Shown in pieces: positions 1 through 64,000 of a stretch of DNA of 64,000 nucleotides. The position numbers were made by a program, and so were the translations under genes. The first letter of the stretch is position 1. Each line of letters opens with the position of its first letter. The DNA is from Fructilactobacillus sanfranciscensis DSM 20451. Lineage in GTDB: Bacteria; Bacillota; Bacilli; Lactobacillales; Lactobacillaceae. The notes beneath the pieces were generated by a model. The model was given only the letters and a program-made list of their open reading frames with translations. It searched no databases and had not been told where the DNA came from. The stretch covers positions 62,001 to 126,000 of the forward strand of contig NZ_AYYM01000001.1 in assembly GCF_001436035.1 (NCBI RefSeq), written 5' to 3'.

Positions 1-265
1 TTTTTTCAATTTGCTTTAATTTATGATCACCATACTGGTAATTAAATTCGTTTTCTAAATCATTAATATCTAAATTCAATCTTTCAAAAATTTGTGGTAC
101 ACTTTCCCATGATTTAAAACATCCCTTGTTCTCAAGAGTACTTATTGTTGCTTGGGTACAGATGCCCTTTGCTAACTCCGTTTGTGACATATGGATATCT
201 TCACGACGACGCTTCACTATTACACTTAATTTCTGAAGCATTGACTTTGATGGAAAGATAATCAT
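1..265 (-). CDS. XRE-family HTH transcriptional regulator (C-terminus outside window)
   Basis: An open frame runs from ATG at 265 to the window edge without a stop, giving the first 88 residues. Residues 18-50 form an XRE-type helix-turn-helix (KRRREDIHMSQTELAKG followed by CTQATISTLE). The CTQATIS recognition helix resembles the Rgg/PlcR-type regulators that carry a TPR C-terminal domain; that domain would lie beyond the edge, so the subfamily is an inference. An AGGAG site at 276-280 sits 10 nt before the ATG and fixes the start. A dyad lies about 35 nt upstream and may be its own operator. Partial gene. Confidence 0.8.
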   Translation of the reverse strand, partial: MIIFPSKSMLQKLSVIVKRRREDIHMSQTELAKGICTQATISTLENKGCFKSWESVPQIFERLNLDINDLENEFNYQYGDHKLKQIEK

Positions 266-299
266 AAATAAAATTCTCCTGTCTGTTTTATAAAATTAA

Positions 300-315
300 A
301 GTTCAATTTTGAACT
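300..315. promoter_or_regulatory. Dyad in front of XRE regulator, possible operator
   Basis: Two perfect 7-bp inverted arms (AGTTCAA and TTGAACT) are separated by TT. The dyad lies about 35 bp upstream of the XRE gene start, between AT-rich promoter-like sequence and the ribosome site. HTH regulators often bind such dyads to control themselves; binding is an inference. Confidence 0.4.
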
Positions 316-423
316 ATATAAATAAAAAATTCAATTCTTGCTAAATAAATATCAACGATATAAATATAATTACGCAAAAAAGAAATAAAAAATTTTAAAT
401 AACCATTTATTATTTACCAAATT

Positions 424-480
424 AAAACATCTCCGAATTTAATTAATTTCAGTTAAAATTAATTATCGAAGATGCTTTTA
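424..480. terminator. Imperfect hairpin, possible terminator downstream of ddl
   Basis: AAAACATCT and AGATGCTTTT arms enclose a second AT-rich pairing (AATTAATTTC against AAAATTAATT). The hairpin lies just beyond the ddl stop on the side where its minus-strand transcript would end. The stem is interrupted, so the call is tentative. The rest of 266-533 shows no gene. Confidence 0.35.
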
Positions 481-533
481 TTTACCTGTTTAATATTATA
501 GTTTCAGTGTCTAACCTACTTCTTTTTAATTAA

Positions 534-1676
534 TTATTTGTTTGCATCATAAACTTTTTTTTGATCACCACTATTTAAAGGGATAAAATCATGGGCAATT
601 TTAGATTGACGTTCAAATTCTTCAAATGCTAATTCAATTAATTTATCAATTAATTCAGTATAACTAATTCCTGAAGCTTCCCATAGTTGAGGATAAAGCG
701 AAATATTCGTAAAACCAGGTAAAGTATTTATTTCACCGAGATATGGGGTGTAATCTTTTGAAACTAAGAAATCAATTCTTGCCATACCTTTTAACTCGAG
801 CGCTTTAAAAGCTTTAATTGCCATATCAGTGATTTCATCTGCAACTCCAGATGGAAGAGCTACGGGAATTGTAAATTCAACTTTACTAGCATCAACGAAC
901 TTATTGTCATAAGTATAAAAAGCATCGCTAGCTGGAACCTTAATTGCCCCAACTTTAGAACCCTTAGGATTTTCATTACCTAAAATTGAAATTTCAACTT
1001 CTTCAGGACCTTCAATTGCTTCTTCAACTAAGACCTTTGTATCATAACGAAGTGCATCCTTCATTCCTTCAGCATATTCACTTTGGTTTTCAACTTTATG
1101 AATTCCAATTGATGACCCTTGTCGTGATGGCTTAATGAACAATATTTTTGAATTTAGTCGTTCACTAATTTTCTCATAATTCCAATCATGATCATTTTCT
1201 GGGGTAACAAGAACATAATTAGTATTTCTTACGCCAACAACATCAAGAATTTTTTTTGTAATATCTTTATCATAAGCAATACCAGAAGCTAGACTACCAC
1301 TACCAACATATGGTTTTTGCAATAGGCGTAATAGACCTTGAATTGTACCATCTTCTCCCAAATTACCATGAATAATCGGGAAAAATACGTCAATATTCTT
1401 TTCCTTATTTAAATTGATAATGGGTTCTAAAGGATTACTTAAATCCATTTTGGGTACTACTTCATTAACTACTTCGGTTTCTTCTTCTCCATCAAAAACT
1501 CGAAGCGAATCTTCATTACTTAAGATAATTCCATCTCTGGTAATTAAAAATAAACTAACATCATATTTATTTTTATCTACAGCTTCATAAATATTATGTG
1601 CTGAACGTTTTGAAACATCATGTTCAGATGAATCTCCTCCAAATAATAATGCTAAATGTAATTTTTTATCTGTCAT
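534..1676 (-). CDS. ddl: D-alanine--D-alanine/D-lactate ligase
   Basis: ATP-grasp ligase that joins D-Ala to D-Ala or D-lactate for the end of the peptidoglycan stem peptide; cytoplasmic. At 380 aa it has the normal family length. Visible motifs are GGDSSEHDVS (13-22), HGNLGEDG (103-110), the ATP-grasp KPSRQGSS (182-189) and the C-terminal GEINTLPGF. At residue 260 (YDNKF) there is Phe where D-Ala-D-Ala ligases have Tyr (E. coli DdlB Tyr216). Phe at this site is the hallmark of the D-Ala-D-Lac ligases of Leuconostoc mesenteroides (Phe261) and lactobacilli, so depsipeptide-ended wall precursors and intrinsic vancomycin insensitivity are likely. It is transcribed apart from rodA, whose terminator lies between them. 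Confidence 0.95.
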   Translation of the reverse strand: MTDKKLHLALLFGGDSSEHDVSKRSAHNIYEAVDKNKYDVSLFLITRDGIILSNEDSLRVFDGEEETEVVNEVVPKMDLSNPLEPIINLNKEKNIDVFFPIIHGNLGEDGTIQGLLRLLQKPYVGSGSLASGIAYDKDITKKILDVVGVRNTNYVLVTPENDHDWNYEKISERLNSKILFIKPSRQGSSIGIHKVENQSEYAEGMKDALRYDTKVLVEEAIEGPEEVEISILGNENPKGSKVGAIKVPASDAFYTYDNKFVDASKVEFTIPVALPSGVADEITDMAIKAFKALELKGMARIDFLVSKDYTPYLGEINTLPGFTNISLYPQLWEASGISYTELIDKLIELAFEEFERQSKIAHDFIPLNSGDQKKVYDANK

Positions 1677-1742
1677 TCTTCTAACTCCCGTTCATAATTT
1701 CTGGAAACCTAAGTATATCATTTTTTGATAATTTTGATAATA

Positions 1743-1769
1743 AAAAAAGTATGTTAAACATACTTTTTT
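1743..1769 (-). terminator. Intrinsic terminator after rodA
   Basis: AAAAAAGTATG and CATACTTTTTT arms with a short TTAAA loop lie directly at the end of rodA on the minus strand, followed by T-rich sequence. Confidence 0.7.
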
Positions 1770-2964
1770 ATGAAAAATTTTTAATTGTGCTAAACATAGA
1801 ACTCTTATTATGATATTGCATTGACATAATTAATCCGATACCAATCATATTACCAATCAGTGCAGAACCACCTTGACTAATAAATGGTAATGGAATTCCA
1901 GTCATTGGAATTAAATCAATACTCATTCCAATATTTTCAACCACATGGAATAAAATCATCATAATTACCCCAGTTGAAATATATGCATAAAAAACATTTT
2001 TTGTTTCAAATGTAACTTTAATCATATTGTAAATTAATAAAAAGTACAACAAAATTAACATTGTTCCACCAATGAAGCCAAAATTTTCTCCCATTACGGA
2101 AAAAACCATATCTGATTCTCGTACTGGTACATATACATGAGAAACGTTAAAACCTGATCCAGTTAATCCACCAGATCCGATTGCTTGCATACTTCTCCAT
2201 AGTTGGAAAGCTGTGTTGCCAGAATCAGAAGAAGGATGTAACCAACTATCTATTCTAGCAAATTGATAGGCTTGGAAACCAAGTGAACTTAAAATCGAAC
2301 GTCCACCGGATGTGACCACCATAGCAATTGCAGCACCACTTATTCCAAAAAACACTAATAAACCAGGTCCTAAAATTTCCCAAGAAATTCCAGAGACAAT
2401 TAATAAACCACCAAGAATTGCAATGAAAACAATTGTAGTTCCAAAATCATTTTGTAGTTTTAATAATACAATTACTGGAAGTGTCCAAAGAAACATTTTT
2501 CCAATTAGATTCCAATCATTGCGTAACGTATGATGTGGATACTCTGCATTATGTTGTGCAATAATCCGGGCTTCCATCAATATATAGGCTGGTTTCATAA
2601 CTTCAGAAGGCTGAAAAGTAAATGGTCCCAGTGCAAACCAACTTTTAGCCCCCGTTTGAATAAAGTACGCTCTACTGTATAGAAATAAAACAACAAACAA
2701 GAGAAATAAACCAAAACCATATATATATGGTGCGATTTTCCAAAGTTGTTCTGAATCAAACTGCATAACAATTACAATTGTAATCGCACCAATTACATAC
2801 CAAATAATTTGTGAAATAACAGCTTTTAAGACAGAAACTGTTCCAGTATCATGATATGCAGCAACATAAATTGATCCAATCCCAATTAAAGCTAACAATA
2901 GAACACAAAAAATTATTCTCCAATCAATTCTGTTATCGTTTTTTACTTGTAGTCTTTGAAACAC
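1768..2964 (-). CDS. rodA: SEDS peptidoglycan polymerase RodA
   Basis: FtsW/RodA/SpoVE-family membrane protein of 398 aa with about ten hydrophobic segments; SEDS proteins polymerise lipid II glycan chains. The C-terminal signature GIPLPFISQGGSALIGN is present. Assignment to RodA rather than FtsW rests on context: it follows mbl and murA, while a second SEDS gene sits beside ylbG where ftsW is expected. The start is GTG at 2964, with GAGGGGAG a few bases upstream. It is the last gene of the DUF1146-murA-mbl-yidD-rodA unit. Confidence 0.9.
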   Translation of the reverse strand: MFQRLQVKNDNRIDWRIIFCVLLLALIGIGSIYVAAYHDTGTVSVLKAVISQIIWYVIGAITIVIVMQFDSEQLWKIAPYIYGFGLFLLFVVLFLYSRAYFIQTGAKSWFALGPFTFQPSEVMKPAYILMEARIIAQHNAEYPHHTLRNDWNLIGKMFLWTLPVIVLLKLQNDFGTTIVFIAILGGLLIVSGISWEILGPGLLVFFGISGAAIAMVVTSGGRSILSSLGFQAYQFARIDSWLHPSSDSGNTAFQLWRSMQAIGSGGLTGSGFNVSHVYVPVRESDMVFSVMGENFGFIGGTMLILLYFLLIYNMIKVTFETKNVFYAYISTGVIMMILFHVVENIGMSIDLIPMTGIPLPFISQGGSALIGNMIGIGLIMSMQYHNKSSMFSTIKNFS

Positions 2965-3001
2965 GATAAACTCCCCTCAGTATCAGTAATTCAAAAAAGG
3001 A

Positions 3002-3217
3002 CTATCTTTGATGCAAATTAAATTCTCTAATTACTTGATGAAGAGCTTCTTCTTCATTTTTTTCATGAAAGGTATTTTCTCCAACTATCACATCAAACTT
3101 ACCGTCATTTTCAGAAATAGTTCCAACAGTTTGATTATTTATTTGTACAAGACGAACATTTTCATCGCTTGAATCATTAATAACCTTAATCTCGATTTCT
3201 TTTTGCTTACGTGACAT
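3002..3217 (-). CDS. DUF2969 protein from internal start
   Basis: A 71-aa reading from ATG 3217, in the same frame as yidD. AAAGGAG lies 5 nt upstream of the ATG (3225-3231 region), a textbook ribosome site that a mere linker would not need. The product (MSRKQKEIEIKV to IREFNLHQR) matches the small DUF2969 family of Lactobacillaceae, whose function is unknown. It sits between yidD and rodA, so a wall-related role is possible but unproven. Confidence 0.7.
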   Translation of the reverse strand: MSRKQKEIEIKVINDSSDENVRLVQINNQTVGTISENDGKFDVIVGENTFHEKNEEEALHQVIREFNLHQR

Positions 3218-3490
3218 ATTTTTCTCCTTTAGAAATAAATTATTAACTATTTGGTTGTTTCTACGAACACTAAAATAAGTTGGAACTGGATCATATCCGC
3301 CTTTTACAAATGGATTACATCTAATTATTCTAGAAAGACCCATTAAAATTCCAAGAAAAAAACCAAATTGTTCAATTGCTATTTGCATGTAATTTGAACA
3401 AGTTGGTTGATATCTACAACTAGCTGGTGTATAGGCAGAAACATATTTTTGATAAAGATGAATTATGAAAACTGATAATCTTTTCAACAC
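3002..3490 (-). CDS. yidD: YidD-DUF2969 in-frame fusion
   Basis: Residues 1-91 are YidD, the membrane protein insertion efficiency factor: an amphipathic start (LSVFIIHLYQKYVSAY), the SCRYQPTCSNYM cysteine motif and NPFVKGGYDPVP. YidD proteins are usually 70-100 aa. Here the frame runs on without a stop into a complete DUF2969 protein that begins at the internal Met92 (71 aa). In related bacteria these are normally two adjacent genes. A strong ribosome site precedes the internal ATG, so free DUF2969 product is probably also made. The fusion looks like loss of the yidD stop codon; a sequencing error cannot be excluded. Confidence 0.85.
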   Translation of the reverse strand: MLKRLSVFIIHLYQKYVSAYTPASCRYQPTCSNYMQIAIEQFGFFLGILMGLSRIIRCNPFVKGGYDPVPTYFSVRRNNQIVNNLFLKEKNMSRKQKEIEIKVINDSSDENVRLVQINNQTVGTISENDGKFDVIVGENTFHEKNEEEALHQVIREFNLHQR

Positions 3491-3495
3491 TTATC

Positions 3496-4527
3496 CTAGT
3501 TATTATTTCCAAAGAAACTAAAACGTTTTTTATTTGCTTTTGGTGCTTCTTTATCCATATGATCTAAAAGAGCACCAGCACCTTTAGCAACATTTTCAAG
3601 TGGATCGTCTGAAATAATTACAGGAACAGTTAATGCACTAGAAATTACAGTATCAATATCAGTAAGCATTGAACCTCCACCAGTTAGCATTACACCACGA
3701 TCAATAATATCAGCTGCTAATTCTGGGGGAATTGTTTCAAGTACACTTTTGGCACCATTGATAATAATTGAAATGGTACCATGGAGTGCTTCTGCAATTT
3801 CTTTATTATTAATTGTAATTGAGCTTGGCATTCCAGTGACTGAATCACGCCCACGGACTTTCATTTCTTTGATTTCAGAAACATCTAAGTCAGCAGTTCC
3901 AATTTCTTTTTTGATATTTTCAGCGGTATGTTCCCCAATCACAATGTTGCGATTACGTTTTAGGTACTCCACAATATCGCGATTCATAACATCACCAGCA
4001 ACTTTAAGTGATTCACTAGCTACAATGTCACCAAGTGAAACAACTGCAATATCAGAAGTACCACCACCAATATCAATTACCATGCTACCAGTTGGTTCAA
4101 AAATATTCATTCCCGCACCAATAGCAGCAACTTTAGGTTCTTCTTCGATAAAGACTTCTCCACCAACTGCTTTTTGAGCGGCTTCAATAATCGCTTTTCT
4201 TTCAATATTAGTAATATTAGTTGGGGCACAAATCATTACTTTAGGTTTTGAAACAACCTTTTTAACATTTAATTTGTTGATAAAATATGTCAACATTGAT
4301 TCAGTAACATCAAAATCAGAAATAACTCCATCCTTTAAAGGACGAATTGCTTTAATATTTCCAGGTGTTCTTCCAACCATTTCGTATGCTTCTTTACCCA
4401 CAGCTAAAACTTTGTTAGTTTTAGTGTCAACAGCAACGACAGAAGGTTCATTAAGCACGACGCCTTTGCCAGTAACAGAAACAAGAACATTGGCAGTTCC
4501 TAAATCAATACCAATATCTTCAGCCAT
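3496..4527 (-). CDS. mbl: MreB-like actin homologue Mbl
   Basis: Bacterial actin of the MreB/Mbl family, which forms membrane-bound filaments that direct side-wall synthesis by the elongation machinery. It shows the phosphate-1 motif IGIDLGTANV, phosphate-2 IDIGGGTSDIAV and the adenosine motif LTGGGSML. A TTG upstream at 4545 would add six residues, but that stretch contains the ribosome site (GGAAG, 4535-4540), so ATG 4527 (MAEDIGIDLG) is the start, giving 343 aa. Its place downstream of murA/DUF1146 and upstream of rodA matches mbl; discrimination from mreB is by context. Confidence 0.92.
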   Translation of the reverse strand: MAEDIGIDLGTANVLVSVTGKGVVLNEPSVVAVDTKTNKVLAVGKEAYEMVGRTPGNIKAIRPLKDGVISDFDVTESMLTYFINKLNVKKVVSKPKVMICAPTNITNIERKAIIEAAQKAVGGEVFIEEEPKVAAIGAGMNIFEPTGSMVIDIGGGTSDIAVVSLGDIVASESLKVAGDVMNRDIVEYLKRNRNIVIGEHTAENIKKEIGTADLDVSEIKEMKVRGRDSVTGMPSSITINNKEIAEALHGTISIIINGAKSVLETIPPELAADIIDRGVMLTGGGSMLTDIDTVISSALTVPVIISDDPLENVAKGAGALLDHMDKEAPKANKKRFSFFGNNN

Positions 4528-4600
4528 AATTTTTCTTCCTTTCAATTCTCAATTTAATAATCAAATTATATCATAGTAATAAAATAAACTATTTTTCTTT

Positions 4601-5863
4601 TTATTTTACTCTTTTTATATCAGCACCTAATTTACGTAATTTTGCTTCAATATCATAGTACCCTCGATCAAGGTAATTAAGATTAGTAACCGTGGTTTTT
4701 CCACTTGCAACTAAACCAGCTAAGATTAGAGCAGCAGCAGCTCTTAAATCAGTCGCTGAAACTTCGGCCCCTTTAAATTGAGTGGGTCCATGCATCACTA
4801 CGACATTACCCTTAATTTCATACTTAGCATTCATTCTACGGAGTTCATCAAGATGCATAAATCGATTCTCAAACACATTTTCAGTTAAAGTACTTACACC
4901 ATTAGCAGCAAGCTGCAAAATAGTCATTTGAGGTTGCATATCAGTTGGAAACCCAGGATATGGGGCTGTTTCAACATCAACTGGTTTCAAAACATCTGGA
5001 CCAATAATTCGAATCCCATTTTTTTCTTGTTTAACTGTAACTCCCATTTCGCGAAGTTTAGAAATAAATGGAACACTGTGTTCTGCAATTGCATCTTCAA
5101 TTAAAACATTACCTTGCGTTAATGCAGCCGCTGCCATATAAGTTTCTGCTTCGATTCGATCTTGAACCACTGCATGTTCAACACCGTTGAGTGCTTTGAC
5201 TCCTTCAATTGTAATTGTATCAGTTCCAGCTCCAGAAATTTTTGCACCCATTTGGTTTAGCATTTCAACTAAATCAACAATTTCAGGTTCCCGAGCAACA
5301 TTTTTAATAACAGTGGTTCCTTTTGCAAGAGTCGCTGCCATCATAACGTTTTGGGTAGCTCCCACGCTAGGAAAATCAAAGTAAATATCAGTGCCAATCA
5401 ATCCATTTGGAGCAGATGCTTCTACGTAACCATCTTGAAGTTCAACATGGGCACCCATTGCTTCAAAGCCTTTTAGATGAATGTCAATTGGACGAGAACC
5501 AATTGCACATCCACCAGGAAGTGATACTCGTGCCTTTCCTAGTCGAGCCAATAATGGTCCTAATACGACAATTGAAGCACGCATTTTTGATACATATTCA
5601 AATGGTGCTTCTGAAGTTAATTTTCCAGTTGCATCTACTGTAATAATATTATTAGTTTCATCAAAGTTAACTTTTGCATGCAAACTTTCTAAAACGTCAT
5701 TCATAAGATGAACATCTGAAAGAATCGGACTATTAGTTAATACTGATTCACCATCACTAGCTAAAATCGTCGCTGCTAAAATTGGTAAAACTGCATTTTT
5801 AGCCCCTTCAATATGCACATTTCCAGTGAGTTTATGCCCACCGTGTAAAATAATCTTTTCCAC
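4601..5863 (-). CDS. murA: UDP-N-acetylglucosamine 1-carboxyvinyltransferase MurA
   Basis: Transfers enolpyruvate from PEP to UDP-GlcNAc, the first committed step of peptidoglycan synthesis; cytoplasmic. The 420-aa length is typical. EGAKNAVLP holds Lys22 and Asn23, and [11 protein letters not shown] carries the catalytic Cys119 that fosfomycin modifies; this cysteine is intact. The start is GTG at 5863, preceded by AGGGGATAG. It follows DUF1146 by about 18 nt, as in other Firmicutes, and mbl follows. Confidence 0.96.
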
Positions 5864-5881
5864 GAAACTATCCCCTAGGTT

Positions 5882-6109
5882 TTAAAATAATAAAGTTAAA
5901 TTTTTTATGTTTTCAATAAATGAAAGAAAAAATGAACTACAAAGAAAACCAATTGCAATTGAAAACATTACAATTAAAACTTTTCCTTGTTTTTCTTGAA
6001 TTGGTAAAAACCGTTCGAAATGAACTCCTTGTATTGCCCAAAATGCTAAAAGTACAAAAAAAATCTGACATACGACATCAATTAAGGCCTGAATTCCAAA
6101 AATATTCAT
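5882..6109 (-). CDS. DUF1146 (YwzB-type) small membrane protein
   Basis: A 75-aa protein with two hydrophobic segments (about residues 8-25 and 43-65) and the conserved central part WAIQGVHFERFL. It matches the DUF1146 family, commonly found between the atp operon and murA in Firmicutes. Function is unknown. It is the first gene of the murA-mbl-yidD-rodA unit and has GGAGGG before its ATG. Confidence 0.85.
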   Translation of the reverse strand: MNIFGIQALIDVVCQIFFVLLAFWAIQGVHFERFLPIQEKQGKVLIVMFSIAIGFLCSSFFLSFIENIKNLTLLF

Positions 6110-6215
6110 TCTTCTTTTCCCTCCAATTATACCCCTATAATAATATCACAATTATTAAAGAATGTCCTTTATACCAATGGTTTTACAGTTTCTTAATAAA
6201 ATTAAAAATCAGCAA

Positions 6216-6254
6216 ACAAAAAGCGACTGAATTCATAAAAGAATTCAGTCGCTT
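6216..6254 (-). terminator. Intrinsic terminator of the atp operon
   Basis: A perfect 13-bp stem (AGCGACTGAATTC with GAATTCAGTCGCT), a short loop, and a T-rich tract on the minus strand, about 30 nt beyond the atpC stop. Sequence from 6110 to 6215 must hold the promoter of the DUF1146-murA unit. Confidence 0.9.
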
Positions 6255-6284
6255 AGCATTAGAATAAACTAATGTTATTTTTAA

Positions 6285-6707
6285 TTAATGCTCTGAAATA
6301 TCAATACGGTTAATCGCTCTTCGTAGGGCAACTTCGGCACGTTTCATAGAATCAGTATCATGAGTCTCATTGGCTTCTTTAAGGTGAGCTTGAGCACGTT
6401 CCTTTGCACTTTCAGCACGAGCAACATCAATATCACCTTTAAGTTCAGCACTATCAGCAACAATAGTTAGCTCATTATTAGAAAATTCAACAAATCCGCC
6501 ATTTACAGCTAAAATATCAGAATTTTCTGCAGACTTAATTTGCGCAGAACCAATTTTTAAAGAAGCAATCACTGGAATGTGATTAGCCATAATACCTAAT
6601 TCACCTGATTGTGTCTGAACAACTGCAAGTGAACATTTATCATTTGAATATACTTCACCATCAGGAGTAACGATACTAACGGTTAACACTGAACTATTAT
6701 CAGCCAA
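6285..6707 (-). CDS. atpC: F1Fo ATP synthase epsilon subunit
   Basis: The 140-aa epsilon subunit of the F1 central stalk has an N-terminal beta-sandwich (LTVSIVTPDGEVYS, GELGIMANHIPVIASL) and a C-terminal helical hairpin rich in Ala, Arg and Glu. It couples rotation to catalysis and can restrain ATP hydrolysis. The start is TTG at 6707 with AGGAGGG just upstream. It is the last gene of the operon; the terminator follows. Confidence 0.95.
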   Translation of the reverse strand: MADNSSVLTVSIVTPDGEVYSNDKCSLAVVQTQSGELGIMANHIPVIASLKIGSAQIKSAENSDILAVNGGFVEFSNNELTIVADSAELKGDIDVARAESAKERAQAHLKEANETHDTDSMKRAEVALRRAINRIDISEH

Positions 6708-6719
6708 TTAGAACCCTCC

Positions 6720-8138
<1,419 letters not shown>

Positions 8139-8152
8139 TTAATTCCTCCTCT

Positions 8153-9067
8153 TTAGTGATTCAATGCTTCCTGACCACCAGTAATTTCAGTGATTTCAGT
8201 AGTAATAGCAGCTTGTCTAGCTCTATTGTATTTTAATTCCAAACTTGAAATTAAATCGCCAGCATTATCTGTAGCAGCTTTCATTGCCATTGAGCTTGAA
8301 GAATGCTCGGCAGTTTTTGCATCTAAGATAGCTCCATAAACCAAACTTTCAGTATATTGTGGCAAAATAGCTTCTAATACTTCTTTTTCAGAAGGTTCGA
8401 CGTCATATTCAGCTGATAAAACTTCTGTCTTAACAGCTGATCCGGCACCATTTGCACCGTCCATACTTTCTTCAACAGCTTCACGGTCCATTGGGAACAA
8501 TTTTTGTGCTTTAAAATCAGAACGAATCCGATTTACAAAGTGATTGGAACAAACGTATAGTTCAGTAAAGACACCATCTTCGTACATCTGACTAATTGCT
8601 TTAACAATTTCCTTAACTTCACTAAACGTTGGAATATCAGAAACACCGCGATATTCGTAAGCAACATCAGCACCATTTTTTTTATAGAAATCAGCACCAT
8701 TACCCCCAACTGCAAGGATTAAATAATCTGCTTTGTTCGGAGTATGCTTTTCGATGAAGCGATTAGTTCCACGAATTGCATTACTATTGTAGCTTCCAAC
8801 CATTCCACGATCCGATGTAATCACTAAGTATGCTGTCTTAGACTTACCACTATCAGCACTTGAAGGTTTTTGGTTGTCTAACATATGAGTATTAGCAAGG
8901 TGCATCACAACTGACTTAATCTTAGAAACATATTGATCATATGTTTTTGTTTGACCTTGGATTTGGTTTAACTTAACCGTTTGAACCATTTCCATTGCTT
9001 CCGTGATTTTACGAGTACTTTTTGTTGATGCAATTCGATGCTTAACTTCATTCATTGATTCAACCAT
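8153..9067 (-). CDS. atpG: F1Fo ATP synthase gamma subunit
   Basis: Central-stalk gamma subunit (304 aa). The N-terminal coiled-coil helix has the family signature RIASTKSTRKITEAMEMV and the C-terminal helix ends ELKYNRARQAAITTEITEI, which pairs with it to form the rotor shaft. A linker around residues 190-205 is rich in Gly, Ala, Ser and Glu. GGGAGGTC precedes ATG 9067. Confidence 0.97.
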   Translation of the reverse strand: MVESMNEVKHRIASTKSTRKITEAMEMVQTVKLNQIQGQTKTYDQYVSKIKSVVMHLANTHMLDNQKPSSADSGKSKTAYLVITSDRGMVGSYNSNAIRGTNRFIEKHTPNKADYLILAVGGNGADFYKKNGADVAYEYRGVSDIPTFSEVKEIVKAISQMYEDGVFTELYVCSNHFVNRIRSDFKAQKLFPMDREAVEESMDGANGAGSAVKTEVLSAEYDVEPSEKEVLEAILPQYTESLVYGAILDAKTAEHSSSSMAMKAATDNAGDLISSLELKYNRARQAAITTEITEITGGQEALNH

Positions 9068-9087
9068 GACTATGACCTCCCTTCAAG

Positions 9088-10629
<1,542 letters not shown>

Positions 10630-10645
10630 TTATTGAAAGATATCA

Positions 10646-11191
10646 TTATTTTAATAATAACCGCTTTACTTGTTCAATCTTAGTACGAATACTTCCATCA
10701 AACACCACGTCCGATGATCTAAGAATTACACCACCGATAATATCTGGATTATTTTTTGTAGACAATTCAACTTTTTTAGCATTAATTCGTTTACCGAATG
10801 ACTTAGCTAAATTATCCTTTTCAGTATGACTTAATGGAATTGCAGTAGTTGCTTCTGCTTTTACAATTCCATGTTTTTCATTATATAAATTATTAAATTC
10901 ATCAATAACTGCACCCAAATCATTAATACGATGATATTCGAATAACATGTTAATCAAATTTTTTACGTATTGTGAAGAAACGCTAGCAACCAAAGGATTT
11001 AATAATGATTCTTTTTGCTTACCATCCAAAGCAACTCCGCTTAACGCAATTTCCAATTCTGGATCTGCACGAAGTACTTCTTGAAGCGCATTCAATTCTG
11101 CTTTGGCAGTGTCAACCTCGTTGTCACTAGCTAAAGCTTCATAAAGCGCTTTTGAATAACGTTTGGCAACATCAAGCTTAGTTAGACTCAT
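10646..11191 (-). CDS. atpH: F1Fo ATP synthase delta subunit
   Basis: Peripheral-stalk delta subunit joining F1 to the b subunit. The start is placed at ATG 11191 ([16 protein letters not shown], 181 aa): this matches family N-termini and has GAAGGG upstream, whereas the longer frame (to 11221) adds ten residues lying inside atpF. With this start it overlaps the 3' end of atpF by 14 bp, suggesting coupled translation. The C-terminal signature [20 protein letters not shown] is present. Confidence 0.93.
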
Positions 11192-11693
11192 TATTACCCA
11201 ACCCTTCAATATAAGAATCAATTAATGCCTTTTGATCATCAGCATTTAAGCTCTTCTTAATGATTTTGGAAGCAATTTCAATAGATAAATCTGCTACGTC
11301 ATTTTTAGAATCGGCAAGAGCATCTTTCTTTTGTTGCTCAATATCTGCTTGTGCTTTTTCTTTAAGCGATTGAGCATCTGAACGAGCTTCTTCGATAATT
11401 GAATCACGACGCTTGTCACCTGTTTGTTGAGCTTTATTAATGATTTTGCTAGCTTCTTCTTGTAAATTAGCAAGTGCATCTTGGCGTTGTTTTTCTAAGT
11501 CAACTGCTTTATTTCTTGCTTGCTCAGCTGTATCAATATCATTTGAGATTTTGTCAGCACGATCTTGCATCATTTTTGTAACCGGTTTCCAAGCTACAAC
11601 TTTGATACCAAACATTAAAATAAGAAATAAAGCCGCATAAAATAGTGCATCACCAATGTTAAATTCAGCTCCAACAATTAAATGTGTAAACAT
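11178..11693 (-). CDS. atpF: F1Fo ATP synthase b subunit
   Basis: 171 aa with one N-terminal membrane segment (about residues 14-33) followed by [18 protein letters not shown] and a long charged coiled coil rich in Ala, Gln, Glu and Lys. Two copies form the peripheral stalk. It follows atpE and overlaps atpH. Confidence 0.95.
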
Positions 11694-11731
11694 CTATTGA
11701 CACCTCCTTTTTCAAAAGTAGAAAAACGTTA

Positions 11732-11956
<225 letters not shown>

Positions 11957-11963
11957 CTATTTT

Positions 11964-12674
11964 TTATTCCTCAACAACTAGTTTGTGAGCAACATATACA
12001 CATGATAAAGTTACAAAAACATAAGCTTGGATACAACCAATGAAGACTGAAAAACCTTGCCAAGCTAATTCTAATGGAGAAGAAACTAAAATCATTCCAA
12101 CTCCACCAGAAAAGGCCATTTTAGCAATCAATCCTGCTAATAGTTCACCAGCAAATATATTACCATACACCCGAATACCCAAAGTTAAGAAATTAGTCAA
12201 CTCTTCCATCAAGTTAATTGGTAACAAGTATGAAATAGGTTGCATATAGGTTTCAAAATGTTTTTTGTACCCGAGTTTCTTAACACTTGAATATTGTGCA
12301 ATCAACAATGACATTAAAGCAAAAGCCATTGCTACAATTGGGTCTGCGGTCGGACTTTTAACATAAACCACTCCGCCAACTTCAATATGTAAAAACAATC
12401 CCAAAAGATTAGAAATTAATATGAAGTAGAAAAGTGTAAATGCCCAAAGCCCATAATCCTTGGTTGAACCGCTTGGCATTGTAGACTTAATAATTCCATT
12501 AGTAAAGTCAATCATATACTCTAAGAAATTTTGTTTTCCTTTTGGTTTCAATTGAATTTTTCGCGAACAATAGAAAACTAATCCGAAAACAATTAAAGCC
12601 ACAACAATACCAGAAATCATATTTCCAACGTTAAAGGTTAACCCAAACAATTGGAAAGTACGAGTCTTGTCCAC
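11964..12674 (-). CDS. atpB: F1Fo ATP synthase a subunit
   Basis: Membrane a subunit (236 aa) that forms the proton half-channels against the c-ring. The essential arginine is Arg168 in LGIRVYGNIFAGE. Several membrane spans are visible. The start is GTG at 12674 behind AGAGGTGAT. It is the first gene of the operon; no atpI gene is found between it and upp. Confidence 0.96.
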   Translation of the reverse strand: MDKTRTFQLFGLTFNVGNMISGIVVALIVFGLVFYCSRKIQLKPKGKQNFLEYMIDFTNGIIKSTMPSGSTKDYGLWAFTLFYFILISNLLGLFLHIEVGGVVYVKSPTADPIVAMAFALMSLLIAQYSSVKKLGYKKHFETYMQPISYLLPINLMEELTNFLTLGIRVYGNIFAGELLAGLIAKMAFSGGVGMILVSSPLELAWQGFSVFIGCIQAYVFVTLSCVYVAHKLVVEE

Positions 12675-12788
12675 AATATATCACCTCTTTTTTCCTTTCA
12701 TTTTAGTGAACGGTAAGGAAAATAGATGCAGTAACTTACCACCCATTCTAGAATGTAATTAAAAAAATCACAATCTAAAATAACTAAA

Positions 12789-12817
12789 ATTATACTACTG
12801 TCTTAATTATAATTCAA
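12789..12817 (-). promoter_or_regulatory. Promoter of the atp operon
   Basis: On the minus strand TTGAAT (12812-12817), a 17-bp spacer and TATAAT (12789-12794) make a near-consensus sigma-A promoter about 115 nt ahead of atpB. The leader between shows no clear structure. Confidence 0.75.
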
Positions 12818-12855
12818 AGGCAAATACTTCAATTTTTAATACTTCTTTAAAATAT

Positions 12856-12887
12856 AGAAAAAAGTAGAAGTCAGATAACTTTTACTT
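12856..12887 (-). terminator. Intrinsic terminator after upp
   Basis: AAGTAAAAGT and ACTTCTACTT arms (one mismatch) with a 6-nt loop, followed by a T run on the minus strand, directly beyond the upp stop. Confidence 0.65.
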
Positions 12888-12895
12888 AATTTTAA

Positions 12896-13522
12896 TTATT
12901 TAGTCCCAAATAAACGATCTCCAGCATCACCAAGACCAGGAACAATGTATCCATTTTCAAGTTTATCATCTAAAGCAGCCGCGTAGATATCAATATCTGG
13001 ATGAGCTTCTTCAAGTGCTTTAACCCCTTCTGGAGCAGATACTAAACAAACAAATTTAATGTTTTTAGCGCCACGTTTTTTTAGGGCATCAATTGCCATG
13101 ATAGCTGACCCACCAGTAGCGAGCATTGGATCAACAACTAAAACTTCACGATCACTAATATCTGATGGCAATTTGCAGAAATATTCATGTGGTTCCAAGG
13201 TATCTTCATCACGGAACATTCCAATATGACCAACTCGAGCACTTGGAAGTAAATCTAAAATTCCATCAACCATTCCAATTCCGGCACGAAGAATTGGCAC
13301 AATTGCAACTTTTTTACCAGCTAATTCTTTAGCATGAGCTGTTCCCATTGGTGTTTCAATGTCAACATCTTTTAAAGGCATATCGCGAGTTACTTCAAAA
13401 GCCATTAAATTAGAGATTTCGTTAACTACTTCACGAAATTCATTTGTTCCAGTGTTCTTATTTCTAATAATACTTAATTTATGTTGGATCAATGGATGAT
13501 CCATAATGTGAAATTTACCCAT
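12896..13522 (-). CDS. upp: Uracil phosphoribosyltransferase
   Basis: Salvages uracil to UMP with PRPP. The PRPP-binding loop [11 protein letters not shown] and the family stretches [13 protein letters not shown] and [11 protein letters not shown] are present. An upstream GTG at 13531 is part of a longer frame, but GAGGAG lies only about a base away from it; ATG 13522 ([10 protein letters not shown], 208 aa) has a 10-nt spacing and the usual family N-terminus. It follows glyA on the same strand, the common upp-atp order. Confidence 0.95.
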
Positions 13523-13570
13523 ACCAAACACACTCCTCTTTTTTATATTATTTTAACACATTACTACTAT

Positions 13571-14812
13571 TTATCTAGTAATTGGGTGAGTTGCACACAT
13601 TGCCTCAACTTCAGTTTTAACTTCATTCAAAGCGGTTTGATTATCATAGTTTTCAATTGCTTTAATAATTAAATCTGCAACTTTACGTGAATCTCCTTCA
13701 CCAAATCCACGAGACGTAATCGCTGGAGTTCCAATTCGAACTCCACTAGTGACAAATGGACTTAATTTTTCGTTAGGAAGAGCTTCTTTGTTAGTCATAA
13801 TTTTTACAGAATCTAATAAATTTTGGGCTTCTTTTCCATTTAATTTAGTTTTAGTTAAATCAATGGTCATCAAATGATTATCCGTTCCACCAGAAACCAC
13901 TCTAATAGTTCCTGATTTTTCAAATTCATCTGCCATTGCTTGAGCATTCTTAATCACTTGTTTTGTATAATTTTTAAATTCAGGTTGCAAATCTTCGTAA
14001 AATGCGGATGCTTTACCCGCAATCACATGTTCAAGTGGACCACCTTGAGAACGTGGGAAAACAGCAGAATTTAATTTTTTAGCATTTTCAGCTTGTGAAA
14101 GAATCATTCCTCCGCGAGGACCACGAAGGGTTTTGTGAGTAGTCGTGGTAACTACATCCGCAATTCCAACTGGATTTGGATGTAGACCAGTTGCCACTAA
14201 TCCAGCAATATGGGCAATATCTACCATTAAATATGCTCCAACCTCATCTGCAATCTTACGAAATGCGTTCCAATCAATAATTCGACTGTATGCTGAAGCT
14301 CCCGCAACAATCATTTTAGGATGAACTTCATGAGCAATTTTACTAATTTCGTCATAATCAAGTAGTTCAGTCTCATGATTCAAACCATATGAGTAGGATT
14401 TATAAATTTTACCTGAAAAACTAACTTTTGCACCGTGAGTCAAGTGACCTCCAGCATTCAAATCCATTCCTAAAATAACATCGCCGGGCTTTAAAAAAGC
14501 AGCATAAGCGGCTTCATTTGCTTGCGACCCAGAATGTGGTTGAACATTCACGTATTCAGCACCAAATAGTTCTTTAGCTCGGTTAATCGCTAAATTTTCA
14601 ACAATATCAACATCTTCACAACCACCATAATAACGGTGACCAGGATAACCTTCAGCATATTTATTAGTTAATACAGATCCTTGTGCTGCTCTAACCGCAT
14701 TAGAAACGATGTTTTCTGACGCAATTAATTCAATGGTCGTTTCCTGTCGTTGTTTTTCAGCTGCAATAGCATCCCATAATTCTGGATCATCTTTCAAATA
14801 ATCATAACTCAT
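13571..14812 (-). CDS. glyA: Serine hydroxymethyltransferase
   Basis: PLP enzyme interconverting serine and glycine with tetrahydrofolate, supplying one-carbon units. 413 aa. The PLP lysine is Lys227 in [22 protein letters not shown] and [10 protein letters not shown] are also seen. It lies between sua5 and upp in the tdk-prfA-prmC-sua5-glyA-upp run. Confidence 0.96.
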
Positions 14813-14869
14813 ACCGCTTTACCTCACTTTTAAATTGGGGAATTGTTTAAATAAAATTGCTTATTCAAA

Positions 14870-15889
14870 TTATACTTGGTCAAAATGCTTTTGCCCAGCG
14901 GATTTGCTCAAGCGATTCATATATGCCTCACCCAAACCTTCATTGGAGAAGCCCTGAGCTAGAATCGTCTTGATTTTTGGATTCAAATCGAACTCACGTA
15001 ATCCTGCAAAGAGTAAATGGCTAGCTGATTTAATGTCCATACCAAGACTAAAAATTTTAGTATTCTTAGGCCAATTATTGTTAGTAATCACATCATCGGT
15101 GGCTAAAATTCCTACCATTTTTTTTTGTGATTGAATCCATTCAATCACTTTTTTCCATTCATGTTTTTCATCGACAATCTGAACGTCAGCACTAGGAGAA
15201 TAATGTGTGTACTTCATTCCTGGTGCCTTGGGAATATCATTTTTGCCCACTTTCTTTTCTGAATCATCAACTTTACCAATCACTTCTTCAATCTTTGCTT
15301 GAGTTACTGCTCCTGGTCGAAGAATAGCTGGCGTTTTTGTCGACATGTCAATCACTGTAGATTCAACTCCAACTTCAGTTGCACCGGCATCTAAAATTCC
15401 AGCAATCTTACCATGTAAGTCATGATAAACGTGTTCAGCTAAAGTGGGACTTGGTTTTCCAGAAGTATTTGCTGAAGGGCCTACTAAAGGAACCCCTGCT
15501 GTTTTAATTAAATCAATTGTAGCTTGCTTATCTGGATTTCTGAAGGCAGCTGTATCTAAACCACCCGTAACTTTTTTCGATAAAGCATTAGGCTTAAGCT
15601 TCAAAATGATGGTCAATGGACCTGGCCAAAACGCTTTAATCAATTTCTTGGTTTTTTCATCGAGTGGTAAAGCATACTTTTCAACTGTTTTTACATCGGC
15701 AACGTGAACAATCAAAGGATTATCACTAGGACGACCTTTAGCCTTATATACTTTTTCAACCGCATCAACGTTCGTAGCATCTGCCCCTAATCCATATACC
15801 GTTTCAGTTGGAAATGAAACTAAATTTCCCCGTTTAATTTCTGCTGCAGCCTGATCAATTTGATTAGGTTTAAATATTTTAGTTTCCAT
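14870..15889 (-). CDS. L-threonylcarbamoyladenylate synthase (Sua5/YwlC type)
   Basis: Makes threonylcarbamoyl-AMP from threonine, bicarbonate and ATP, the first step of t6A formation at position 37 of ANN-decoding tRNAs. Residues 1-200 are the YrdC/Sua5 fold (FPTETVYGLGADA, KGRPSDNPLIVHV, GPSANTSGKPSPT, VESTVIDM); residues 230-339 form the extra Sua5 C-terminal domain after the APGMKYTHYSP linker. 339 aa fits the long Sua5 type. Start ATG 15889 overlaps the end of prmC by 11 bp. Confidence 0.93.
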   Translation of the reverse strand: METKIFKPNQIDQAAAEIKRGNLVSFPTETVYGLGADATNVDAVEKVYKAKGRPSDNPLIVHVADVKTVEKYALPLDEKTKKLIKAFWPGPLTIILKLKPNALSKKVTGGLDTAAFRNPDKQATIDLIKTAGVPLVGPSANTSGKPSPTLAEHVYHDLHGKIAGILDAGATEVGVESTVIDMSTKTPAILRPGAVTQAKIEEVIGKVDDSEKKVGKNDIPKAPGMKYTHYSPSADVQIVDEKHEWKKVIEWIQSQKKMVGILATDDVITNNNWPKNTKIFSLGMDIKSASHLLFAGLREFDLNPKIKTILAQGFSNEGLGEAYMNRLSKSAGQKHFDQV

Positions 15890-16754
15890 TATTATTCTCC
15901 TTTAAATCCATTTTAATCATACGATCATGGCCAGCTAAATCTTGCCGTAAAATAGTATCAGCCGTTTTATAACTATCTTCTAATAACTTAATAACTGACT
16001 GTCCTTGATGAAATCCAATTTCTAAATATAATGAACCACTATCAGTTAAATAATTTCCAGCCTCTTTAGCTAAACGTTCATAGATAAAGAGCCCCTCATG
16101 TTTAGCAAAGAGCGCTAATTGGGGTTCGTAGTCGATTACATCTTGATCCATCAATCTTTTTTCATCATAAGCAATATATGGAGGATTTGAAACAATTACA
16201 TCAAATTTTTTACCAGCAAATTTTGCTAATAAATCACTTTCAACAAAATTAATTTTAACACCATTGAGTTGCGCATTTGATTTAGCAACTTTTAAAGCAT
16301 CCGTCGAAATATCCGATGCCGTAATTTGCCAATCAGGTCGTTGCTTTTTTAATGAAATTGCAATTGCACCACTTCCAGTCCCAATATCCAATACTTTCAG
16401 TGGTTGCTTAGAATAATCTGCTAAAATCCATTCAACCAATTCTTCCGTTTCTGGTCGTGGAATCAAAACGTTTTGATCAACTTTTATCGGATAACCATAA
16501 AAATAAGTTTTTCCAATAATATATTGAGCTGGCTCACCATTAATTAAACGATTAACGTTATTAATAAATTCTTCACGTTCTTTTACCGTCATCTTAGTTC
16601 GATAATTACGTAATAGAGTGGTTAAATCCCAGTTCATTTGACTTAACAATAAAAATTGAACTTCATCAGTTTCAATATTTTTATCCTTTATACACAAAGA
16701 AGCCCATTTTAGGGCTTCAAAGAATGTGACATCTTGCTTAAGCTTCGTTGTCAT
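15879..16754 (-). CDS. prmC: Peptide chain release factor N5-glutamine methyltransferase
   Basis: Methylates the Gln of the GGQ motif in RF1/RF2 using SAM. 291 aa: an N-terminal helical domain, then a Rossmann methyltransferase with motif [14 protein letters not shown] and the substrate motif NPPYIAYDE. It overlaps prfA (its substrate gene) by 17 bp and sua5 by 11 bp, so the three are translated together. Confidence 0.95.
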
Positions 16755-17841
16755 TTAAGTGCTCCATTTTTTCTGCTTGATCAGAAACAATCAATGCATC
16801 AATGATTTCACCTAAATCGCCGGCCATCACTTTATCTAATTTGTTTAGTGTCAAACCAATTCGGTGATCGGTCACACGGTTTTGTGGATAGTTGTAAGTT
16901 CGAATTCTTTCAGAACGGTCACCTGTTCCAACGGCCGACTTACGTTGAGCATTATATTGATCTTCTTCTTTTTGCTTATAATAATCATAAACCCGAGCCT
17001 TCAAAACGTTCATTGCTTTAACCCGGTTTTGTTGTTGTGATCGTTCGTCTTGCATGGCAACCACAATTCCGGTTGGCAAATGGGTCATCCGAACAGCTGA
17101 TGAAGTTTTGTTAATATGTTGTCCACCGGCTCCTGAGGAACGATAAACATCGGTCCGAATATCACTTGGATCAATTGTAATATCAACGTCTTCTTCTTCA
17201 GGCATCACGCCAACCGTAGCTGTCGAAGTATGCACTCTTCCAGCCGATTCAGTTTCGGGAACTCGTTGAACTCGGTGAGCACCATTTTCAAATTTGAGCT
17301 TAGAATAAACGTTATCACCAGTAATCATCAATACAATTTGTTTAAAGCCCCCAACTTCAGTTGGAACCTCATCAATAACTTGAACTTGCCAACCTTGAGT
17401 TTCGGCATACTTAACGTACATGTTGTACAAATCACCAGCGAATAAACTAGCTTCGTCTCCCCCAGCTGCTCCATGGATTTCCATGATAATATTCTTATCA
17501 TCATTTGGATCCTTAGGAATTAACATGATTTTTAATTTTTCTTCCAGTTCCGTTTTTTGTTCTTCTAAATCAGAAATTTCGGCTTTTACCATTTCATTCA
17601 TATCATCATCAAGTTTTTCTTTAAGCATTTCTTGATCATCATTGAGTGATTCCGTCACTTCTCGATATTTTTTATATGTTTCAACGGTCTCACGTAAATT
17701 ACCCTCTTCTTTAGATAATTTCATGAATCGTTTTGTATCTGAAATAACTTCAGGATCACTGATTAACTCATTAACTTCTTCGTAACGGTCAGAGACAGAT
17801 TGTAACTTATCAAAAATCTGATCCATTTTATTATCGGCCAT
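16738..17841 (-). CDS. prfA: Peptide chain release factor 1
   Basis: Recognises UAA and UAG stop codons and triggers peptide release. 367 aa; the GGQ tripeptide lies in [14 protein letters not shown] and the C-terminal half has the usual RF fold. Start ATG 17841 has GAGGAG 4 nt upstream. It lies between tdk and prmC as in Bacillus and lactobacilli. Confidence 0.96.
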
Positions 17842-17861
17842 TTTACTCCTCTTTCTTTCAT

Positions 17862-18446
17862 TTATTGTTTAGGTGGATGATTATAATGTTCTCGACAAAC
17901 AGGATAATATGATTCATTGCCTCCCATTACAACTTGTTCGCCCTCATAAACTGGTTTTTTATCATGAAAACGAAGATTCATTGTGGCTTTTTTTTCACAG
18001 AACCAACAAATGGTCTTCATTTCCTCTAGCTTATCAGCATAAAGTAAGAGATACTTTGATCCCTCAAACAACTGATTTTGAAAATCGTTTTTTAGTCCAA
18101 AAGCCATTACCGGAATATCTAATTCATCTACGACTTGAGCCAACTCTTTAATATGATGTTTTTCTAAAAATTGTGCTTCATCAATTAAAATACAACTCAC
18201 TCGATCATTAATTTCACTTAATCGATTTTGGACTAGTTGCATTGCATTTGCATCTGGTTTAATCGCAATTGCAACTCTTTCTAAACCAATTCGAGACGCA
18301 ATTGTGCCCTCTTTTTCTCGTGTATCTAAAGCACTCGTCATTAGAATAACTTTTTTGCCCTGTTCCTCGTAGTTATGTGCTACCTTAATAATTTCAAATG
18401 ACTTTCCACTATTCATGGCGCCATAACGAAAGAAAAGTTGTGCCAA
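17862..18446 (-). CDS. tdk: Thymidine kinase
   Basis: Phosphorylates thymidine to dTMP (type II TK). 194 aa; P-loop GAMNSGKS at residues 9-16, Walker B/base IDEAQFL, and zinc-lasso cysteines in CWFCEKK and the C-terminal CREHYN. The start is TTG 18446 behind AAAGGTGAT. First gene of its unit and divergent from murT. Confidence 0.94.
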
Positions 18447-18632
18447 AATATCACCTTTTTCTATAAAATACTCTTAGTTTTATTATAGCTAATTTTTTAT
18501 CTTTCTGCATTCGTAATTTAGAATTGTTAATATAACGTAAAGATATCTCTAATTTTAGTTTAGTTGTCGGTTTTATGCTAAAATCAAAAGTATTGGATTG
18601 TAAAATATTTTAAACTAAGGATGTGAGCGTTA

Positions 18633-19985
18633 ATGACTTTTAAGAGTGATATCGCAACTCTAGCAGGAAAATCTTCATATTGGTTTTTACATACCTTTAT
18701 GGGTGGTGGAAGTTCTTTACCAGGTAAAATCACCACTAAGATTGACCCAAATGTGTTAACCGAACTTGGAAAAAACTACGATGTAATTATTGTTAGTGGA
18801 ACCAACGGAAAAACACTTACTACTGCATTAATCGTGCAAGTATTAAAAGAAAAATACAACGAAATCTTAACCAACAAAAGCGGTTCAAACATGATTCAAG
18901 GAATTGTTTCTACCTTTCTTGAAGCTAAAAAACCACGCAATGGGCAAAAACCAATTGCCGTTATTGAAGTTGATGAAGCAAACGTTAAGTTAATTGTTGA
19001 ACAAATTAAACCAAAAATGTTTGTTTTAACCAATATTTTCCGAGATCAACTTGATCGATATGGTGAAATTTATACGACATATCAAAAAATTCTTGATGGA
19101 ATTGAATTAGATCCCAGTGCAACCGTAATTTCAAATGGTGATGAACCAATTTTCAATTCAGTTGAACTTCCTAATCCACAAATTTATTATGGATTTGAAA
19201 ATCAACTAGCATCTGGCAATTTTAAAGCTCATGCAAATACTGACGGGATTATTTGTCCCATTTGTCATCACATTTTACATTACCACTATTTAATTTATGC
19301 TAACTTGGGTGATTACTTCTGTCCTAACTGTGGTTACCATCGTCCAGAATTAAAGTACAAAGTTACCAGTGTTGAAAATCAAACTCCAGTTGAATCAAAG
19401 TTTGATATTGACAATCATCAATATCAAATCAGTGTGGGTGGAACCTACAATATTTACAATGCCTTAGCTGCCTATGCAGTTGGTCGTGAATTAGGAGTTA
19501 CTCCAGAACAGATTAAGCATGCTTTCGATGCTAATGAAAGAATTTTTGGACGCCAAGAAGAAATTCATGTTGGCGATAAAGATGTCACAATTATTTTAGT
19601 TAAAAATCCGGTTGGAACTAATCAAGTGATTGATTTGCTAACTACTGAAAATGAACCATTTTCGTTTATGGCTTTGCTAAACGCTAATTATGCTGATGGA
19701 ATTGATACTAGTTGGATTTGGGATGGTGAATTCGAAAGATTACCAAAGATGAACATTCAACAGTTTGAAACTGGAGGTTCTCGCTACAAAGATATTACTT
19801 TCCGTCTAAAAGTTGCTGGTGTGCCTGATGACAAACATATCGTCCAACCAGATTTAGAAAAAGTGGTTGATGATATTAAAAAAATGCCAACTAAAAAGGT
19901 TTATATCTTAGCAACCTATACTGCAATGATGCAAGTTAGATCTATTTTAGCTAAGCGTGGTTACATTAAAGGAGGACAAAACTAA
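18633..19985 (+). CDS. murT: Lipid II isoglutaminyl synthase, MurT subunit
   Basis: With GatD it amidates the D-Glu of lipid II to D-isoglutamine on the inner face of the membrane. 450 aa: a Mur-ligase central domain with P-loop GTNGKT (56-61), a four-cysteine zinc ribbon (C208, C211, C230, C233) and a C-terminal DUF1727 domain from about residue 315. SD AAGGATGTGAG precedes ATG 18633. It overlaps gatD by one base. Confidence 0.95.
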   Translation: MTFKSDIATLAGKSSYWFLHTFMGGGSSLPGKITTKIDPNVLTELGKNYDVIIVSGTNGKTLTTALIVQVLKEKYNEILTNKSGSNMIQGIVSTFLEAKKPRNGQKPIAVIEVDEANVKLIVEQIKPKMFVLTNIFRDQLDRYGEIYTTYQKILDGIELDPSATVISNGDEPIFNSVELPNPQIYYGFENQLASGNFKAHANTDGIICPICHHILHYHYLIYANLGDYFCPNCGYHRPELKYKVTSVENQTPVESKFDIDNHQYQISVGGTYNIYNALAAYAVGRELGVTPEQIKHAFDANERIFGRQEEIHVGDKDVTIILVKNPVGTNQVIDLLTTENEPFSFMALLNANYADGIDTSWIWDGEFERLPKMNIQQFETGGSRYKDITFRLKVAGVPDDKHIVQPDLEKVVDDIKKMPTKKVYILATYTAMMQVRSILAKRGYIKGGQN

Positions 19986-20689
19986 TGACAATGAGTATTA
20001 GAGTTGCTCATCTTTATGGTGACTTAATGAACACTTATGGTGATATTGGAAATATCTTAACCCTTCAATTCTATGCTAAACAAATTGGTGTGGAAGTTAC
20101 CTCTGATATTGTTTCTTTAGAAGAGGACTTTAAAGCAGATGACTATGATTTTGTTGTCTTCGGTGGTGGCCAAGATTTCGAGCAAACTGTTGTGGCAGAT
20201 GATATTCAATCTAAAAAAGCTGAATTAATTAAGTTTATTGAGGCTAACAAACCATTTGTTGCTGTATGTGGTGGTTATCAAATGCTTGGTAAATATTACG
20301 TTGATGCTAAAGGTCAAAAATTACCTGGAATTGAAGCCATGAACCATTATACTGAGCAACAACATGACCATCGTTTTATTGGTGATGTTGTCATCGAAAA
20401 TGAAAAAAACGGTAACAAATATCATGGTTTTGAAAATCATCAAGGAATCACATTCTTAGGTGAAGATGAACATCCGCTTGGAAAAGTATTGCAAGGATAC
20501 GGTAACAATGGTCAAGACGGTACTGAAGGTGCTGTTCATAAAAATACAGTTGGAACTTATTTTCATGGACCAATTATGGCCCGTAATGGTAACTTCGCTA
20601 AATACATGTTGTTCCAAGCTCTTCAAAACAAATATCCTGATACAGACTTTACTGAAATGAAAAAACAAGTTAAAACTTACGAATATTAA
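19985..20689 (+). CDS. gatD: Lipid II isoglutaminyl synthase, GatD glutaminase subunit
   Basis: Class-I-type glutamine amidotransferase (CobB/CobQ-like) that feeds ammonia to MurT. 234 aa; nucleophile Cys95 in AVCGGYQM and catalytic His194 in GTYFHGP. Its ATG shares a base with the murT TAA stop, and AAAGGAGG lies 9 nt upstream, so the pair is translationally coupled. An alternative ATG two codons on is possible. Confidence 0.95.
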   Translation: MTMSIRVAHLYGDLMNTYGDIGNILTLQFYAKQIGVEVTSDIVSLEEDFKADDYDFVVFGGGQDFEQTVVADDIQSKKAELIKFIEANKPFVAVCGGYQMLGKYYVDAKGQKLPGIEAMNHYTEQQHDHRFIGDVVIENEKNGNKYHGFENHQGITFLGEDEHPLGKVLQGYGNNGQDGTEGAVHKNTVGTYFHGPIMARNGNFAKYMLFQALQNKYPDTDFTEMKKQVKTYEY

Positions 20690-20690
20690 A

Positions 20691-20730
20691 AAATAGACCT
20701 GAATTTTGAATTAATTCGGGTCTATTTTTT
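20691..20730 (+). terminator. Intrinsic terminator after gatD
   Basis: AAAATAGACCTGAAT and ATTCGGGTCTATTTT arms (one G-U pair) followed by T7 immediately after the gatD stop. Confidence 0.85.
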
Positions 20731-20735
20731 TGTAA

Positions 20736-20798
20736 ACAAAAAAGGTCCCCGTTAGGGACCTTTTTGCTGGAAAAGAGTAGTTCCGTTATTTTATAACA
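20736..20798 (-). ncRNA. Candidate small RNA between tRNA-Ser and gatD
   Basis: On the minus strand a promoter (TTGAAA 20826-20831, 16 bp, TATACT 20804-20809) is followed by about 60 nt and then a GC-rich terminator: AAAAAGGTCCC and GGGACCTTTTT arms around CGTTA, with a T run. No ORF lies between. The transcript has an unpaired CU-rich run (ACTCTTTTCC) able to pair with purine-rich ribosome sites. The hairpin could instead be only a second, bidirectional terminator for gatD; the promoter match is what suggests an RNA gene. I do not recognise a known family. Confidence 0.45.
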
Positions 20799-20803
20799 TA
20801 TTG

Positions 20804-20831
20804 AGTATACCATAAGAATTATAGTTTTCAA
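20804..20831 (-). promoter_or_regulatory. Promoter of the candidate small RNA
   Basis: TTGAAA (20826-20831), 16-bp spacer, TATACT (20804-20809), minus strand, with no protein-coding gene downstream before the terminator at 20738-20766. Confidence 0.5.
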
Positions 20832-20889
20832 GAATTAGAAAATTAATATCATACGGGATTATTAGGAAGCATCTCATCAAAAATAAAAA

Positions 20890-20978
20890 GGAGGATACAG
20901 GATTTGAACCTGCGCGCCAAGTATAAGCTTGGTTCGCCGGATTTCGAGTCCGGTGCATTACCACTCTGCCAATCCTCC
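20890..20978 (-). tRNA. tRNA-Ser (anticodon CGA)
   Basis: An 89-nt class II tRNA on the minus strand. Acceptor arms GGAGGAT and ATCCTCC pair; the anticodon stem CCGGA/TCCGG holds loop CTCGAAA with anticodon CGA (reads UCG); a long variable arm (GCGAACCAAG...CTTGGCGC region) and a T-arm with GGTTCAAATCC follow. The 3' CCA is not encoded. It lies 36 nt downstream of apt on the same strand. Confidence 0.95.
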
Positions 20979-20983
20979 ATACT

Positions 20984-21011
20984 AAACTACTTAGACGTAT
21001 CTAAGTAGTTT
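20984..21011. terminator. Hairpin between apt and tRNA-Ser
   Basis: A perfect 12-bp stem (AAACTACTTAGA with TCTAAGTAGTTT) and CGTA loop. Its strong T run lies on the plus strand, where no gene needs it; on the minus strand the tail is only TTTAGT, so some read-through from apt into the tRNA is likely. Confidence 0.5.
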
Positions 21012-21014
21012 TTT

Positions 21015-21533
21015 TTAATATTTCATTAAACTAAGAATATCGTACCCTTTTAGTTTATCACGACCATGGAGTTCTGTTAATTCAACTAAGAATGCAGTAC
21101 CAACTACCACACCACCAAGATCTTCAATTAATTTGATTGTAGCAGCTAAAGTTCCTCCAGTTGCTAATAAATCATCAGTAACGAGTACTTTTTGACCTTG
21201 TTTAATTGCATCTTCATGAAGATAAAGCGCAGATTGCCCATATTCCAGTCCATAAGTTTCTTTAGCTGTCTTACCAGGGAGTTTCCCTTTCTTACGTGCA
21301 GGAGCAAATCCAATGCCTAATTCATATGCAACCGGACATCCAACAATAAATCCACGGGCTTCTGGTCCTACAATTACCTCTGCACCAATTTTTTTAGCGT
21401 AATCAACAATTTCATTTGTAGCTTGCTTATATGCTTCTCCATTTTCTAATAAGGGAGAAATGTCACGAAAAAATACACCTGGTTCTGGAAAATCAGGATA
21501 ACTAGCTATGTAATCTTTTAAATTAAGTGCCAT
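21015..21533 (-). CDS. apt: Adenine phosphoribosyltransferase
   Basis: Converts adenine and PRPP to AMP. 172 aa with the PRPP loop [13 protein letters not shown] and the family stretch [18 protein letters not shown]. Last gene of the rnz-lapA-recJ-apt run, about 16 nt after recJ; recJ-apt is a common pair in Firmicutes. Confidence 0.96.
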
Positions 21534-21549
21534 CGTTTGGTACTTCCTT

Positions 21550-23868
21550 TCACTGCTTATTTTGCATTTCTTGAATTAAATTAATTAATGCGTTTTGGTT
21601 TAAACTAATCAGTTGATTCTCAAGTTCAATTTCTTGTTCTCGTTGTTTATATGTAGACGCGCTACTTAATGGATGCTTATTAGGATTATCAACCTTATTC
21701 ATTATTCCATCTTGAATGGTTACAAAACCTAATTCATCAAAAACTTTAATCATAAATACTAAAGAAGTCTGATCAATTTTTAAATCTTTACACATTTCTT
21801 TTAAATGCTGGTTTAATTTTACATTTTGATGAACATTAACGAACTTAAATAGTTTAGCATATTGTTCTCGTTTTGGCATACCAAATGATCTAAGTTGTTG
21901 AGGTTTATATAGATATAATACTATTTCATGTGCATCAATTTTATTAATTAACGTTTTAAAATCATCTATATTCTTAGGACAATCAACAATGATTATTTTT
22001 TTATGTGGATTTTTCGAGTCAATCTGATTTGCTAATATTGCTGTAGACTCATCATTTAAATAACCGGTTAATTTATTTTTCAATTTTTCGTTAAAGAAAA
22101 CATATTCACCAGGTTGCTTAAACATTTGTTGTACTAACTTATTGGTACGTTGATCAATCACAACACAACCGTCTACTTTTAAGTCGTCAACCATAATTTG
22201 TAAATTAGTTCGACCACGAAATTCATTTTTACCTAAAGTTCCAGCAACCTTTAAATTATTAGATAATTTTTGGATTTCTCTTAACTCAGAACCAACTCCA
22301 AAATCAATTGCTCCAATTTTACTATGATAACCTAGAATTTCAAATTTTAAATGAGATTTATCAGCACCAATTGCTGAAATACTACTGAGATTATTAGGTT
22401 TAATTGCAAATTCTGGTTTTGGATTATCAACTCCAAAGGGACTTAAAACGGACAAATCTTCATAAAGATGATCGTTAATATCATCCGCATTAACTTCATA
22501 ATCAATGATTAAAATTGGCTTGTGATTAATATCTAATTTTTCTTCAGTTGCTACTTGTTCTATATTATTAGACACCTCTTTAATCTTATCTAATGATATC
22601 GTTAATCCCACTGCCATTTCATGACCACCAAAAGCAACCATTTGGTCACGGCTTCGATCTAAGGCTTTAAATAAATCAAATCCAGCAATACTTCGTCCTG
22701 AACCTTTAGCAACTCCAGTAGTTTCATCTATTCCTAATACAACAGTTGGTTTATGATATTTGTCAGAAATCCGACTAGCAACAATCCCTAAGACGCCAGT
22801 TTGCCAAGCTTTTCCAGCAATTATTAAGATCTTACGCTTTAAGTTTTCCGGGGTCTCAGCTTGTTGTTCCGCTTCAACCGCTATTTGAGCCACTAATTCT
22901 TTTCGTTGTTCATTTTTCTTTTCAGTTATTTTAGCTAACTTATCTGCTTGAACTTCGTCATTGGTAGTTAAAAGTTCAACACCAGAAGATGCATCCCCCA
23001 TTCGACCTAAAGCATTCAAAGAAGGTGCAATTTTGAATCCAATATCTTCTTCACTAATTTTAGGTAATTTTAATTTTGCGTGCTTAATTAATGATTTTAA
23101 CCCCGGTCTTTCAGTCAAATGAATTACATTTAGTCCAAATTGAACTATAGCACGGTTTTCACCTGTCATTGATACCAAATCAGCAACTGTTCCAATTGCC
23201 GCTAAATCAATTTTTTCTTGTGGAATTTCATCATTAAGCGCCGTTGCAACTTTAAATGCAATCCCTGCACCTGATAAATACTTAAATGGATAATCAGGAC
23301 TTAAATCTGCATGCACAATTGCATATGCATTAGGCAATTTTTTTGGCAATTCATGATGATCAGTAATCACTACATCACACCCAAGTTTATTTGCTTCTTC
23401 AATTGCATCAAATCCAGATACTCCATTATCAACAGTCACAATTAAAGTTGTTCCGTCAGAAATAATCTTTCGATAGGCATCAATATTTGGCCCATATCCG
23501 TCATCAAACCGGTTAGGGATATAGTAATTAACGTTCGCACCAATTTCCTGTAAAGTTTCATACATAATTGATGTACTAGTTAACCCATCTGCATCATAAT
23601 CACCATAAATTGTAATTTTTTCGCCTTCTGATACTGCCATTTGAATTCTTTCAACAGCTTTATCCATATCATGAAGCAAAAAAGGATCATATAAATCAGA
23701 AGTATCTGGACTCAAAAAATGACGAATTTTATCTGAATTATCATATCCACGATTAATCAATAATTGAGCGATTAATTGGCTGATGCCAAGTTGAGAAGCT
23801 AGGTCTTCAATTTGCTTTGGTTTCGCGTGATTAGCTTTAATTTGCCAATCATATTTAGAAGATAACAC
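21550..23868 (-). CDS. recJ: Single-stranded-DNA-specific exonuclease RecJ
   Basis: 5'-3' ssDNA exonuclease for recombination and mismatch/base-excision repair. 772 aa: DHH domain with [11 protein letters not shown] and [17 protein letters not shown]1 domain with [17 protein letters not shown] and the GGHEMAVG motif, an OB-fold region, and the longer C-terminal extension usual in Firmicutes. Start is GTG 23868, behind GAAGG. Confidence 0.94.
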
Positions 23869-23888
23869 TGCTCAACCTTCTTTCAGTT

Positions 23889-24239
23889 TTATTTTTCTTC
23901 ATCTTCATTATCAGGGTTTTCCTCAGTAACTTGTTTTTCATCTTTTACTTCAGTTTTCACTCCAATTTTTGCTTCTAATTCTTCAATTTTGCTTTGAAGT
24001 TGTTTAATTTCTTTTAAATTAGCTTTATTTTGACGATTGTTTTTGAATGATGAAATTGATGAAAAAAGAAAAATAAGCAAAGTACCTAAAAGTAAACTTA
24101 CAAGTACAATTAAAATTAGTGGCATCTTGATAGTTGCAAATCCAAAATTAACTGCTGTGTCTTCCATGTTTAATAAAACAAAAATTGCAATTAAAATTAC
24201 AATTAACAAACTTGAAATTACATAAACTTGTTTTTTCAT
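23889..24239 (-). CDS. LapA-domain small membrane protein
   Basis: 116 aa with two hydrophobic segments (about residues 5-24 and 35-62), then a predicted coiled coil (KANLKEIKQLQSKIEELEAK) and an acidic tail. The pattern VLLNMEDTAVNFGF between the two segments matches the LapA/DUF1049 family of cytoplasmic-membrane proteins; its role in Gram-positives is unknown. It lies between rnz and recJ and abuts rnz. Confidence 0.8.
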   Translation of the reverse strand: MKKQVYVISSLLIVILIAIFVLLNMEDTAVNFGFATIKMPLILIVLVSLLLGTLLIFLFSSISSFKNNRQNKANLKEIKQLQSKIEELEAKIGVKTEVKDEKQVTEENPDNEDEEK

Positions 24240-24241
24240 TT

Positions 24242-25180
24242 TTAATCTTCTTTCTTTTCAAATGGAATATCAATAAAATCAAAATCTTTAACAACTTTAG
24301 TATTGGGGAAAATTTCACGTGCTTGATTTTGCAATTCACGTGCCATTTTAGCCGTATAACGTGCTGATATATGTGTTAACAACAACCGCTCAACTCCACT
24401 TGATTTCGCCATAATGGCGGCTTGTACGTTGGTAGAATGATAATAATTACGAGCTAGCTTAGCCTCTCCTTTACCAAAAGTACTTTCATGAACAACTACG
24501 TTTGCATTTTGTGAAAGCTGTTGAATGTTTGGTGTCTTACGTGTATCACCTAAAATAGTTACAATTCGACCCTTTTGTGCCGGTCCAATGTACTCTTTTC
24601 CATCAATCACGCGCCCATCTGAAAGTTGAACTGTCTCGCCTTTTTTTAATTTACCATAAATTGGACCAGCTGGAATATCATCCGCCTTTAATTTATCAAC
24701 CATTAATTCACCTGGATGACTATGTTCAACGACACGATATCCCCAAGATTCAACTTGATGTTCTAATTTTGCAGCAATCACTGTAAATTTTGGTCCTTCA
24801 TAAATTATTCCTGGTTCATCAAGCTCAACATAATTAATTTTGTAACCCAATTTAGTTTGTGAAACTCTAAGTGATACTTGAACAAATTCTTTAATTCCTT
24901 TTGGACCATATATTGTAAGCGGTTCGTCTCCGCCTTGAAATGACCGACTTGAAAGTAAGCCTGGTAATCCAAAAATATGATCACCATGAAGATGGGTGAT
25001 GAAAATTTTATTGATTTTTCGTGGTTTTAAAGTCGAACGCAAAATCTGTTGCTGGGTTCCTTCCCCACAATCAAACAACCATACCTCATTAATTTCATCA
25101 AGTAAGCGTAACGCAACACTTGAAACATTTCTAAACTTACCGGGAACTCCTGCCCCTGTTCCAAAAAACTCTAACTGCAT
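24242..25180 (-). CDS. rnz: Ribonuclease Z
   Basis: Metallo-beta-lactamase-fold endonuclease that removes 3' trailers from tRNA precursors, chiefly those without encoded CCA, such as the tRNA-Ser in this window. 312 aa; metal motif THLHGDH with His63, His65, Asp67 and His68, plus GDTRKT and THISARYT. First gene of its unit. Confidence 0.95.
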
Positions 25181-25282
25181 ATTTTCTACCGTTCCTTCTA
25201 GGAAGCATTCTTTTAATTTAAATTCGTATAATCTGCTATATAATTATTGTAGCATAAGAAAAGTGCCAAAAATAGAAATCAG

Positions 25283-25570
25283 GTGATTATCATCAAACTT
25301 AGTGAGTTCAAAGTTTCTTCACAAGATTTAGATCGAGCAAGAACGATTTTCATCCAAAATCAATCGACTATTTACCCAGTCACTAATTTAAGCATTAATA
25401 AACAAAGATTAATTTTAGGGTCGGGAAAAAAACAAAAACCACTAAACCTTAATCAGTTTAATCAGCAAACCATGAAATTCGACAAGAATCTCATACTTTA
25501 TCTTGATAAACCTGAAAAACTAAGAATTTTTGGTTATCGTTTAGAAAACGATCAAATCATTTTCGGCTAA
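25283..25570 (+). CDS. Hypothetical protein, 95 aa
   Basis: Unrecognised basic, Asn/Gln/Leu-rich soluble protein with no membrane segment; the C-terminal half has alternating beta-like stretches (LILYLDKPEKLRIFGYRLE). It is divergent from rnz and convergent with obgE and has its own promoter-like TATAAT boxes about 40-60 nt upstream. The upstream in-frame stop is at 25250, so GTG 25283 is the only standard start, but its ribosome site is poor. AGGTGATT (25281-25288) would fit an ATC start at 25292 instead. The gene ends at a good terminator, which supports real expression. Confidence 0.6.
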   Translation: MIIIKLSEFKVSSQDLDRARTIFIQNQSTIYPVTNLSINKQRLILGSGKKQKPLNLNQFNQQTMKFDKNLILYLDKPEKLRIFGYRLENDQIIFG

Positions 25571-25605
25571 AAAAGTAGTTAACAACACTGGTTAACTACT
25601 TTTTT
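25569..25605. terminator. Bidirectional terminator between the 95-aa gene and obgE
   Basis: AAAAAAGTAGTTAAC and GTTAACTACTTTTT arms around AACACTG, with T or A runs on both sides. It serves the convergent genes on either strand. Confidence 0.85.
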
Positions 25606-25608
25606 CTT

Positions 25609-26919
25609 TTAATCCATATAAGTAAAAGTGAAATCTAAAATACCAACTAAATCACCATCTTTTGCACCAGCAGCACGAAGCGCATCATCAACGCCCATTC
25701 CTCTTAACTGACGAGCAAAACGCATCATACTTTGATTATGATCTGTATTGGTCATCTGGAATAGTCGTTCAATTTTTTTACCAGTTAACATCCAAACACC
25801 GTCTTCATCACGATGAATTTCAAATGGTCTTTCTTCTTCCTTAGCAGTGTAAAGAACATCACCATCGTTATCTTCTTGAAGTTGACCTTCTTCCACAAAT
25901 GGAATCTGAGGAGTTTTAGATAATAAATCACCAGTATCTCTAATCAATTGGTCTAGCCCTTGATGAGTAACTGATGAAATTGCGTCTACTTTAATTGCAA
26001 TTTTATCATCATGCTCTTTTAGTTCTTTTTTAAATTTTTCAAGATTTTCTTCTGATCCTGGTAGATCCATCTTCGTTGCTACAATGATTTGAGGACGTTT
26101 CAACAATGATTCATCAAAATCACCAAGTTCTTTGTTAATTTTAACATAATCATCATATGGGTCTCTGCCCTCATTACCACTCATATCAACTAAATGGAGG
26201 ATTACTCGAGTTCTTTGAATGTGACGTAAAAACTCAAATCCGAGCCCAACACCTTGAGAAGCTCCTTCAATTAATCCAGGTAAATCGGCAATTACGAAAT
26301 CATTTCCATCATCATTACGAACAATTCCAAGATTAGGAACTAACGTCGTAAAATGATATTCCGCAACTTTAGGTTTTGAACTGGTAATTGTACTTAGTAA
26401 AGTTGATTTACCAGCAGATGGAAAGGCAACTAGACCAACATCCGCTAATAAACGAAGTTGTAAATTAACTTGTAACTCTTCACCAGGTTCACCATTTTCA
26501 GCAATTTCTGGAGCTGAGTTTTTCGCAGTTGCAAAGTGGGTATTCCCACGTCCCCCACGGCCACCACGAGCAATCACTGCTTTATCACCTGGCTTAGTTA
26601 AATCAGCAATTACTTTGTCATTTGCTGTATCAAAAATTGTTGTTCCTTCTGGGACACGAATAATTAAATCATCGGCACTGGCACCTGTCATTCGTTTATT
26701 TCCACCATTACCACCATTTTGGGCTTTAAATAATTTTTTATACTTAAAATCCATTAGGGTGCTCATTCCAGGATCAACTGTGAAGACAACGTCTCCCCCA
26801 CGACCTCCGTCACCACCTGAAGGTCCACCATTTGGAACATATTTTTCGCGACGGAAACCAACCATTCCATCGCCACCCTTACCGGCTTTAACATTAAATT
26901 TAACTCGATCTACAAACAT
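25609..26919 (-). CDS. obgE: Obg/CgtA GTPase
   Basis: Essential ribosome-associated GTPase involved in 50S maturation and stress response. 436 aa in three parts: glycine-rich Obg fold (1-158, e.g. [11 protein letters not shown]), G domain with [26 protein letters not shown] and ATKMD, and a C-terminal OCT domain (from about 350, [17 protein letters not shown]). It follows uvrC by 15 nt. Confidence 0.96.
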
Positions 26920-26934
26920 ATTTTCTCCGTTCTA

Positions 26935-28743
26935 TTACATCTTACGCATTACTGCTTTGGGTTTCGAATTTTGGAAAGTGAGCACAATCGTTTGCGCCAC
27001 TGTTTTTGAAATTCCTAATTCCTGTAAATCAGGAACACTTGCTGCTTCAATATTTTTCATAGAACCAAAATGACGCATCAATTTATTTTTCGTCTTTGGT
27101 CCTACACCTTTGATACTGTCTAACCTTGAAGTCATTGAATTTTCACTGTGTAAATCATGATGAAAATTAATTACAAATCGATGCACTTCATCTTGAATTC
27201 GTTGGACTAAATAAAAAGCCTGGCTTTTGGGATTTAGATAAATATGTTGATCATCATCACCAAATAATAAATCAGCGGTTTTATGTTTATCATTTTTTAC
27301 CATCCCAGCAACTGGAATATTTAGGTTTAATTCATTTTCTAACACATCTTTAACTGCGTTCATTTGAATAACCCCACCATCCATTAAAATCAAATCGGGC
27401 ATTTCAGCATGTTCTTTTAATAGTCTGGTGTACCGACGGCGTACAACTTCACGAGTACTTGCAGCTTCATCCGCATGGTCAACTGTTTGAAGTTTATACT
27501 TACGATAGTTCTTTTTATTGGGTTTCCCGTCTTCAAAGGTTACCATTGCAGAAACTAAATCAGCCCCATCAATATGAGAATGATCAAAAGCTTCAATACG
27601 ATGAAGAGAAGGTAAATCCAAAGCTTTACTTAATTCTTCCATAGCTCCAGTGGTCTTACGACGATTCATTTCTAATAGCCTAAACTTCTCATCTAAGACA
27701 TATTTAGCGTTTTCACGTGCCATTTTAAGCAGCGCTCTCTTTTGTCCTCTAACCGGAGTTCTTGCAGGAATATCAGTTAACTTTGTAATCACATCTGTAT
27801 CAATTGTACCAGGAACTAAAATCTCACGTGGTTTTACTTGTCCCTGTTGCTTATAAAATTGAACAATAAAGTTTGTCATTTCTTCTTCTGGAGTACTTAA
27901 AATTGGAAAAAGACGCTTAGTTCTTTTCATTAGTCGTGCTTGACGAATATAGAAAACTTGAATTGATAACCAACCATTATGAGCATAATAATTGAAAACA
28001 TCACGTTGTGTATAATCATGTGAAATAATTTTTTGTTTTTCTACTGTAGCTTCAATGTAATGGAGCTGGTCCCGTAATTCAGCAGCCCGCTCATACTCCA
28101 TTTTATCAGAAGCATCCTTCATGCGCTTTTTTATAATTCGTTTAGCATCTGCCACATTTCCATTCAAGAATGATTTAATCTTCTTGATTTGTTCATTATA
28201 CTCTGATTCAGGAACATCTTTAAAGCATGCTCCCAAACATTGACCCATGTGGTAATAAAGACAGGCCCGTGATTGCCGCCCGTTACAACGGCGAAGTGGG
28301 TACATTTTTTGTAAAAAATGCATGGTTTCATCAGCTGCATAAACATTTGGATAAGGACCATAATAAAAGGCACCATCTTTTTTAACATAGCTAGTTACTT
28401 GAATTTGGGGATCTCTTTCATTAGTTATTTTAATGTACGGATAACCGGTATTCCCATTTTTTAACCGAACATTATAATATGGACGATATTTTTGAATTAA
28501 GGTTATTTCTAGCAGAAAAGATTCTTTGTCAGTATCTGTAATAATCGTTTCGTAATCCGCAATATTTTCAACTAACTTTGCCCGTCTACCATACTGTTTA
28601 CTTTTAAAATATGATCGAACCCGATTTTTTAAATTTTTTGATTTACCCACATAAATAACTTTTCCTTCATCATCTTTCATGATGTAAACTCCCGGTTTTT
28701 CAGGTAAAAGTTTTAATTTATTTTCGATATGTTCAGATGCCAT
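26935..28743 (-). CDS. uvrC: Excinuclease ABC subunit C
   Basis: Makes both incisions in nucleotide excision repair. GIY-YIG domain at the N-terminus (PGVYIMKDDEGKVIYVGKSKNLKNR), a cysteine-bearing middle (RACLYYHMGQCLGAC), a UVR motif (YERAAELRDQL), an RNase-H-like endonuclease part (DHSHIDGADLVSAMV, LILMDGG) and C-terminal HhH motifs (GVGPKTKNKLMRHFGS). GGAAGGAGG lies just before ATG 28743 (MASEHIENK, 602 aa); an upstream ATG (28770) precedes that ribosome site and is rejected. Confidence 0.96.
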   Translation of the reverse strand: MASEHIENKLKLLPEKPGVYIMKDDEGKVIYVGKSKNLKNRVRSYFKSKQYGRRAKLVENIADYETIITDTDKESFLLEITLIQKYRPYYNVRLKNGNTGYPYIKITNERDPQIQVTSYVKKDGAFYYGPYPNVYAADETMHFLQKMYPLRRCNGRQSRACLYYHMGQCLGACFKDVPESEYNEQIKKIKSFLNGNVADAKRIIKKRMKDASDKMEYERAAELRDQLHYIEATVEKQKIISHDYTQRDVFNYYAHNGWLSIQVFYIRQARLMKRTKRLFPILSTPEEEMTNFIVQFYKQQGQVKPREILVPGTIDTDVITKLTDIPARTPVRGQKRALLKMARENAKYVLDEKFRLLEMNRRKTTGAMEELSKALDLPSLHRIEAFDHSHIDGADLVSAMVTFEDGKPNKKNYRKYKLQTVDHADEAASTREVVRRRYTRLLKEHAEMPDLILMDGGVIQMNAVKDVLENELNLNIPVAGMVKNDKHKTADLLFGDDDQHIYLNPKSQAFYLVQRIQDEVHRFVINFHHDLHSENSMTSRLDSIKGVGPKTKNKLMRHFGSMKNIEAASVPDLQELGISKTVAQTIVLTFQNSKPKAVMRKM

Positions 28744-28811
28744 ATTGGTCCTCCTTCCGTTTTTATCCATTACCTAAATTATAATGACTTTAAGTCAACT
28801 TGTATAACTAA

Positions 28812-28840
28812 ATGACAATTAATCAACTTTTTGCTATGAT
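28812..28840 (+). promoter_or_regulatory. Promoter of the 58-aa protein gene
   Basis: ATGACA (28812-28817), 17-bp spacer, TATGAT (28835-28840), about 20 nt ahead of the start codon. Confidence 0.7.
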
Positions 28841-28860
28841 GTAGCAAAGGAAGTGATGAA

Positions 28861-29037
28861 ATGGGTTTACACATTAATAAACAAGCAGACTTAGACGCCA
28901 TGTTAAATAAATTTGCCAAATTCAACCCTAAAAACAATTCAAATTCTAATCAAGTTGAAAGCGAAAAAGAAATTGAAGATAAACAAATTGAAGCTAAAGA
29001 AAGAAATAAATTTTTTAAGCGTGACCAATCTAAATAA
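28861..29037 (+). CDS. Small conserved-looking protein, 58 aa
   Basis: ATG 28861 follows AAAGGAAGTG; the frame codes 58 aa, beginning MGLHINKQADLDAMLNKFAKF, with a highly charged Lys/Glu helix after residue 32 and no membrane segment or cysteine. It has its own near-consensus promoter and its own terminator, so it is a real monocistronic gene. The N-terminal pattern resembles a small unnamed family seen in streptococci and lactobacilli (SPJ_0845-like); that link is from memory and weak. Function is unknown. Confidence 0.8.
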   Translation: MGLHINKQADLDAMLNKFAKFNPKNNSNSNQVESEKEIEDKQIEAKERNKFFKRDQSK

Positions 29038-29042
29038 ACACA

Positions 29043-29076
29043 AAATCAGCTGTTAATTTAACAGCTGATTTTTTTA
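29043..29076. terminator. Bidirectional terminator between the 58-aa gene and engB
   Basis: AAATCAGCTGTT and AACAGCTGATTT arms with T7 on the plus strand; it overlaps the end of engB on the other strand. Confidence 0.85.
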
Positions 29077-29661
29077 CGCTTTAATTTTATTTTCAATCCA
29101 ATTCCAAATCTGGTCTTTACCTACTTTAGTTTTAGCAGAAAACATCACTAATTCTTCATCGGGTTTTAATTGTAATTTATTACGTAAGATTGTTTCTTGG
29201 TGCTTAAATTTACTCTTAGGAATTTTATCAACTTTGGTTGCTACGTATAATACTGGAATATTATAGTATTCTAACCAATCTCGCATTTGTAAATCAAATT
29301 CAGTTGGTTCGTGACGACCATCGATTAAACTGATTACTCCTCGCAAAGTATCACGTTGAGTTAGATAAGTTTCAATCATGCTGGCCCATTTTTCACGTTC
29401 TGTTTTTGAAACTTTAGCATACCCATAACCAGGGACATCAACAAAGTATAACTTATGATTAACTTCATAAAAGTTCAAAGTTTGTGTTTTACCAGGTTGT
29501 CCTGAAGTATGTGCGTAATCACGCCGATTAATTAATACATTAGTTAATGATGATTTCCCCACATTAGACCTTCCCAAAAAACCAATCTCTGGATAACCAG
29601 TTTTGGGATATTGTTTTGGATCAACGGCACTCATGACTAAGTCTACATCGGTAACATTCAT
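29074..29661 (-). CDS. engB: Ribosome biogenesis GTPase YsxC/EngB
   Basis: GTPase for late 50S assembly. 195 aa; G1 GRSNVGKSSL, G3 DVPGYGYAK, G4 ATKVDK, G5 FSAKTK. It follows clpX by about 20 nt, the usual clpX-engB pair in Firmicutes. Confidence 0.96.
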   Translation of the reverse strand: MNVTDVDLVMSAVDPKQYPKTGYPEIGFLGRSNVGKSSLTNVLINRRDYAHTSGQPGKTQTLNFYEVNHKLYFVDVPGYGYAKVSKTEREKWASMIETYLTQRDTLRGVISLIDGRHEPTEFDLQMRDWLEYYNIPVLYVATKVDKIPKSKFKHQETILRNKLQLKPDEELVMFSAKTKVGKDQIWNWIENKIKA

Positions 29662-29682
29662 TGTGTTTTCTCCATTCGACTC

Positions 29683-30978
29683 TTATTTAGCACTTTTAAC
29701 GTCTTTTTTTAAAATTAAACGTGGTTCTTCCTGCTTATTAACAGAAGCTTTAGTAATAATAACCTCAGCTACATCATCTCGACTAGGCAATGAAAACATT
29801 ACATCTCTCATTACGCTTTCGATAATTGAACGTAAACCACGAGCACCAGTATTTCGTTTAATAGCCTGTTGTGCCATCGTTCGAAGAGCAGCTTTATCAA
29901 AGGTTAATTTAACCCCTTGAAGAGCTAGGAGCTTTTGATATTGCTTTACTAAAGCATTCTTAGGTTCAGTTAGAATTTTAACTAAATCTTCTTCATCAAG
30001 CTTATTTAAAGCAGTTAAGATTGGAAGACGACCAATAAATTCAGGAATCAATCCAAATTTCATTAAATCTTCCGGAATAACTTTTTGCATGATATCATCA
30101 TCATTTGTAATTACAGTATGAACTGAATCAGTTCCAAACCCAATAGTTTTATTTCCTAAACGTTCACGAATAATATCTTGGATTCCTGGAAAAGCTCCAC
30201 CTACAATAAAGAGGATGTTTTTTGTATCAATTTTAATGAATTCTTGTTGTGGATTTTTACGTCCACCCTTTGGCGGAACATTTGCAATAGTTCCTTCAAG
30301 GATTTTAAGAAGTGATTGTTGAACCCCTTCACCAGAAACATCACGGGTAATTGAAACATTCTCGCCTTTTTTGGCAATTTTATCAATTTCATCAATATAA
30401 ATAATTCCATGTTCAGCACGTTCAACGTCGAAGTCAGCGTTTTGTAATAATTTTAAGAGAATATTTTCGACATCTTCGCCAACATATCCAGCCTCTGTCA
30501 AAGTTGTAGCATCTGCAATTGCAAATGGAACGTTAATAATTTTAGCCAACGTTTGGGCGATATAAGTTTTTCCTGAACCAGTTGGTCCAATCATTGCAAT
30601 ATTGCTTTTTTGAATTTCAGTTTCTGATTCAATAGTCTTATAGATATCTGAATCACCTTCAGTATCTTCTTGATCACGCTTTGCTAATTCTTTAATTCTC
30701 ATGTAGTGGTTATATACAGCGACTGCTAATGTTTTTTTAGCCTCAGTTTGTCCAATTACATATTGATCTAAACGATCAACGATTTCTTTAGGAGTTAAAA
30801 CATCAATTTCTTCATCTGCACTTTGGGATTTAATTTCAGTATCCATAATTTGTTCACATAAATCGATACACTCGTTACAAATGTAAACGCCAGGACCAGC
30901 AACAATTTTTTTTACTTGATCTTGGGATTTTCCGCAAAATGAGCATGTAACTGTTTTGTTTGTTTCATCATCAAACAT
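29683..30978 (-). CDS. clpX: ATP-dependent Clp protease ATP-binding subunit ClpX
   Basis: AAA+ unfoldase that feeds ClpP. 431 aa; N-terminal zinc-binding domain (CSFCGK and CNECIDLC), P-loop GPTGSGKT, Walker [10 protein letters not shown], sensor/arginine-finger region, and the ClpP-binding loop (IGFGTD). No CtsR-like operator was seen upstream. Confidence 0.97.
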
Positions 30979-31026
30979 ATAAAAAATCTCCTCATTTTTA
31001 TCTAAGTCATTTTTTCAACTCTCAAA

Positions 31027-31054
31027 ACTATACCACAAAGATTTAATGTTGCAA
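31027..31054 (-). promoter_or_regulatory. Promoter of clpX-engB
   Basis: Minus strand TTGCAA (31049-31054), 16-bp spacer, TATAGT (31027-31032), about 45 nt before clpX. Confidence 0.6.
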
Positions 31055-31072
31055 AAGAGTTGGTTTGAAACA

Positions 31073-31109
31073 AAAAAGTCCGTAACGATAATCGTTAAAC
31101 GGACTTTTA
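31073..31109 (-). terminator. Intrinsic terminator after tig
   Basis: AAAAGTCCGT and ACGGACTTTT arms enclose a second pairing (AACGA with TCGTT); a T run follows on the minus strand. The stem sits between tig and the clpX promoter. Confidence 0.85.
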
Positions 31110-31126
31110 TTTAAAGTAATTAAACT

Positions 31127-32434
31127 TTATTTTTCATTAGATGAAGAAGCATTCTTAGAAACTTGCTTTGCGTTGTCAACAACAACAGAAACAGCTTTTT
31201 GAATACCAATATCGTGTTTAAGCATATCATCAGATAATGCACCACGAACGGCTTCTTCTTTCATACCATATTGTTTAGCTAAGTCAGCAACTTCAGCATT
31301 TACATCATCTTCCGAAGGATTGATTTTTTCAGCTTTAACAATTGCTTCTAACACTAAACTAGTTTTAACACGTTTATCTGCCCCAGCAACGAATTGTTTC
31401 TTCAAATCATCTTTTGAAGTACCTGTCATCTTGAAGTACATATCAGCAGGAATACCTTGTTGTTGGATTCCAGCTAAGTATTGATCCATTTGACGTTCAA
31501 CGTCTTCATCAAGCATAACTTGTGGAATGTCTTTTACAGTTGCATTATTAACAGCAGCATCGATAGCATCATTTTCGATTGTATCGTGAGCAGCTGCTTC
31601 TTTTTGTTCTTTTAATTCAGTCTTGATTTTTTCTTTTAATGCTTCAAGAGTATCAACGTCTTCGTCAACATCTTTAGCAAATTCATCATCAAGTTTTGGT
31701 AATTGTTTTTCTTTCACTTCGTGAATCTTAGTTTCGAAAAGTGCTTCTTTACCAGCAAGATCTTTTTGTGGATAATCAGCAGGGAAAGTAACCTTAACTT
31801 CAACATCATCGCCAGCTTTATGACCAACTAATTGATCTTCAAAACCAGGAATAAATGAACCTGAACCTAATTCAAGAGAGTAGTTGTTAGCTTTTCCACC
31901 TTCAAAGTGGTTACCGTCAACTGAACCATCAAAATCAATAATTACTGTATCACCATCTTTAGCAGGACGATCAACTAAAACAAGTTCAGCTTGTGATTGA
32001 AGCATTGAATCTAATTTAGCATCAATGTCTTTCTTGTATACGCGAGTGTTTTGTTTTGGAACTTCTACACCTTTATATTCACCTAATTTAACATCTGGTT
32101 TAACAGAAACATCAGCCTTAAGTACCCAAGGTTTACCTTTTTCCATTGATTCAACACTAATGTTAGGTTGACCAACTGGATCAATTCCTGCCTCAGCAAC
32201 TGCTTCAGCGTAAACTTCTGGAAGCATGATGTTTAAAGCATCTTGGTACAATGCTTCTTCACCATACATTTGGTTAAATACTTGGCGTGAAACTTTACCT
32301 TTACGGAAGCCAGGTACTTTAATGTTTTTCTTGTTCTTATCAAAGGCTTTATCTAAACCTTCCTTGATTTTATCAAGGTCAATTTTAAAAGTTAATTCAC
32401 CTTTATTTAATTCTTTTTTTGACCAATCAGCCAT
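31127..32434 (-). CDS. tig: Trigger factor
   Basis: Ribosome-bound chaperone and peptidyl-prolyl isomerase for nascent chains. The ribosome-binding domain has the signature loop [11 protein letters not shown]; the FKBP-type PPIase domain spans about residues 150-245 ([28 protein letters not shown]) and a helical C-terminal chaperone domain follows. The frame extends to an ATG at 32452, but GGAGGA lies between it and ATG 32434 ([14 protein letters not shown]), which is taken as the start, giving 435 aa. Confidence 0.96.
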
Positions 32435-32495
32435 TTTAAATTCCTCCAACATGAAAAATAATAAAACTTTTTCAAGTAATTTATATACATCTATT

Positions 32496-32524
32496 ATTCT
32501 AACTTATGCACAATAAAATGTAAA
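32496..32524 (-). promoter_or_regulatory. Promoter of tig
   Basis: Minus strand TTTACA (32519-32524), 17-bp spacer, TAGAAT (32496-32501). Confidence 0.6.
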
Positions 32525-32541
32525 CATATTCGAAGTAAACA

Positions 32542-32574
32542 AAAAAGACCAAAGACAAAGTCTTTGATCTTTTT
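32542..32574 (-). terminator. Intrinsic terminator after tuf
   Basis: AAAGATCAAAGAC and GTCTTTGGTCTTT arms on the minus strand with a 3-nt loop and T6, just past the tuf stop. Confidence 0.85.
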
Positions 32575-32585
32575 ATAGATACATA

Positions 32586-33773
32586 TTAGTCGTCAATACT
32601 TGTAACAGTACCGGCACCAACAGTGTGTCCACCTTCACGAATAGTGAATTTAGTACCTTTTTCGATTGCAACTGGTTTAGTTAACTCAACGTGGAATGTT
32701 GTGTTATCACCAGGCATAACCATTTCAGTACCTTTATCTAATTCGATAACACCAGTAACATCAGTGGTATGGAAGTAGAATTGAGGACGGTAGTTTGAGA
32801 AGAAAGGAGTATGACGTCCACCTTCTTCTTTACTCATGATATATACTTCAGCAGAGAATTTTTCGTGAGTTTGAACTGAACCAGGTGCAGCAAGCACTTG
32901 TCCACGAACAACTTGTTCACGGTTAACACCACGAAGTAAGGCACCAATGTTATCACCGGCTTGACCTTCATCAAGAGTTTTTCTGAACATTTCAATACCA
33001 GTAACAGTAGTCTTCAATACGTCTTCAACAAGTCCAACGATTTCAACTTCGTCACCAAGTTTAATAACACCACGTTCGATACGACCTGATGCAACAGTAC
33101 CACGACCAGTGATAGTAAATACATCTTCGATAGGCATCATGAAAGGTTTGCTTTCGTCACGTTCTGGAGTTGGGATGTATTCATCAACAGTATCCATCAA
33201 CTTCATGATTTGTTCTTCGGCTTCTTTGTCACCGTTAAGGGCTTTAAGAGCTGAACCACGGATAACTGGTGTGTTGTCACCATCGTAACCGTATTCTGAT
33301 AATAAATCACGAACTTCCATTTCAACTAAGTCGATAAGTTCTTCATCATCAACCATATCAGTCTTGTTAAGGAAAACAATGATGTAATCAACACCAACTT
33401 GTTTAGCTAACAAAATGTGTTCACGTGTTTGTGGCATAGGACCATCAGTTGCGGCAACAACTAAGATGGCACCATCCATTTGAGCAGCACCAGTGATCAT
33501 GTTTTTAACATAATCGGCATGTCCAGGAGCATCGATATGAGCGTAGTGACGCTTTTCTGTTTCGTATTCGATGTGGGCAGTGTTGATAGTGATACCACGT
33601 TCTTTTTCTTCTGGAGCAGCATCGATATCAGCAAAATCTTCAGCCTTAGCTAAACCTCTGTCTGATAAAACTTTTGAAATTGCTGCAGTTAAAGTAGTCT
33701 TCCCGTGGTCAATATGGCCAATAGTACCAATATTAACGTGGGGTTTTGTTCTTTCGTAATGTTCTTTTGCCAT
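32586..33773 (-). CDS. tuf: Elongation factor Tu
   Basis: GTPase that delivers aminoacyl-tRNA to the ribosome. 395 aa; G1 [11 protein letters not shown]3 DAPGHADY, G4 LNKTDM; domains 2 and 3 follow. It stands alone, not in a str operon, with two promoter-like sites upstream and a terminator, as expected for a highly expressed single gene. Codon choice is visibly more optimised than in its neighbours. Confidence 0.98.
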
Positions 33774-33838
33774 TATGAAACCCTCCTATTATTTTCGTAA
33801 GACGTCCTTTGGAGAAACCCAAAGTATCTTTACTTGTA

Positions 33839-33844
33839 ATTATA
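33839..33844 (-). promoter_or_regulatory. Second -10 box ahead of tuf
   Basis: TATAAT on the minus strand 65 nt from tuf, with only a weak TTTATT at a 16-bp distance upstream. It may be a secondary promoter downstream of the better one at 33895-33923. Confidence 0.4.
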
Positions 33845-33894
33845 CTACAATTACTCGAAAAATAAAGTGGTTATCTCAAAGAATTCACTAACAT

Positions 33895-33923
33895 ATTATA
33901 TAGATTGAAACTAAATTTGTAAA
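33895..33923 (-). promoter_or_regulatory. Main promoter of tuf
   Basis: Minus strand TTTACA (33918-33923), 17-bp spacer, TATAAT (33895-33900). This gives a leader of roughly 115 nt. Confidence 0.7.
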
Positions 33924-33941
33924 CACTAATCGCTAATTTAA

Positions 33942-34844
33942 TTAGTTAACTAGTGTTTGCATGATCGAATCAATCAGACTCAACCATTTTAGCACATCTT
34001 TATCAGAAGTTGTTTTTGAAACATCTCCAAACATTTTCTGCATAATTACTTCAACCCACTTGTGGGGCTCAACAACCACTTGATCAATATATGGAAACAA
34101 AATTTGCATATCAACTTTAATAATTACTTGTAATTGAGCGGCTTTAATTGGATCTTGCTGTCCAATTGTTTCATTTACCTCTCTTTGAATTTCTTTAAAA
34201 GCATTAGTTTGTTCAACATCCGCAACTTCTTTTGGAATTATTTGATGTTTAGTATTATCAATCCAAATAAAATCCACCGGTTCGTCAAATTCCAGCCTCA
34301 TTAAATTATTTAACAATTGCATTCGCCAAACCGGATTAACATCTGGATCAATCAAACTGATTTTACTTCCTGCTAAATATTGTTTTATTGGAAGTATTTC
34401 TGCATCCTTAATCACTTCTCTTTGACGATCTGCTGAAAAAGCTCCTAAATGCATAAATTCTCTTGCATTGCTTGCAATAGAATTTGGCTCCTTCATTTCA
34501 TATTCTTTTTCACTTTGCTCAATTTCCTCTAATAAATTAATCTTATCTTCATTTTGCAAGCCAGTTGCAATAATTCTCAACTGGAGATAACGATGATTTT
34601 TTTCATAAATACGAGTTAGTAATTCAAAGTTTTGCTGCAAAAAAACATCAAAATTATCTTCTACAAATCGGTTTGCACCAACGTATTTCTGGTCCATAAA
34701 TAACGTTTCACCAAGTAACAAAACTACTTGTTGATCATCTGTTTCATCATACAAATCTAACAAAATATCTGTAGCAGTATTAAAGTCATGGTTTTTAACT
34801 TCATCCTTGGCTTTTTTAAATTTTTCTAATTGTTTTTCATTCAT
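33942..34844 (-). CDS. Conserved TPR-like protein of unknown function
   Basis: 300-aa soluble acidic protein. The first 110 residues form helical repeats of TPR character (FNTATDILLDLYDETDDQQVVLL, then a second helix pair); the C-terminal part (about 120-300) is helical with DPDVNPVWRMQLLNNLM. No catalytic motif is evident. It lies between tuf and rnjB, each flanked by terminators, a position where lactobacilli carry a DUF3196-type protein; that identification is tentative. Confidence 0.75.
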   Translation of the reverse strand: MNEKQLEKFKKAKDEVKNHDFNTATDILLDLYDETDDQQVVLLLGETLFMDQKYVGANRFVEDNFDVFLQQNFELLTRIYEKNHRYLQLRIIATGLQNEDKINLLEEIEQSEKEYEMKEPNSIASNAREFMHLGAFSADRQREVIKDAEILPIKQYLAGSKISLIDPDVNPVWRMQLLNNLMRLEFDEPVDFIWIDNTKHQIIPKEVADVEQTNAFKEIQREVNETIGQQDPIKAAQLQVIIKVDMQILFPYIDQVVVEPHKWVEVIMQKMFGDVSKTTSDKDVLKWLSLIDSIMQTLVN

Positions 34845-34864
34845 TATGACTCCTCTTCATAATT

Positions 34865-34897
34865 AAAAAGAATTGAGCAAATGCTCAATCCTTTTTA
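34865..34897 (-). terminator. Intrinsic terminator after rnjB
   Basis: AAAAAGGATTGAGCA and TGCTCAATTCTTTTT arms on the minus strand (one mismatch) next to the rnjB stop. Confidence 0.8.
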
Positions 34898-34898
34898 A

Positions 34899-36605
34899 TT
34901 AGTTTTTATTATTATTTTTAAATCGACGATGATGTTGATTAACTTCCATAATTACTGGAAGAATCACTGGACGACGATCAGTTTTCTTGTAAAGGAAAGA
35001 ACTTAACTTTTCACGAACATCTTGTTTTAAATGACTCCAATCAAAATCTTTATTATCAAGATTATTTTGCACCGTTGTTTCAACTAAATCAGATGCTTCT
35101 TTTAAAAGAGCCCGATTTGATTGATCATAAACAAAACCACGTGAAGTAACTTTAGATCCTTCAACAATTTCTTTCTTTTTACGGTCAATAGTTACAACCG
35201 CAATAAAAACACCATCTTGAGAAAGCACATTTCGATCACGAAGGACAATATTTCCAATATCACCCACTCCAATTCCATCAATCATTGTATCAGAAGCAGA
35301 AACAGCTTGAGAAAGGAACATGTCGTCACCATCAAATTGAATTACATCGCCTTTGGCAGGAATAATAATGTGGTCGCTAGGAAAACCAGCATCAATTGCA
35401 GCTTCACGTTCAGCTGCTAACTGACGATACTCTCCTTGAACCGGAATTAAGAACTTAGGATTTATCAAACTAATCATCATTTGAATATCACTTCTACTTG
35501 CATCACTAGATAAATCAAGTTCTTCATCAATTGATGCCACTGTTCCATCGGCTTTATAAACCATATCTCTAGTTTTTGCCCAAGCATTATCCATTGCACG
35601 TAATGGTGACGTAGCCAACAATACTAAATCTCCTGGTTCAATTCTAAGTTTCTTATTACGTTGACTAGCCATTTTTTGAAGTGATAGCATCGCTTCACCT
35701 GGTTGTCCAACGTGAAGTATGATTGTTTGATCAGGTTTCAATTTATCTAATTCTTCAATTGATGGAACAAATATTTCTTGATCTGGAAGTTTTAATTTTC
35801 CATTTTCTATGGCAGTATCAATCATAAACTTAGATTTTTCATTAGCAACGTAAATCATTCGACCAGTTTTAGCTGCCGCATCAATAATTTCTTGAAGTCT
35901 TAAAATGTGACCTGATAAACAAGTAATAATTACTCGTTTATTTTGATAATCAAAATTATCAATTAAAAATTCTTCAACCTTCTTTTCATCAGCCGCCTTA
36001 GAGTTATCTTCAGCATTTCTAGCATCACAAAGTAAAGCTAAAACATTTTTATTTGAAACTTCAGAAATTGATGCATAATTAGTCCGATATTGTTCTGGAA
36101 CGGTTTGATCAAACTTAAAGTCACCAGTGTAAACAACACTACCTTGTTCAGTTGAAATAACAATTCCAACTGCATCTGGGATTGAATGAGTAACTCCAAA
36201 GAAGCTAACCGTTCCATCATCAAAAGTTATTTCACTTTTATCATTAATAATATGAAAATCATCAAATTTTTTCGATTGACGATTTTTCTTAACTAATTTT
36301 TCCGCAATCTTAATTGAAAGTTCTGTACCAAACACTGGTACATTAAATTCACTAAGAAAATATGGTAATGAACCAATTGAATCAAGATGTCCGGAAGTTA
36401 AAAATACTCCAACAATCTTTTCTTTGTTATCCCGGAGATATGAAAAATCAGGGATTACATAGTCAATTCCTAACATATCATCTAAGGGGAACTTAGAACC
36501 ACAATCAAGAATAAAAATACTACTTTCATTCACTTCAACAGCAAATAAGTCTTTGCCTTCTTCACGCACACCGCCCAGCGGTATGATTTTAATATTCTTT
36601 TTCAT
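34899..36605 (-). CDS. rnjB: Ribonuclease J2 (degenerate active site)
   Basis: 568-aa metallo-beta-lactamase/beta-CASP protein, partner of RNase J1 in mRNA decay and rRNA processing. The metal-binding motif HxHxDH, intact in the RNase J1 of this window (HGHEDH, 76-81), here reads SGHLDS (71-76), losing two histidines. Later metal-site parts remain (VTHSIPDAV, YTGDFKFD). It is therefore the J2 type, probably a weak or inactive nuclease acting as a partner subunit. It follows rpsO, its usual neighbour. Confidence 0.92.
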   Translation of the reverse strand: MKKNIKIIPLGGVREEGKDLFAVEVNESSIFILDCGSKFPLDDMLGIDYVIPDFSYLRDNKEKIVGVFLTSGHLDSIGSLPYFLSEFNVPVFGTELSIKIAEKLVKKNRQSKKFDDFHIINDKSEITFDDGTVSFFGVTHSIPDAVGIVISTEQGSVVYTGDFKFDQTVPEQYRTNYASISEVSNKNVLALLCDARNAEDNSKAADEKKVEEFLIDNFDYQNKRVIITCLSGHILRLQEIIDAAAKTGRMIYVANEKSKFMIDTAIENGKLKLPDQEIFVPSIEELDKLKPDQTIILHVGQPGEAMLSLQKMASQRNKKLRIEPGDLVLLATSPLRAMDNAWAKTRDMVYKADGTVASIDEELDLSSDASRSDIQMMISLINPKFLIPVQGEYRQLAAEREAAIDAGFPSDHIIIPAKGDVIQFDGDDMFLSQAVSASDTMIDGIGVGDIGNIVLRDRNVLSQDGVFIAVVTIDRKKKEIVEGSKVTSRGFVYDQSNRALLKEASDLVETTVQNNLDNKDFDWSHLKQDVREKLSSFLYKKTDRRPVILPVIMEVNQHHRRFKNNNKN

Positions 36606-36717
36606 TATTTTTACACCTCAATATATTACAGTTACTGTTTTAATTATTATCAATTATGCACTCGTTCAAAATATAACATGTAACTTTAGTGTAACATATT
36701 TAAGTAAAAAATTGGTT

Positions 36718-36752
36718 AAAAAAAGGATGAGGCAAAATGCCTCATCCTTTTT
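36718..36752 (-). terminator. Intrinsic terminator after rpsO
   Basis: AAAAAGGATGAGGCA and TGCCTCATCCTTTTT arms with a 3-nt loop and T7 on the minus strand; among the strongest in the window. Confidence 0.92.
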
Positions 36753-36762
36753 AAAGTTAAGA

Positions 36763-37032
36763 TTAACGACGTAATCCTAATTCTTTGATTAATTCACGGT
36801 AACTTTGAACATTTCTCTTACGTAAGTAAGTTAATAAGTTACGACGGTGACCAATTTTTTTCATAAGTCCGCGTTGTGAATGGAAATCCTTTTTGTGTTC
36901 TTTCATATGTTCGTTAATTTCGTTGATATCTGCTGTTAAAACTGCGATTTGTACCTCAGTTGAACCAGTATCTCCTTCATGTGTAGCGAACTTTTTGATA
37001 ATTTCAGTTTTTCTTTCTCTAGTTAAAGCCAT
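36763..37032 (-). CDS. rpsO: 30S ribosomal protein S15
   Basis: 89-aa primary 16S-binding protein (central domain, helices 20-22). Signature [34 protein letters not shown] is recognisable in parts: HRRNLLTYL and LIKELGLRR. Divergent from rpsT, with a structured leader. Confidence 0.97.
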
Positions 37033-37061
37033 TATGCTTTACCACCTTTCAATAAAAATCC

Positions 37062-37103
37062 CTCAGTTCTGAGTATTACGTCAGTGACTCGTAAAACTAA
37101 GAA
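37062..37103 (-). promoter_or_regulatory. Structured rpsO leader, possible S15 autoregulatory element
   Basis: In the ~80-nt leader a 14-bp hairpin (37067-37080 with 37090-37103, two mismatches) encloses a 9-nt loop. Its downstream arm overlaps a small alternative hairpin CTCAG-TT-CTGAG (37062-37073) just before the AAAGGTGG ribosome site. Mutually exclusive folds ahead of rpsO match the known habit of S15 to repress its own translation; specific binding is an inference. Confidence 0.5.
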
Positions 37104-37117
37104 CCAGTTACTTATTA

Positions 37118-37146
37118 AATATACAACATTCTAAACAAAATTTCAA
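37118..37146 (-). promoter_or_regulatory. Promoter of rpsO
   Basis: Minus strand TTGAAA (37141-37146), 17-bp spacer, TATATT (37118-37123). Confidence 0.7.
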
Positions 37147-37163
37147 ACAAATCTTAGCTTGTA

Positions 37164-37192
37164 TTGCAATTATAGCTGATATTTTGTATAAT
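37164..37192 (+). promoter_or_regulatory. Promoter of rpsT
   Basis: TTGCAA (37164-37169), 17-bp spacer, TATAAT (37187-37192), about 52 nt before the rpsT ATG. Confidence 0.8.
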
Positions 37193-37250
37193 TAGGAATG
37201 TTAAAACTGTGAAGTTAGGATTAATTTCACTATGTGGAGGTGAAAAAAAT

Positions 37251-37511
37251 ATGCCAGTTATTAAATCAGCTATCGAACGTATGAAGACTAACGAAATCGC
37301 TCGCAAAAAGAACGCTTCTGAAAAGAATCGTATGAGAACTGCTGTTAAAGAATTTGAAAAAGCTAGTGCTCAAGGTGTCAGTGATCTTGATACTTTCTAC
37401 CGTAAAGCAGTTGCTGCAATTGATCATTCAAAATCAAAAGGTCTTATTAAGACTAACAGTGCCAATCGTAAGAAGTCTCACTTAGCTAACATCATGAATA
37501 AATTATCATAA
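37251..37511 (+). CDS. rpsT: 30S ribosomal protein S20
   Basis: 86-aa basic helical 16S-binding protein (MPVIKSAIERMKTNEIA, AAIDHSKSKGLIKTNSANRKKS). A longer frame from GTG 37209 exists, but GGAGGTG lies 8 nt before ATG 37251, which fixes the start. Convergent with holA and sharing its terminator. Confidence 0.96.
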   Translation: MPVIKSAIERMKTNEIARKKNASEKNRMRTAVKEFEKASAQGVSDLDTFYRKAVAAIDHSKSKGLIKTNSANRKKSHLANIMNKLS

Positions 37512-37513
37512 TA

Positions 37514-37545
37514 AAAAAGAACTCACTTAGTATGAGTTCTTTTTT
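37514..37545. terminator. Bidirectional terminator between rpsT and holA
   Basis: AAAAGAACTCA and TGAGTTCTTTT arms around CTTAGTA with T7 on the plus strand; on the minus strand it overlaps the holA 3' end. Confidence 0.8.
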
Positions 37546-38555
37546 TGTCCTAATTCTATTGCAAACATTTCGAAAAGTAGTTCCGGATTATCGGTGCTAC
37601 TTTTTAGTTTACATTCAATTTGAACCAAATGTAGGTAAGCGTCCTTTAAATAATTCAAAGAAAATCTTTGAGTTGATTGCATTGCTAATTTAACTCGATA
37701 AGGATGAATTTTTAAAGTTGTCGTCATCATGTTTTGACTATAACTATGTTGCATCAATATCTTAACCTGTAACAATAATCGAAAATGACTCTCTAAAATA
37801 GCATTAATTTGAATTGGCTCTTGTTTTTGTTCTAGTAATTGATGAAAAAAATGGATTGCTTGAGTCGTTTTACCAGTTACAATGTAATCTACTAGTGCAA
37901 AAACATTTTGATCTAATGACTTTGAAACTAACTTATCAATTACTTCAACTGTAATTTCTTTTGAATCTTTACAATAAATGAAAATTTTCTGTAATTCATT
38001 CATCATTTTGCTTAAATCACCTAATGTACGTGCATAAAATTCGTTCATTGCATCTGAATTAATCTGATAACCTTGCATTTTTACTTGGTTACGAACAAAA
38101 TCAATTGTTTCACGTTCAGAAAAATCATTTAATGTAATCATTGAACTTTTAGACTTCAGTTTTTTAACAATTTTTTTTCGTCCATCTAATTTATCATAAG
38201 GAGCTAATATAATTAAAACAGTTTCAATCGATGGATTATCCAGATACTGTTCCAATTCTTCAATATTATGTTTAATCTTGCTTTTAGAATGACTACCACT
38301 TAAAAAATAGGCATTTTTAATTAAAACTAATCGTTTTTCTCCAAAAAATGGAATCGAGAGAGCATCATTAATTGCCACAGATAATGGGGTTTCTTCCATG
38401 TCAAAAGTAGCAAAATTCATAGTTTGCTCTTCTTCTGGAATAATCTTTTTAATTTGTTTCATTACTTCATTTTCCCAATAATCATTTTTCCCTGTGATTA
38501 AATAAACAGGTTCTTGATTTTTTGAAATCGTTTTTATTTTATCAATTAAGGTCAT
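37527..38555 (-). CDS. holA: DNA polymerase III delta subunit
   Basis: Clamp-loader delta subunit (342 aa) that opens the beta clamp. The N-terminal domain has VYLITGKNDYWENEVMKQI and the clamp-contact region ALSIPFFGEKRLVLI; an AAA-like fold with no usable P-loop follows, as in this family. Its start overlaps the comEC end by 14 bp. Confidence 0.92.
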   Translation of the reverse strand: MTLIDKIKTISKNQEPVYLITGKNDYWENEVMKQIKKIIPEEEQTMNFATFDMEETPLSVAINDALSIPFFGEKRLVLIKNAYFLSGSHSKSKIKHNIEELEQYLDNPSIETVLIILAPYDKLDGRKKIVKKLKSKSSMITLNDFSERETIDFVRNQVKMQGYQINSDAMNEFYARTLGDLSKMMNELQKIFIYCKDSKEITVEVIDKLVSKSLDQNVFALVDYIVTGKTTQAIHFFHQLLEQKQEPIQINAILESHFRLLLQVKILMQHSYSQNMMTTTLKIHPYRVKLAMQSTQRFSLNYLKDAYLHLVQIECKLKSSTDNPELLFEMFAIELGQKKNSY

Positions 38556-40770
38556 TTAAATCCCCCTTCCATTTTGTTGTAAAATAACTTTCAAATCTTG
38601 AATAACGATATGAAATCATTCCATCTTTTTGCGTGCTAATTAATTTCACTTGTTCTTTTTTCATTGTGTCTAACGTTTCTTGATTAGGATGTCCATAACG
38701 ATTATTTCTTCCAGCTGAAATAATTCCAATTTTAGGTTTGATTGCTTGAATAAACTGGGGATCAGAGGCTGTTTTACTTCCGTGATGACCCAATTTTAAA
38801 ATATCCGTTTTCAAATTAGGGTATTTACCTAAAATTTTTAATTCATCTAGTCGATCTAAATCCCCTGTGAATGTCCAATTCAAATTATTAATTTGACTAT
38901 ATAATACCATTGAATCTTCATTTTTTCCTAATCCAGCAATAAATGGATGAATAACTTTTAGCGGTGTTCCAAAAATTGTATCTCCATCCCTTACACTAAC
39001 AAGTTTAAGATTATTAAATGGTTTAATTTTCTTCATAAAATGTTGGTTATGCTCCATACCAAATGGAATATAAACCCTATCAACCTTCATTAATTTCAAA
39101 AAAGAAGGTAAATCCCCAATATGATCGGCATCTTGATGACTTAAACAAATATTATCAATATGATTAATTCCAATGCTTTTTAAATATCTAATTGAAGTAT
39201 TCGGTGCTAAATAAACATCTTTTTGTCCTTGTTTAACAAAAAAATTAGGTTTACCTCCGGTGTCAATTAAAGTAACTGATTTGTTAAATGGTTCTCTAAG
39301 CAAAATACTATCACCTTGACCAACATCAAAAAAGGTTACTTCACCACTAATAGGAAAATGAATAATACAATACATCCCTAAACTAGAACAAACAATCATA
39401 AATAAATATTTTATTTTGGCATTTTCCATGTATAGTAATCCACAAGCAATCATAAAAATCACAAAAATTATCCATGGCTTACCAAATGTAATCTTTCCTG
39501 GAAAAGATGATATTAAAGTTGTAAAGTGATCAAAACTCATTAAAAAATAATCAACTAAATTAACGCCAGGCAAATTAAATAAACTCAGACCAAATCCAAC
39601 TAACACTAATGGAAAAATTACGACAGTAAAGAATGGAATAATCAATAAGTTTGCTAATAATGATAACGCATGCCATTCGTACATATAATAAATAACAATT
39701 GGAAAACTAACTAATTCTAATAAAATAGTTCTCTTTAAGTTTCCAACATTTCCTGTATAAATCAATGCTAAAGACAACCCATAGGAAAGTTGACAGCCAA
39801 ATTCCAATAAAAGCATGGGATTAATTAATAAGTTAATCATCAAAGCTACGGACCAAATGTCTAGTCTAGTAAAATAAAGTTTAAATTTACCAGCTATTAA
39901 GCGTTCCTCGATCATTAAGATTGCACGAATTAATCCCACAGCTGAGCCAGCAATTATAGAGTAAAATGGCAATCCAATAATCATTGCCCATTGAACGCGT
40001 TCTCGTTTGATATACGACAATGACGTTAGCATTAAAATTAAATCAATCAAAAAATAAACATGCATTCCTGAAATACTAAACAAGTGAATTAATCCAAGTT
40101 GCTGAACACCATCCATCTCTTCTTTAAAATCGGTATTTTTATAACCCAACACCAAACTTTGAACATATAATTTCAAGTACTTGGGTAATCTATCAGATAA
40201 TTCTAGTCCACAAAATCTAAATTGATGAACATTATCAGTTAATGAAGAATTGGTAATTTCAGTTTTACTTTTAAGAGTAGTTATTTTTATTTGACCATAA
40301 ATTCCTTGCTGACCATAGAACTTTTTTGAATCAAACTGATTAACATTTGGAGCAATTTCTAAAACGGTTAAATCTCCAACTACCTCTAGTTGTGTTTTCT
40401 GTTTGATTTTTCTAATTAAATCATTTTCTGCCTGCGTCTTCATTGTTCCAAAACACAAAACAGATTGTTTTGCTTCAGGTAAATAAGCTAAAACACGAAA
40501 CTGATTATCATGTATATGTAATTCATCAGGTAAAATATCTATTTTCATTGTTTTAGAAGATTTACTTAAATTTTCCATTATTGTTTGTTTTTGCATTTCA
40601 GATCGATAATACATACAAAAAAACAATAATGGAATTAATGTTAATAAAATATTTTTCCAAAAAAATTCTTTGATTTTCAAACAATAAATTCTACATAAAA
40701 CTAATCCAATTCCAATGATTCCATATAAAATTTGATTTGCAAAAATTAATGATATACATCCCCACAGCAA
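38542..40770 (-). CDS. comEC: Competence membrane channel ComEC/Rec2
   Basis: Inner-membrane channel for single-stranded DNA uptake. 742 aa from TTG 40770: N-terminal hydrophobic part, an OB-like soluble region (about 75-170), the competence domain with many spans (FSISGMHVYFLIDLIL), and a C-terminal metallo-beta-lactamase domain (VGQGDSILL, SHQDADHIGD, KLGHHGSKTASD) that may degrade the non-transported strand. The TTG has no ribosome site. The frame is open upstream to an ATT at 40800 that overlaps the comEB stop (TAATT) and would give a more natural start, I/MKKNFYVFSALLWG; see findings. The gene looks intact. Confidence 0.9.
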   Translation of the reverse strand: MLWGCISLIFANQILYGIIGIGLVLCRIYCLKIKEFFWKNILLTLIPLLFFCMYYRSEMQKQTIMENLSKSSKTMKIDILPDELHIHDNQFRVLAYLPEAKQSVLCFGTMKTQAENDLIRKIKQKTQLEVVGDLTVLEIAPNVNQFDSKKFYGQQGIYGQIKITTLKSKTEITNSSLTDNVHQFRFCGLELSDRLPKYLKLYVQSLVLGYKNTDFKEEMDGVQQLGLIHLFSISGMHVYFLIDLILMLTSLSYIKRERVQWAMIIGLPFYSIIAGSAVGLIRAILMIEERLIAGKFKLYFTRLDIWSVALMINLLINPMLLLEFGCQLSYGLSLALIYTGNVGNLKRTILLELVSFPIVIYYMYEWHALSLLANLLIIPFFTVVIFPLVLVGFGLSLFNLPGVNLVDYFLMSFDHFTTLISSFPGKITFGKPWIIFVIFMIACGLLYMENAKIKYLFMIVCSSLGMYCIIHFPISGEVTFFDVGQGDSILLREPFNKSVTLIDTGGKPNFFVKQGQKDVYLAPNTSIRYLKSIGINHIDNICLSHQDADHIGDLPSFLKLMKVDRVYIPFGMEHNQHFMKKIKPFNNLKLVSVRDGDTIFGTPLKVIHPFIAGLGKNEDSMVLYSQINNLNWTFTGDLDRLDELKILGKYPNLKTDILKLGHHGSKTASDPQFIQAIKPKIGIISAGRNNRYGHPNQETLDTMKKEQVKLISTQKDGMISYRYSRFESYFTTKWKGDLNDLN

Positions 40771-40799
40771 AGCACTAAATACATAAAAATTCTTTTTAA

Positions 40800-41285
40800 T
40801 TATTTATCGAAGGATAAGTATTCACTAAATGGTAAATTATAAACTTGTTCTCTTTCAATTTGAACCTTTTCAACTTTAACGTGTTCCTTTTTTAACAGTG
40901 CTTCGGCATATTTACTATTATGATATTCTCGAAGATACTTGATTGTCTTAATCCCAGCTTGCAACAACATTTTTGTACATTGTAAACATGGAAAATCTGT
41001 AACGTAAATTTCAGCATCATCAGTCGATTCACCAAATTTTGCACATTGCAAAATTGCATTCATTTCGGCATGAATGGTTCTTTGACAATGTCCATCGACC
41101 ATATAACAGACTTCATCAATACAATGAACATCACCAGAAACCGACCCATTGTACCCACAAGCAATTACTCGTTTATTGCGAACGAGGACTGACCCGACTG
41201 ATAAACGCTCACAGGTACTTCTACTAGCCACTAAAATTGCTTGCAACATAAAATATTGGTCCCAAGGAATTCTTTTCTTCTTCAT
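40800..41285 (-). CDS. comEB: ComEB, dCMP deaminase-family protein
   Basis: 161-aa zinc deaminase fold with the catalytic HAEMNAILQCAKFG and zinc cysteines in PCLQC, so it probably converts dCMP to dUMP. It lies between comEA and comEC, as in Bacillus, but is not needed for DNA uptake there. The CxxxxC/Cys-His insertion near VHCIDEVCYMVDGHC also matches this family. Confidence 0.94.
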   Translation of the reverse strand: MKKKRIPWDQYFMLQAILVASRSTCERLSVGSVLVRNKRVIACGYNGSVSGDVHCIDEVCYMVDGHCQRTIHAEMNAILQCAKFGESTDDAEIYVTDFPCLQCTKMLLQAGIKTIKYLREYHNSKYAEALLKKEHVKVEKVQIEREQVYNLPFSEYLSFDK

Positions 41286-41335
41286 AATTATGCTCCTTCA
41301 CAATTCGTTAATTACTATAATTATAGCAAATCTAA

Positions 41336-42019
41336 TCAAACTGATACGGATGGCTTTAAATTAGCTACAGTTCTTTCCCCAAATCCTGGCACATTTTTTA
41401 AATCATCAACCGACTTGAAAGGACCATTTTGTTTTCGATAATCGATTATTTTTTCGGCCTTTTTTTGTCCAATGCCATTAAGTGTTTGAATTTTAGTAGA
41501 ATCCGCTTCATTTAAATTAACTTTATCTCCACTAGATTTTGAATCTAATCCGGCATTATCATCGTTATTACTTGATTCAGTACTTCCAAGGTTAGTAACA
41601 GGTGTCCCTATAACTTCTCCTTGAATTGGAATATAAAGTATTTCCTGATCGGTTACTTTTTTTGCTAAATTTACATGATTACGATCTGCATAATTATTAA
41701 ACCCTCCTGCCATTTTTATTAAATCAGTTCCACGCATATTAGTAGATGCTTGATAAACACCTGGATTAATCACAGCTCCTTTTACATCGACAAAAATTTG
41801 TTCATGTTGATTTGATTTTACGGCATGCTGATTGATTTCCTTACTACCATTAGATTTTGATTGAACCTGAGTAGTTTGCTCTGATGTAGCAGTTGCTTCA
41901 GTATTTTTATTAATAAAACAGTAGGCAACCGTCAATACAATACAAATCAACAAACCAAAAATTATTTGAAATTTATATTCCTCGATTGCTTCTTTAACTT
42001 TTCCAATATACTTATCCAT
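41336..42019 (-). CDS. comEA: Competence DNA receptor ComEA
   Basis: Membrane-anchored dsDNA-binding protein of the uptake machine. With start ATG 42019 (MDKYIGKVKEAIEEYKF; GGGGAG just upstream) it has 227 aa: a membrane segment at about 18-38, a Ser/Gln/Asn-rich linker, an SLBB domain (VDVKGAVINPGVYQ), a second Asn/Ser/Asp linker and C-terminal helix-hairpin-helix repeats (LNGIGQKKAEKIIDYR, VPGFGERTVANLKP). The longer frame to 42100 adds 27 residues lacking a ribosome site. First gene of comEA-comEB-comEC-holA. Confidence 0.94.
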   Translation of the reverse strand: MDKYIGKVKEAIEEYKFQIIFGLLICIVLTVAYCFINKNTEATATSEQTTQVQSKSNGSKEINQHAVKSNQHEQIFVDVKGAVINPGVYQASTNMRGTDLIKMAGGFNNYADRNHVNLAKKVTDQEILYIPIQGEVIGTPVTNLGSTESSNNDDNAGLDSKSSGDKVNLNEADSTKIQTLNGIGQKKAEKIIDYRKQNGPFKSVDDLKNVPGFGERTVANLKPSVSV

Positions 42020-42156
42020 CTTTCTCCCCTTTCTTATTATATATACGGAAAAATTGGAAATATACGCAAAAAAATTGATAAACAACTTTGTGTCTATCAA
42101 TTTTATAAATCATTATTAAGTTTTAAATAATTCAACACGTATGCTTTAACGGAAGG

Positions 42157-42429
42157 TTATAATTCACCTAAAAAATTTTGCTCCCATAGTCCTCTTTGAA
42201 TAATTGCATCTTTTCTTTCATTTTCTTTAAAGCGCTTTAAATATTGTTTCCCTTTAACATTAATACTAGCTTGCCAATAAATATATTCACGTCCATCTTG
42301 GTTTCGATTAACTAATTTTGTAACCCCGACAATCCCGCTTCTGTTTCGTTTGCCGATTTTATTATGGCTAGCTTTAGCAGCTGATTTTCTTAAAATCTTC
42401 ATTTTTTCATTAAGTTCTTCGTTAATCAA
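42157..42429 (-). CDS. AP2-domain protein, probably truncated
   Basis: A basic 90-aa product. The centre (SGIVGVTKLV, then YWQASINVKGKQYLKRF) and the tail (NERKDAIIQRGLWEQNFLGEL) match the AP2-like DNA-binding module that follows HNH or GxxxGxLTV-type N-terminal halves in mobile-element and phage proteins. That N-terminal half is missing here. The longer frame begins at TTG 42444; GGAG at 9 nt favours TTG 42429. It may be a decayed remnant or a small stand-alone protein. Confidence 0.6.
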   Translation of the reverse strand: MINEELNEKMKILRKSAAKASHNKIGKRNRSGIVGVTKLVNRNQDGREYIYWQASINVKGKQYLKRFKENERKDAIIQRGLWEQNFLGEL

Positions 42430-42469
42430 AATTCCCGACTCCAATCATTTAAAATCAAGTTTAGCGATA

Positions 42470-42739
42470 TTATTTTAAAAGCAAGTCGTTATATTTATCG
42501 GTTCGTGTAAAAAATTGTTTTGCATAGGTACAAACCGGTTCAATCATAAATTGATGTTCTTGAGCATAATTAATAATTTCTAACATTAATTTACCTGCAA
42601 TTCCACGGCCTCGATATGATGGATCAACGAAAGTATGGTTAATTGATACAACATTATTGCCAATCGTAAAAATCAGTTTCGCAATCACTTTACCATCTTT
42701 TTCAGTATAAAAACGGCCGGGCTTATATTCAAATTTCAT
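42470..42739 (-). CDS. GNAT-family N-acetyltransferase (YjdJ-like)
   Basis: 89-aa short GNAT protein with acetyl-CoA motif YRGRGIAGKLM and HTFVDPSYRG, ending in the CTYAKQFF stretch typical of the small YjdJ/YidJ-type acetyltransferases. Substrate unknown. Part of the accessory cluster between sepM and comEA. Confidence 0.85.
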   Translation of the reverse strand: MKFEYKPGRFYTEKDGKVIAKLIFTIGNNVVSINHTFVDPSYRGRGIAGKLMLEIINYAQEHQFMIEPVCTYAKQFFTRTDKYNDLLLK

Positions 42740-42850
42740 CTATAAAAAGCTCCTTTCAAATTTAAATATTTATAAAAACAATTTTTTATCAGCTAAAATA
42801 CTACCAGATACTACAATAATTATAATTTTAATTTTTGCTTATCAGCTAAA

Positions 42851-43165
42851 CTAATCGTTGAAACTAATTACAAAAGGCATTCCTTGATTAGTTATTGGTG
42901 CTCTATCTAAAAAATCGTCCCAATCGTAAACGTCATATTCATCTTTAAAATTTAGTTCATTACACCTAATGATTTGTTCAACTGCATAATTTGTGGAATC
43001 TAATTTATCATTTGTTATTGAATAAAATCGAACATTATAAACAAATTTTTTGTTCATATTAGGACTAATTTCATATTTAATCTTAAAATCATCAATCGAA
43101 AAAGTACCAGTGATGATTTCGTCACGGTCCTTGGGTTTTTTTAAACTAATATTTTTAATTTTCAT
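42851..43165 (-). CDS. Hypothetical protein, 104 aa
   Basis: Unrecognised soluble protein rich in Asp, Asn, Lys and Tyr with a likely beta-rich fold (alternating KIKYEISPN, FVYNVRFYSI). The C-terminal YDVYDWDDFLDRAP is acidic. ATG 43165 follows GGTAGG, and a promoter lies upstream, so expression is plausible. No signal peptide, membrane segment or catalytic motif. Confidence 0.65.
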   Translation of the reverse strand: MKIKNISLKKPKDRDEIITGTFSIDDFKIKYEISPNMNKKFVYNVRFYSITNDKLDSTNYAVEQIIRCNELNFKDEYDVYDWDDFLDRAPITNQGMPFVISFND

Positions 43166-43202
43166 AAAACATGCCTACCCATTTTTATTTTAATTGTTTG
43201 TT

Positions 43203-43230
43203 AATATAACGTTGCAATTATCATTTGTAA
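43203..43230 (-). promoter_or_regulatory. Promoter of the 104-aa protein gene
   Basis: Minus strand TTACAA (43225-43230), 16-bp spacer, TATATT (43203-43208), about 38 nt before the ATG. Confidence 0.45.
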
Positions 43231-43270
43231 CTGTATTGTATACCCAAAAAACATTTTATCGTTTAATTTT

Positions 43271-43579
43271 TTGAGTTCTTTAAATGTATTAATTTTTTTA
43301 TTAGTTGCAAATCTTGTGTTGTGGATTATTACAGCTTGTTTGTGGGGAATTGATAAATTGATGAAAAAACCAGCTTATAAAATTGCCTGGTCTGACTGTG
43401 GTCAAGTTATTTGTTTTATTGATACAGTGATATTCATCTTTAGTTTCATTTTATACCCAATCATTTTTGTTTTAGGAATATATTTACCTAGTGAGATTTT
43501 ATTAATTTTATTTATTTTTATTCTAATAACAGCATTCATCGGTGGTGTCATTTGGAAATTTTTAAATAATAATAATTAA
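43271..43579 (+). CDS. Small hydrophobic membrane protein of unknown function
   Basis: 102 aa with three membrane segments (about 4-24, 50-68, 73-95) and a short cytoplasmic basic loop (KLMKKPAYK). No family was recognised. TTG 43271 is the first possible start but has no ribosome site, so the 5' end is uncertain. It is divergent from the 104-aa gene and converges on gpx. Possibly decaying. Confidence 0.5.
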   Translation: MSSLNVLIFLLVANLVLWIITACLWGIDKLMKKPAYKIAWSDCGQVICFIDTVIFIFSFILYPIIFVLGIYLPSEILLILFIFILITAFIGGVIWKFLNNNN

Positions 43580-43586
43580 TTTTTTC

Positions 43587-44078
43587 TTAATCAGTAATGT
43601 TCAATGCATCAATAATTTTTGGTTCAATCTTTAATGGAGAAGTTACTGGAGCATAGCGATGAATCAAGTTTCCCTTTTTTCCAATTAAAAATTTAGTATA
43701 ATTCCATTTTATATTTCCGTGACCAGAAAGTCCTTTTAAATAAGTAAAAAGTGGAGATTCCTCATTTCCGTTTACTTTTATCATTTCTGTCATTGGAAAC
43801 GTAACCCCATAATGTATCTTACAATATTCATCGATATCTTTACTATCAAGTTCTTGATGAAATTGATTAGAAGGAAACCCAATTACTTCTAGTCCTTTTT
43901 GATGATATTTTTTATACAAATATTCAAGATTTTTTAATTGAGGAGCAAGCCCACATTTACTAGCCGTATTTACAACTAAAATAACTTTATTTTTAAATTT
44001 AGTAAAATCAATTTCTCGACCATTCATTTCTTTAATTTTAAAATCGTAAATTGAATTTAAAGATTTTATTTCTGCCAT
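43587..44078 (-). CDS. Glutathione peroxidase-family thiol peroxidase
   Basis: 163 aa with the family signature VNTASKCGLAPQ; the active residue is Cys42, not selenocysteine. FPSNQF and the downstream KWNYTKFL (Trp-Asn of the catalytic tetrad) are present. Such cysteine enzymes usually reduce peroxides with thioredoxin rather than glutathione. Monocistronic, part of the accessory cluster. Confidence 0.92.
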   Translation of the reverse strand: MAEIKSLNSIYDFKIKEMNGREIDFTKFKNKVILVVNTASKCGLAPQLKNLEYLYKKYHQKGLEVIGFPSNQFHQELDSKDIDEYCKIHYGVTFPMTEMIKVNGNEESPLFTYLKGLSGHGNIKWNYTKFLIGKKGNLIHRYAPVTSPLKIEPKIIDALNITD

Positions 44079-44124
44079 TTTACTTTTCTCTTTCTATTTT
44101 TTAATGAGTAATGAGAATCACATC

Positions 44125-44173
44125 AAAAATAACACTCTACAAGTTATTTTCCAACTTATAGAGTGTTATTTTT
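44125..44173 (-). terminator. Intrinsic terminator after the SepM-like gene
   Basis: AAAAATAACACTCTA/AAGTT and AACTT/TAGAGTGTTATTTTT arms form a stem of about 20 bp with a 7-nt loop, overlapping the last codons of the gene. Confidence 0.88.
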
Positions 44174-45221
44174 AGTGATTATTCAAATAATTTAGTGCAT
44201 CTTTAAAATTTCTAACTGGAACAACTTTCATATGTGGTGCATATTTTTTAGCCGTTTTTTTAGCAACTTGGTAATTAGTTTCTTTTTCGTCTTCCATCGC
44301 TAAATTTGCTTTAGTTGGTTTTACATATGGAGCAAAGAAAATTTGTGCCCCACTGTCATTTGCTGCAATAATTTTCTTATCAATTCCACCAATTTCACCA
44401 ACTTCACCATTAGGAGCAATCGTCCCTGTTCCTGCAATTTTACTAAACGAATATGACTTTTGTTCAAGTTGACTGTAGATTTGTAAAGCGAACATCAAAC
44501 CACCTGATGGTCCGCCAATTTCACCAGGATCAACTTTAATACCAGGGTTTGTTTTAACAGTCATATCGTCAGTCATTGTCATTCCAACTCCATTAAATCC
44601 AGGGACAATTTCTCGTTTTTGACCCTTTACTTCATGGTTTTTACCATTACGTTTGAATTGAATCGTTAAAGTAGCATTTTTGGGTAAACTTTTAATGTAA
44701 TTAACATATTCAATACTTTGCTTAAGTCGTTTACCATTAATCGACTCCACTAAATCAGTTGGTTCGAGTTTCCCTTTAAAATCAGAATTAGGCAACAATG
44801 ATAATACATAAACACCTTGGTAACTTTTAGCTACTTGACGATGGGCATTATGATAACCAACGTAAATCGCATTATTTATTGCGGTATTCATGTAAACATT
44901 TTGCACATTACTAAACTGTTCATCATTTTGTCCACCAGTAATTGATTTAGTGCTTTCAATTGATAGATGGGGATTAAACTGCTTTTCTAAATATGAAAAC
45001 GGATGGGCTTGCGAAATTGAAACTGCAGTTATCATAAACTTAGTTTTCTTTAACTTTTGTACATTTTCAATTTTAACCATTGGCTGTAATGAAATTGCTT
45101 CACCTGGAGCTTCAACAAGCGCATTTATTGGCCACAAAAATAACCATAAAAGAAATAAGATTGAAACAGTTAAGCATAATAATATTTTATGCTTTTTAAT
45201 AAATTTTTTTATTTTTTTCAT
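44172..45221 (-). CDS. SepM-like PDZ/Lon-type membrane protease (YlbL family)
   Basis: 349 aa: one N-terminal membrane anchor (about 12-34), a PDZ domain (about 130-200, QGVYVLSLLPNSDFKG) and a Lon-type S16 protease domain with catalytic Ser239 (GGPSGGL) and Lys283 (GGIDKKI). Faces outside. In streptococci SepM trims the competence peptide CSP; YlbL in Bacillus degrades a cell-division inhibitor. The substrate here is unknown. Its start overlaps coaD by 26 bp. Confidence 0.9.
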   Translation of the reverse strand: MKKIKKFIKKHKILLCLTVSILFLLWLFLWPINALVEAPGEAISLQPMVKIENVQKLKKTKFMITAVSISQAHPFSYLEKQFNPHLSIESTKSITGGQNDEQFSNVQNVYMNTAINNAIYVGYHNAHRQVAKSYQGVYVLSLLPNSDFKGKLEPTDLVESINGKRLKQSIEYVNYIKSLPKNATLTIQFKRNGKNHEVKGQKREIVPGFNGVGMTMTDDMTVKTNPGIKVDPGEIGGPSGGLMFALQIYSQLEQKSYSFSKIAGTGTIAPNGEVGEIGGIDKKIIAANDSGAQIFFAPYVKPTKANLAMEDEKETNYQVAKKTAKKYAPHMKVVPVRNFKDALNYLNNH

Positions 45222-45696
45222 GTTTAACCTTCACTTTCAATGCTGATAAAACTGGTTTAGGAACAAATTTAGAAACATCACCATCAAAACGAATAATTTC
45301 TTTTACCATAGATGATGAAATTAATTCATAATCCTTATTAGCAAAAATTAATAGTGTTTCAATTTGGTTATCTAAAAGACTATTCAAATTAGCAATTTCT
45401 TTTTCAAAAACAAAATCACGAGAATCACGAGTTCCACGAATAATTAAATTGGTACCTTGACTTTTAACGAAATTAGCAGTTAATCCGCTATATTCAGTAA
45501 CTGAAACATTTTTGATGTCAAAAACCGACTTTTTAATTAATTCGACTCGTTCCTTATCAGAAAACAAAGTGTTTTTATCTAGATTATTTCCAACCGCAAC
45601 TACCACTTCATCAAAAATTTGTGCAGCTCTTTTTATAATATTCAAATGACCATTTGTAATTGGATCAAAACTTCCAGGATAAATCACTTTTTTCAT
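45196..45696 (-). CDS. coaD: Phosphopantetheine adenylyltransferase
   Basis: Penultimate step of CoA synthesis: adenylates 4'-phosphopantetheine. 166 aa; nucleotidyltransferase motif GSFDPITNGH at 7-16, IIRGTRDSRDFVFEKEIA, and ISSSMVKEI near the C-terminus. It lies between rsmD and sepM, the usual Firmicute order. Confidence 0.96.
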   Translation of the reverse strand: MKKVIYPGSFDPITNGHLNIIKRAAQIFDEVVVAVGNNLDKNTLFSDKERVELIKKSVFDIKNVSVTEYSGLTANFVKSQGTNLIIRGTRDSRDFVFEKEIANLNSLLDNQIETLLIFANKDYELISSSMVKEIIRFDGDVSKFVPKPVLSALKVKVKHEKNKKIY

Positions 45697-45705
45697 ATTT
45701 AATTC

Positions 45706-46260
45706 CTATTCTTCTGCTTGATAGATGGTAATTACTGTTAGTCCATAATCTTTTTGTTTAATTAAATCATAATTTGAAACTTGAGACAAATTAGTTTGAT
45801 TGTCAGTCTCACAAATTACAATTCCTTTGGGATTTAATAAGTTATATTTTTTAATTTCAGCTAACTGCTTAATCATTTGTTGAGCTGCATAAGGCGGGTC
45901 TAAAAAAATATAATCAAATTTTTCACCCTTACTTGCTAATTTTTTTAAAGCCTGTTCGGCATCCATTTTTAAAACTTTAAATGAGCTTTGCTCTTCATTA
46001 GTTATTTCAATATTTTTTTTAATTGTTTTAAATGCTGCATATTGTCTATCAACTAACACAGCATGCTTCATTCCACGTGAAATTGCTTCAATAGCTACTG
46101 CACCAGATCCAGCGAATAAATCTAAAAATGAGCCTTCAGTAAAGTATGGACCAATCATATTGAATAGCGATTCACGCACTTTATCCGTTGTTGGCCGAGT
46201 TTTAGTTCCAGGAACTGGAGAAATCTTTCTTCCACCAAATTTACCAGAAATAATTCTCAT
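45706..46260 (-). CDS. rsmD: 16S rRNA (guanine966-N2)-methyltransferase RsmD
   Basis: 184-aa SAM enzyme methylating G966 of 16S rRNA. N-terminal ISGKFGGRKISPVPG and RPTTDKVRESLFNMI, motif I FLDLFAGSGAVAIEA and catalytic FLDPPYAAQ. Follows ylbG by 2 nt. Confidence 0.95.
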   Translation of the reverse strand: MRIISGKFGGRKISPVPGTKTRPTTDKVRESLFNMIGPYFTEGSFLDLFAGSGAVAIEAISRGMKHAVLVDRQYAAFKTIKKNIEITNEEQSSFKVLKMDAEQALKKLASKGEKFDYIFLDPPYAAQQMIKQLAEIKKYNLLNPKGIVICETDNQTNLSQVSNYDLIKQKDYGLTVITIYQAEE

Positions 46261-46262
46261 AA

Positions 46263-46526
46263 CTATTCCCCCTCTAATGCATTAAGGTTTAATTCATTAA
46301 GTTCTTCAACTAATGCAATTGTCGGCGTTTTTTCAACCCGTTTTACAAAACGTTGTTTTTTTAACTCTTCAATAATGTCATCTAAATCATCACGATTAAC
46401 AAATAAAATTACATAATGCATTTTTTTTGAAATAAAGCGAATATCACCAAATTTTTTTAAATTTTTTGATTGTTTCAATGAAAAAATTGAAACTAGTAAT
46501 TCTGCTCGATCTTGAATATTTTCCAA
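46263..46526 (-). CDS. DUF2129 (YlbG-family) protein
   Basis: Small cytoplasmic protein of unknown role, conserved between ftsW/ylbF and rsmD. The frame extends to 46568, inside ftsW, but AGGAGA (46534-46539) and the family N-terminus point to TTG 46526, giving 87 aa (LENIQDRAELLVSIFSL). This start lies one base past the ftsW stop, so translation is coupled. Confidence 0.88.
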   Translation of the reverse strand: MENIQDRAELLVSIFSLKQSKNLKKFGDIRFISKKMHYVILFVNRDDLDDIIEELKKQRFVKRVEKTPTIALVEELNELNLNALEGE

Positions 46527-46527
46527 A

Positions 46528-47703
46528 TTACAATCTCCTATTATTTTGCGTGCGACTCTGTTTTTCAATACTACTAATTTTTAATACTAAAGCAAAACAA
46601 ATACTTAATGTGAACATACTAGATCCACCATAACTAATGAATGGAAGAGTTACCCCAGTTAAAGGAACTAATGCAATCGCACCACCAGCATTAAATAAAG
46701 TCTGAATTGTAAGATATGCTGCTGTTCCATAACAAATTGAACTATACTGTAAATTATTTGTTCGTTGGCCAATCTTAATCATACGTACAATCATAAGATA
46801 AAGTAGTCCTAGCACAAATAATATTCCTACTAATCCAAATTCTTCAGAAATGATTGATAAAATAAAGTCAGTATTAGCTTCAGGTAAATATCCCATTTTT
46901 TGAATACTATTACCTAATCCACGACCGAAAAGTCCTCCGTTACTAACAGCATAAAACGAATTAATTAACTGAGCTCCTGACGTCTGGGCATGTAAAAATG
47001 GATTATAAAATGCCACAATTCTTTGTAACTGATAATTATGTATATTCTGACCATGTTTAGCCAAAAATTCAATTCCAAAATAAAAGACAGGCACGAGTAA
47101 AATTATAATAATTGTACAAGCTCGTAAAGTTTTCCAACTTCTCGTTGCGGCTAGTAACATTACAAAAACAATAGTAAAGTTAATAATTGCTCCACCCATA
47201 TCTGGTTGAACAGCAATTAAAAATAAAATAACTCCTGGAATGGCAAGGGGCTGCCAATTTTCTTTAAATGATTTACCTAATCCATCCATGTCAATGGTAG
47301 TTTGTCGCTTACGTAAAATAAAAGCAAAGAAAATAATAAAGAAAAACTTACAAAATTCAGCGGGTTGTAAACTAAAGAAACCTACTGAAATCCAGCCAGC
47401 AGCCCCATTAATTGTTTTTCCTAATAACTTAACGTACAGTAAAGCAACCATGAGAATCCCAAAAAGATAAATTACAAATCTATGCGATAAAATAAGTTTA
47501 AAAAAGAATTTGTTAACACAAAAAATAATGCCTAATCCAATTATAAAATAAAAAGTTTGTTTTTCAGCAAGTGTTTTCGCTTCTCCTTGACCAAATGATA
47601 ATCCAATTCCTGCACTAGCAGAATAAACCATTACAATCCCAAATAAGCATAAAAATATATAAGGTATCATTAAATACCAATCAATCTTAGATTTGTTTTT
47701 CAT
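46528..47703 (-). CDS. ftsW: Cell-division SEDS glycosyltransferase FtsW
   Basis: 391-aa polytopic SEDS protein polymerising septal peptidoglycan. Conserved parts: the loop GAAGWISVGFFSLQPAEFCK, the long external loop with GRGLGNSIQKMGYLPEANTDFILSIISEE, and LTGVTLPFISYGGSS. A TTG at 47715 extends the frame but overlaps the ribosome site; ATG 47703 is preferred. Position ahead of ylbG-rsmD-coaD marks it as FtsW. Confidence 0.93.
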   Translation of the reverse strand: MKNKSKIDWYLMIPYIFLCLFGIVMVYSASAGIGLSFGQGEAKTLAEKQTFYFIIGLGIIFCVNKFFFKLILSHRFVIYLFGILMVALLYVKLLGKTINGAAGWISVGFFSLQPAEFCKFFFIIFFAFILRKRQTTIDMDGLGKSFKENWQPLAIPGVILFLIAVQPDMGGAIINFTIVFVMLLAATRSWKTLRACTIIIILLVPVFYFGIEFLAKHGQNIHNYQLQRIVAFYNPFLHAQTSGAQLINSFYAVSNGGLFGRGLGNSIQKMGYLPEANTDFILSIISEEFGLVGILFVLGLLYLMIVRMIKIGQRTNNLQYSSICYGTAAYLTIQTLFNAGGAIALVPLTGVTLPFISYGGSSMFTLSICFALVLKISSIEKQSRTQNNRRL

Positions 47704-47763
47704 AACTATCCCCAACGAGTTTATTTTTAAGTGATTATTATTATTGTACTAGTAATTACACCT

Positions 47764-47800
47764 AAAAAAAAGGACTACTCAAATGAGTAGTCCTTTTAAA
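47764..47800 (-). terminator. Intrinsic terminator after typA
   Basis: AAAAGGACTACTC and GAGTAGTCCTTTT arms, 4-nt loop and T7 on the minus strand, next to the typA stop. Confidence 0.9.
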
Positions 47801-47806
47801 TTTTTC

Positions 47807-49648
47807 TTAACTATTTTTGTGTTTATTTTTCTTAGCTGCTTTTTCACGTTCACCAGTATTTAAGATACGTTTTCTCAAACGAACATGTTCAGGGGTTACT
47901 TCACAAAGTTCATCTTCATTTAAGAATTCAAGTGATTCTTCAAGTGTTAAATGAACTGGTGCTTTAACCTTAGCAATATCTTCAGAACCGGCAGCACGAA
48001 CGTTGGTTTGATTACGACCACGAGTGATGTTAACTGAAATATCATTGTCACGTGAGTTTTCACCAACAATCATACCTTCATAAACTTCAGTAGCTGGATC
48101 AGTAAAAATCTTACCACGATCTTGAACAGCCATAATTGCATAAGTAGTAACTTTACCAGTGTTGATTGATACTAAAGTACCATTACGACGACCTGGGTTC
48201 CAGTTTTTAACTACAGGTGCGTACTTTTCAAAAGTATGGTTCATAATTCCGTAACCATGGGTAATTGAAAGGAATTGAGTTGAGTAACCAATCAAACCAC
48301 GTGATGGAACTAAGAAAGTCATACGTGTTTGACCATTACCAACGCTTTCCATGTTTTGCATTTCACCTTTACGTTGTGAAAGTGTATCAATAATTGAACC
48401 AGAGTATTCGTCAGGAGTATCAATTTGTACAGATTCAAAAGGTTCAGATTTAACGCCATCAATAGTTTTGTAGATAACTTCAGGACGAGAAACTTGAAGT
48501 TCGAAACCTTCACGACGAAGAGTTTCAATCAAGATTGACAAATGAAGTTCACCACGACCAGAAACAACCCATGAACCTGGGTCATCAGTTTCTTCAACAC
48601 GAAGTGAAACATCAGTATGAAGTTCTCTTTCAAGACGATCAATTAATTGACGGGCAGTAACTAACTTACCTTCTTTACCAACAAATGGTGAAGTGTTAGT
48701 ACCAAAGGTCATACGCATAGTTGGTTCATCAATTCTAAGGATTGGTAGTGGTTCAAGTGAATCTGGAGAAACAACTGTTTCACCAACATTAATATCTTCC
48801 ATACCAGAAACGGCGATTAAATCACCGGCCTTAGCTTCATTAATTTCAACTTTGTTCAATCCAACAAATCCCATGATTTTTGTAACACGGAATTTTTGTT
48901 GTGAGCCGTCAAGTTTCATAACAACAACGTTGTCACCAACTTTGATTTTTCCACGGAAAACACGACCAATTCCAATACGACCAACGAAGTCATCATAATC
49001 AAGCATTGCAACTTGGAATTGTAATGGATCTTCTGAATTATCAATTGGAGCGGGAATGTTTTCTAGGATAGTATCAAAAATAGGTTTCATAGTGTGTTCT
49101 TGATCATCTAAATCAGGTGAAAGACTTGAAGTTCCATTCATAGCTGAAGCATAAACAACTGGGAATTCAAGTTGACTTTCATCTGCACCTAATTCAATAA
49201 ATAAATCAAGCACTTCATCAACAACTTCTTCAGGACGAGCACCTGGCTTATCAATCTTGTTAATTACAACAATTGGAGTTAAGTGTTGTTCCAAAGCCTT
49301 TTTCAATACGAAACGAGTTTGTGGCATTGTACCTTCAGCTGCATCAACAACTAAAAGAACACCATCAACCATTCGCATGATACGTTCAACTTCTCCACCA
49401 AAATCGGCATGTCCGGGTGTATCAAGAATGTTAATTTGTTTACCATCGTATTTAACGGCAGTATTTTTTGAAAGAATAGTAATACCACGTTCACGTTCAA
49501 TTGGATTTGAATCTAACGCACGATCTTGAATTTCATCATGACCGTCAAGGGTATCAGATTGTTTCAATAATTCATTAACCAAAGTCGTCTTACCATGATC
49601 GACATGGGCAATAATTGCAATATTTCTAATATCGTCTCTTGTTTTCAA
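47807..49648 (-). CDS. typA: Translational GTPase TypA/BipA
   Basis: Ribosome-binding GTPase of the EF-G family, linked to 50S assembly and stress or cold growth. 613 aa; G1 [10 protein letters not shown]2/G3 ERERGITI and [11 protein letters not shown]4 [14 protein letters not shown], then domains II, III, V and the BipA-specific C-terminal domain ending in a Lys-rich tail. The start is TTG 49648 behind GAGGAGG. Its leader holds an intrinsic terminator, see separate entry. Confidence 0.96.
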
Positions 49649-49803
49649 AAATGTTTCCTCCTCAAAAAGCAGTTAAAAGCTAGCAATCCAATTCTGAACT
49701 AGTAGTCAGATAAAAAAGCCGTGACACTGTCACAGCCCCATCAATACCTTGAATATTAATTTATTAATCGTTTTGCGCTCTTTTTATCGCTATAAAAACT
49801 ATA
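49649..49803 (-). promoter_or_regulatory. typA 5' leader with internal terminator
   Basis: The ~150-nt leader begins with a short AT hairpin (TTTTTAT/ATAAAAA with loop AGCG), may be closed by GAATAT/ATATTC pairing, and then runs into the terminator at 49712-49739. The only good promoter found lies upstream of that terminator, so typA expression must depend on read-through or on antitermination. No known riboswitch or T-box was recognised. Confidence 0.5.
49712..49739 (-). terminator. Intrinsic terminator in the typA leader
   Basis: Minus strand: 8-bp GC-rich stem (GCTGTGAC with GTCACGGC, one G-U pair), 3-nt loop, then T6. It lies 64 nt before the typA start codon and 68 nt after the promoter -10 box. 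It could also end transcripts coming from the UPF0223 gene. Confidence 0.85.
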
Positions 49804-49807
49804 TTCG

Positions 49808-49837
49808 ATTATAGCACTAGATTTATAAATTAGTCAA
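49808..49837 (-). promoter_or_regulatory. Promoter of typA (upstream of its leader terminator)
   Basis: Minus strand TTGACT (49832-49837), 18-bp spacer, TATAAT (49808-49813) with an extended -10 TG (TGCTATAAT). Confidence 0.75.
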
Positions 49838-49852
49838 TTGAACTAGTAACAA

Positions 49853-50149
49853 TTAGTCCATTTGTTTAATGTTTTTTGTCTTTGGATGTTCCTGAGCATT
49901 TTTTAATACTTGATAAATATCTAAATTAGAATTTTTTTCAAAATCACGACGTAAGTTATTTTGTTCAGTCCGAGCTGGATTAATTTCTTGAAACCGTCGA
50001 AAACTATCGATTAATTTTTGACGATTAACCCCATGTTCATCATAAGCTCGTTCGATATTGCGGAAAAATTCAGTTACATCAATTAATTCTTGCATTGACC
50101 AGTCTTCAACGATTGGATATGCATAATTTTGATCAGTTTTTTTTGCCAT
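49853..50149 (-). CDS. UPF0223 (YktA-type) protein
   Basis: 98-aa helical protein with the family stretch YPIVEDWSMQELIDVTEFF and YDEHGVNRQKLIDSFRRFQEI. Function unknown. It overlaps the LDH-like gene by 17 bp and is thus translated with it. Confidence 0.85.
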   Translation of the reverse strand: MAKKTDQNYAYPIVEDWSMQELIDVTEFFRNIERAYDEHGVNRQKLIDSFRRFQEINPARTEQNNLRRDFEKNSNLDIYQVLKNAQEHPKTKNIKQMD

Positions 50150-51071
50150 TTTTATTACCTTTTTTTATGTTTTCAATAATATCCATTGACCATTCAGCAT
50201 CATGAGTCAATTCTTCCTGTTCATTATCTGCTAGTTGTAAATTAATAGAACGAAAAATTCCAAATTGATTAACCAATTTGGGTCCTAAGCTCAAACTCAA
50301 TTTATCATTTTCTTTCTTTAAACTAGTAACAGAACAGATTAGAGAGTTTTCACCATAAACACATGTTAATAAACGCATCACTGCTTTGCTTTGAATCACA
50401 GAGTTAGAAACAATCTTATGATTACCAATTTGTTCACTAAAATTATTAATAATTTTATCATCATAGTTCTTACTATCATCTGCAATGTATGAAAGTAATG
50501 TTGAAGGACCAATATAAACTCTACTCCAGGCAACTAAATTGTGGGTATTGAGTCCTAGCGTATTGACGTTAATATCGTCACCGCTCACATTAAATTTTCG
50601 TACCAACGCTTCTCTTAAAATGATTTCTTGTGGAAGTGTACCCAAGCCAATAATTTTTTCAACATCTAAACCTGAAAAATAGGCAGCAAAATAAACAAAA
50701 ATTTCATCATGTGGACAGTCAATCATAATTTTACCATTAAAACCACGACTAATAATGTCATTAATTGCCATTCTAAATTGCATCAATGGCTCTCTTATAT
50801 TTTCAGCGATTGTTGAGGCATCGATAATTTCTGGATCATAGAATGGATCATCAGGTAGATAAATCATCCCATCAATTTCGCCTAACTTTGCATCTAATTC
50901 CATAACTTCAATCCGAAAGTTATGACACATTTCAGTTGCCAAAATTTCATTCGTATAAATTTCTGGATTGTCTAATAAGATAGTAACAGGCGTGTCTTTA
51001 ACTTCCATCGCACTTAAAAGATTAGAAATTCTTTGCTGATCACCTTTAATAATTATTTTAGAATTTAAAAT
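50133..51071 (-). CDS. Lactate/malate dehydrogenase-fold protein lacking catalytic residues
   Basis: Full-length homologue of the LDH/MDH superfamily, about 312 aa. Diagnostic stretches: AENIREPLMQFRMAINDIISRG before the strand KIMIDCPHDE (LDH NPVD region), SGLDVEKIIGLGT, WSRVYIG, and a C-terminal LSLGPKLVNQFGIFRSINLQLADNE matching the LDH end. The dinucleotide glycine motif is replaced by KGDQQR, and Asp168, Arg171 and His195 (LDH numbering) have no counterparts. It is probably not a dehydrogenase. The frame reaches TTG 51086, but GAGGAG lies inside it; an ATT at 51071 has ideal spacing. Confidence 0.75.
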   Translation of the reverse strand: MLNSKIIIKGDQQRISNLLSAMEVKDTPVTILLDNPEIYTNEILATEMCHNFRIEVMELDAKLGEIDGMIYLPDDPFYDPEIIDASTIAENIREPLMQFRMAINDIISRGFNGKIMIDCPHDEIFVYFAAYFSGLDVEKIIGLGTLPQEIILREALVRKFNVSGDDINVNTLGLNTHNLVAWSRVYIGPSTLLSYIADDSKNYDDKIINNFSEQIGNHKIVSNSVIQSKAVMRLLTCVYGENSLICSVTSLKKENDKLSLSLGPKLVNQFGIFRSINLQLADNEQEELTHDAEWSMDIIENIKKGNKNGKKN

Positions 51072-51162
51072 GATAACACTCCTCAAAAAGATAAATTGTA
51101 TATGTTATTATAAAATAACATTCGGTTACGAAAATGCAAACTTTTTTAATTAATTATCTCAC

Positions 51163-51191
51163 TTACAATAAATACGAAATTACCATATAAT
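51163..51191 (+). promoter_or_regulatory. Promoter of def
   Basis: TTACAA (51163-51168), 17-bp spacer, TATAAT (51186-51191), about 38 nt before the def start. Confidence 0.5.
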
Positions 51192-51228
51192 TAAATTGTA
51201 AGATTATGAAACGAATGGAGGTAATCTT

Positions 51229-51789
51229 TTGTATTTAATGAAAGATATAACTAGAGATGGAAATCCAGTTTTAAGAAAACAAGCCGAAAAAGTACAATTT
51301 CCATTAAGTGATGAAGATCGTCAGCTTGGTGAAAAAATGATGGAGTATCTTGAAGTTAGTCAAGATGATGCGTTATGTAAAAAGTATCATTTACGTGCGG
51401 GAGTTGGATTAGCTGCCCCTCAAGTTGGGGTATCAAAGCTAATGGCAGCCGTCTTAACTCCCCCAGAAGGTGATGATGAGAAATCACCATTTAAAGCAAT
51501 CATGATAAATCCTGTGATTGTTTCAAATTCTGTTCAAAGAGCTGCATTAACAGTTGGTGAAGGATGTTTATCAGTTGACCGTGATATTGAGGGATACGTT
51601 CCGCGTTCCGATAGAATTACTGTTCGCTATCAAGATTTAGAAGGTAATGAACATAAGGTACGGCTAAAACACTACCCTGCAATCATTGCACAACATGAAA
51701 TCGATCATCTTCATGGAACATTATTTTACGATCATATTGATAAAGCCAATCCATTTAGCCGCTCGGATGATGAAATTTTTATTGATTAA
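51229..51789 (+). CDS. def: Peptide deformylase
   Basis: Removes the formyl group from nascent proteins; metalloenzyme. 186 aa, type II size. Motif I GVGLAAPQ, motif II EGCLSV (metal Cys), motif III QHEIDHLHG (two metal His and catalytic Glu). TTG 51229 lies 6 nt from GGAGGT; the in-frame ATG 51238 would be 15 nt away, so TTG is preferred. Confidence 0.95.
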   Translation: MYLMKDITRDGNPVLRKQAEKVQFPLSDEDRQLGEKMMEYLEVSQDDALCKKYHLRAGVGLAAPQVGVSKLMAAVLTPPEGDDEKSPFKAIMINPVIVSNSVQRAALTVGEGCLSVDRDIEGYVPRSDRITVRYQDLEGNEHKVRLKHYPAIIAQHEIDHLHGTLFYDHIDKANPFSRSDDEIFID

Positions 51790-51793
51790 CTTA

Positions 51794-51819
51794 AAAAGAC
51801 CTACAGTTGTAGGTCTTTT
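51794..51819. terminator. Bidirectional terminator between def and the 153-aa gene
   Basis: AAAAGACCTACA and TGTAGGTCTTTT arms around GT; T-rich on the plus strand, A-rich on the other. Confidence 0.85.
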
Positions 51820-52279
51820 ATTTTTGGTCAATTTTTTTAATATCTTTAACGTATTCTTCGGTTGCATCATTTTGTTCATCAGCAACATCAAAGGTTAACA
51901 AATGATCGTTCAACCAACAATCAGTAATAATCAATTTATGTGCAATTTGCTTAATTTCATGAGGTTGTTTTGCTAAAGAACCTTCTAAAATAAATCTAAT
52001 TTTCAAAAGTTCCAAATCACTTTGAATCTGATATTTATATTCATAAACCATTACGCCCCTGCCCCAAACATCTGTAAGTACAGTAGAAGAAATGAACTGA
52101 TAAAAATTAATGTTTTGTTTTTGGGATTGCAAGTCACTTACCATTTTAAATACAACTGCATCAACATGGTCTTTATTAATTGCTTGATACTCTTTTTCTG
52201 GATTAATTACAAAAAAATGATGTAAAACACCGTAAATAAATAAGGCAACGATTATTCCAATAATTATTTCAAAAAACAT
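51818..52279 (-). CDS. Single-span membrane protein of unknown function
   Basis: 153 aa from ATG 52279 (GAAGGAG upstream); the frame to 52327 would add 16 residues before the ribosome site and is rejected. One N-terminal membrane span (about 2-23), then a soluble part with a mixed helix/strand pattern (YQFISSTVLTDVWGRGVMVYEYKYQIQ). An acidic tail follows. No known domain recognised. Confidence 0.7.
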   Translation of the reverse strand: MFFEIIIGIIVALFIYGVLHHFFVINPEKEYQAINKDHVDAVVFKMVSDLQSQKQNINFYQFISSTVLTDVWGRGVMVYEYKYQIQSDLELLKIRFILEGSLAKQPHEIKQIAHKLIITDCWLNDHLLTFDVADEQNDATEEYVKDIKKIDQK

Positions 52280-52456
52280 TTTTATTACTCCTTCATCATA
52301 ATTAATCAGTACGCTTAATACTACCATGTAACTTGATAATCGTCGAAATTGTGTATTATATACTTAAAATTTAGATTATGGTAAAATTGAAACAGTAGTC
52401 GAATTATTCGACATTAAGATCGACAAATAAAAAAGAAGCAAAAAGGAGTAATCATA

Positions 52457-52672
52457 ATGATCTACAAAGTTTTATATCAACCTAATCCTCAAGAAAACCC
52501 TAAACGTGAATCAACAAAATCACTTTACTTAAACGCTAACACAGAAGCTGAAGTAAGAGATTTAATTCGCGATAACACAAGTTACACAGTTGAATACATT
52601 CAACCACTTGCGGGCAAACACTTAGAGTTCGAACAAAAAGAACCAGGTTTTAAAATTACGGAGTTTAAATAA
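52457..52672 (+). CDS. rpoY: RNA polymerase epsilon subunit
   Basis: 71-aa small RNAP subunit of Firmicutes (formerly DUF1447/YkzG), starting MIYKVLYQPNPQENP. In Bacillus it binds the polymerase near the active-site jaws and helps resist phage inhibitors. AAAGGAG precedes the ATG. It is followed by rnjA after 2 nt, the conserved pairing. Confidence 0.92.
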   Translation: MIYKVLYQPNPQENPKRESTKSLYLNANTEAEVRDLIRDNTSYTVEYIQPLAGKHLEFEQKEPGFKITEFK

Positions 52673-52674
52673 AA

Positions 52675-54363
52675 ATGAATAAACTAAACGTCAAAAATAA
52701 CGAAACTGCAATTTACGGCGTTGGTGGACTTGGTGAAATTGGTAAAAATACTTATGGTGTTCAATTTCAAGATGAAATTGTATTAATTGATGCTGGAATT
52801 AAATTCCCCGAAGAAGGTCAACTAGGAATCGATTACGTAATTCCTGATTACCAATTTTTAGTAGAAAACCAAAGTAAAATTAAGGCATTAGTTATCACCC
52901 ATGGTCATGAAGACCATATTGGTGGGATTCCCTTTATTTTACAAGCTATCAATGTACCTGTTTATGCCGGTCCTCTAGCTCTAGCTATGATTAAAGGTAA
53001 GCTTGAAGAACATGGAATGCTCAAATCAACTGAGCTACATGAAATTAACGATAAATCAGTACTTAAATTTAAAAAGACTAGTGTTTCTTTCTTTAGAACT
53101 ACTCATTCAATTCCTGATACACTTGGTGTTGCTGTTCATACTCCCGATGGTGTAATCGTTGAAACTGGAGATTATAAATTTGATTTAACCCCGGTTACAA
53201 ATACTCCACCGGATTTACAAGCAATGGCTAAATTAGGTGAAGAAGGTGTGCTTTGTCTAATGGCTGATAGTACCAATGCTGAAAAACCAATTTGGACTAA
53301 GTCAGAAAGATACGTTAGTGACTCTGTCCGTAAGATTTTTTTACGAGTTCATGGCAGAATCATCTTTGCGACCTTCGCTTCTAACCTTTCACGAGTTATG
53401 ACTGCCATCGATGCAGCTTACAAAAACGGACGTAAAATTGCTGTTTTTGGTAGAAGTATGGAATCTGCAGTAGTTAACGGAAGAGCATTAGGCTACATTA
53501 AAGTTCCCGACAGTGCATTTGCTGATGCTTCAGAACTAAAATCATTACCTGCTGATAAAGTAATGATTTTATGTACTGGTTCTCAAGGTGAACAAATGGC
53601 AGCTCTTTCAAGAATTGCTAATGGAACTCATCGACAAATTTCAATTGAACCAGGTGACACTGTAGTTCTTTCAAGTAACCCAATTCCTGGTAACGTTTTA
53701 AGCGTTAACCGAGTTTTAAGCGAACTTGAAGAAGCTGGTGCTCACGTTATCAAGGGTTATGAAAATAAAATTCATACTTCTGGTCATGGTGGTCAAGAAG
53801 AAGAAAAACTTATGATTCGTTTAATGAAGCCTAAGTTTTTCGTTCCTGTTCATGGTGAATATCGGATGCAAAAAATTCATATTGGTCTTGCTGAACAATG
53901 TGGAATTCCTGCTGACCACTGTTTCATCCTTAAAAATGGTGAAGTTCTTGCTCTTACCAAAGATACTGCCCGTTTAGCTGGTAGTTTTGTTGCAGGTGAT
54001 GTCTTCATTGATGGAAATGGTGTTGATAGTGTTAACAAAAACGTTATCAAGGATCGTCAGCTTCTATCAGAAGAAGGTTTAGTGGTCGTTGTTGCGACAA
54101 TTAATCTTAAAGATAAAGAAATTCAATCTGGTCCCGATCTTCTTTCTCGTGGTTTTGTCTACATGCGCGAATCTGGGGAATTATTAGATCAGGGTCGCAA
54201 GTTAGTTTTCAAAACAATTAGAAGAACTATGGACACTCAAAACGCTGATGAAAAATCAATCAAAAAAGCAATCGTTAACGAACTTTCAAACTTCTTGTTT
54301 GAAAAAACGGAACGACGTCCTTTGATTTTGCCAATGTTAATTATGAATGACAACAACAAATAA
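52675..54363 (+). CDS. rnjA: Ribonuclease J1
   Basis: Endonuclease and 5'-3' exonuclease central to mRNA decay and 16S maturation. 562 aa; intact metal motif HGHEDHIGG (His76, His78, Asp80, His81), THSIPDT, GDYKFDLTP, beta-CASP part with MADSTNAEKP and TGSQGEQMAAL, and a C-terminal domain. Pairs with the degenerate RnjB encoded at 34899-36605. Confidence 0.96.
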   Translation: MNKLNVKNNETAIYGVGGLGEIGKNTYGVQFQDEIVLIDAGIKFPEEGQLGIDYVIPDYQFLVENQSKIKALVITHGHEDHIGGIPFILQAINVPVYAGPLALAMIKGKLEEHGMLKSTELHEINDKSVLKFKKTSVSFFRTTHSIPDTLGVAVHTPDGVIVETGDYKFDLTPVTNTPPDLQAMAKLGEEGVLCLMADSTNAEKPIWTKSERYVSDSVRKIFLRVHGRIIFATFASNLSRVMTAIDAAYKNGRKIAVFGRSMESAVVNGRALGYIKVPDSAFADASELKSLPADKVMILCTGSQGEQMAALSRIANGTHRQISIEPGDTVVLSSNPIPGNVLSVNRVLSELEEAGAHVIKGYENKIHTSGHGGQEEEKLMIRLMKPKFFVPVHGEYRMQKIHIGLAEQCGIPADHCFILKNGEVLALTKDTARLAGSFVAGDVFIDGNGVDSVNKNVIKDRQLLSEEGLVVVVATINLKDKEIQSGPDLLSRGFVYMRESGELLDQGRKLVFKTIRRTMDTQNADEKSIKKAIVNELSNFLFEKTERRPLILPMLIMNDNNK

Positions 54364-54365
54364 AT

Positions 54366-54399
54366 AAAAGACTTACTTTTTTCGAAAGTAAGTCTTTTA
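54366..54399 (+). terminator. Intrinsic terminator after rnjA
   Basis: AAAAGACTTACTTT and AAAGTAAGTCTTTT arms, 5-nt loop, immediately after the rnjA stop. Confidence 0.85.
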
Positions 54400-54422
54400 T
54401 TATGGACTAAATTATTGAAAAT

Positions 54423-54450
54423 AAAAATCTCATCAAAATGAGATTTTTTT
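54423..54450 (-). terminator. Intrinsic terminator after the aldo-keto reductase
   Basis: AAAAATCTCAT and ATGAGATTTTT arms around a 4-nt loop, next to the stop of the minus-strand gene. Confidence 0.75.
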
Positions 54451-54452
54451 AT

Positions 54453-55448
54453 TTATTTTTCTTTTACAATTTTATCAATCGCTTCAAGTTCATCTGTTGT
54501 AAAGTCTAAATTATCTAATGCTTTTAAGTTATCATCTAAATGGTTAACCTTTGAAGCTCCAGTAACAACACTCACAACTGTTGGATCACTTAATAACCAG
54601 GCCAATGACATTTGTGCTAAAGTTTGATCACGATTCTTAGCAATTTCATTAAGTTTATTCAACTTAGCAATTGCTTTATCTTGACCATTTTCAAGAATAA
54701 AGTTATTCGTCCAGTGAAGATGAATATCTTCTGGAATCCCTCCAAGATACTTGCTCGTTAATAAGCCTTCAGCTAAGGGACCATATGCAACAAATCCATC
54801 ATGATTATCAGCAAGTGCTTTTAAAGTACCATCATTTGCTGGTTCACGATTTAACATGTTATATGAACTTTGGTTAACCACAAATGGGGTATGTAATTCT
54901 TTGAAAAGTTTAATCATCTTTTCAGTTTGTGGACCATCGTAATTAGAAATTCCAATATAAAGTGCTTTACCTTGACGTACCAATAAATCTAAAGCTTCGG
55001 CAGTTTCTTCTAAACGAGTATTTGGATCAAAACGATGTGAATAATAAATATCAACATAATCCAATCCCATTCGTTCTAGACTTTGATCAAGAGCAGCCGT
55101 CAAAGTTTTCTTTGAAGAAAAGTTACCATAAACACCGGGCCACATGTGAAAACCAGCTTTAGTTGTGATAATTAATTCATCACGATAAGGTTTTAAGTCT
55201 TGTTGATAGACTTGACCGAACATTCTTTCAGCTGCACCAGAACCAGGACCATAGTTGTTAGCCAAATCAAAACTAAAAATACCACGATCAAAGGCGGCTA
55301 ACATAATTTTTTGGCTATCTTTAAAGTTAGCATCGTCCCCAAAACTATGCCAAGTTCCAAATGACAAAGCAGGCAATTGTAAACCACTATTTCCTGCTCT
55401 TCTTACTTTCATATTATCGTAACGATTATCGCTTGCTTTAAAAACCAT
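54453..55448 (-). CDS. Aldo-keto reductase (YghZ/glyceraldehyde-3-phosphate reductase-like)
   Basis: 331-aa NADPH-dependent (beta/alpha)8 reductase. Catalytic residues seen: Asp and Tyr in SFDLANNYGPG, Lys in TTKAGF, His in YYSHRFDP. GSGAAERMFGQ and the FHMWPG loop are typical of the YghZ subgroup that acts on L-glyceraldehyde 3-phosphate and methylglyoxal; true substrate unknown. Last gene of the unit starting with the phosphatase. Confidence 0.88.
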   Translation of the reverse strand: MVFKASDNRYDNMKVRRAGNSGLQLPALSFGTWHSFGDDANFKDSQKIMLAAFDRGIFSFDLANNYGPGSGAAERMFGQVYQQDLKPYRDELIITTKAGFHMWPGVYGNFSSKKTLTAALDQSLERMGLDYVDIYYSHRFDPNTRLEETAEALDLLVRQGKALYIGISNYDGPQTEKMIKLFKELHTPFVVNQSSYNMLNREPANDGTLKALADNHDGFVAYGPLAEGLLTSKYLGGIPEDIHLHWTNNFILENGQDKAIAKLNKLNEIAKNRDQTLAQMSLAWLLSDPTVVSVVTGASKVNHLDDNLKALDNLDFTTDELEAIDKIVKEK

Positions 55449-55460
55449 TTTTATCCTCCA

Positions 55461-56411
55461 TTAAAATAAAACATGAGTTGATTCATCATTTTGAATCAAT
55501 TTTAACGCTTCACCAATTAACTTACCAACTGATAAAACGGTTAGTTTATCTAATTTAAATTTTTTAGGAATTACAATTGAATCAGTAACAATTATACGAG
55601 CAAGATTATCATCACTCAAGTTTTCTAATGCCGAGTCAGAAAAAACAGGATGTGTGACTGCTGCGTAAACATTTTTAGCACCAGCTGATTTCAAAACATC
55701 TGCGGATACTTTCATCTTTCGACCGGTAACAATCATATCATCAATAATGATCGCATTTTTTCCCTTAACATCACCAATAATTTCTTTTGGGACATAGGTA
55801 TTTGATTCTGGATCTCGATTATCAACAATTGCTAAAGATAAGTCTAAACGATCAGCAATATTACGTGCTCTTGCTACCCCGTTGTGATCAGGAGCCACAA
55901 CCACTGCATTATCATCCAAGTGTTCTTCATGCAAATATTCACTCATCAAGCGATCAGTTCTTAAATGATCAAGTGGAATGTCAAAGAATCCCTGAATTTG
56001 GGCAGCATGTAAGTCGAGAGCAATTACTCGATCAGCAGCACTGTTTTGTAAAAATGATGCAATTAACTTAGCTGTAATTGGAGCTCTTGCTTCTGTTTTC
56101 TTAGTTGATCTTGAATATCCATAATATGGAATTACCACATTAATTGAATGAGAACTAGTCCGCCGAACAGCATCAATCATAATTAATAGTTCCATCAAAT
56201 TATCATTAGCCGGATTAGTAATTGATTGGACAATGTAAACATCGTCTCCCCGAATACTTTCATCAATGGAGATCTTAATTTCACCATCACTAAAATGATT
56301 AATGGTTGATTTACCTAGTGGCATTCCACTAGTAGCAGAAATTTTTTCTGCTAAAGGTTTGTTAGAATTTAATGCAAAAATAATTGGTTTGTGTTTTGTA
56401 TTACTAGACAA
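55461..56411 (-). CDS. prs: Ribose-phosphate pyrophosphokinase
   Basis: Makes PRPP, the substrate of Apt and Upp also encoded here. 316 aa. Flexible loop TKKTEARAPITAKLIA, metal-site DLHAAQIQGFFDIP and PRPP loop IIIDDMIVTGRKM. The start is TTG 56411 behind GAGGGGAT. A TATAAT box just past the recD2 stop may provide extra transcription. Confidence 0.94.
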   Translation of the reverse strand: MSSNTKHKPIIFALNSNKPLAEKISATSGMPLGKSTINHFSDGEIKISIDESIRGDDVYIVQSITNPANDNLMELLIMIDAVRRTSSHSINVVIPYYGYSRSTKKTEARAPITAKLIASFLQNSAADRVIALDLHAAQIQGFFDIPLDHLRTDRLMSEYLHEEHLDDNAVVVAPDHNGVARARNIADRLDLSLAIVDNRDPESNTYVPKEIIGDVKGKNAIIIDDMIVTGRKMKVSADVLKSAGAKNVYAAVTHPVFSDSALENLSDDNLARIIVTDSIVIPKKFKLDKLTVLSVGKLIGEALKLIQNDESTHVLF

Positions 56412-56460
56412 TTTAAAATCCCCTCAATGTAAGTTCTTTACTAACTTCATTATAATCAAT

Positions 56461-58926
56461 TTACTCCAACTTTTCATCCATAAAATCGTTAGGTTTCACT
56501 CCATCCATTCCAACCATTGGATCAATTTGATTAGAAAGAATTTTGGCTTCAGTTAAAATATACTTATCTGGTTCAGCATCCTTTTTGGGCTCCTCTGATT
56601 CAATATCAGTTGAAACTTTTTTATCCACTAATTCTGTTTTTTCTGAAACTGGTTTTGGATTAAAAATTTTATCTAAGCGTTCTCTTAAAGATGTCTTTCG
56701 ATTACTAGAAACACGTGAAATACATTCAGCAAAGGAATTAACATCTCCGACCATAATTAACTTTTGAGAAGCTCTAGTAACAGCGGTATACAACAAATTT
56801 CTTTCCAGCATCCGCCGATATTGAGGAACAATCGGTAAAATTACCATCTTGAACTCACTTCCTTGAGCTTTGTGGATGGAAGTGCAGTATGCTAAAGTCA
56901 ATTGGTTCCAATCATTTCTCGTGTAAGAAACTTCAGTTTGGTCAAAGGCAACTACCAATTTATCAAGATACTTTTTCTGATCTTTATTTATTTCAATTCC
57001 AACTACCTTACCAATGTCGCCGTTAAAAACGTTATCTTCGGGTGCATTAACAAGTTGTAAGACTTTGTCCCCAATTCGATATTTAACGTTTTGATATTCA
57101 ACTTGCTTTTGCTGCTCACCTTTTGGTGGGTTCATAATTGCTTGAACGTCATTATTTAAACGATCAATTCCTGCTTCACCACGATACATCGGAGCTAAGA
57201 CTTGAATATCAGTTGCTGTAAACTTTCTTTCTTTGGCTTTGGCAACCACTTGGTCAATTACTTTTACAACTTGGCTAGTATTACACTGAATAAAACTACG
57301 ATCTTTTTCTTTATCTAATAAAGTTTGGGGAATTTCCCCATTTTTAATTTCATGAGCCAATTGAATAATTGTTGATCCATCACCTTGACGATGAATTTGA
57401 TTTAATTCAATTTTGGGAATTACTTCCGAACGAATTAAATCATAAAAAACCTGCCCCGGTCCCACTGATGGAAGTTGATCTTTATCTCCGACTAAAATAA
57501 CCTTCATTCCAGTCGGAATTGATTTCATTAATTTAGTAAATAATTCGGTATCGACCATCGACATTTCATCAATAATCAATAATTGCCCGTCAATATCATT
57601 CCCGTCTTCTTCATCATTTCCATTCAAGCCCAATAAACGATGAATTGTAGCAGCCGGAATACCAGTTGATTCACTCATTTTTTTGGCAGCTCGCCCAGTT
57701 GGAGCAGCTAATAGAACCGGAAATGCATCATCTTTGTATTTATTAACGTCTAAAGATAATTTGTTAACTTTTGCAAAGGATTTAACAATTCCATTAATGA
57801 TGGTCGTTTTTCCAGTTCCCGGTCCACCAGTTAAAATAAAAATTTGATTCTCTAACGCAGCGTTAATTGCGGCAATTTGAGAATCATCATATTTTATTTT
57901 AGCTTCATTTTCAACTTCGTGAATGGTGGTTTTGTAATCTTTTGTAGAACTTTGCTTATCATCAATAATCCGTTTTGCATTTTCTGCAATTTTCCACTCA
58001 TCATCATATAAATATTTAAGATAAATTTTTCCATCGTCAACTTCGATTTTATGGTCTTTAACTAACTCTTTTAGTTCTTGAGCTAACTTTTGATTATCGA
58101 TCTGTTGTTGTGGATCAGTATCCAGGATTTCAAAACTAGCATTAATCAATTCCTTTGAATTAGAGTAAGTATTTCCGTTTCTAATTGAGAGCCGAGTTAA
58201 AGTCGTTAATAATCCAGCTCGCAATCTTCCTGCTGAATTATATTCAATTCCTACTTTACTGGCAATTTGATCAGCTCGTTTAAAACTAATATTTTTGATA
58301 TCTTCAACCAATTGATAAGGATTTTCTTGGATTACTTCCAAGGCTTTTTCATGGTATTTTTTAAAAATTGCAGCTGCTAAAGCACTTCCAAATCCGTATC
58401 CATTTAACCCAACAATCACTTGCTCAGCACCGTTATTATTCCGTAAACCATCAACAATCGTTTGGCTTTGTTTGGAATTTAATCCGACTTTTTTAATCGT
58501 TGTAGGATCTGAAATTATTTTTTCAATTAAATCTGTTCCAAGAGTTTCAACCACTTTTTGGGCGGTTTTTTGACCAATTCCCGGAAAATCATCACTCGCT
58601 AAGTACTTTATCAATCCCTCAGGTGAGCTTTGACTCGCCCGTTCATAGTTGTCCGCTTGAAATTGTTTCCCGTAACGAGGGTGGTCAACCAATTTTCCCA
58701 CAAATCGATAGCTAGTTTCTTCGGCAATATCTGCAAAATTACCTGTCACCACAATTTCCTCTTCAGTCCAATCAGTGTTAGTTTTTTCAACCTTCACCAA
58801 TAAAACTTTATAAAAACTATCTGCACCCTCAAAAAAGGTAGTAACTACCTTCCCAATCACAAATGGTTTTTCCGCTTGATTATTATTCAATTGTGGTTCG
58901 TCAAAAAGGTTTATTGATGTTGGCAA
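56461..58926 (-). CDS. recD2: RecD2-type ATP-dependent DNA helicase
   Basis: Superfamily 1B 5'-3' helicase that acts without RecBC. 821 aa: N-terminal OB-like and helix-hairpin-helix parts (FPGIGQKTAQKVVETLG), P-loop GGPGTGKTT, Walker B IIDEMSMVD, GDKDQLPSVGPGQV, SH3-like insertion and C-terminal STIHKAQGSE-type motif (YCTSIHKAQGSEF), plus an acidic tail. Involved in replication-fork and mismatch-related repair in Gram-positives. Start is TTG 58926 with AGGAGC upstream. Confidence 0.94.
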   Translation of the reverse strand: MPTSINLFDEPQLNNNQAEKPFVIGKVVTTFFEGADSFYKVLLVKVEKTNTDWTEEEIVVTGNFADIAEETSYRFVGKLVDHPRYGKQFQADNYERASQSSPEGLIKYLASDDFPGIGQKTAQKVVETLGTDLIEKIISDPTTIKKVGLNSKQSQTIVDGLRNNNGAEQVIVGLNGYGFGSALAAAIFKKYHEKALEVIQENPYQLVEDIKNISFKRADQIASKVGIEYNSAGRLRAGLLTTLTRLSIRNGNTYSNSKELINASFEILDTDPQQQIDNQKLAQELKELVKDHKIEVDDGKIYLKYLYDDEWKIAENAKRIIDDKQSSTKDYKTTIHEVENEAKIKYDDSQIAAINAALENQIFILTGGPGTGKTTIINGIVKSFAKVNKLSLDVNKYKDDAFPVLLAAPTGRAAKKMSESTGIPAATIHRLLGLNGNDEEDGNDIDGQLLIIDEMSMVDTELFTKLMKSIPTGMKVILVGDKDQLPSVGPGQVFYDLIRSEVIPKIELNQIHRQGDGSTIIQLAHEIKNGEIPQTLLDKEKDRSFIQCNTSQVVKVIDQVVAKAKERKFTATDIQVLAPMYRGEAGIDRLNNDVQAIMNPPKGEQQKQVEYQNVKYRIGDKVLQLVNAPEDNVFNGDIGKVVGIEINKDQKKYLDKLVVAFDQTEVSYTRNDWNQLTLAYCTSIHKAQGSEFKMVILPIVPQYRRMLERNLLYTAVTRASQKLIMVGDVNSFAECISRVSSNRKTSLRERLDKIFNPKPVSEKTELVDKKVSTDIESEEPKKDAEPDKYILTEAKILSNQIDPMVGMDGVKPNDFMDEKLE

Positions 58927-58935
58927 TTTAAGCTC

Positions 58936-59607
58936 CTATTTATCTTGTTTTTCTTTCCGAATTTGAATAAATTTTTCAATATCACTTAGTTTTCCTTGTT
59001 CTTTATCAAAATAAAGCTTGTCATATTTTTCTGCATTCTTAAAATATCCTTCAAACGGTTCGCCTAAAACCATCGCAATTAAGCCTTGGTTAAAATTTGC
59101 TTCACCGTTATGTGGATTACTTTTTAAAACCAAATCATAGTACCCCTTGGCCTGTTTAAAATCACCTAAAGCAATTAAACACTGTCCGATTAATAAATTA
59201 ATGGACGGTTCTTGTTTTGCGGTTTCTTGAGCAGTTAAAAGGAAAACAAGTGCTTTTTTGTAATTCTTTTGTCCCATATAACTTTGAGCTAACATTACAT
59301 ACGCATCTGATTGTAAATTTTTGTTCGTTACTTGTTGAAATTGTTGAATTGCTTTTTCAAATTCTCCAGCGGAATAATAAACATTCCCTAATCCATAAGT
59401 TAAAACGTTTTTGGCTTTTTTACTTTGATTTGCAAAAAGTCCTAAGGCTTTCATTAGTAATTCTTCAGCTTGGGTATAACTTTTCAATTGAATCAAAAAG
59501 GCACTTAAATCATAGTAGGTCCGATAATCATGCGGATGATTATCAATATCTTTTACTAATTTGTGAAGGGTTTCTTCTGCTTGTTTTTGTTTTTTATCAT
59601 TATTCAT
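58936..59607 (-). CDS. Tetratricopeptide-repeat protein
   Basis: 223 aa built from about five TPR units (e.g. SYTQAEELLMKALGLF, EFEKAIQQFQQVTN, NYKKALVFLLTAQE, DFKQAKGYYDLVLKSNPHNGEAN). Cytoplasmic, likely a protein-binding scaffold; partner unknown. Placed between the phosphatase and recD2 genes with gaps near 10 nt; a TPR gene next to recD2 and mnmA is common in lactobacilli. Confidence 0.85.
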   Translation of the reverse strand: MNNDKKQKQAEETLHKLVKDIDNHPHDYRTYYDLSAFLIQLKSYTQAEELLMKALGLFANQSKKAKNVLTYGLGNVYYSAGEFEKAIQQFQQVTNKNLQSDAYVMLAQSYMGQKNYKKALVFLLTAQETAKQEPSINLLIGQCLIALGDFKQAKGYYDLVLKSNPHNGEANFNQGLIAMVLGEPFEGYFKNAEKYDKLYFDKEQGKLSDIEKFIQIRKEKQDK

Positions 59608-59617
59608 AATTAGCCTC

Positions 59618-60274
59618 TTAAACTAAATCTGATTTATCTAATTTATGCTTTAAGTATCCAGTTTCATTCCATTGTTTCATGGTAAAAGTTCTACCGGAGT
59701 CATGCGTTTCAATGATGGTAGTACTAGTGTTAGCTAGTCCCCCACGTTTTCGTAAATCTTTTAGAGGAACTCCCACTAAATCATTAATTAAAGCATTTAA
59801 AGCCGCCCCATGACTGACAAATAAAATATTATCATCGTCATTGAAATTTTTCGCTACTTCCATAACTTTACTTCTCATTCGCTTAATTAATTCGGGAAAG
59901 GTTTCTCCCCCAATTTCACTGGGGTCATAAAGATCGGGATGATTTCTAAAGTTATCGAAAGTTTCCGGGAATTGTTCCTTTGCTTCTTCAAACTTCATCC
60001 CTTCCATTTTACCTAATTTAAATTCCTCTAACCGATTATCTAACGACAAGGGGACATTATTATTAAGCTCAGCTTTAATGTGCTCTGCTGTAATTCTAGT
60101 TCGTTTAATCGGACTTGCATAAATGTGCTTAAATTTAACTGGGTTAAGATATTTTCCAACTAAAGCCATTTCAGTATAACTTTGTGGTAATAGAGGGGAG
60201 TCTCCCCCAGCACCCTGGTAGCGGCTTTCAAGGTTCCATTCAGTTTTTCCGTGTCTAACAAAGTATAAGTTCAT
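59618..60274 (-). CDS. Histidine phosphatase family protein
   Basis: 218-aa phosphoglycerate-mutase-like phosphatase. Catalytic VRHGKTEWN near the N-terminus, SPIKRT arginine, acid-base Glu in EFKLGKMEG and the second His in VSHGAAL. Substrate unknown; family members include broad phosphatases and cofactor-independent mutase-like enzymes. The start is ATG 60274 (MNLYFVRHG), with AGGATGG upstream; ATG 60283 lies in that site and is rejected. Confidence 0.88.
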   Translation of the reverse strand: MNLYFVRHGKTEWNLESRYQGAGGDSPLLPQSYTEMALVGKYLNPVKFKHIYASPIKRTRITAEHIKAELNNNVPLSLDNRLEEFKLGKMEGMKFEEAKEQFPETFDNFRNHPDLYDPSEIGGETFPELIKRMRSKVMEVAKNFNDDDNILFVSHGAALNALINDLVGVPLKDLRKRGGLANTSTTIIETHDSGRTFTMKQWNETGYLKHKLDKSDLV

Positions 60275-60304
60275 GGCTTCCATCCTAAATATTAATATAC
60301 TGCT

Positions 60305-60333
60305 ATTATGCCAGTTTATTCATTGATAATCAA
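60305..60333 (-). promoter_or_regulatory. Promoter of the phosphatase-TPR-recD2 unit
   Basis: Minus strand TTGATT (60328-60333), 17-bp spacer, CATAAT (60305-60310). Its -35 box overlaps the T tract of the mnmA terminator. Confidence 0.55.
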
Positions 60334-60361
60334 AAAAGCTCGACTGAAAAGTCGGGCTTTT
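60332..60361 (-). terminator. Intrinsic terminator after mnmA
   Basis: AAAAGCCCGACT and AGTCGAGCTTTT arms around a TTTC loop on the minus strand, followed by T6, next to the mnmA stop. Confidence 0.88.
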
Positions 60362-60363
60362 AC

Positions 60364-61512
<1,149 letters not shown>

Positions 61513-61554
61513 TCAGAAATCCACGATTTGAAGGTCGTAATTCCAGTACAATCT

Positions 61555-61584
61555 ATCATACGATATAGAACGACCGGCTTGCAA
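61555..61584 (-). promoter_or_regulatory. Promoter of mnmA
   Basis: Minus strand TTGCAA (61579-61584), 18-bp spacer, TATGAT (61555-61560). Confidence 0.6.
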
Positions 61585-61599
61585 GTGATTATAATTAAT

Positions 61600-61625
61600 A
61601 AAAAAGAAAACCACGAATGATTTTC
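61600..61625 (-). terminator. Intrinsic terminator after the DUF1831 gene
   Basis: GAAAATCA and TGGTTTTC arms with a TTCG tetraloop (one G-U pair) and T6 on the minus strand, close to the DUF1831 stop. Confidence 0.85.
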
Positions 61626-61633
61626 TCAGTTAC

Positions 61634-61978
61634 TTATGATTTAATAAATACCTTTCGCAATATGAAATTATCCATCAAAAAATCAAATTGAGTTCTTTCA
61701 TTTTCATACTTATCAGTTGAAAAAATATCAACTTCTTTCAACTCTGAACCATCCACAACAGATAACTTAAATGATTTTAAATCCTGTTTAATCATCACTT
61801 TTAGTTTAATTGATTTTTTAAGATAAGGTGAATTAGGATCTAATGAACGCTTAAATTCGAAATTACCATTCCGCGTTTTTGTAAAACCTAAATCACTTAA
61901 GGTAAATAATTTTAATTCAGAACTAAGTTGATATTGGTGATCATCACCCTTTAATCTTACTACTTCGTTAAATGCCAT
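61634..61978 (-). CDS. DUF1831 protein, cysteine-desulfurase neighbour
   Basis: 114-aa soluble protein (MAFNEVVRLKGDDHQYQLS, RSLDPNSPYLKKS) of the DUF1831 family found in Lactobacillales between a cysteine desulfurase and mnmA. No cysteine is present, so it is not itself a sulfur carrier. Its ATG overlaps the desulfurase stop by one base, suggesting coupled production and perhaps a partner role. Confidence 0.85.
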   Translation of the reverse strand: MAFNEVVRLKGDDHQYQLSSELKLFTLSDLGFTKTRNGNFEFKRSLDPNSPYLKKSIKLKVMIKQDLKSFKLSVVDGSELKEVDIFSTDKYENERTQFDFLMDNFILRKVFIKS

Positions 61979-63138
61979 TATCTTGCCCTTCTTTTGTTTA
62001 AACGTTCTACAATTTTAGCTGTAGTTTCAATAAAACCATTTACATCCGCTTCAGTGGTATATCTACCAAAACTAACCCGAATTGATTCACTAACCCTTGG
62101 ATTATCCTTACCATACATTGCAATTAAAACATGTGAAGGCTCTAAATTACCAGCGGTACAAGCTGATCCACCAGAAATTGCATAACCATCCAAATCAAGA
62201 TTATTTTGCATGACATAAGTTGAAATTCCTTTAATCCACAAATTTAAAACATGTGGTGAACTATTGGTATCTAAACTTCCATTCACATCAAAATCAACCT
62301 TGTGAGCTTTCAATCCCGCGACAATTTGTTGTTTAAAGCCACGAAAACGTGTTTCTCGTTTGGCTTTTTCCGTTGGCGTTAAAGTCTTAACCGCCGCCGC
62401 AAACCCTGCAATTCCGGGCACATTTTCCGTCCCAGCCCTTCGCTTTTCTTCTTGATCGCCACCTAAAACAAAACTAGTGAATTTTAAACCATCTTTTCGG
62501 TATAAAAATCCCATCATTTTTGGACCATTAATTTTGTGGGCTGAAGTTGATAATAAATCAATGTGATCACGTTTAACATCAATATCAGTCAACCCATAGG
62601 CTTGCACTGCATCCGTATGGAACCAAGCTTGGTGGACTTTTAGCAACTCACCAATTTCATGAATTGGCATGATACTTCCCACTTCATTATTAACTGACAT
62701 GATGGAAACTAAAATTGTGTCATCATCCAACGCATCCTTTAAATCATCCATTGAAATTTGCCCGTTTTCATCAACTGGCAAATAAGTAACACGAAATCCA
62801 TGTTTCTCTAAATAATGCATAGGTTTTAAAATTGCTTCATGTTCAACAGCAGTGGTAATAATATGCCGTCCCAGTGCTTTTCGTGCTTCTGCCGTTCTAA
62901 GGACAGCCGTATTATCACTTTCACTCCCACCAGAAGTGAAAACAATTTCGTCATCATCGGCATTGATACTTTGTGCAATTACATGTCGACTATCTTCCAA
63001 AACTGCTTTAGCTTGCCGGCCCAATCCATATAAAGTTGAAGCGTTTCCAAATAAGTTTTTATATTTATCAGTTAATTCAGTCAAAACTTCATCTGAAATG
63101 GGCGTTGTTGCTGCATTATCTAAATAAACTTCACTCAT
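61978..63138 (-). CDS. Cysteine desulfurase (IscS/NifS family)
   Basis: PLP enzyme releasing sulfur from cysteine as a persulfide. 386 aa; N-terminal YLDNAATTPIS, PLP lysine in STSAHKINGPK, active-site cysteine in GGSACTAGN. Position next to DUF1831 and mnmA suggests it mainly feeds tRNA thiolation (IscS2/NifZ-like); an Fe-S role cannot be ruled out. Confidence 0.94.
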   Translation of the reverse strand: MSEVYLDNAATTPISDEVLTELTDKYKNLFGNASTLYGLGRQAKAVLEDSRHVIAQSINADDDEIVFTSGGSESDNTAVLRTAEARKALGRHIITTAVEHEAILKPMHYLEKHGFRVTYLPVDENGQISMDDLKDALDDDTILVSIMSVNNEVGSIMPIHEIGELLKVHQAWFHTDAVQAYGLTDIDVKRDHIDLLSTSAHKINGPKMMGFLYRKDGLKFTSFVLGGDQEEKRRAGTENVPGIAGFAAAVKTLTPTEKAKRETRFRGFKQQIVAGLKAHKVDFDVNGSLDTNSSPHVLNLWIKGISTYVMQNNLDLDGYAISGGSACTAGNLEPSHVLIAMYGKDNPRVSESIRVSFGRYTTEADVNGFIETTAKIVERLNKRRAR

Positions 63139-63152
63139 AGTTAACCTTCTTT

Positions 63153-63842
63153 TTATTTTTCAAATAAATTCAAAAGCATTTGTGCTGATTGGTGTCCAGC
63201 TTGAACAAGAAATTCAGAAAAACTTTGATTGGCATCTTCATCACCAGTATCTGACATTGCTCGTACTACCACATAAGGTACATTAAATTGATGTGCAACT
63301 TGACCTACAGCAGCACCTTCCATTTCTCCAGCTAAGACATCGGGGAAATGTTTTTTAATTTCAGCAACCATTGCTTTTCCAGCAATAAATTGATCACCAG
63401 TCACAATCAACCCATAGTGAACATTCAAGCCACTATCAGTTGATGCATTACCAATTTTTTTACCCCACTCAGAATCAGCTTTAAATCGAGCTGGTTGACC
63501 AGGTAATTGACCCCACACTTCACCATCAGCCGTACAATTAACGTCGTGATAGGCTGTTTCAGTGGCAATGACAATGTCACCAACCTTTAAGCCATCGCCA
63601 ATTCCAGCGGCTGATCCAGAATGAATCATTACATCAATCTTAAAATTGGTTAGTAATAAAGCAGCAGTGATTCCAGCTTCAACTTTTCCAATTCCTGATT
63701 TAACCAACACAACGTTTTTCCCATTAATCGTTCCTTTGTAAAAAGGAAGCGTACCAATTGTAATTTCTTCTTCATTTTCAAGGGCGTCTTTCAATTCCTT
63801 GATTTCCTCGTCCATTGCACAAATAATTCCAAATGTTTTCAA
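63153..63842 (-). CDS. mtnN: 5'-methylthioadenosine/S-adenosylhomocysteine nucleosidase
   Basis: Cleaves MTA and SAH to adenine and the ribosyl product; removes inhibitors made by SAM-dependent methylation and leads to AI-2 if LuxS is present. 229 aa; IICAMDEEIKEL, SGSAAGIGDGLKVGD, GEMEGAAVGQVA with the ribose-binding Glu, and the catalytic Asp in RAMSDTGDE. The start is TTG 63842, 7 nt after GGAG. Confidence 0.95.
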   Translation of the reverse strand: MKTFGIICAMDEEIKELKDALENEEEITIGTLPFYKGTINGKNVVLVKSGIGKVEAGITAALLLTNFKIDVMIHSGSAAGIGDGLKVGDIVIATETAYHDVNCTADGEVWGQLPGQPARFKADSEWGKKIGNASTDSGLNVHYGLIVTGDQFIAGKAMVAEIKKHFPDVLAGEMEGAAVGQVAHQFNVPYVVVRAMSDTGDEDANQSFSEFLVQAGHQSAQMLLNLFEK

Positions 63843-63859
63843 AATTCTACTCCTTTTTA

Positions 63860-64000
63860 TTAACCCATAAATCGCATAATTAATAATACTAAAATCAATA
63901 ATAAAGCTAAAATAAAAATTGCAACATTCAAACGGCGACCAAGTCGTTTTTGTTTAAATTCAGACGTGTCACGTTCTGAACGACTGCCTACAGTTGCTTG
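63860..64000 (-). CDS. Small membrane-anchored protein (N-terminus outside window)
   Basis: The last 46 codons of a frame that enters from the right edge: a basic, Ser/Arg/Glu-rich stretch (SRSERDTSEFKQKRLGRR) followed by one C-terminal membrane span (VAIFILALLLILVLLIM) and a short tail RFMG before the stop at 63860-63862. AAAGGAG for mtnN follows directly, so it belongs to the same transcript. Tail-anchored proteins of this kind precede mtnN in several lactobacilli; function unknown. Confidence 0.65.
   Translation of the reverse strand, partial: QATVGSRSERDTSEFKQKRLGRRLNVAIFILALLLILVLLIMRFMG

Follow-up and report, generated by a model that had tools for sequence, protein, structure and literature searches.

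The analysed window is a stretch of 64,000 nucleotides from Fructilactobacillus sanfranciscensis DSM 20451 (contig NZ_AYYM01000001.1, positions 62,001 to 126,000). On its minus strand, the gene of a protein with the fold of L-lactate dehydrogenase (LDH) overlaps a UPF0223 gene, and the pair lies between typA and the divergent gene def. The locus comprises the following features:

50133..51071, minus strand: gene of the LDH-fold pseudoenzyme, 312 amino acids with an assumed ATT start (open reading frame, LDH similarity, AlphaFold2 model and orthologue family)
51069..51071, minus strand: probable non-canonical ATT start codon of this gene (sequence; homologous ATT in the related genome L005)
51079..51084, minus strand: GAGGAG, Shine-Dalgarno-like, 7 nt before the ATT (sequence)
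49853..50149, minus strand: UPF0223 gene (PF05256, 109 bits, E 1.5e-31; nearest solved structure 2oy9, E 8.5e-18)
50133..50149, minus strand: 17 bp shared by the reading frames of both genes (open reading frame coordinates)
49715..49739, minus strand: terminator-like hairpin with T run, 11 pairs of which 5 are G-C, closing the two-gene unit before typA
51229..51789, plus strand: peptide deformylase gene def, the divergent and conserved upstream neighbour (context; open reading frame and conserved neighbourhood)
47807..49648, minus strand: typA, the conserved downstream neighbour (context; open reading frame and neighbourhood, orthologue named in L. plantarum)

Counted from the first TTG, the open reading frame of the pseudoenzyme covers 50133..51086 on the minus strand with 317 codons. 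Judged from the sequence, ATT is the probable start codon, supported by the homologue in L005 which carries ATT at the matching aligned position and no ATG, GTG or TTG in frame before codon 23. In two related species ATT is the apparent start, with a Shine-Dalgarno-like sequence 6–7 nt upstream. Starts other than ATG, GTG and TTG are rare, with infC as the textbook case, and expression of the pseudoenzyme gene could be limited by its ATT.

The 17-bp overlap given in an earlier note on this DNA is exact, and the overlapped gene is a clear member of the UPF0223 family, to which the structure 2oy9 (BH2638) belongs. Two such terminator-like sites were found, compared to 1.1 expected in shuffled sequences. 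A search of positions 49500–51400 against Rfam matched no family.

The relation to LDH was first apparent from sequence comparison, in which the matches were weak but clear and spanned residues 94–311. With phmmer the protein matched the LDH structure 4m1q (E 3e-12), and the NCBIfam L-LDH model NF000824 gave E 2.6e-15, yet only 56.5 bits at a cut-off of 339. Similarly, TIGR01771 was matched with 53.3 bits at a cut-off of 303.55. A Pfam search with the window protein returned no match, Ldh_1 included. With regard to the Ldh_1 cut-offs, the copies from the outgroup families pass or come close, the L. plantarum copy lies slightly below and the window copy gives no score, a series that reads as a graded drift of the sequences away from LDH. 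The similarity of the window protein to LDH is nevertheless far above chance.

Structure prediction with AlphaFold2 from 34 sequences gave a model with pLDDT 87.7 and pTM 0.88. Its top structural matches in the PDB are all LDHs: Foldseek found an LDH with E 2.3e-19 and TM 0.84, and VIA-align superimposed 298 residues on T-state L. casei LDH (2zqy) with Z 33.2 and an rmsd of 2.3 Å, at a sequence identity to LDHs of only about 16–19%. The predicted model thus extends the LDH/MDH fold over the whole length of the protein, as the earlier note had proposed by eye.

The residues required for LDH catalysis were then compared across 115 aligned copies of the family (102 from Lactobacillaceae, 7 from a second family, f2, and 6 from a third, f8). 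In the window protein the glycine motif reads GDQQRI, and Asp168, Arg171 and His195 are replaced by Gln, Ile and Asn, in agreement with the earlier description; in addition, Arg109 and Asn140 are lost. None of the 115 copies contains Arg109, Asn140, Arg171 or His195. Only the first glycine of the NAD motif GxGxxG is retained, while the second and third (Gly29, Gly32) are absent from all copies. Asp168 survives exclusively in the outgroups (6/7 in f2, 3/6 in f8), which indicates that catalysis was lost stepwise. His188 is present in every f8 copy. The absence of a structural match to LDH, or the occurrence of orthologues with intact catalytic residues, had been named as evidence against a non-catalytic LDH derivative; instead, the structural match is very strong and the four residues are missing throughout. 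On these residues the family can hardly be a lactate dehydrogenase.

The family has acquired conserved positions of its own. Among the Lactobacillaceae copies, Asp142 is invariant (102/102) and position 196 is deleted without exception (102/102), and across all three groups Trp203 is found in 115/115 and Arg205 in 113/115 copies. A literature search on position 205 of LDH yielded nothing useful. These invariant polar residues differ from those of LDH, and two of them are close in sequence to the former active-site positions 140 and 195. The lack of textbook residues may be compatible with some other chemistry, and a neofunctionalised enzyme could catalyse a different, perhaps cofactor-free reaction via Asp142, Arg205 and Trp203, which would neighbour the former active site. 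However, a cofactor motif is not recognisable, and a large part of the former pocket (positions 109, 140, 168, 171 and 195) is free to vary within the family, as an active site seldom is. We consider a new enzyme unlikely.

A further explanation is that the protein joins catalytic LDH as a pseudo-subunit and modulates how active the enzyme is or how it responds to fructose-1,6-bisphosphate. The full-length fold match to tetrameric LDHs of Lactobacillales would fit, and suitable partners exist, since the genome that contains the window, of 1.23 Mb in 68 contigs, encodes three other LDH-like proteins with D168, R171 and H195 intact. The low identity to LDHs argues against such an assembly, as do positions 173 and 188 of the fructose-1,6-bisphosphate site, which are not conserved among Lactobacillaceae copies, and the genomic linkage, which is to UPF0223 and not to an LDH gene. 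This explanation appears slightly less probable still than a new enzyme.

Loss of the catalytic residues alone would also be expected of a decaying LDH pseudogene. The same losses are, however, shared by all 115 orthologues, which have full-length open frames and invariant residues of their own. In close species pairs the pairwise dN/dS was 0.00–0.18, similar to UPF0223 and mostly low as for typA; single ratios are rough, as several dS values were saturated or incalculable, but they lie far below 1. Additionally, relatives are reported as protein, namely lp_2150 of L. plantarum and lmo1057, the latter detected in L. monocytogenes (PMC7880126). Decay was rejected on these grounds and has next to no probability, and the idea of the earlier note that the loss of catalysis was selected appears well supported by the purifying selection and the retained fold. 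A pseudoenzyme is defined by the lack of conserved catalytic motifs (PMC10211241), and the window protein is an enzyme-family homologue of this kind that is kept by selection. In a maximum-likelihood tree, unrooted with respect to the origin of LDH, 36 family members form a single clade split from 10 bona fide LDHs with a branch support of 100/100.

To what extent the gene occurs elsewhere was followed by single-protein and profile searches. Of 301 Lactobacillaceae genomes sampled, 86 carry a syntenic orthologue, and these represent 9 of 40 genera; named records include Lactiplantibacillus, Levilactobacillus, Secundilactobacillus and Loigolactobacillus. A scan of contigs with the single protein gave no match, while a profile from a narrower alignment did. 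The order-wide search revealed that two more Lactobacillales families, f2 and f8, have the gene. Of these, f8 may be Listeria-like, judged from the gene order lmo1057-lmo1058.

The linkage to UPF0223 is strict. In 115/115 loci UPF0223 follows the pseudoenzyme gene as the next gene downstream on that strand; no more than 76 bp separate the two, which mostly touch or overlap. Natural fusions of the two were not found in these loci, where the paired open frames overlap by up to 142 bp. All 86 pseudoenzyme-positive Lactobacillaceae genomes contain UPF0223, and the pseudoenzyme never occurs alone in the sample. The reverse does not hold: UPF0223 is widespread in Bacilli, and most of its genes and genomes have no pseudoenzyme neighbour. 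In 47 sampled Bacilli loci outside the positive group, an LDH-like gene beside UPF0223 was not observed once, so UPF0223 has no need of the pseudoenzyme. The context of UPF0223 is remodelled by lineage. In other Bacilli the gene upstream of it resembles a flavin-dependent monooxygenase (in many genomes) or Spx, or is pdhD, with names read from the sequences.

In L. plantarum (L079) the gene order is def, pdhABCD, the pseudoenzyme orthologue, UPF0223, suhB, typA. The suhB gene and the pdh operon are missing from the window locus (49649–49852 and 50150–51228), unlike in L. plantarum. The position directly downstream of the pdh operon in many species suggests a regulator of pyruvate dehydrogenase (PDH), and lp_2150, named malate/L-lactate/L-2-hydroxyisocaproate dehydrogenase, appears beside PDH subunits in a set of L. 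paraplantarum proteins that respond to phosphate (PMC10927959). In contrast, PDH E1-alpha is absent from 10/10 genomes of the window's genus, which retain the pseudoenzyme, and many pdh-bearing genomes lack it. Since PDH is missing genus-wide while the pseudoenzyme stays, the adjoining operon looks like history and not function. The pseudoenzyme is independent of PDH in this genus, and a PDH-specific role is disfavoured as improbable.

Co-evolution was considered as a further line of evidence. In a first test, the partial correlation between the pseudoenzyme and UPF0223 was 0.77 against 0.55. When an unrelated neighbour that evolves fast served as the control, UPF0223 reached a partial r of 0.44 compared to 0.63 for the control; the signal was not specific and was dropped as evidence. 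The minus strand at 51818–52327, between def and rpoY, holds another conserved neighbour. Its protein evolves fast, is hydrophobic at the N-terminus and tracks the divergence of the LDH-like protein and of UPF0223 strongly (partial r 0.63 and 0.59). The two-gene unit suggested in the earlier note stands with regard to adjacency and the terminator-like hairpin. Joint working of the two proteins would be a further step, against which stand the UPF0223 genes that in most genomes have no pseudoenzyme and the unspecific co-evolution signal.

Taken together, we favour an ancient, misannotated and non-catalytic LDH lineage that acts as a regulatory or scaffolding partner of UPF0223, with a probability of roughly one half, over a new enzyme, an LDH pseudo-subunit and a PDH regulator. 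In an ancestor shared by several families of Lactobacillales, an LDH-like gene would have stood between pdhD and UPF0223. Selection would then have retained its descendants in some nine genera of Lactobacillaceae and in two or more further families. The LDH scaffold, possibly including its dimer, would have been kept for the regulatory or scaffolding task, and Asp142, Trp203, Ser204, Arg205 and the Arg121-equivalent, all conserved anew in this family, may form a putative contact site for a protein or an anionic ligand where the active site once was. The strict linkage, the overlap and the terminator-like hairpin after UPF0223 suggest co-translation and joint function, and the pseudoenzyme is presumably translated together with UPF0223. 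The partnership itself is read from this linkage; adjacency alone proves no interaction.

Putative metabolite sensing, as brought up in the earlier note, is possible. A more far-reaching version can be offered only tentatively: the pseudoenzyme might form an obligate two-protein unit with UPF0223, as one of the ancient LDH-derived non-enzymes of Lactobacillales and Listeria-like bacteria, and sense a metabolite or scaffold a central process near the genes of RNase J, TypA and deformylase.

Confirmation would call for corrected LDH counts and metabolic models in lactic acid bacteria, as genes of the lp_2150 and lmo1057 type are named dehydrogenases in annotations and proteomics tables though the family is without the residues needed. 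In a fold that ranks among the most thoroughly studied of all enzymes, the family also shows how catalysis was lost step by step. In addition, it provides a handle on UPF0223.

The LDH fold and pseudoenzymes as a class are already known. We found no description of a bacterial LDH pseudoenzyme, which is weak evidence as the literature search was thin on subscription journals; literature treating UPF0223 together with Lactobacillus was likewise not found. Human UEVLD (UEV3) carries a C-terminal LDH domain fused to a UEV domain (PMC12513931). Here, too, an LDH-like domain stands apart from the usual metabolism of lactate, but the protein is eukaryotic and a UEV fusion, and a common origin of the change with the bacterial family is unsupported. 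UPF0223, in comparison, is a small, separate and conserved protein of unknown function that is widespread in Bacilli without the pseudoenzyme.

Compared to bacterial L-lactate dehydrogenase (TIGR01771/NF000824; Pfam Ldh_1_N, Ldh_1_C), the window protein shares the full-length fold and the GLGT, WS and C-terminal motifs, with a detectably homologous C-terminal half, and differs in the NAD glycine motif and the five catalytic positions. Two apparent family members are known under other names. L. plantarum lp_2150 (F9UQ89) lies two loci from pdhC, matching the place of the L079 orthologue, and its UniProt number, two away from that of pdhC, fits the gene order. L. monocytogenes lmo1057 is annotated as L-lactate dehydrogenase-type, and the f8 copies adjoining UPF0223 would fit the order lmo1057-lmo1058. 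Both are annotated as active enzymes in contrast to a family without the catalytic set, and judged from its residues this annotation is very probably wrong. Beyond the single locus described earlier, the pseudoenzyme belongs to an old and widespread family that is usually annotated as an active dehydrogenase.
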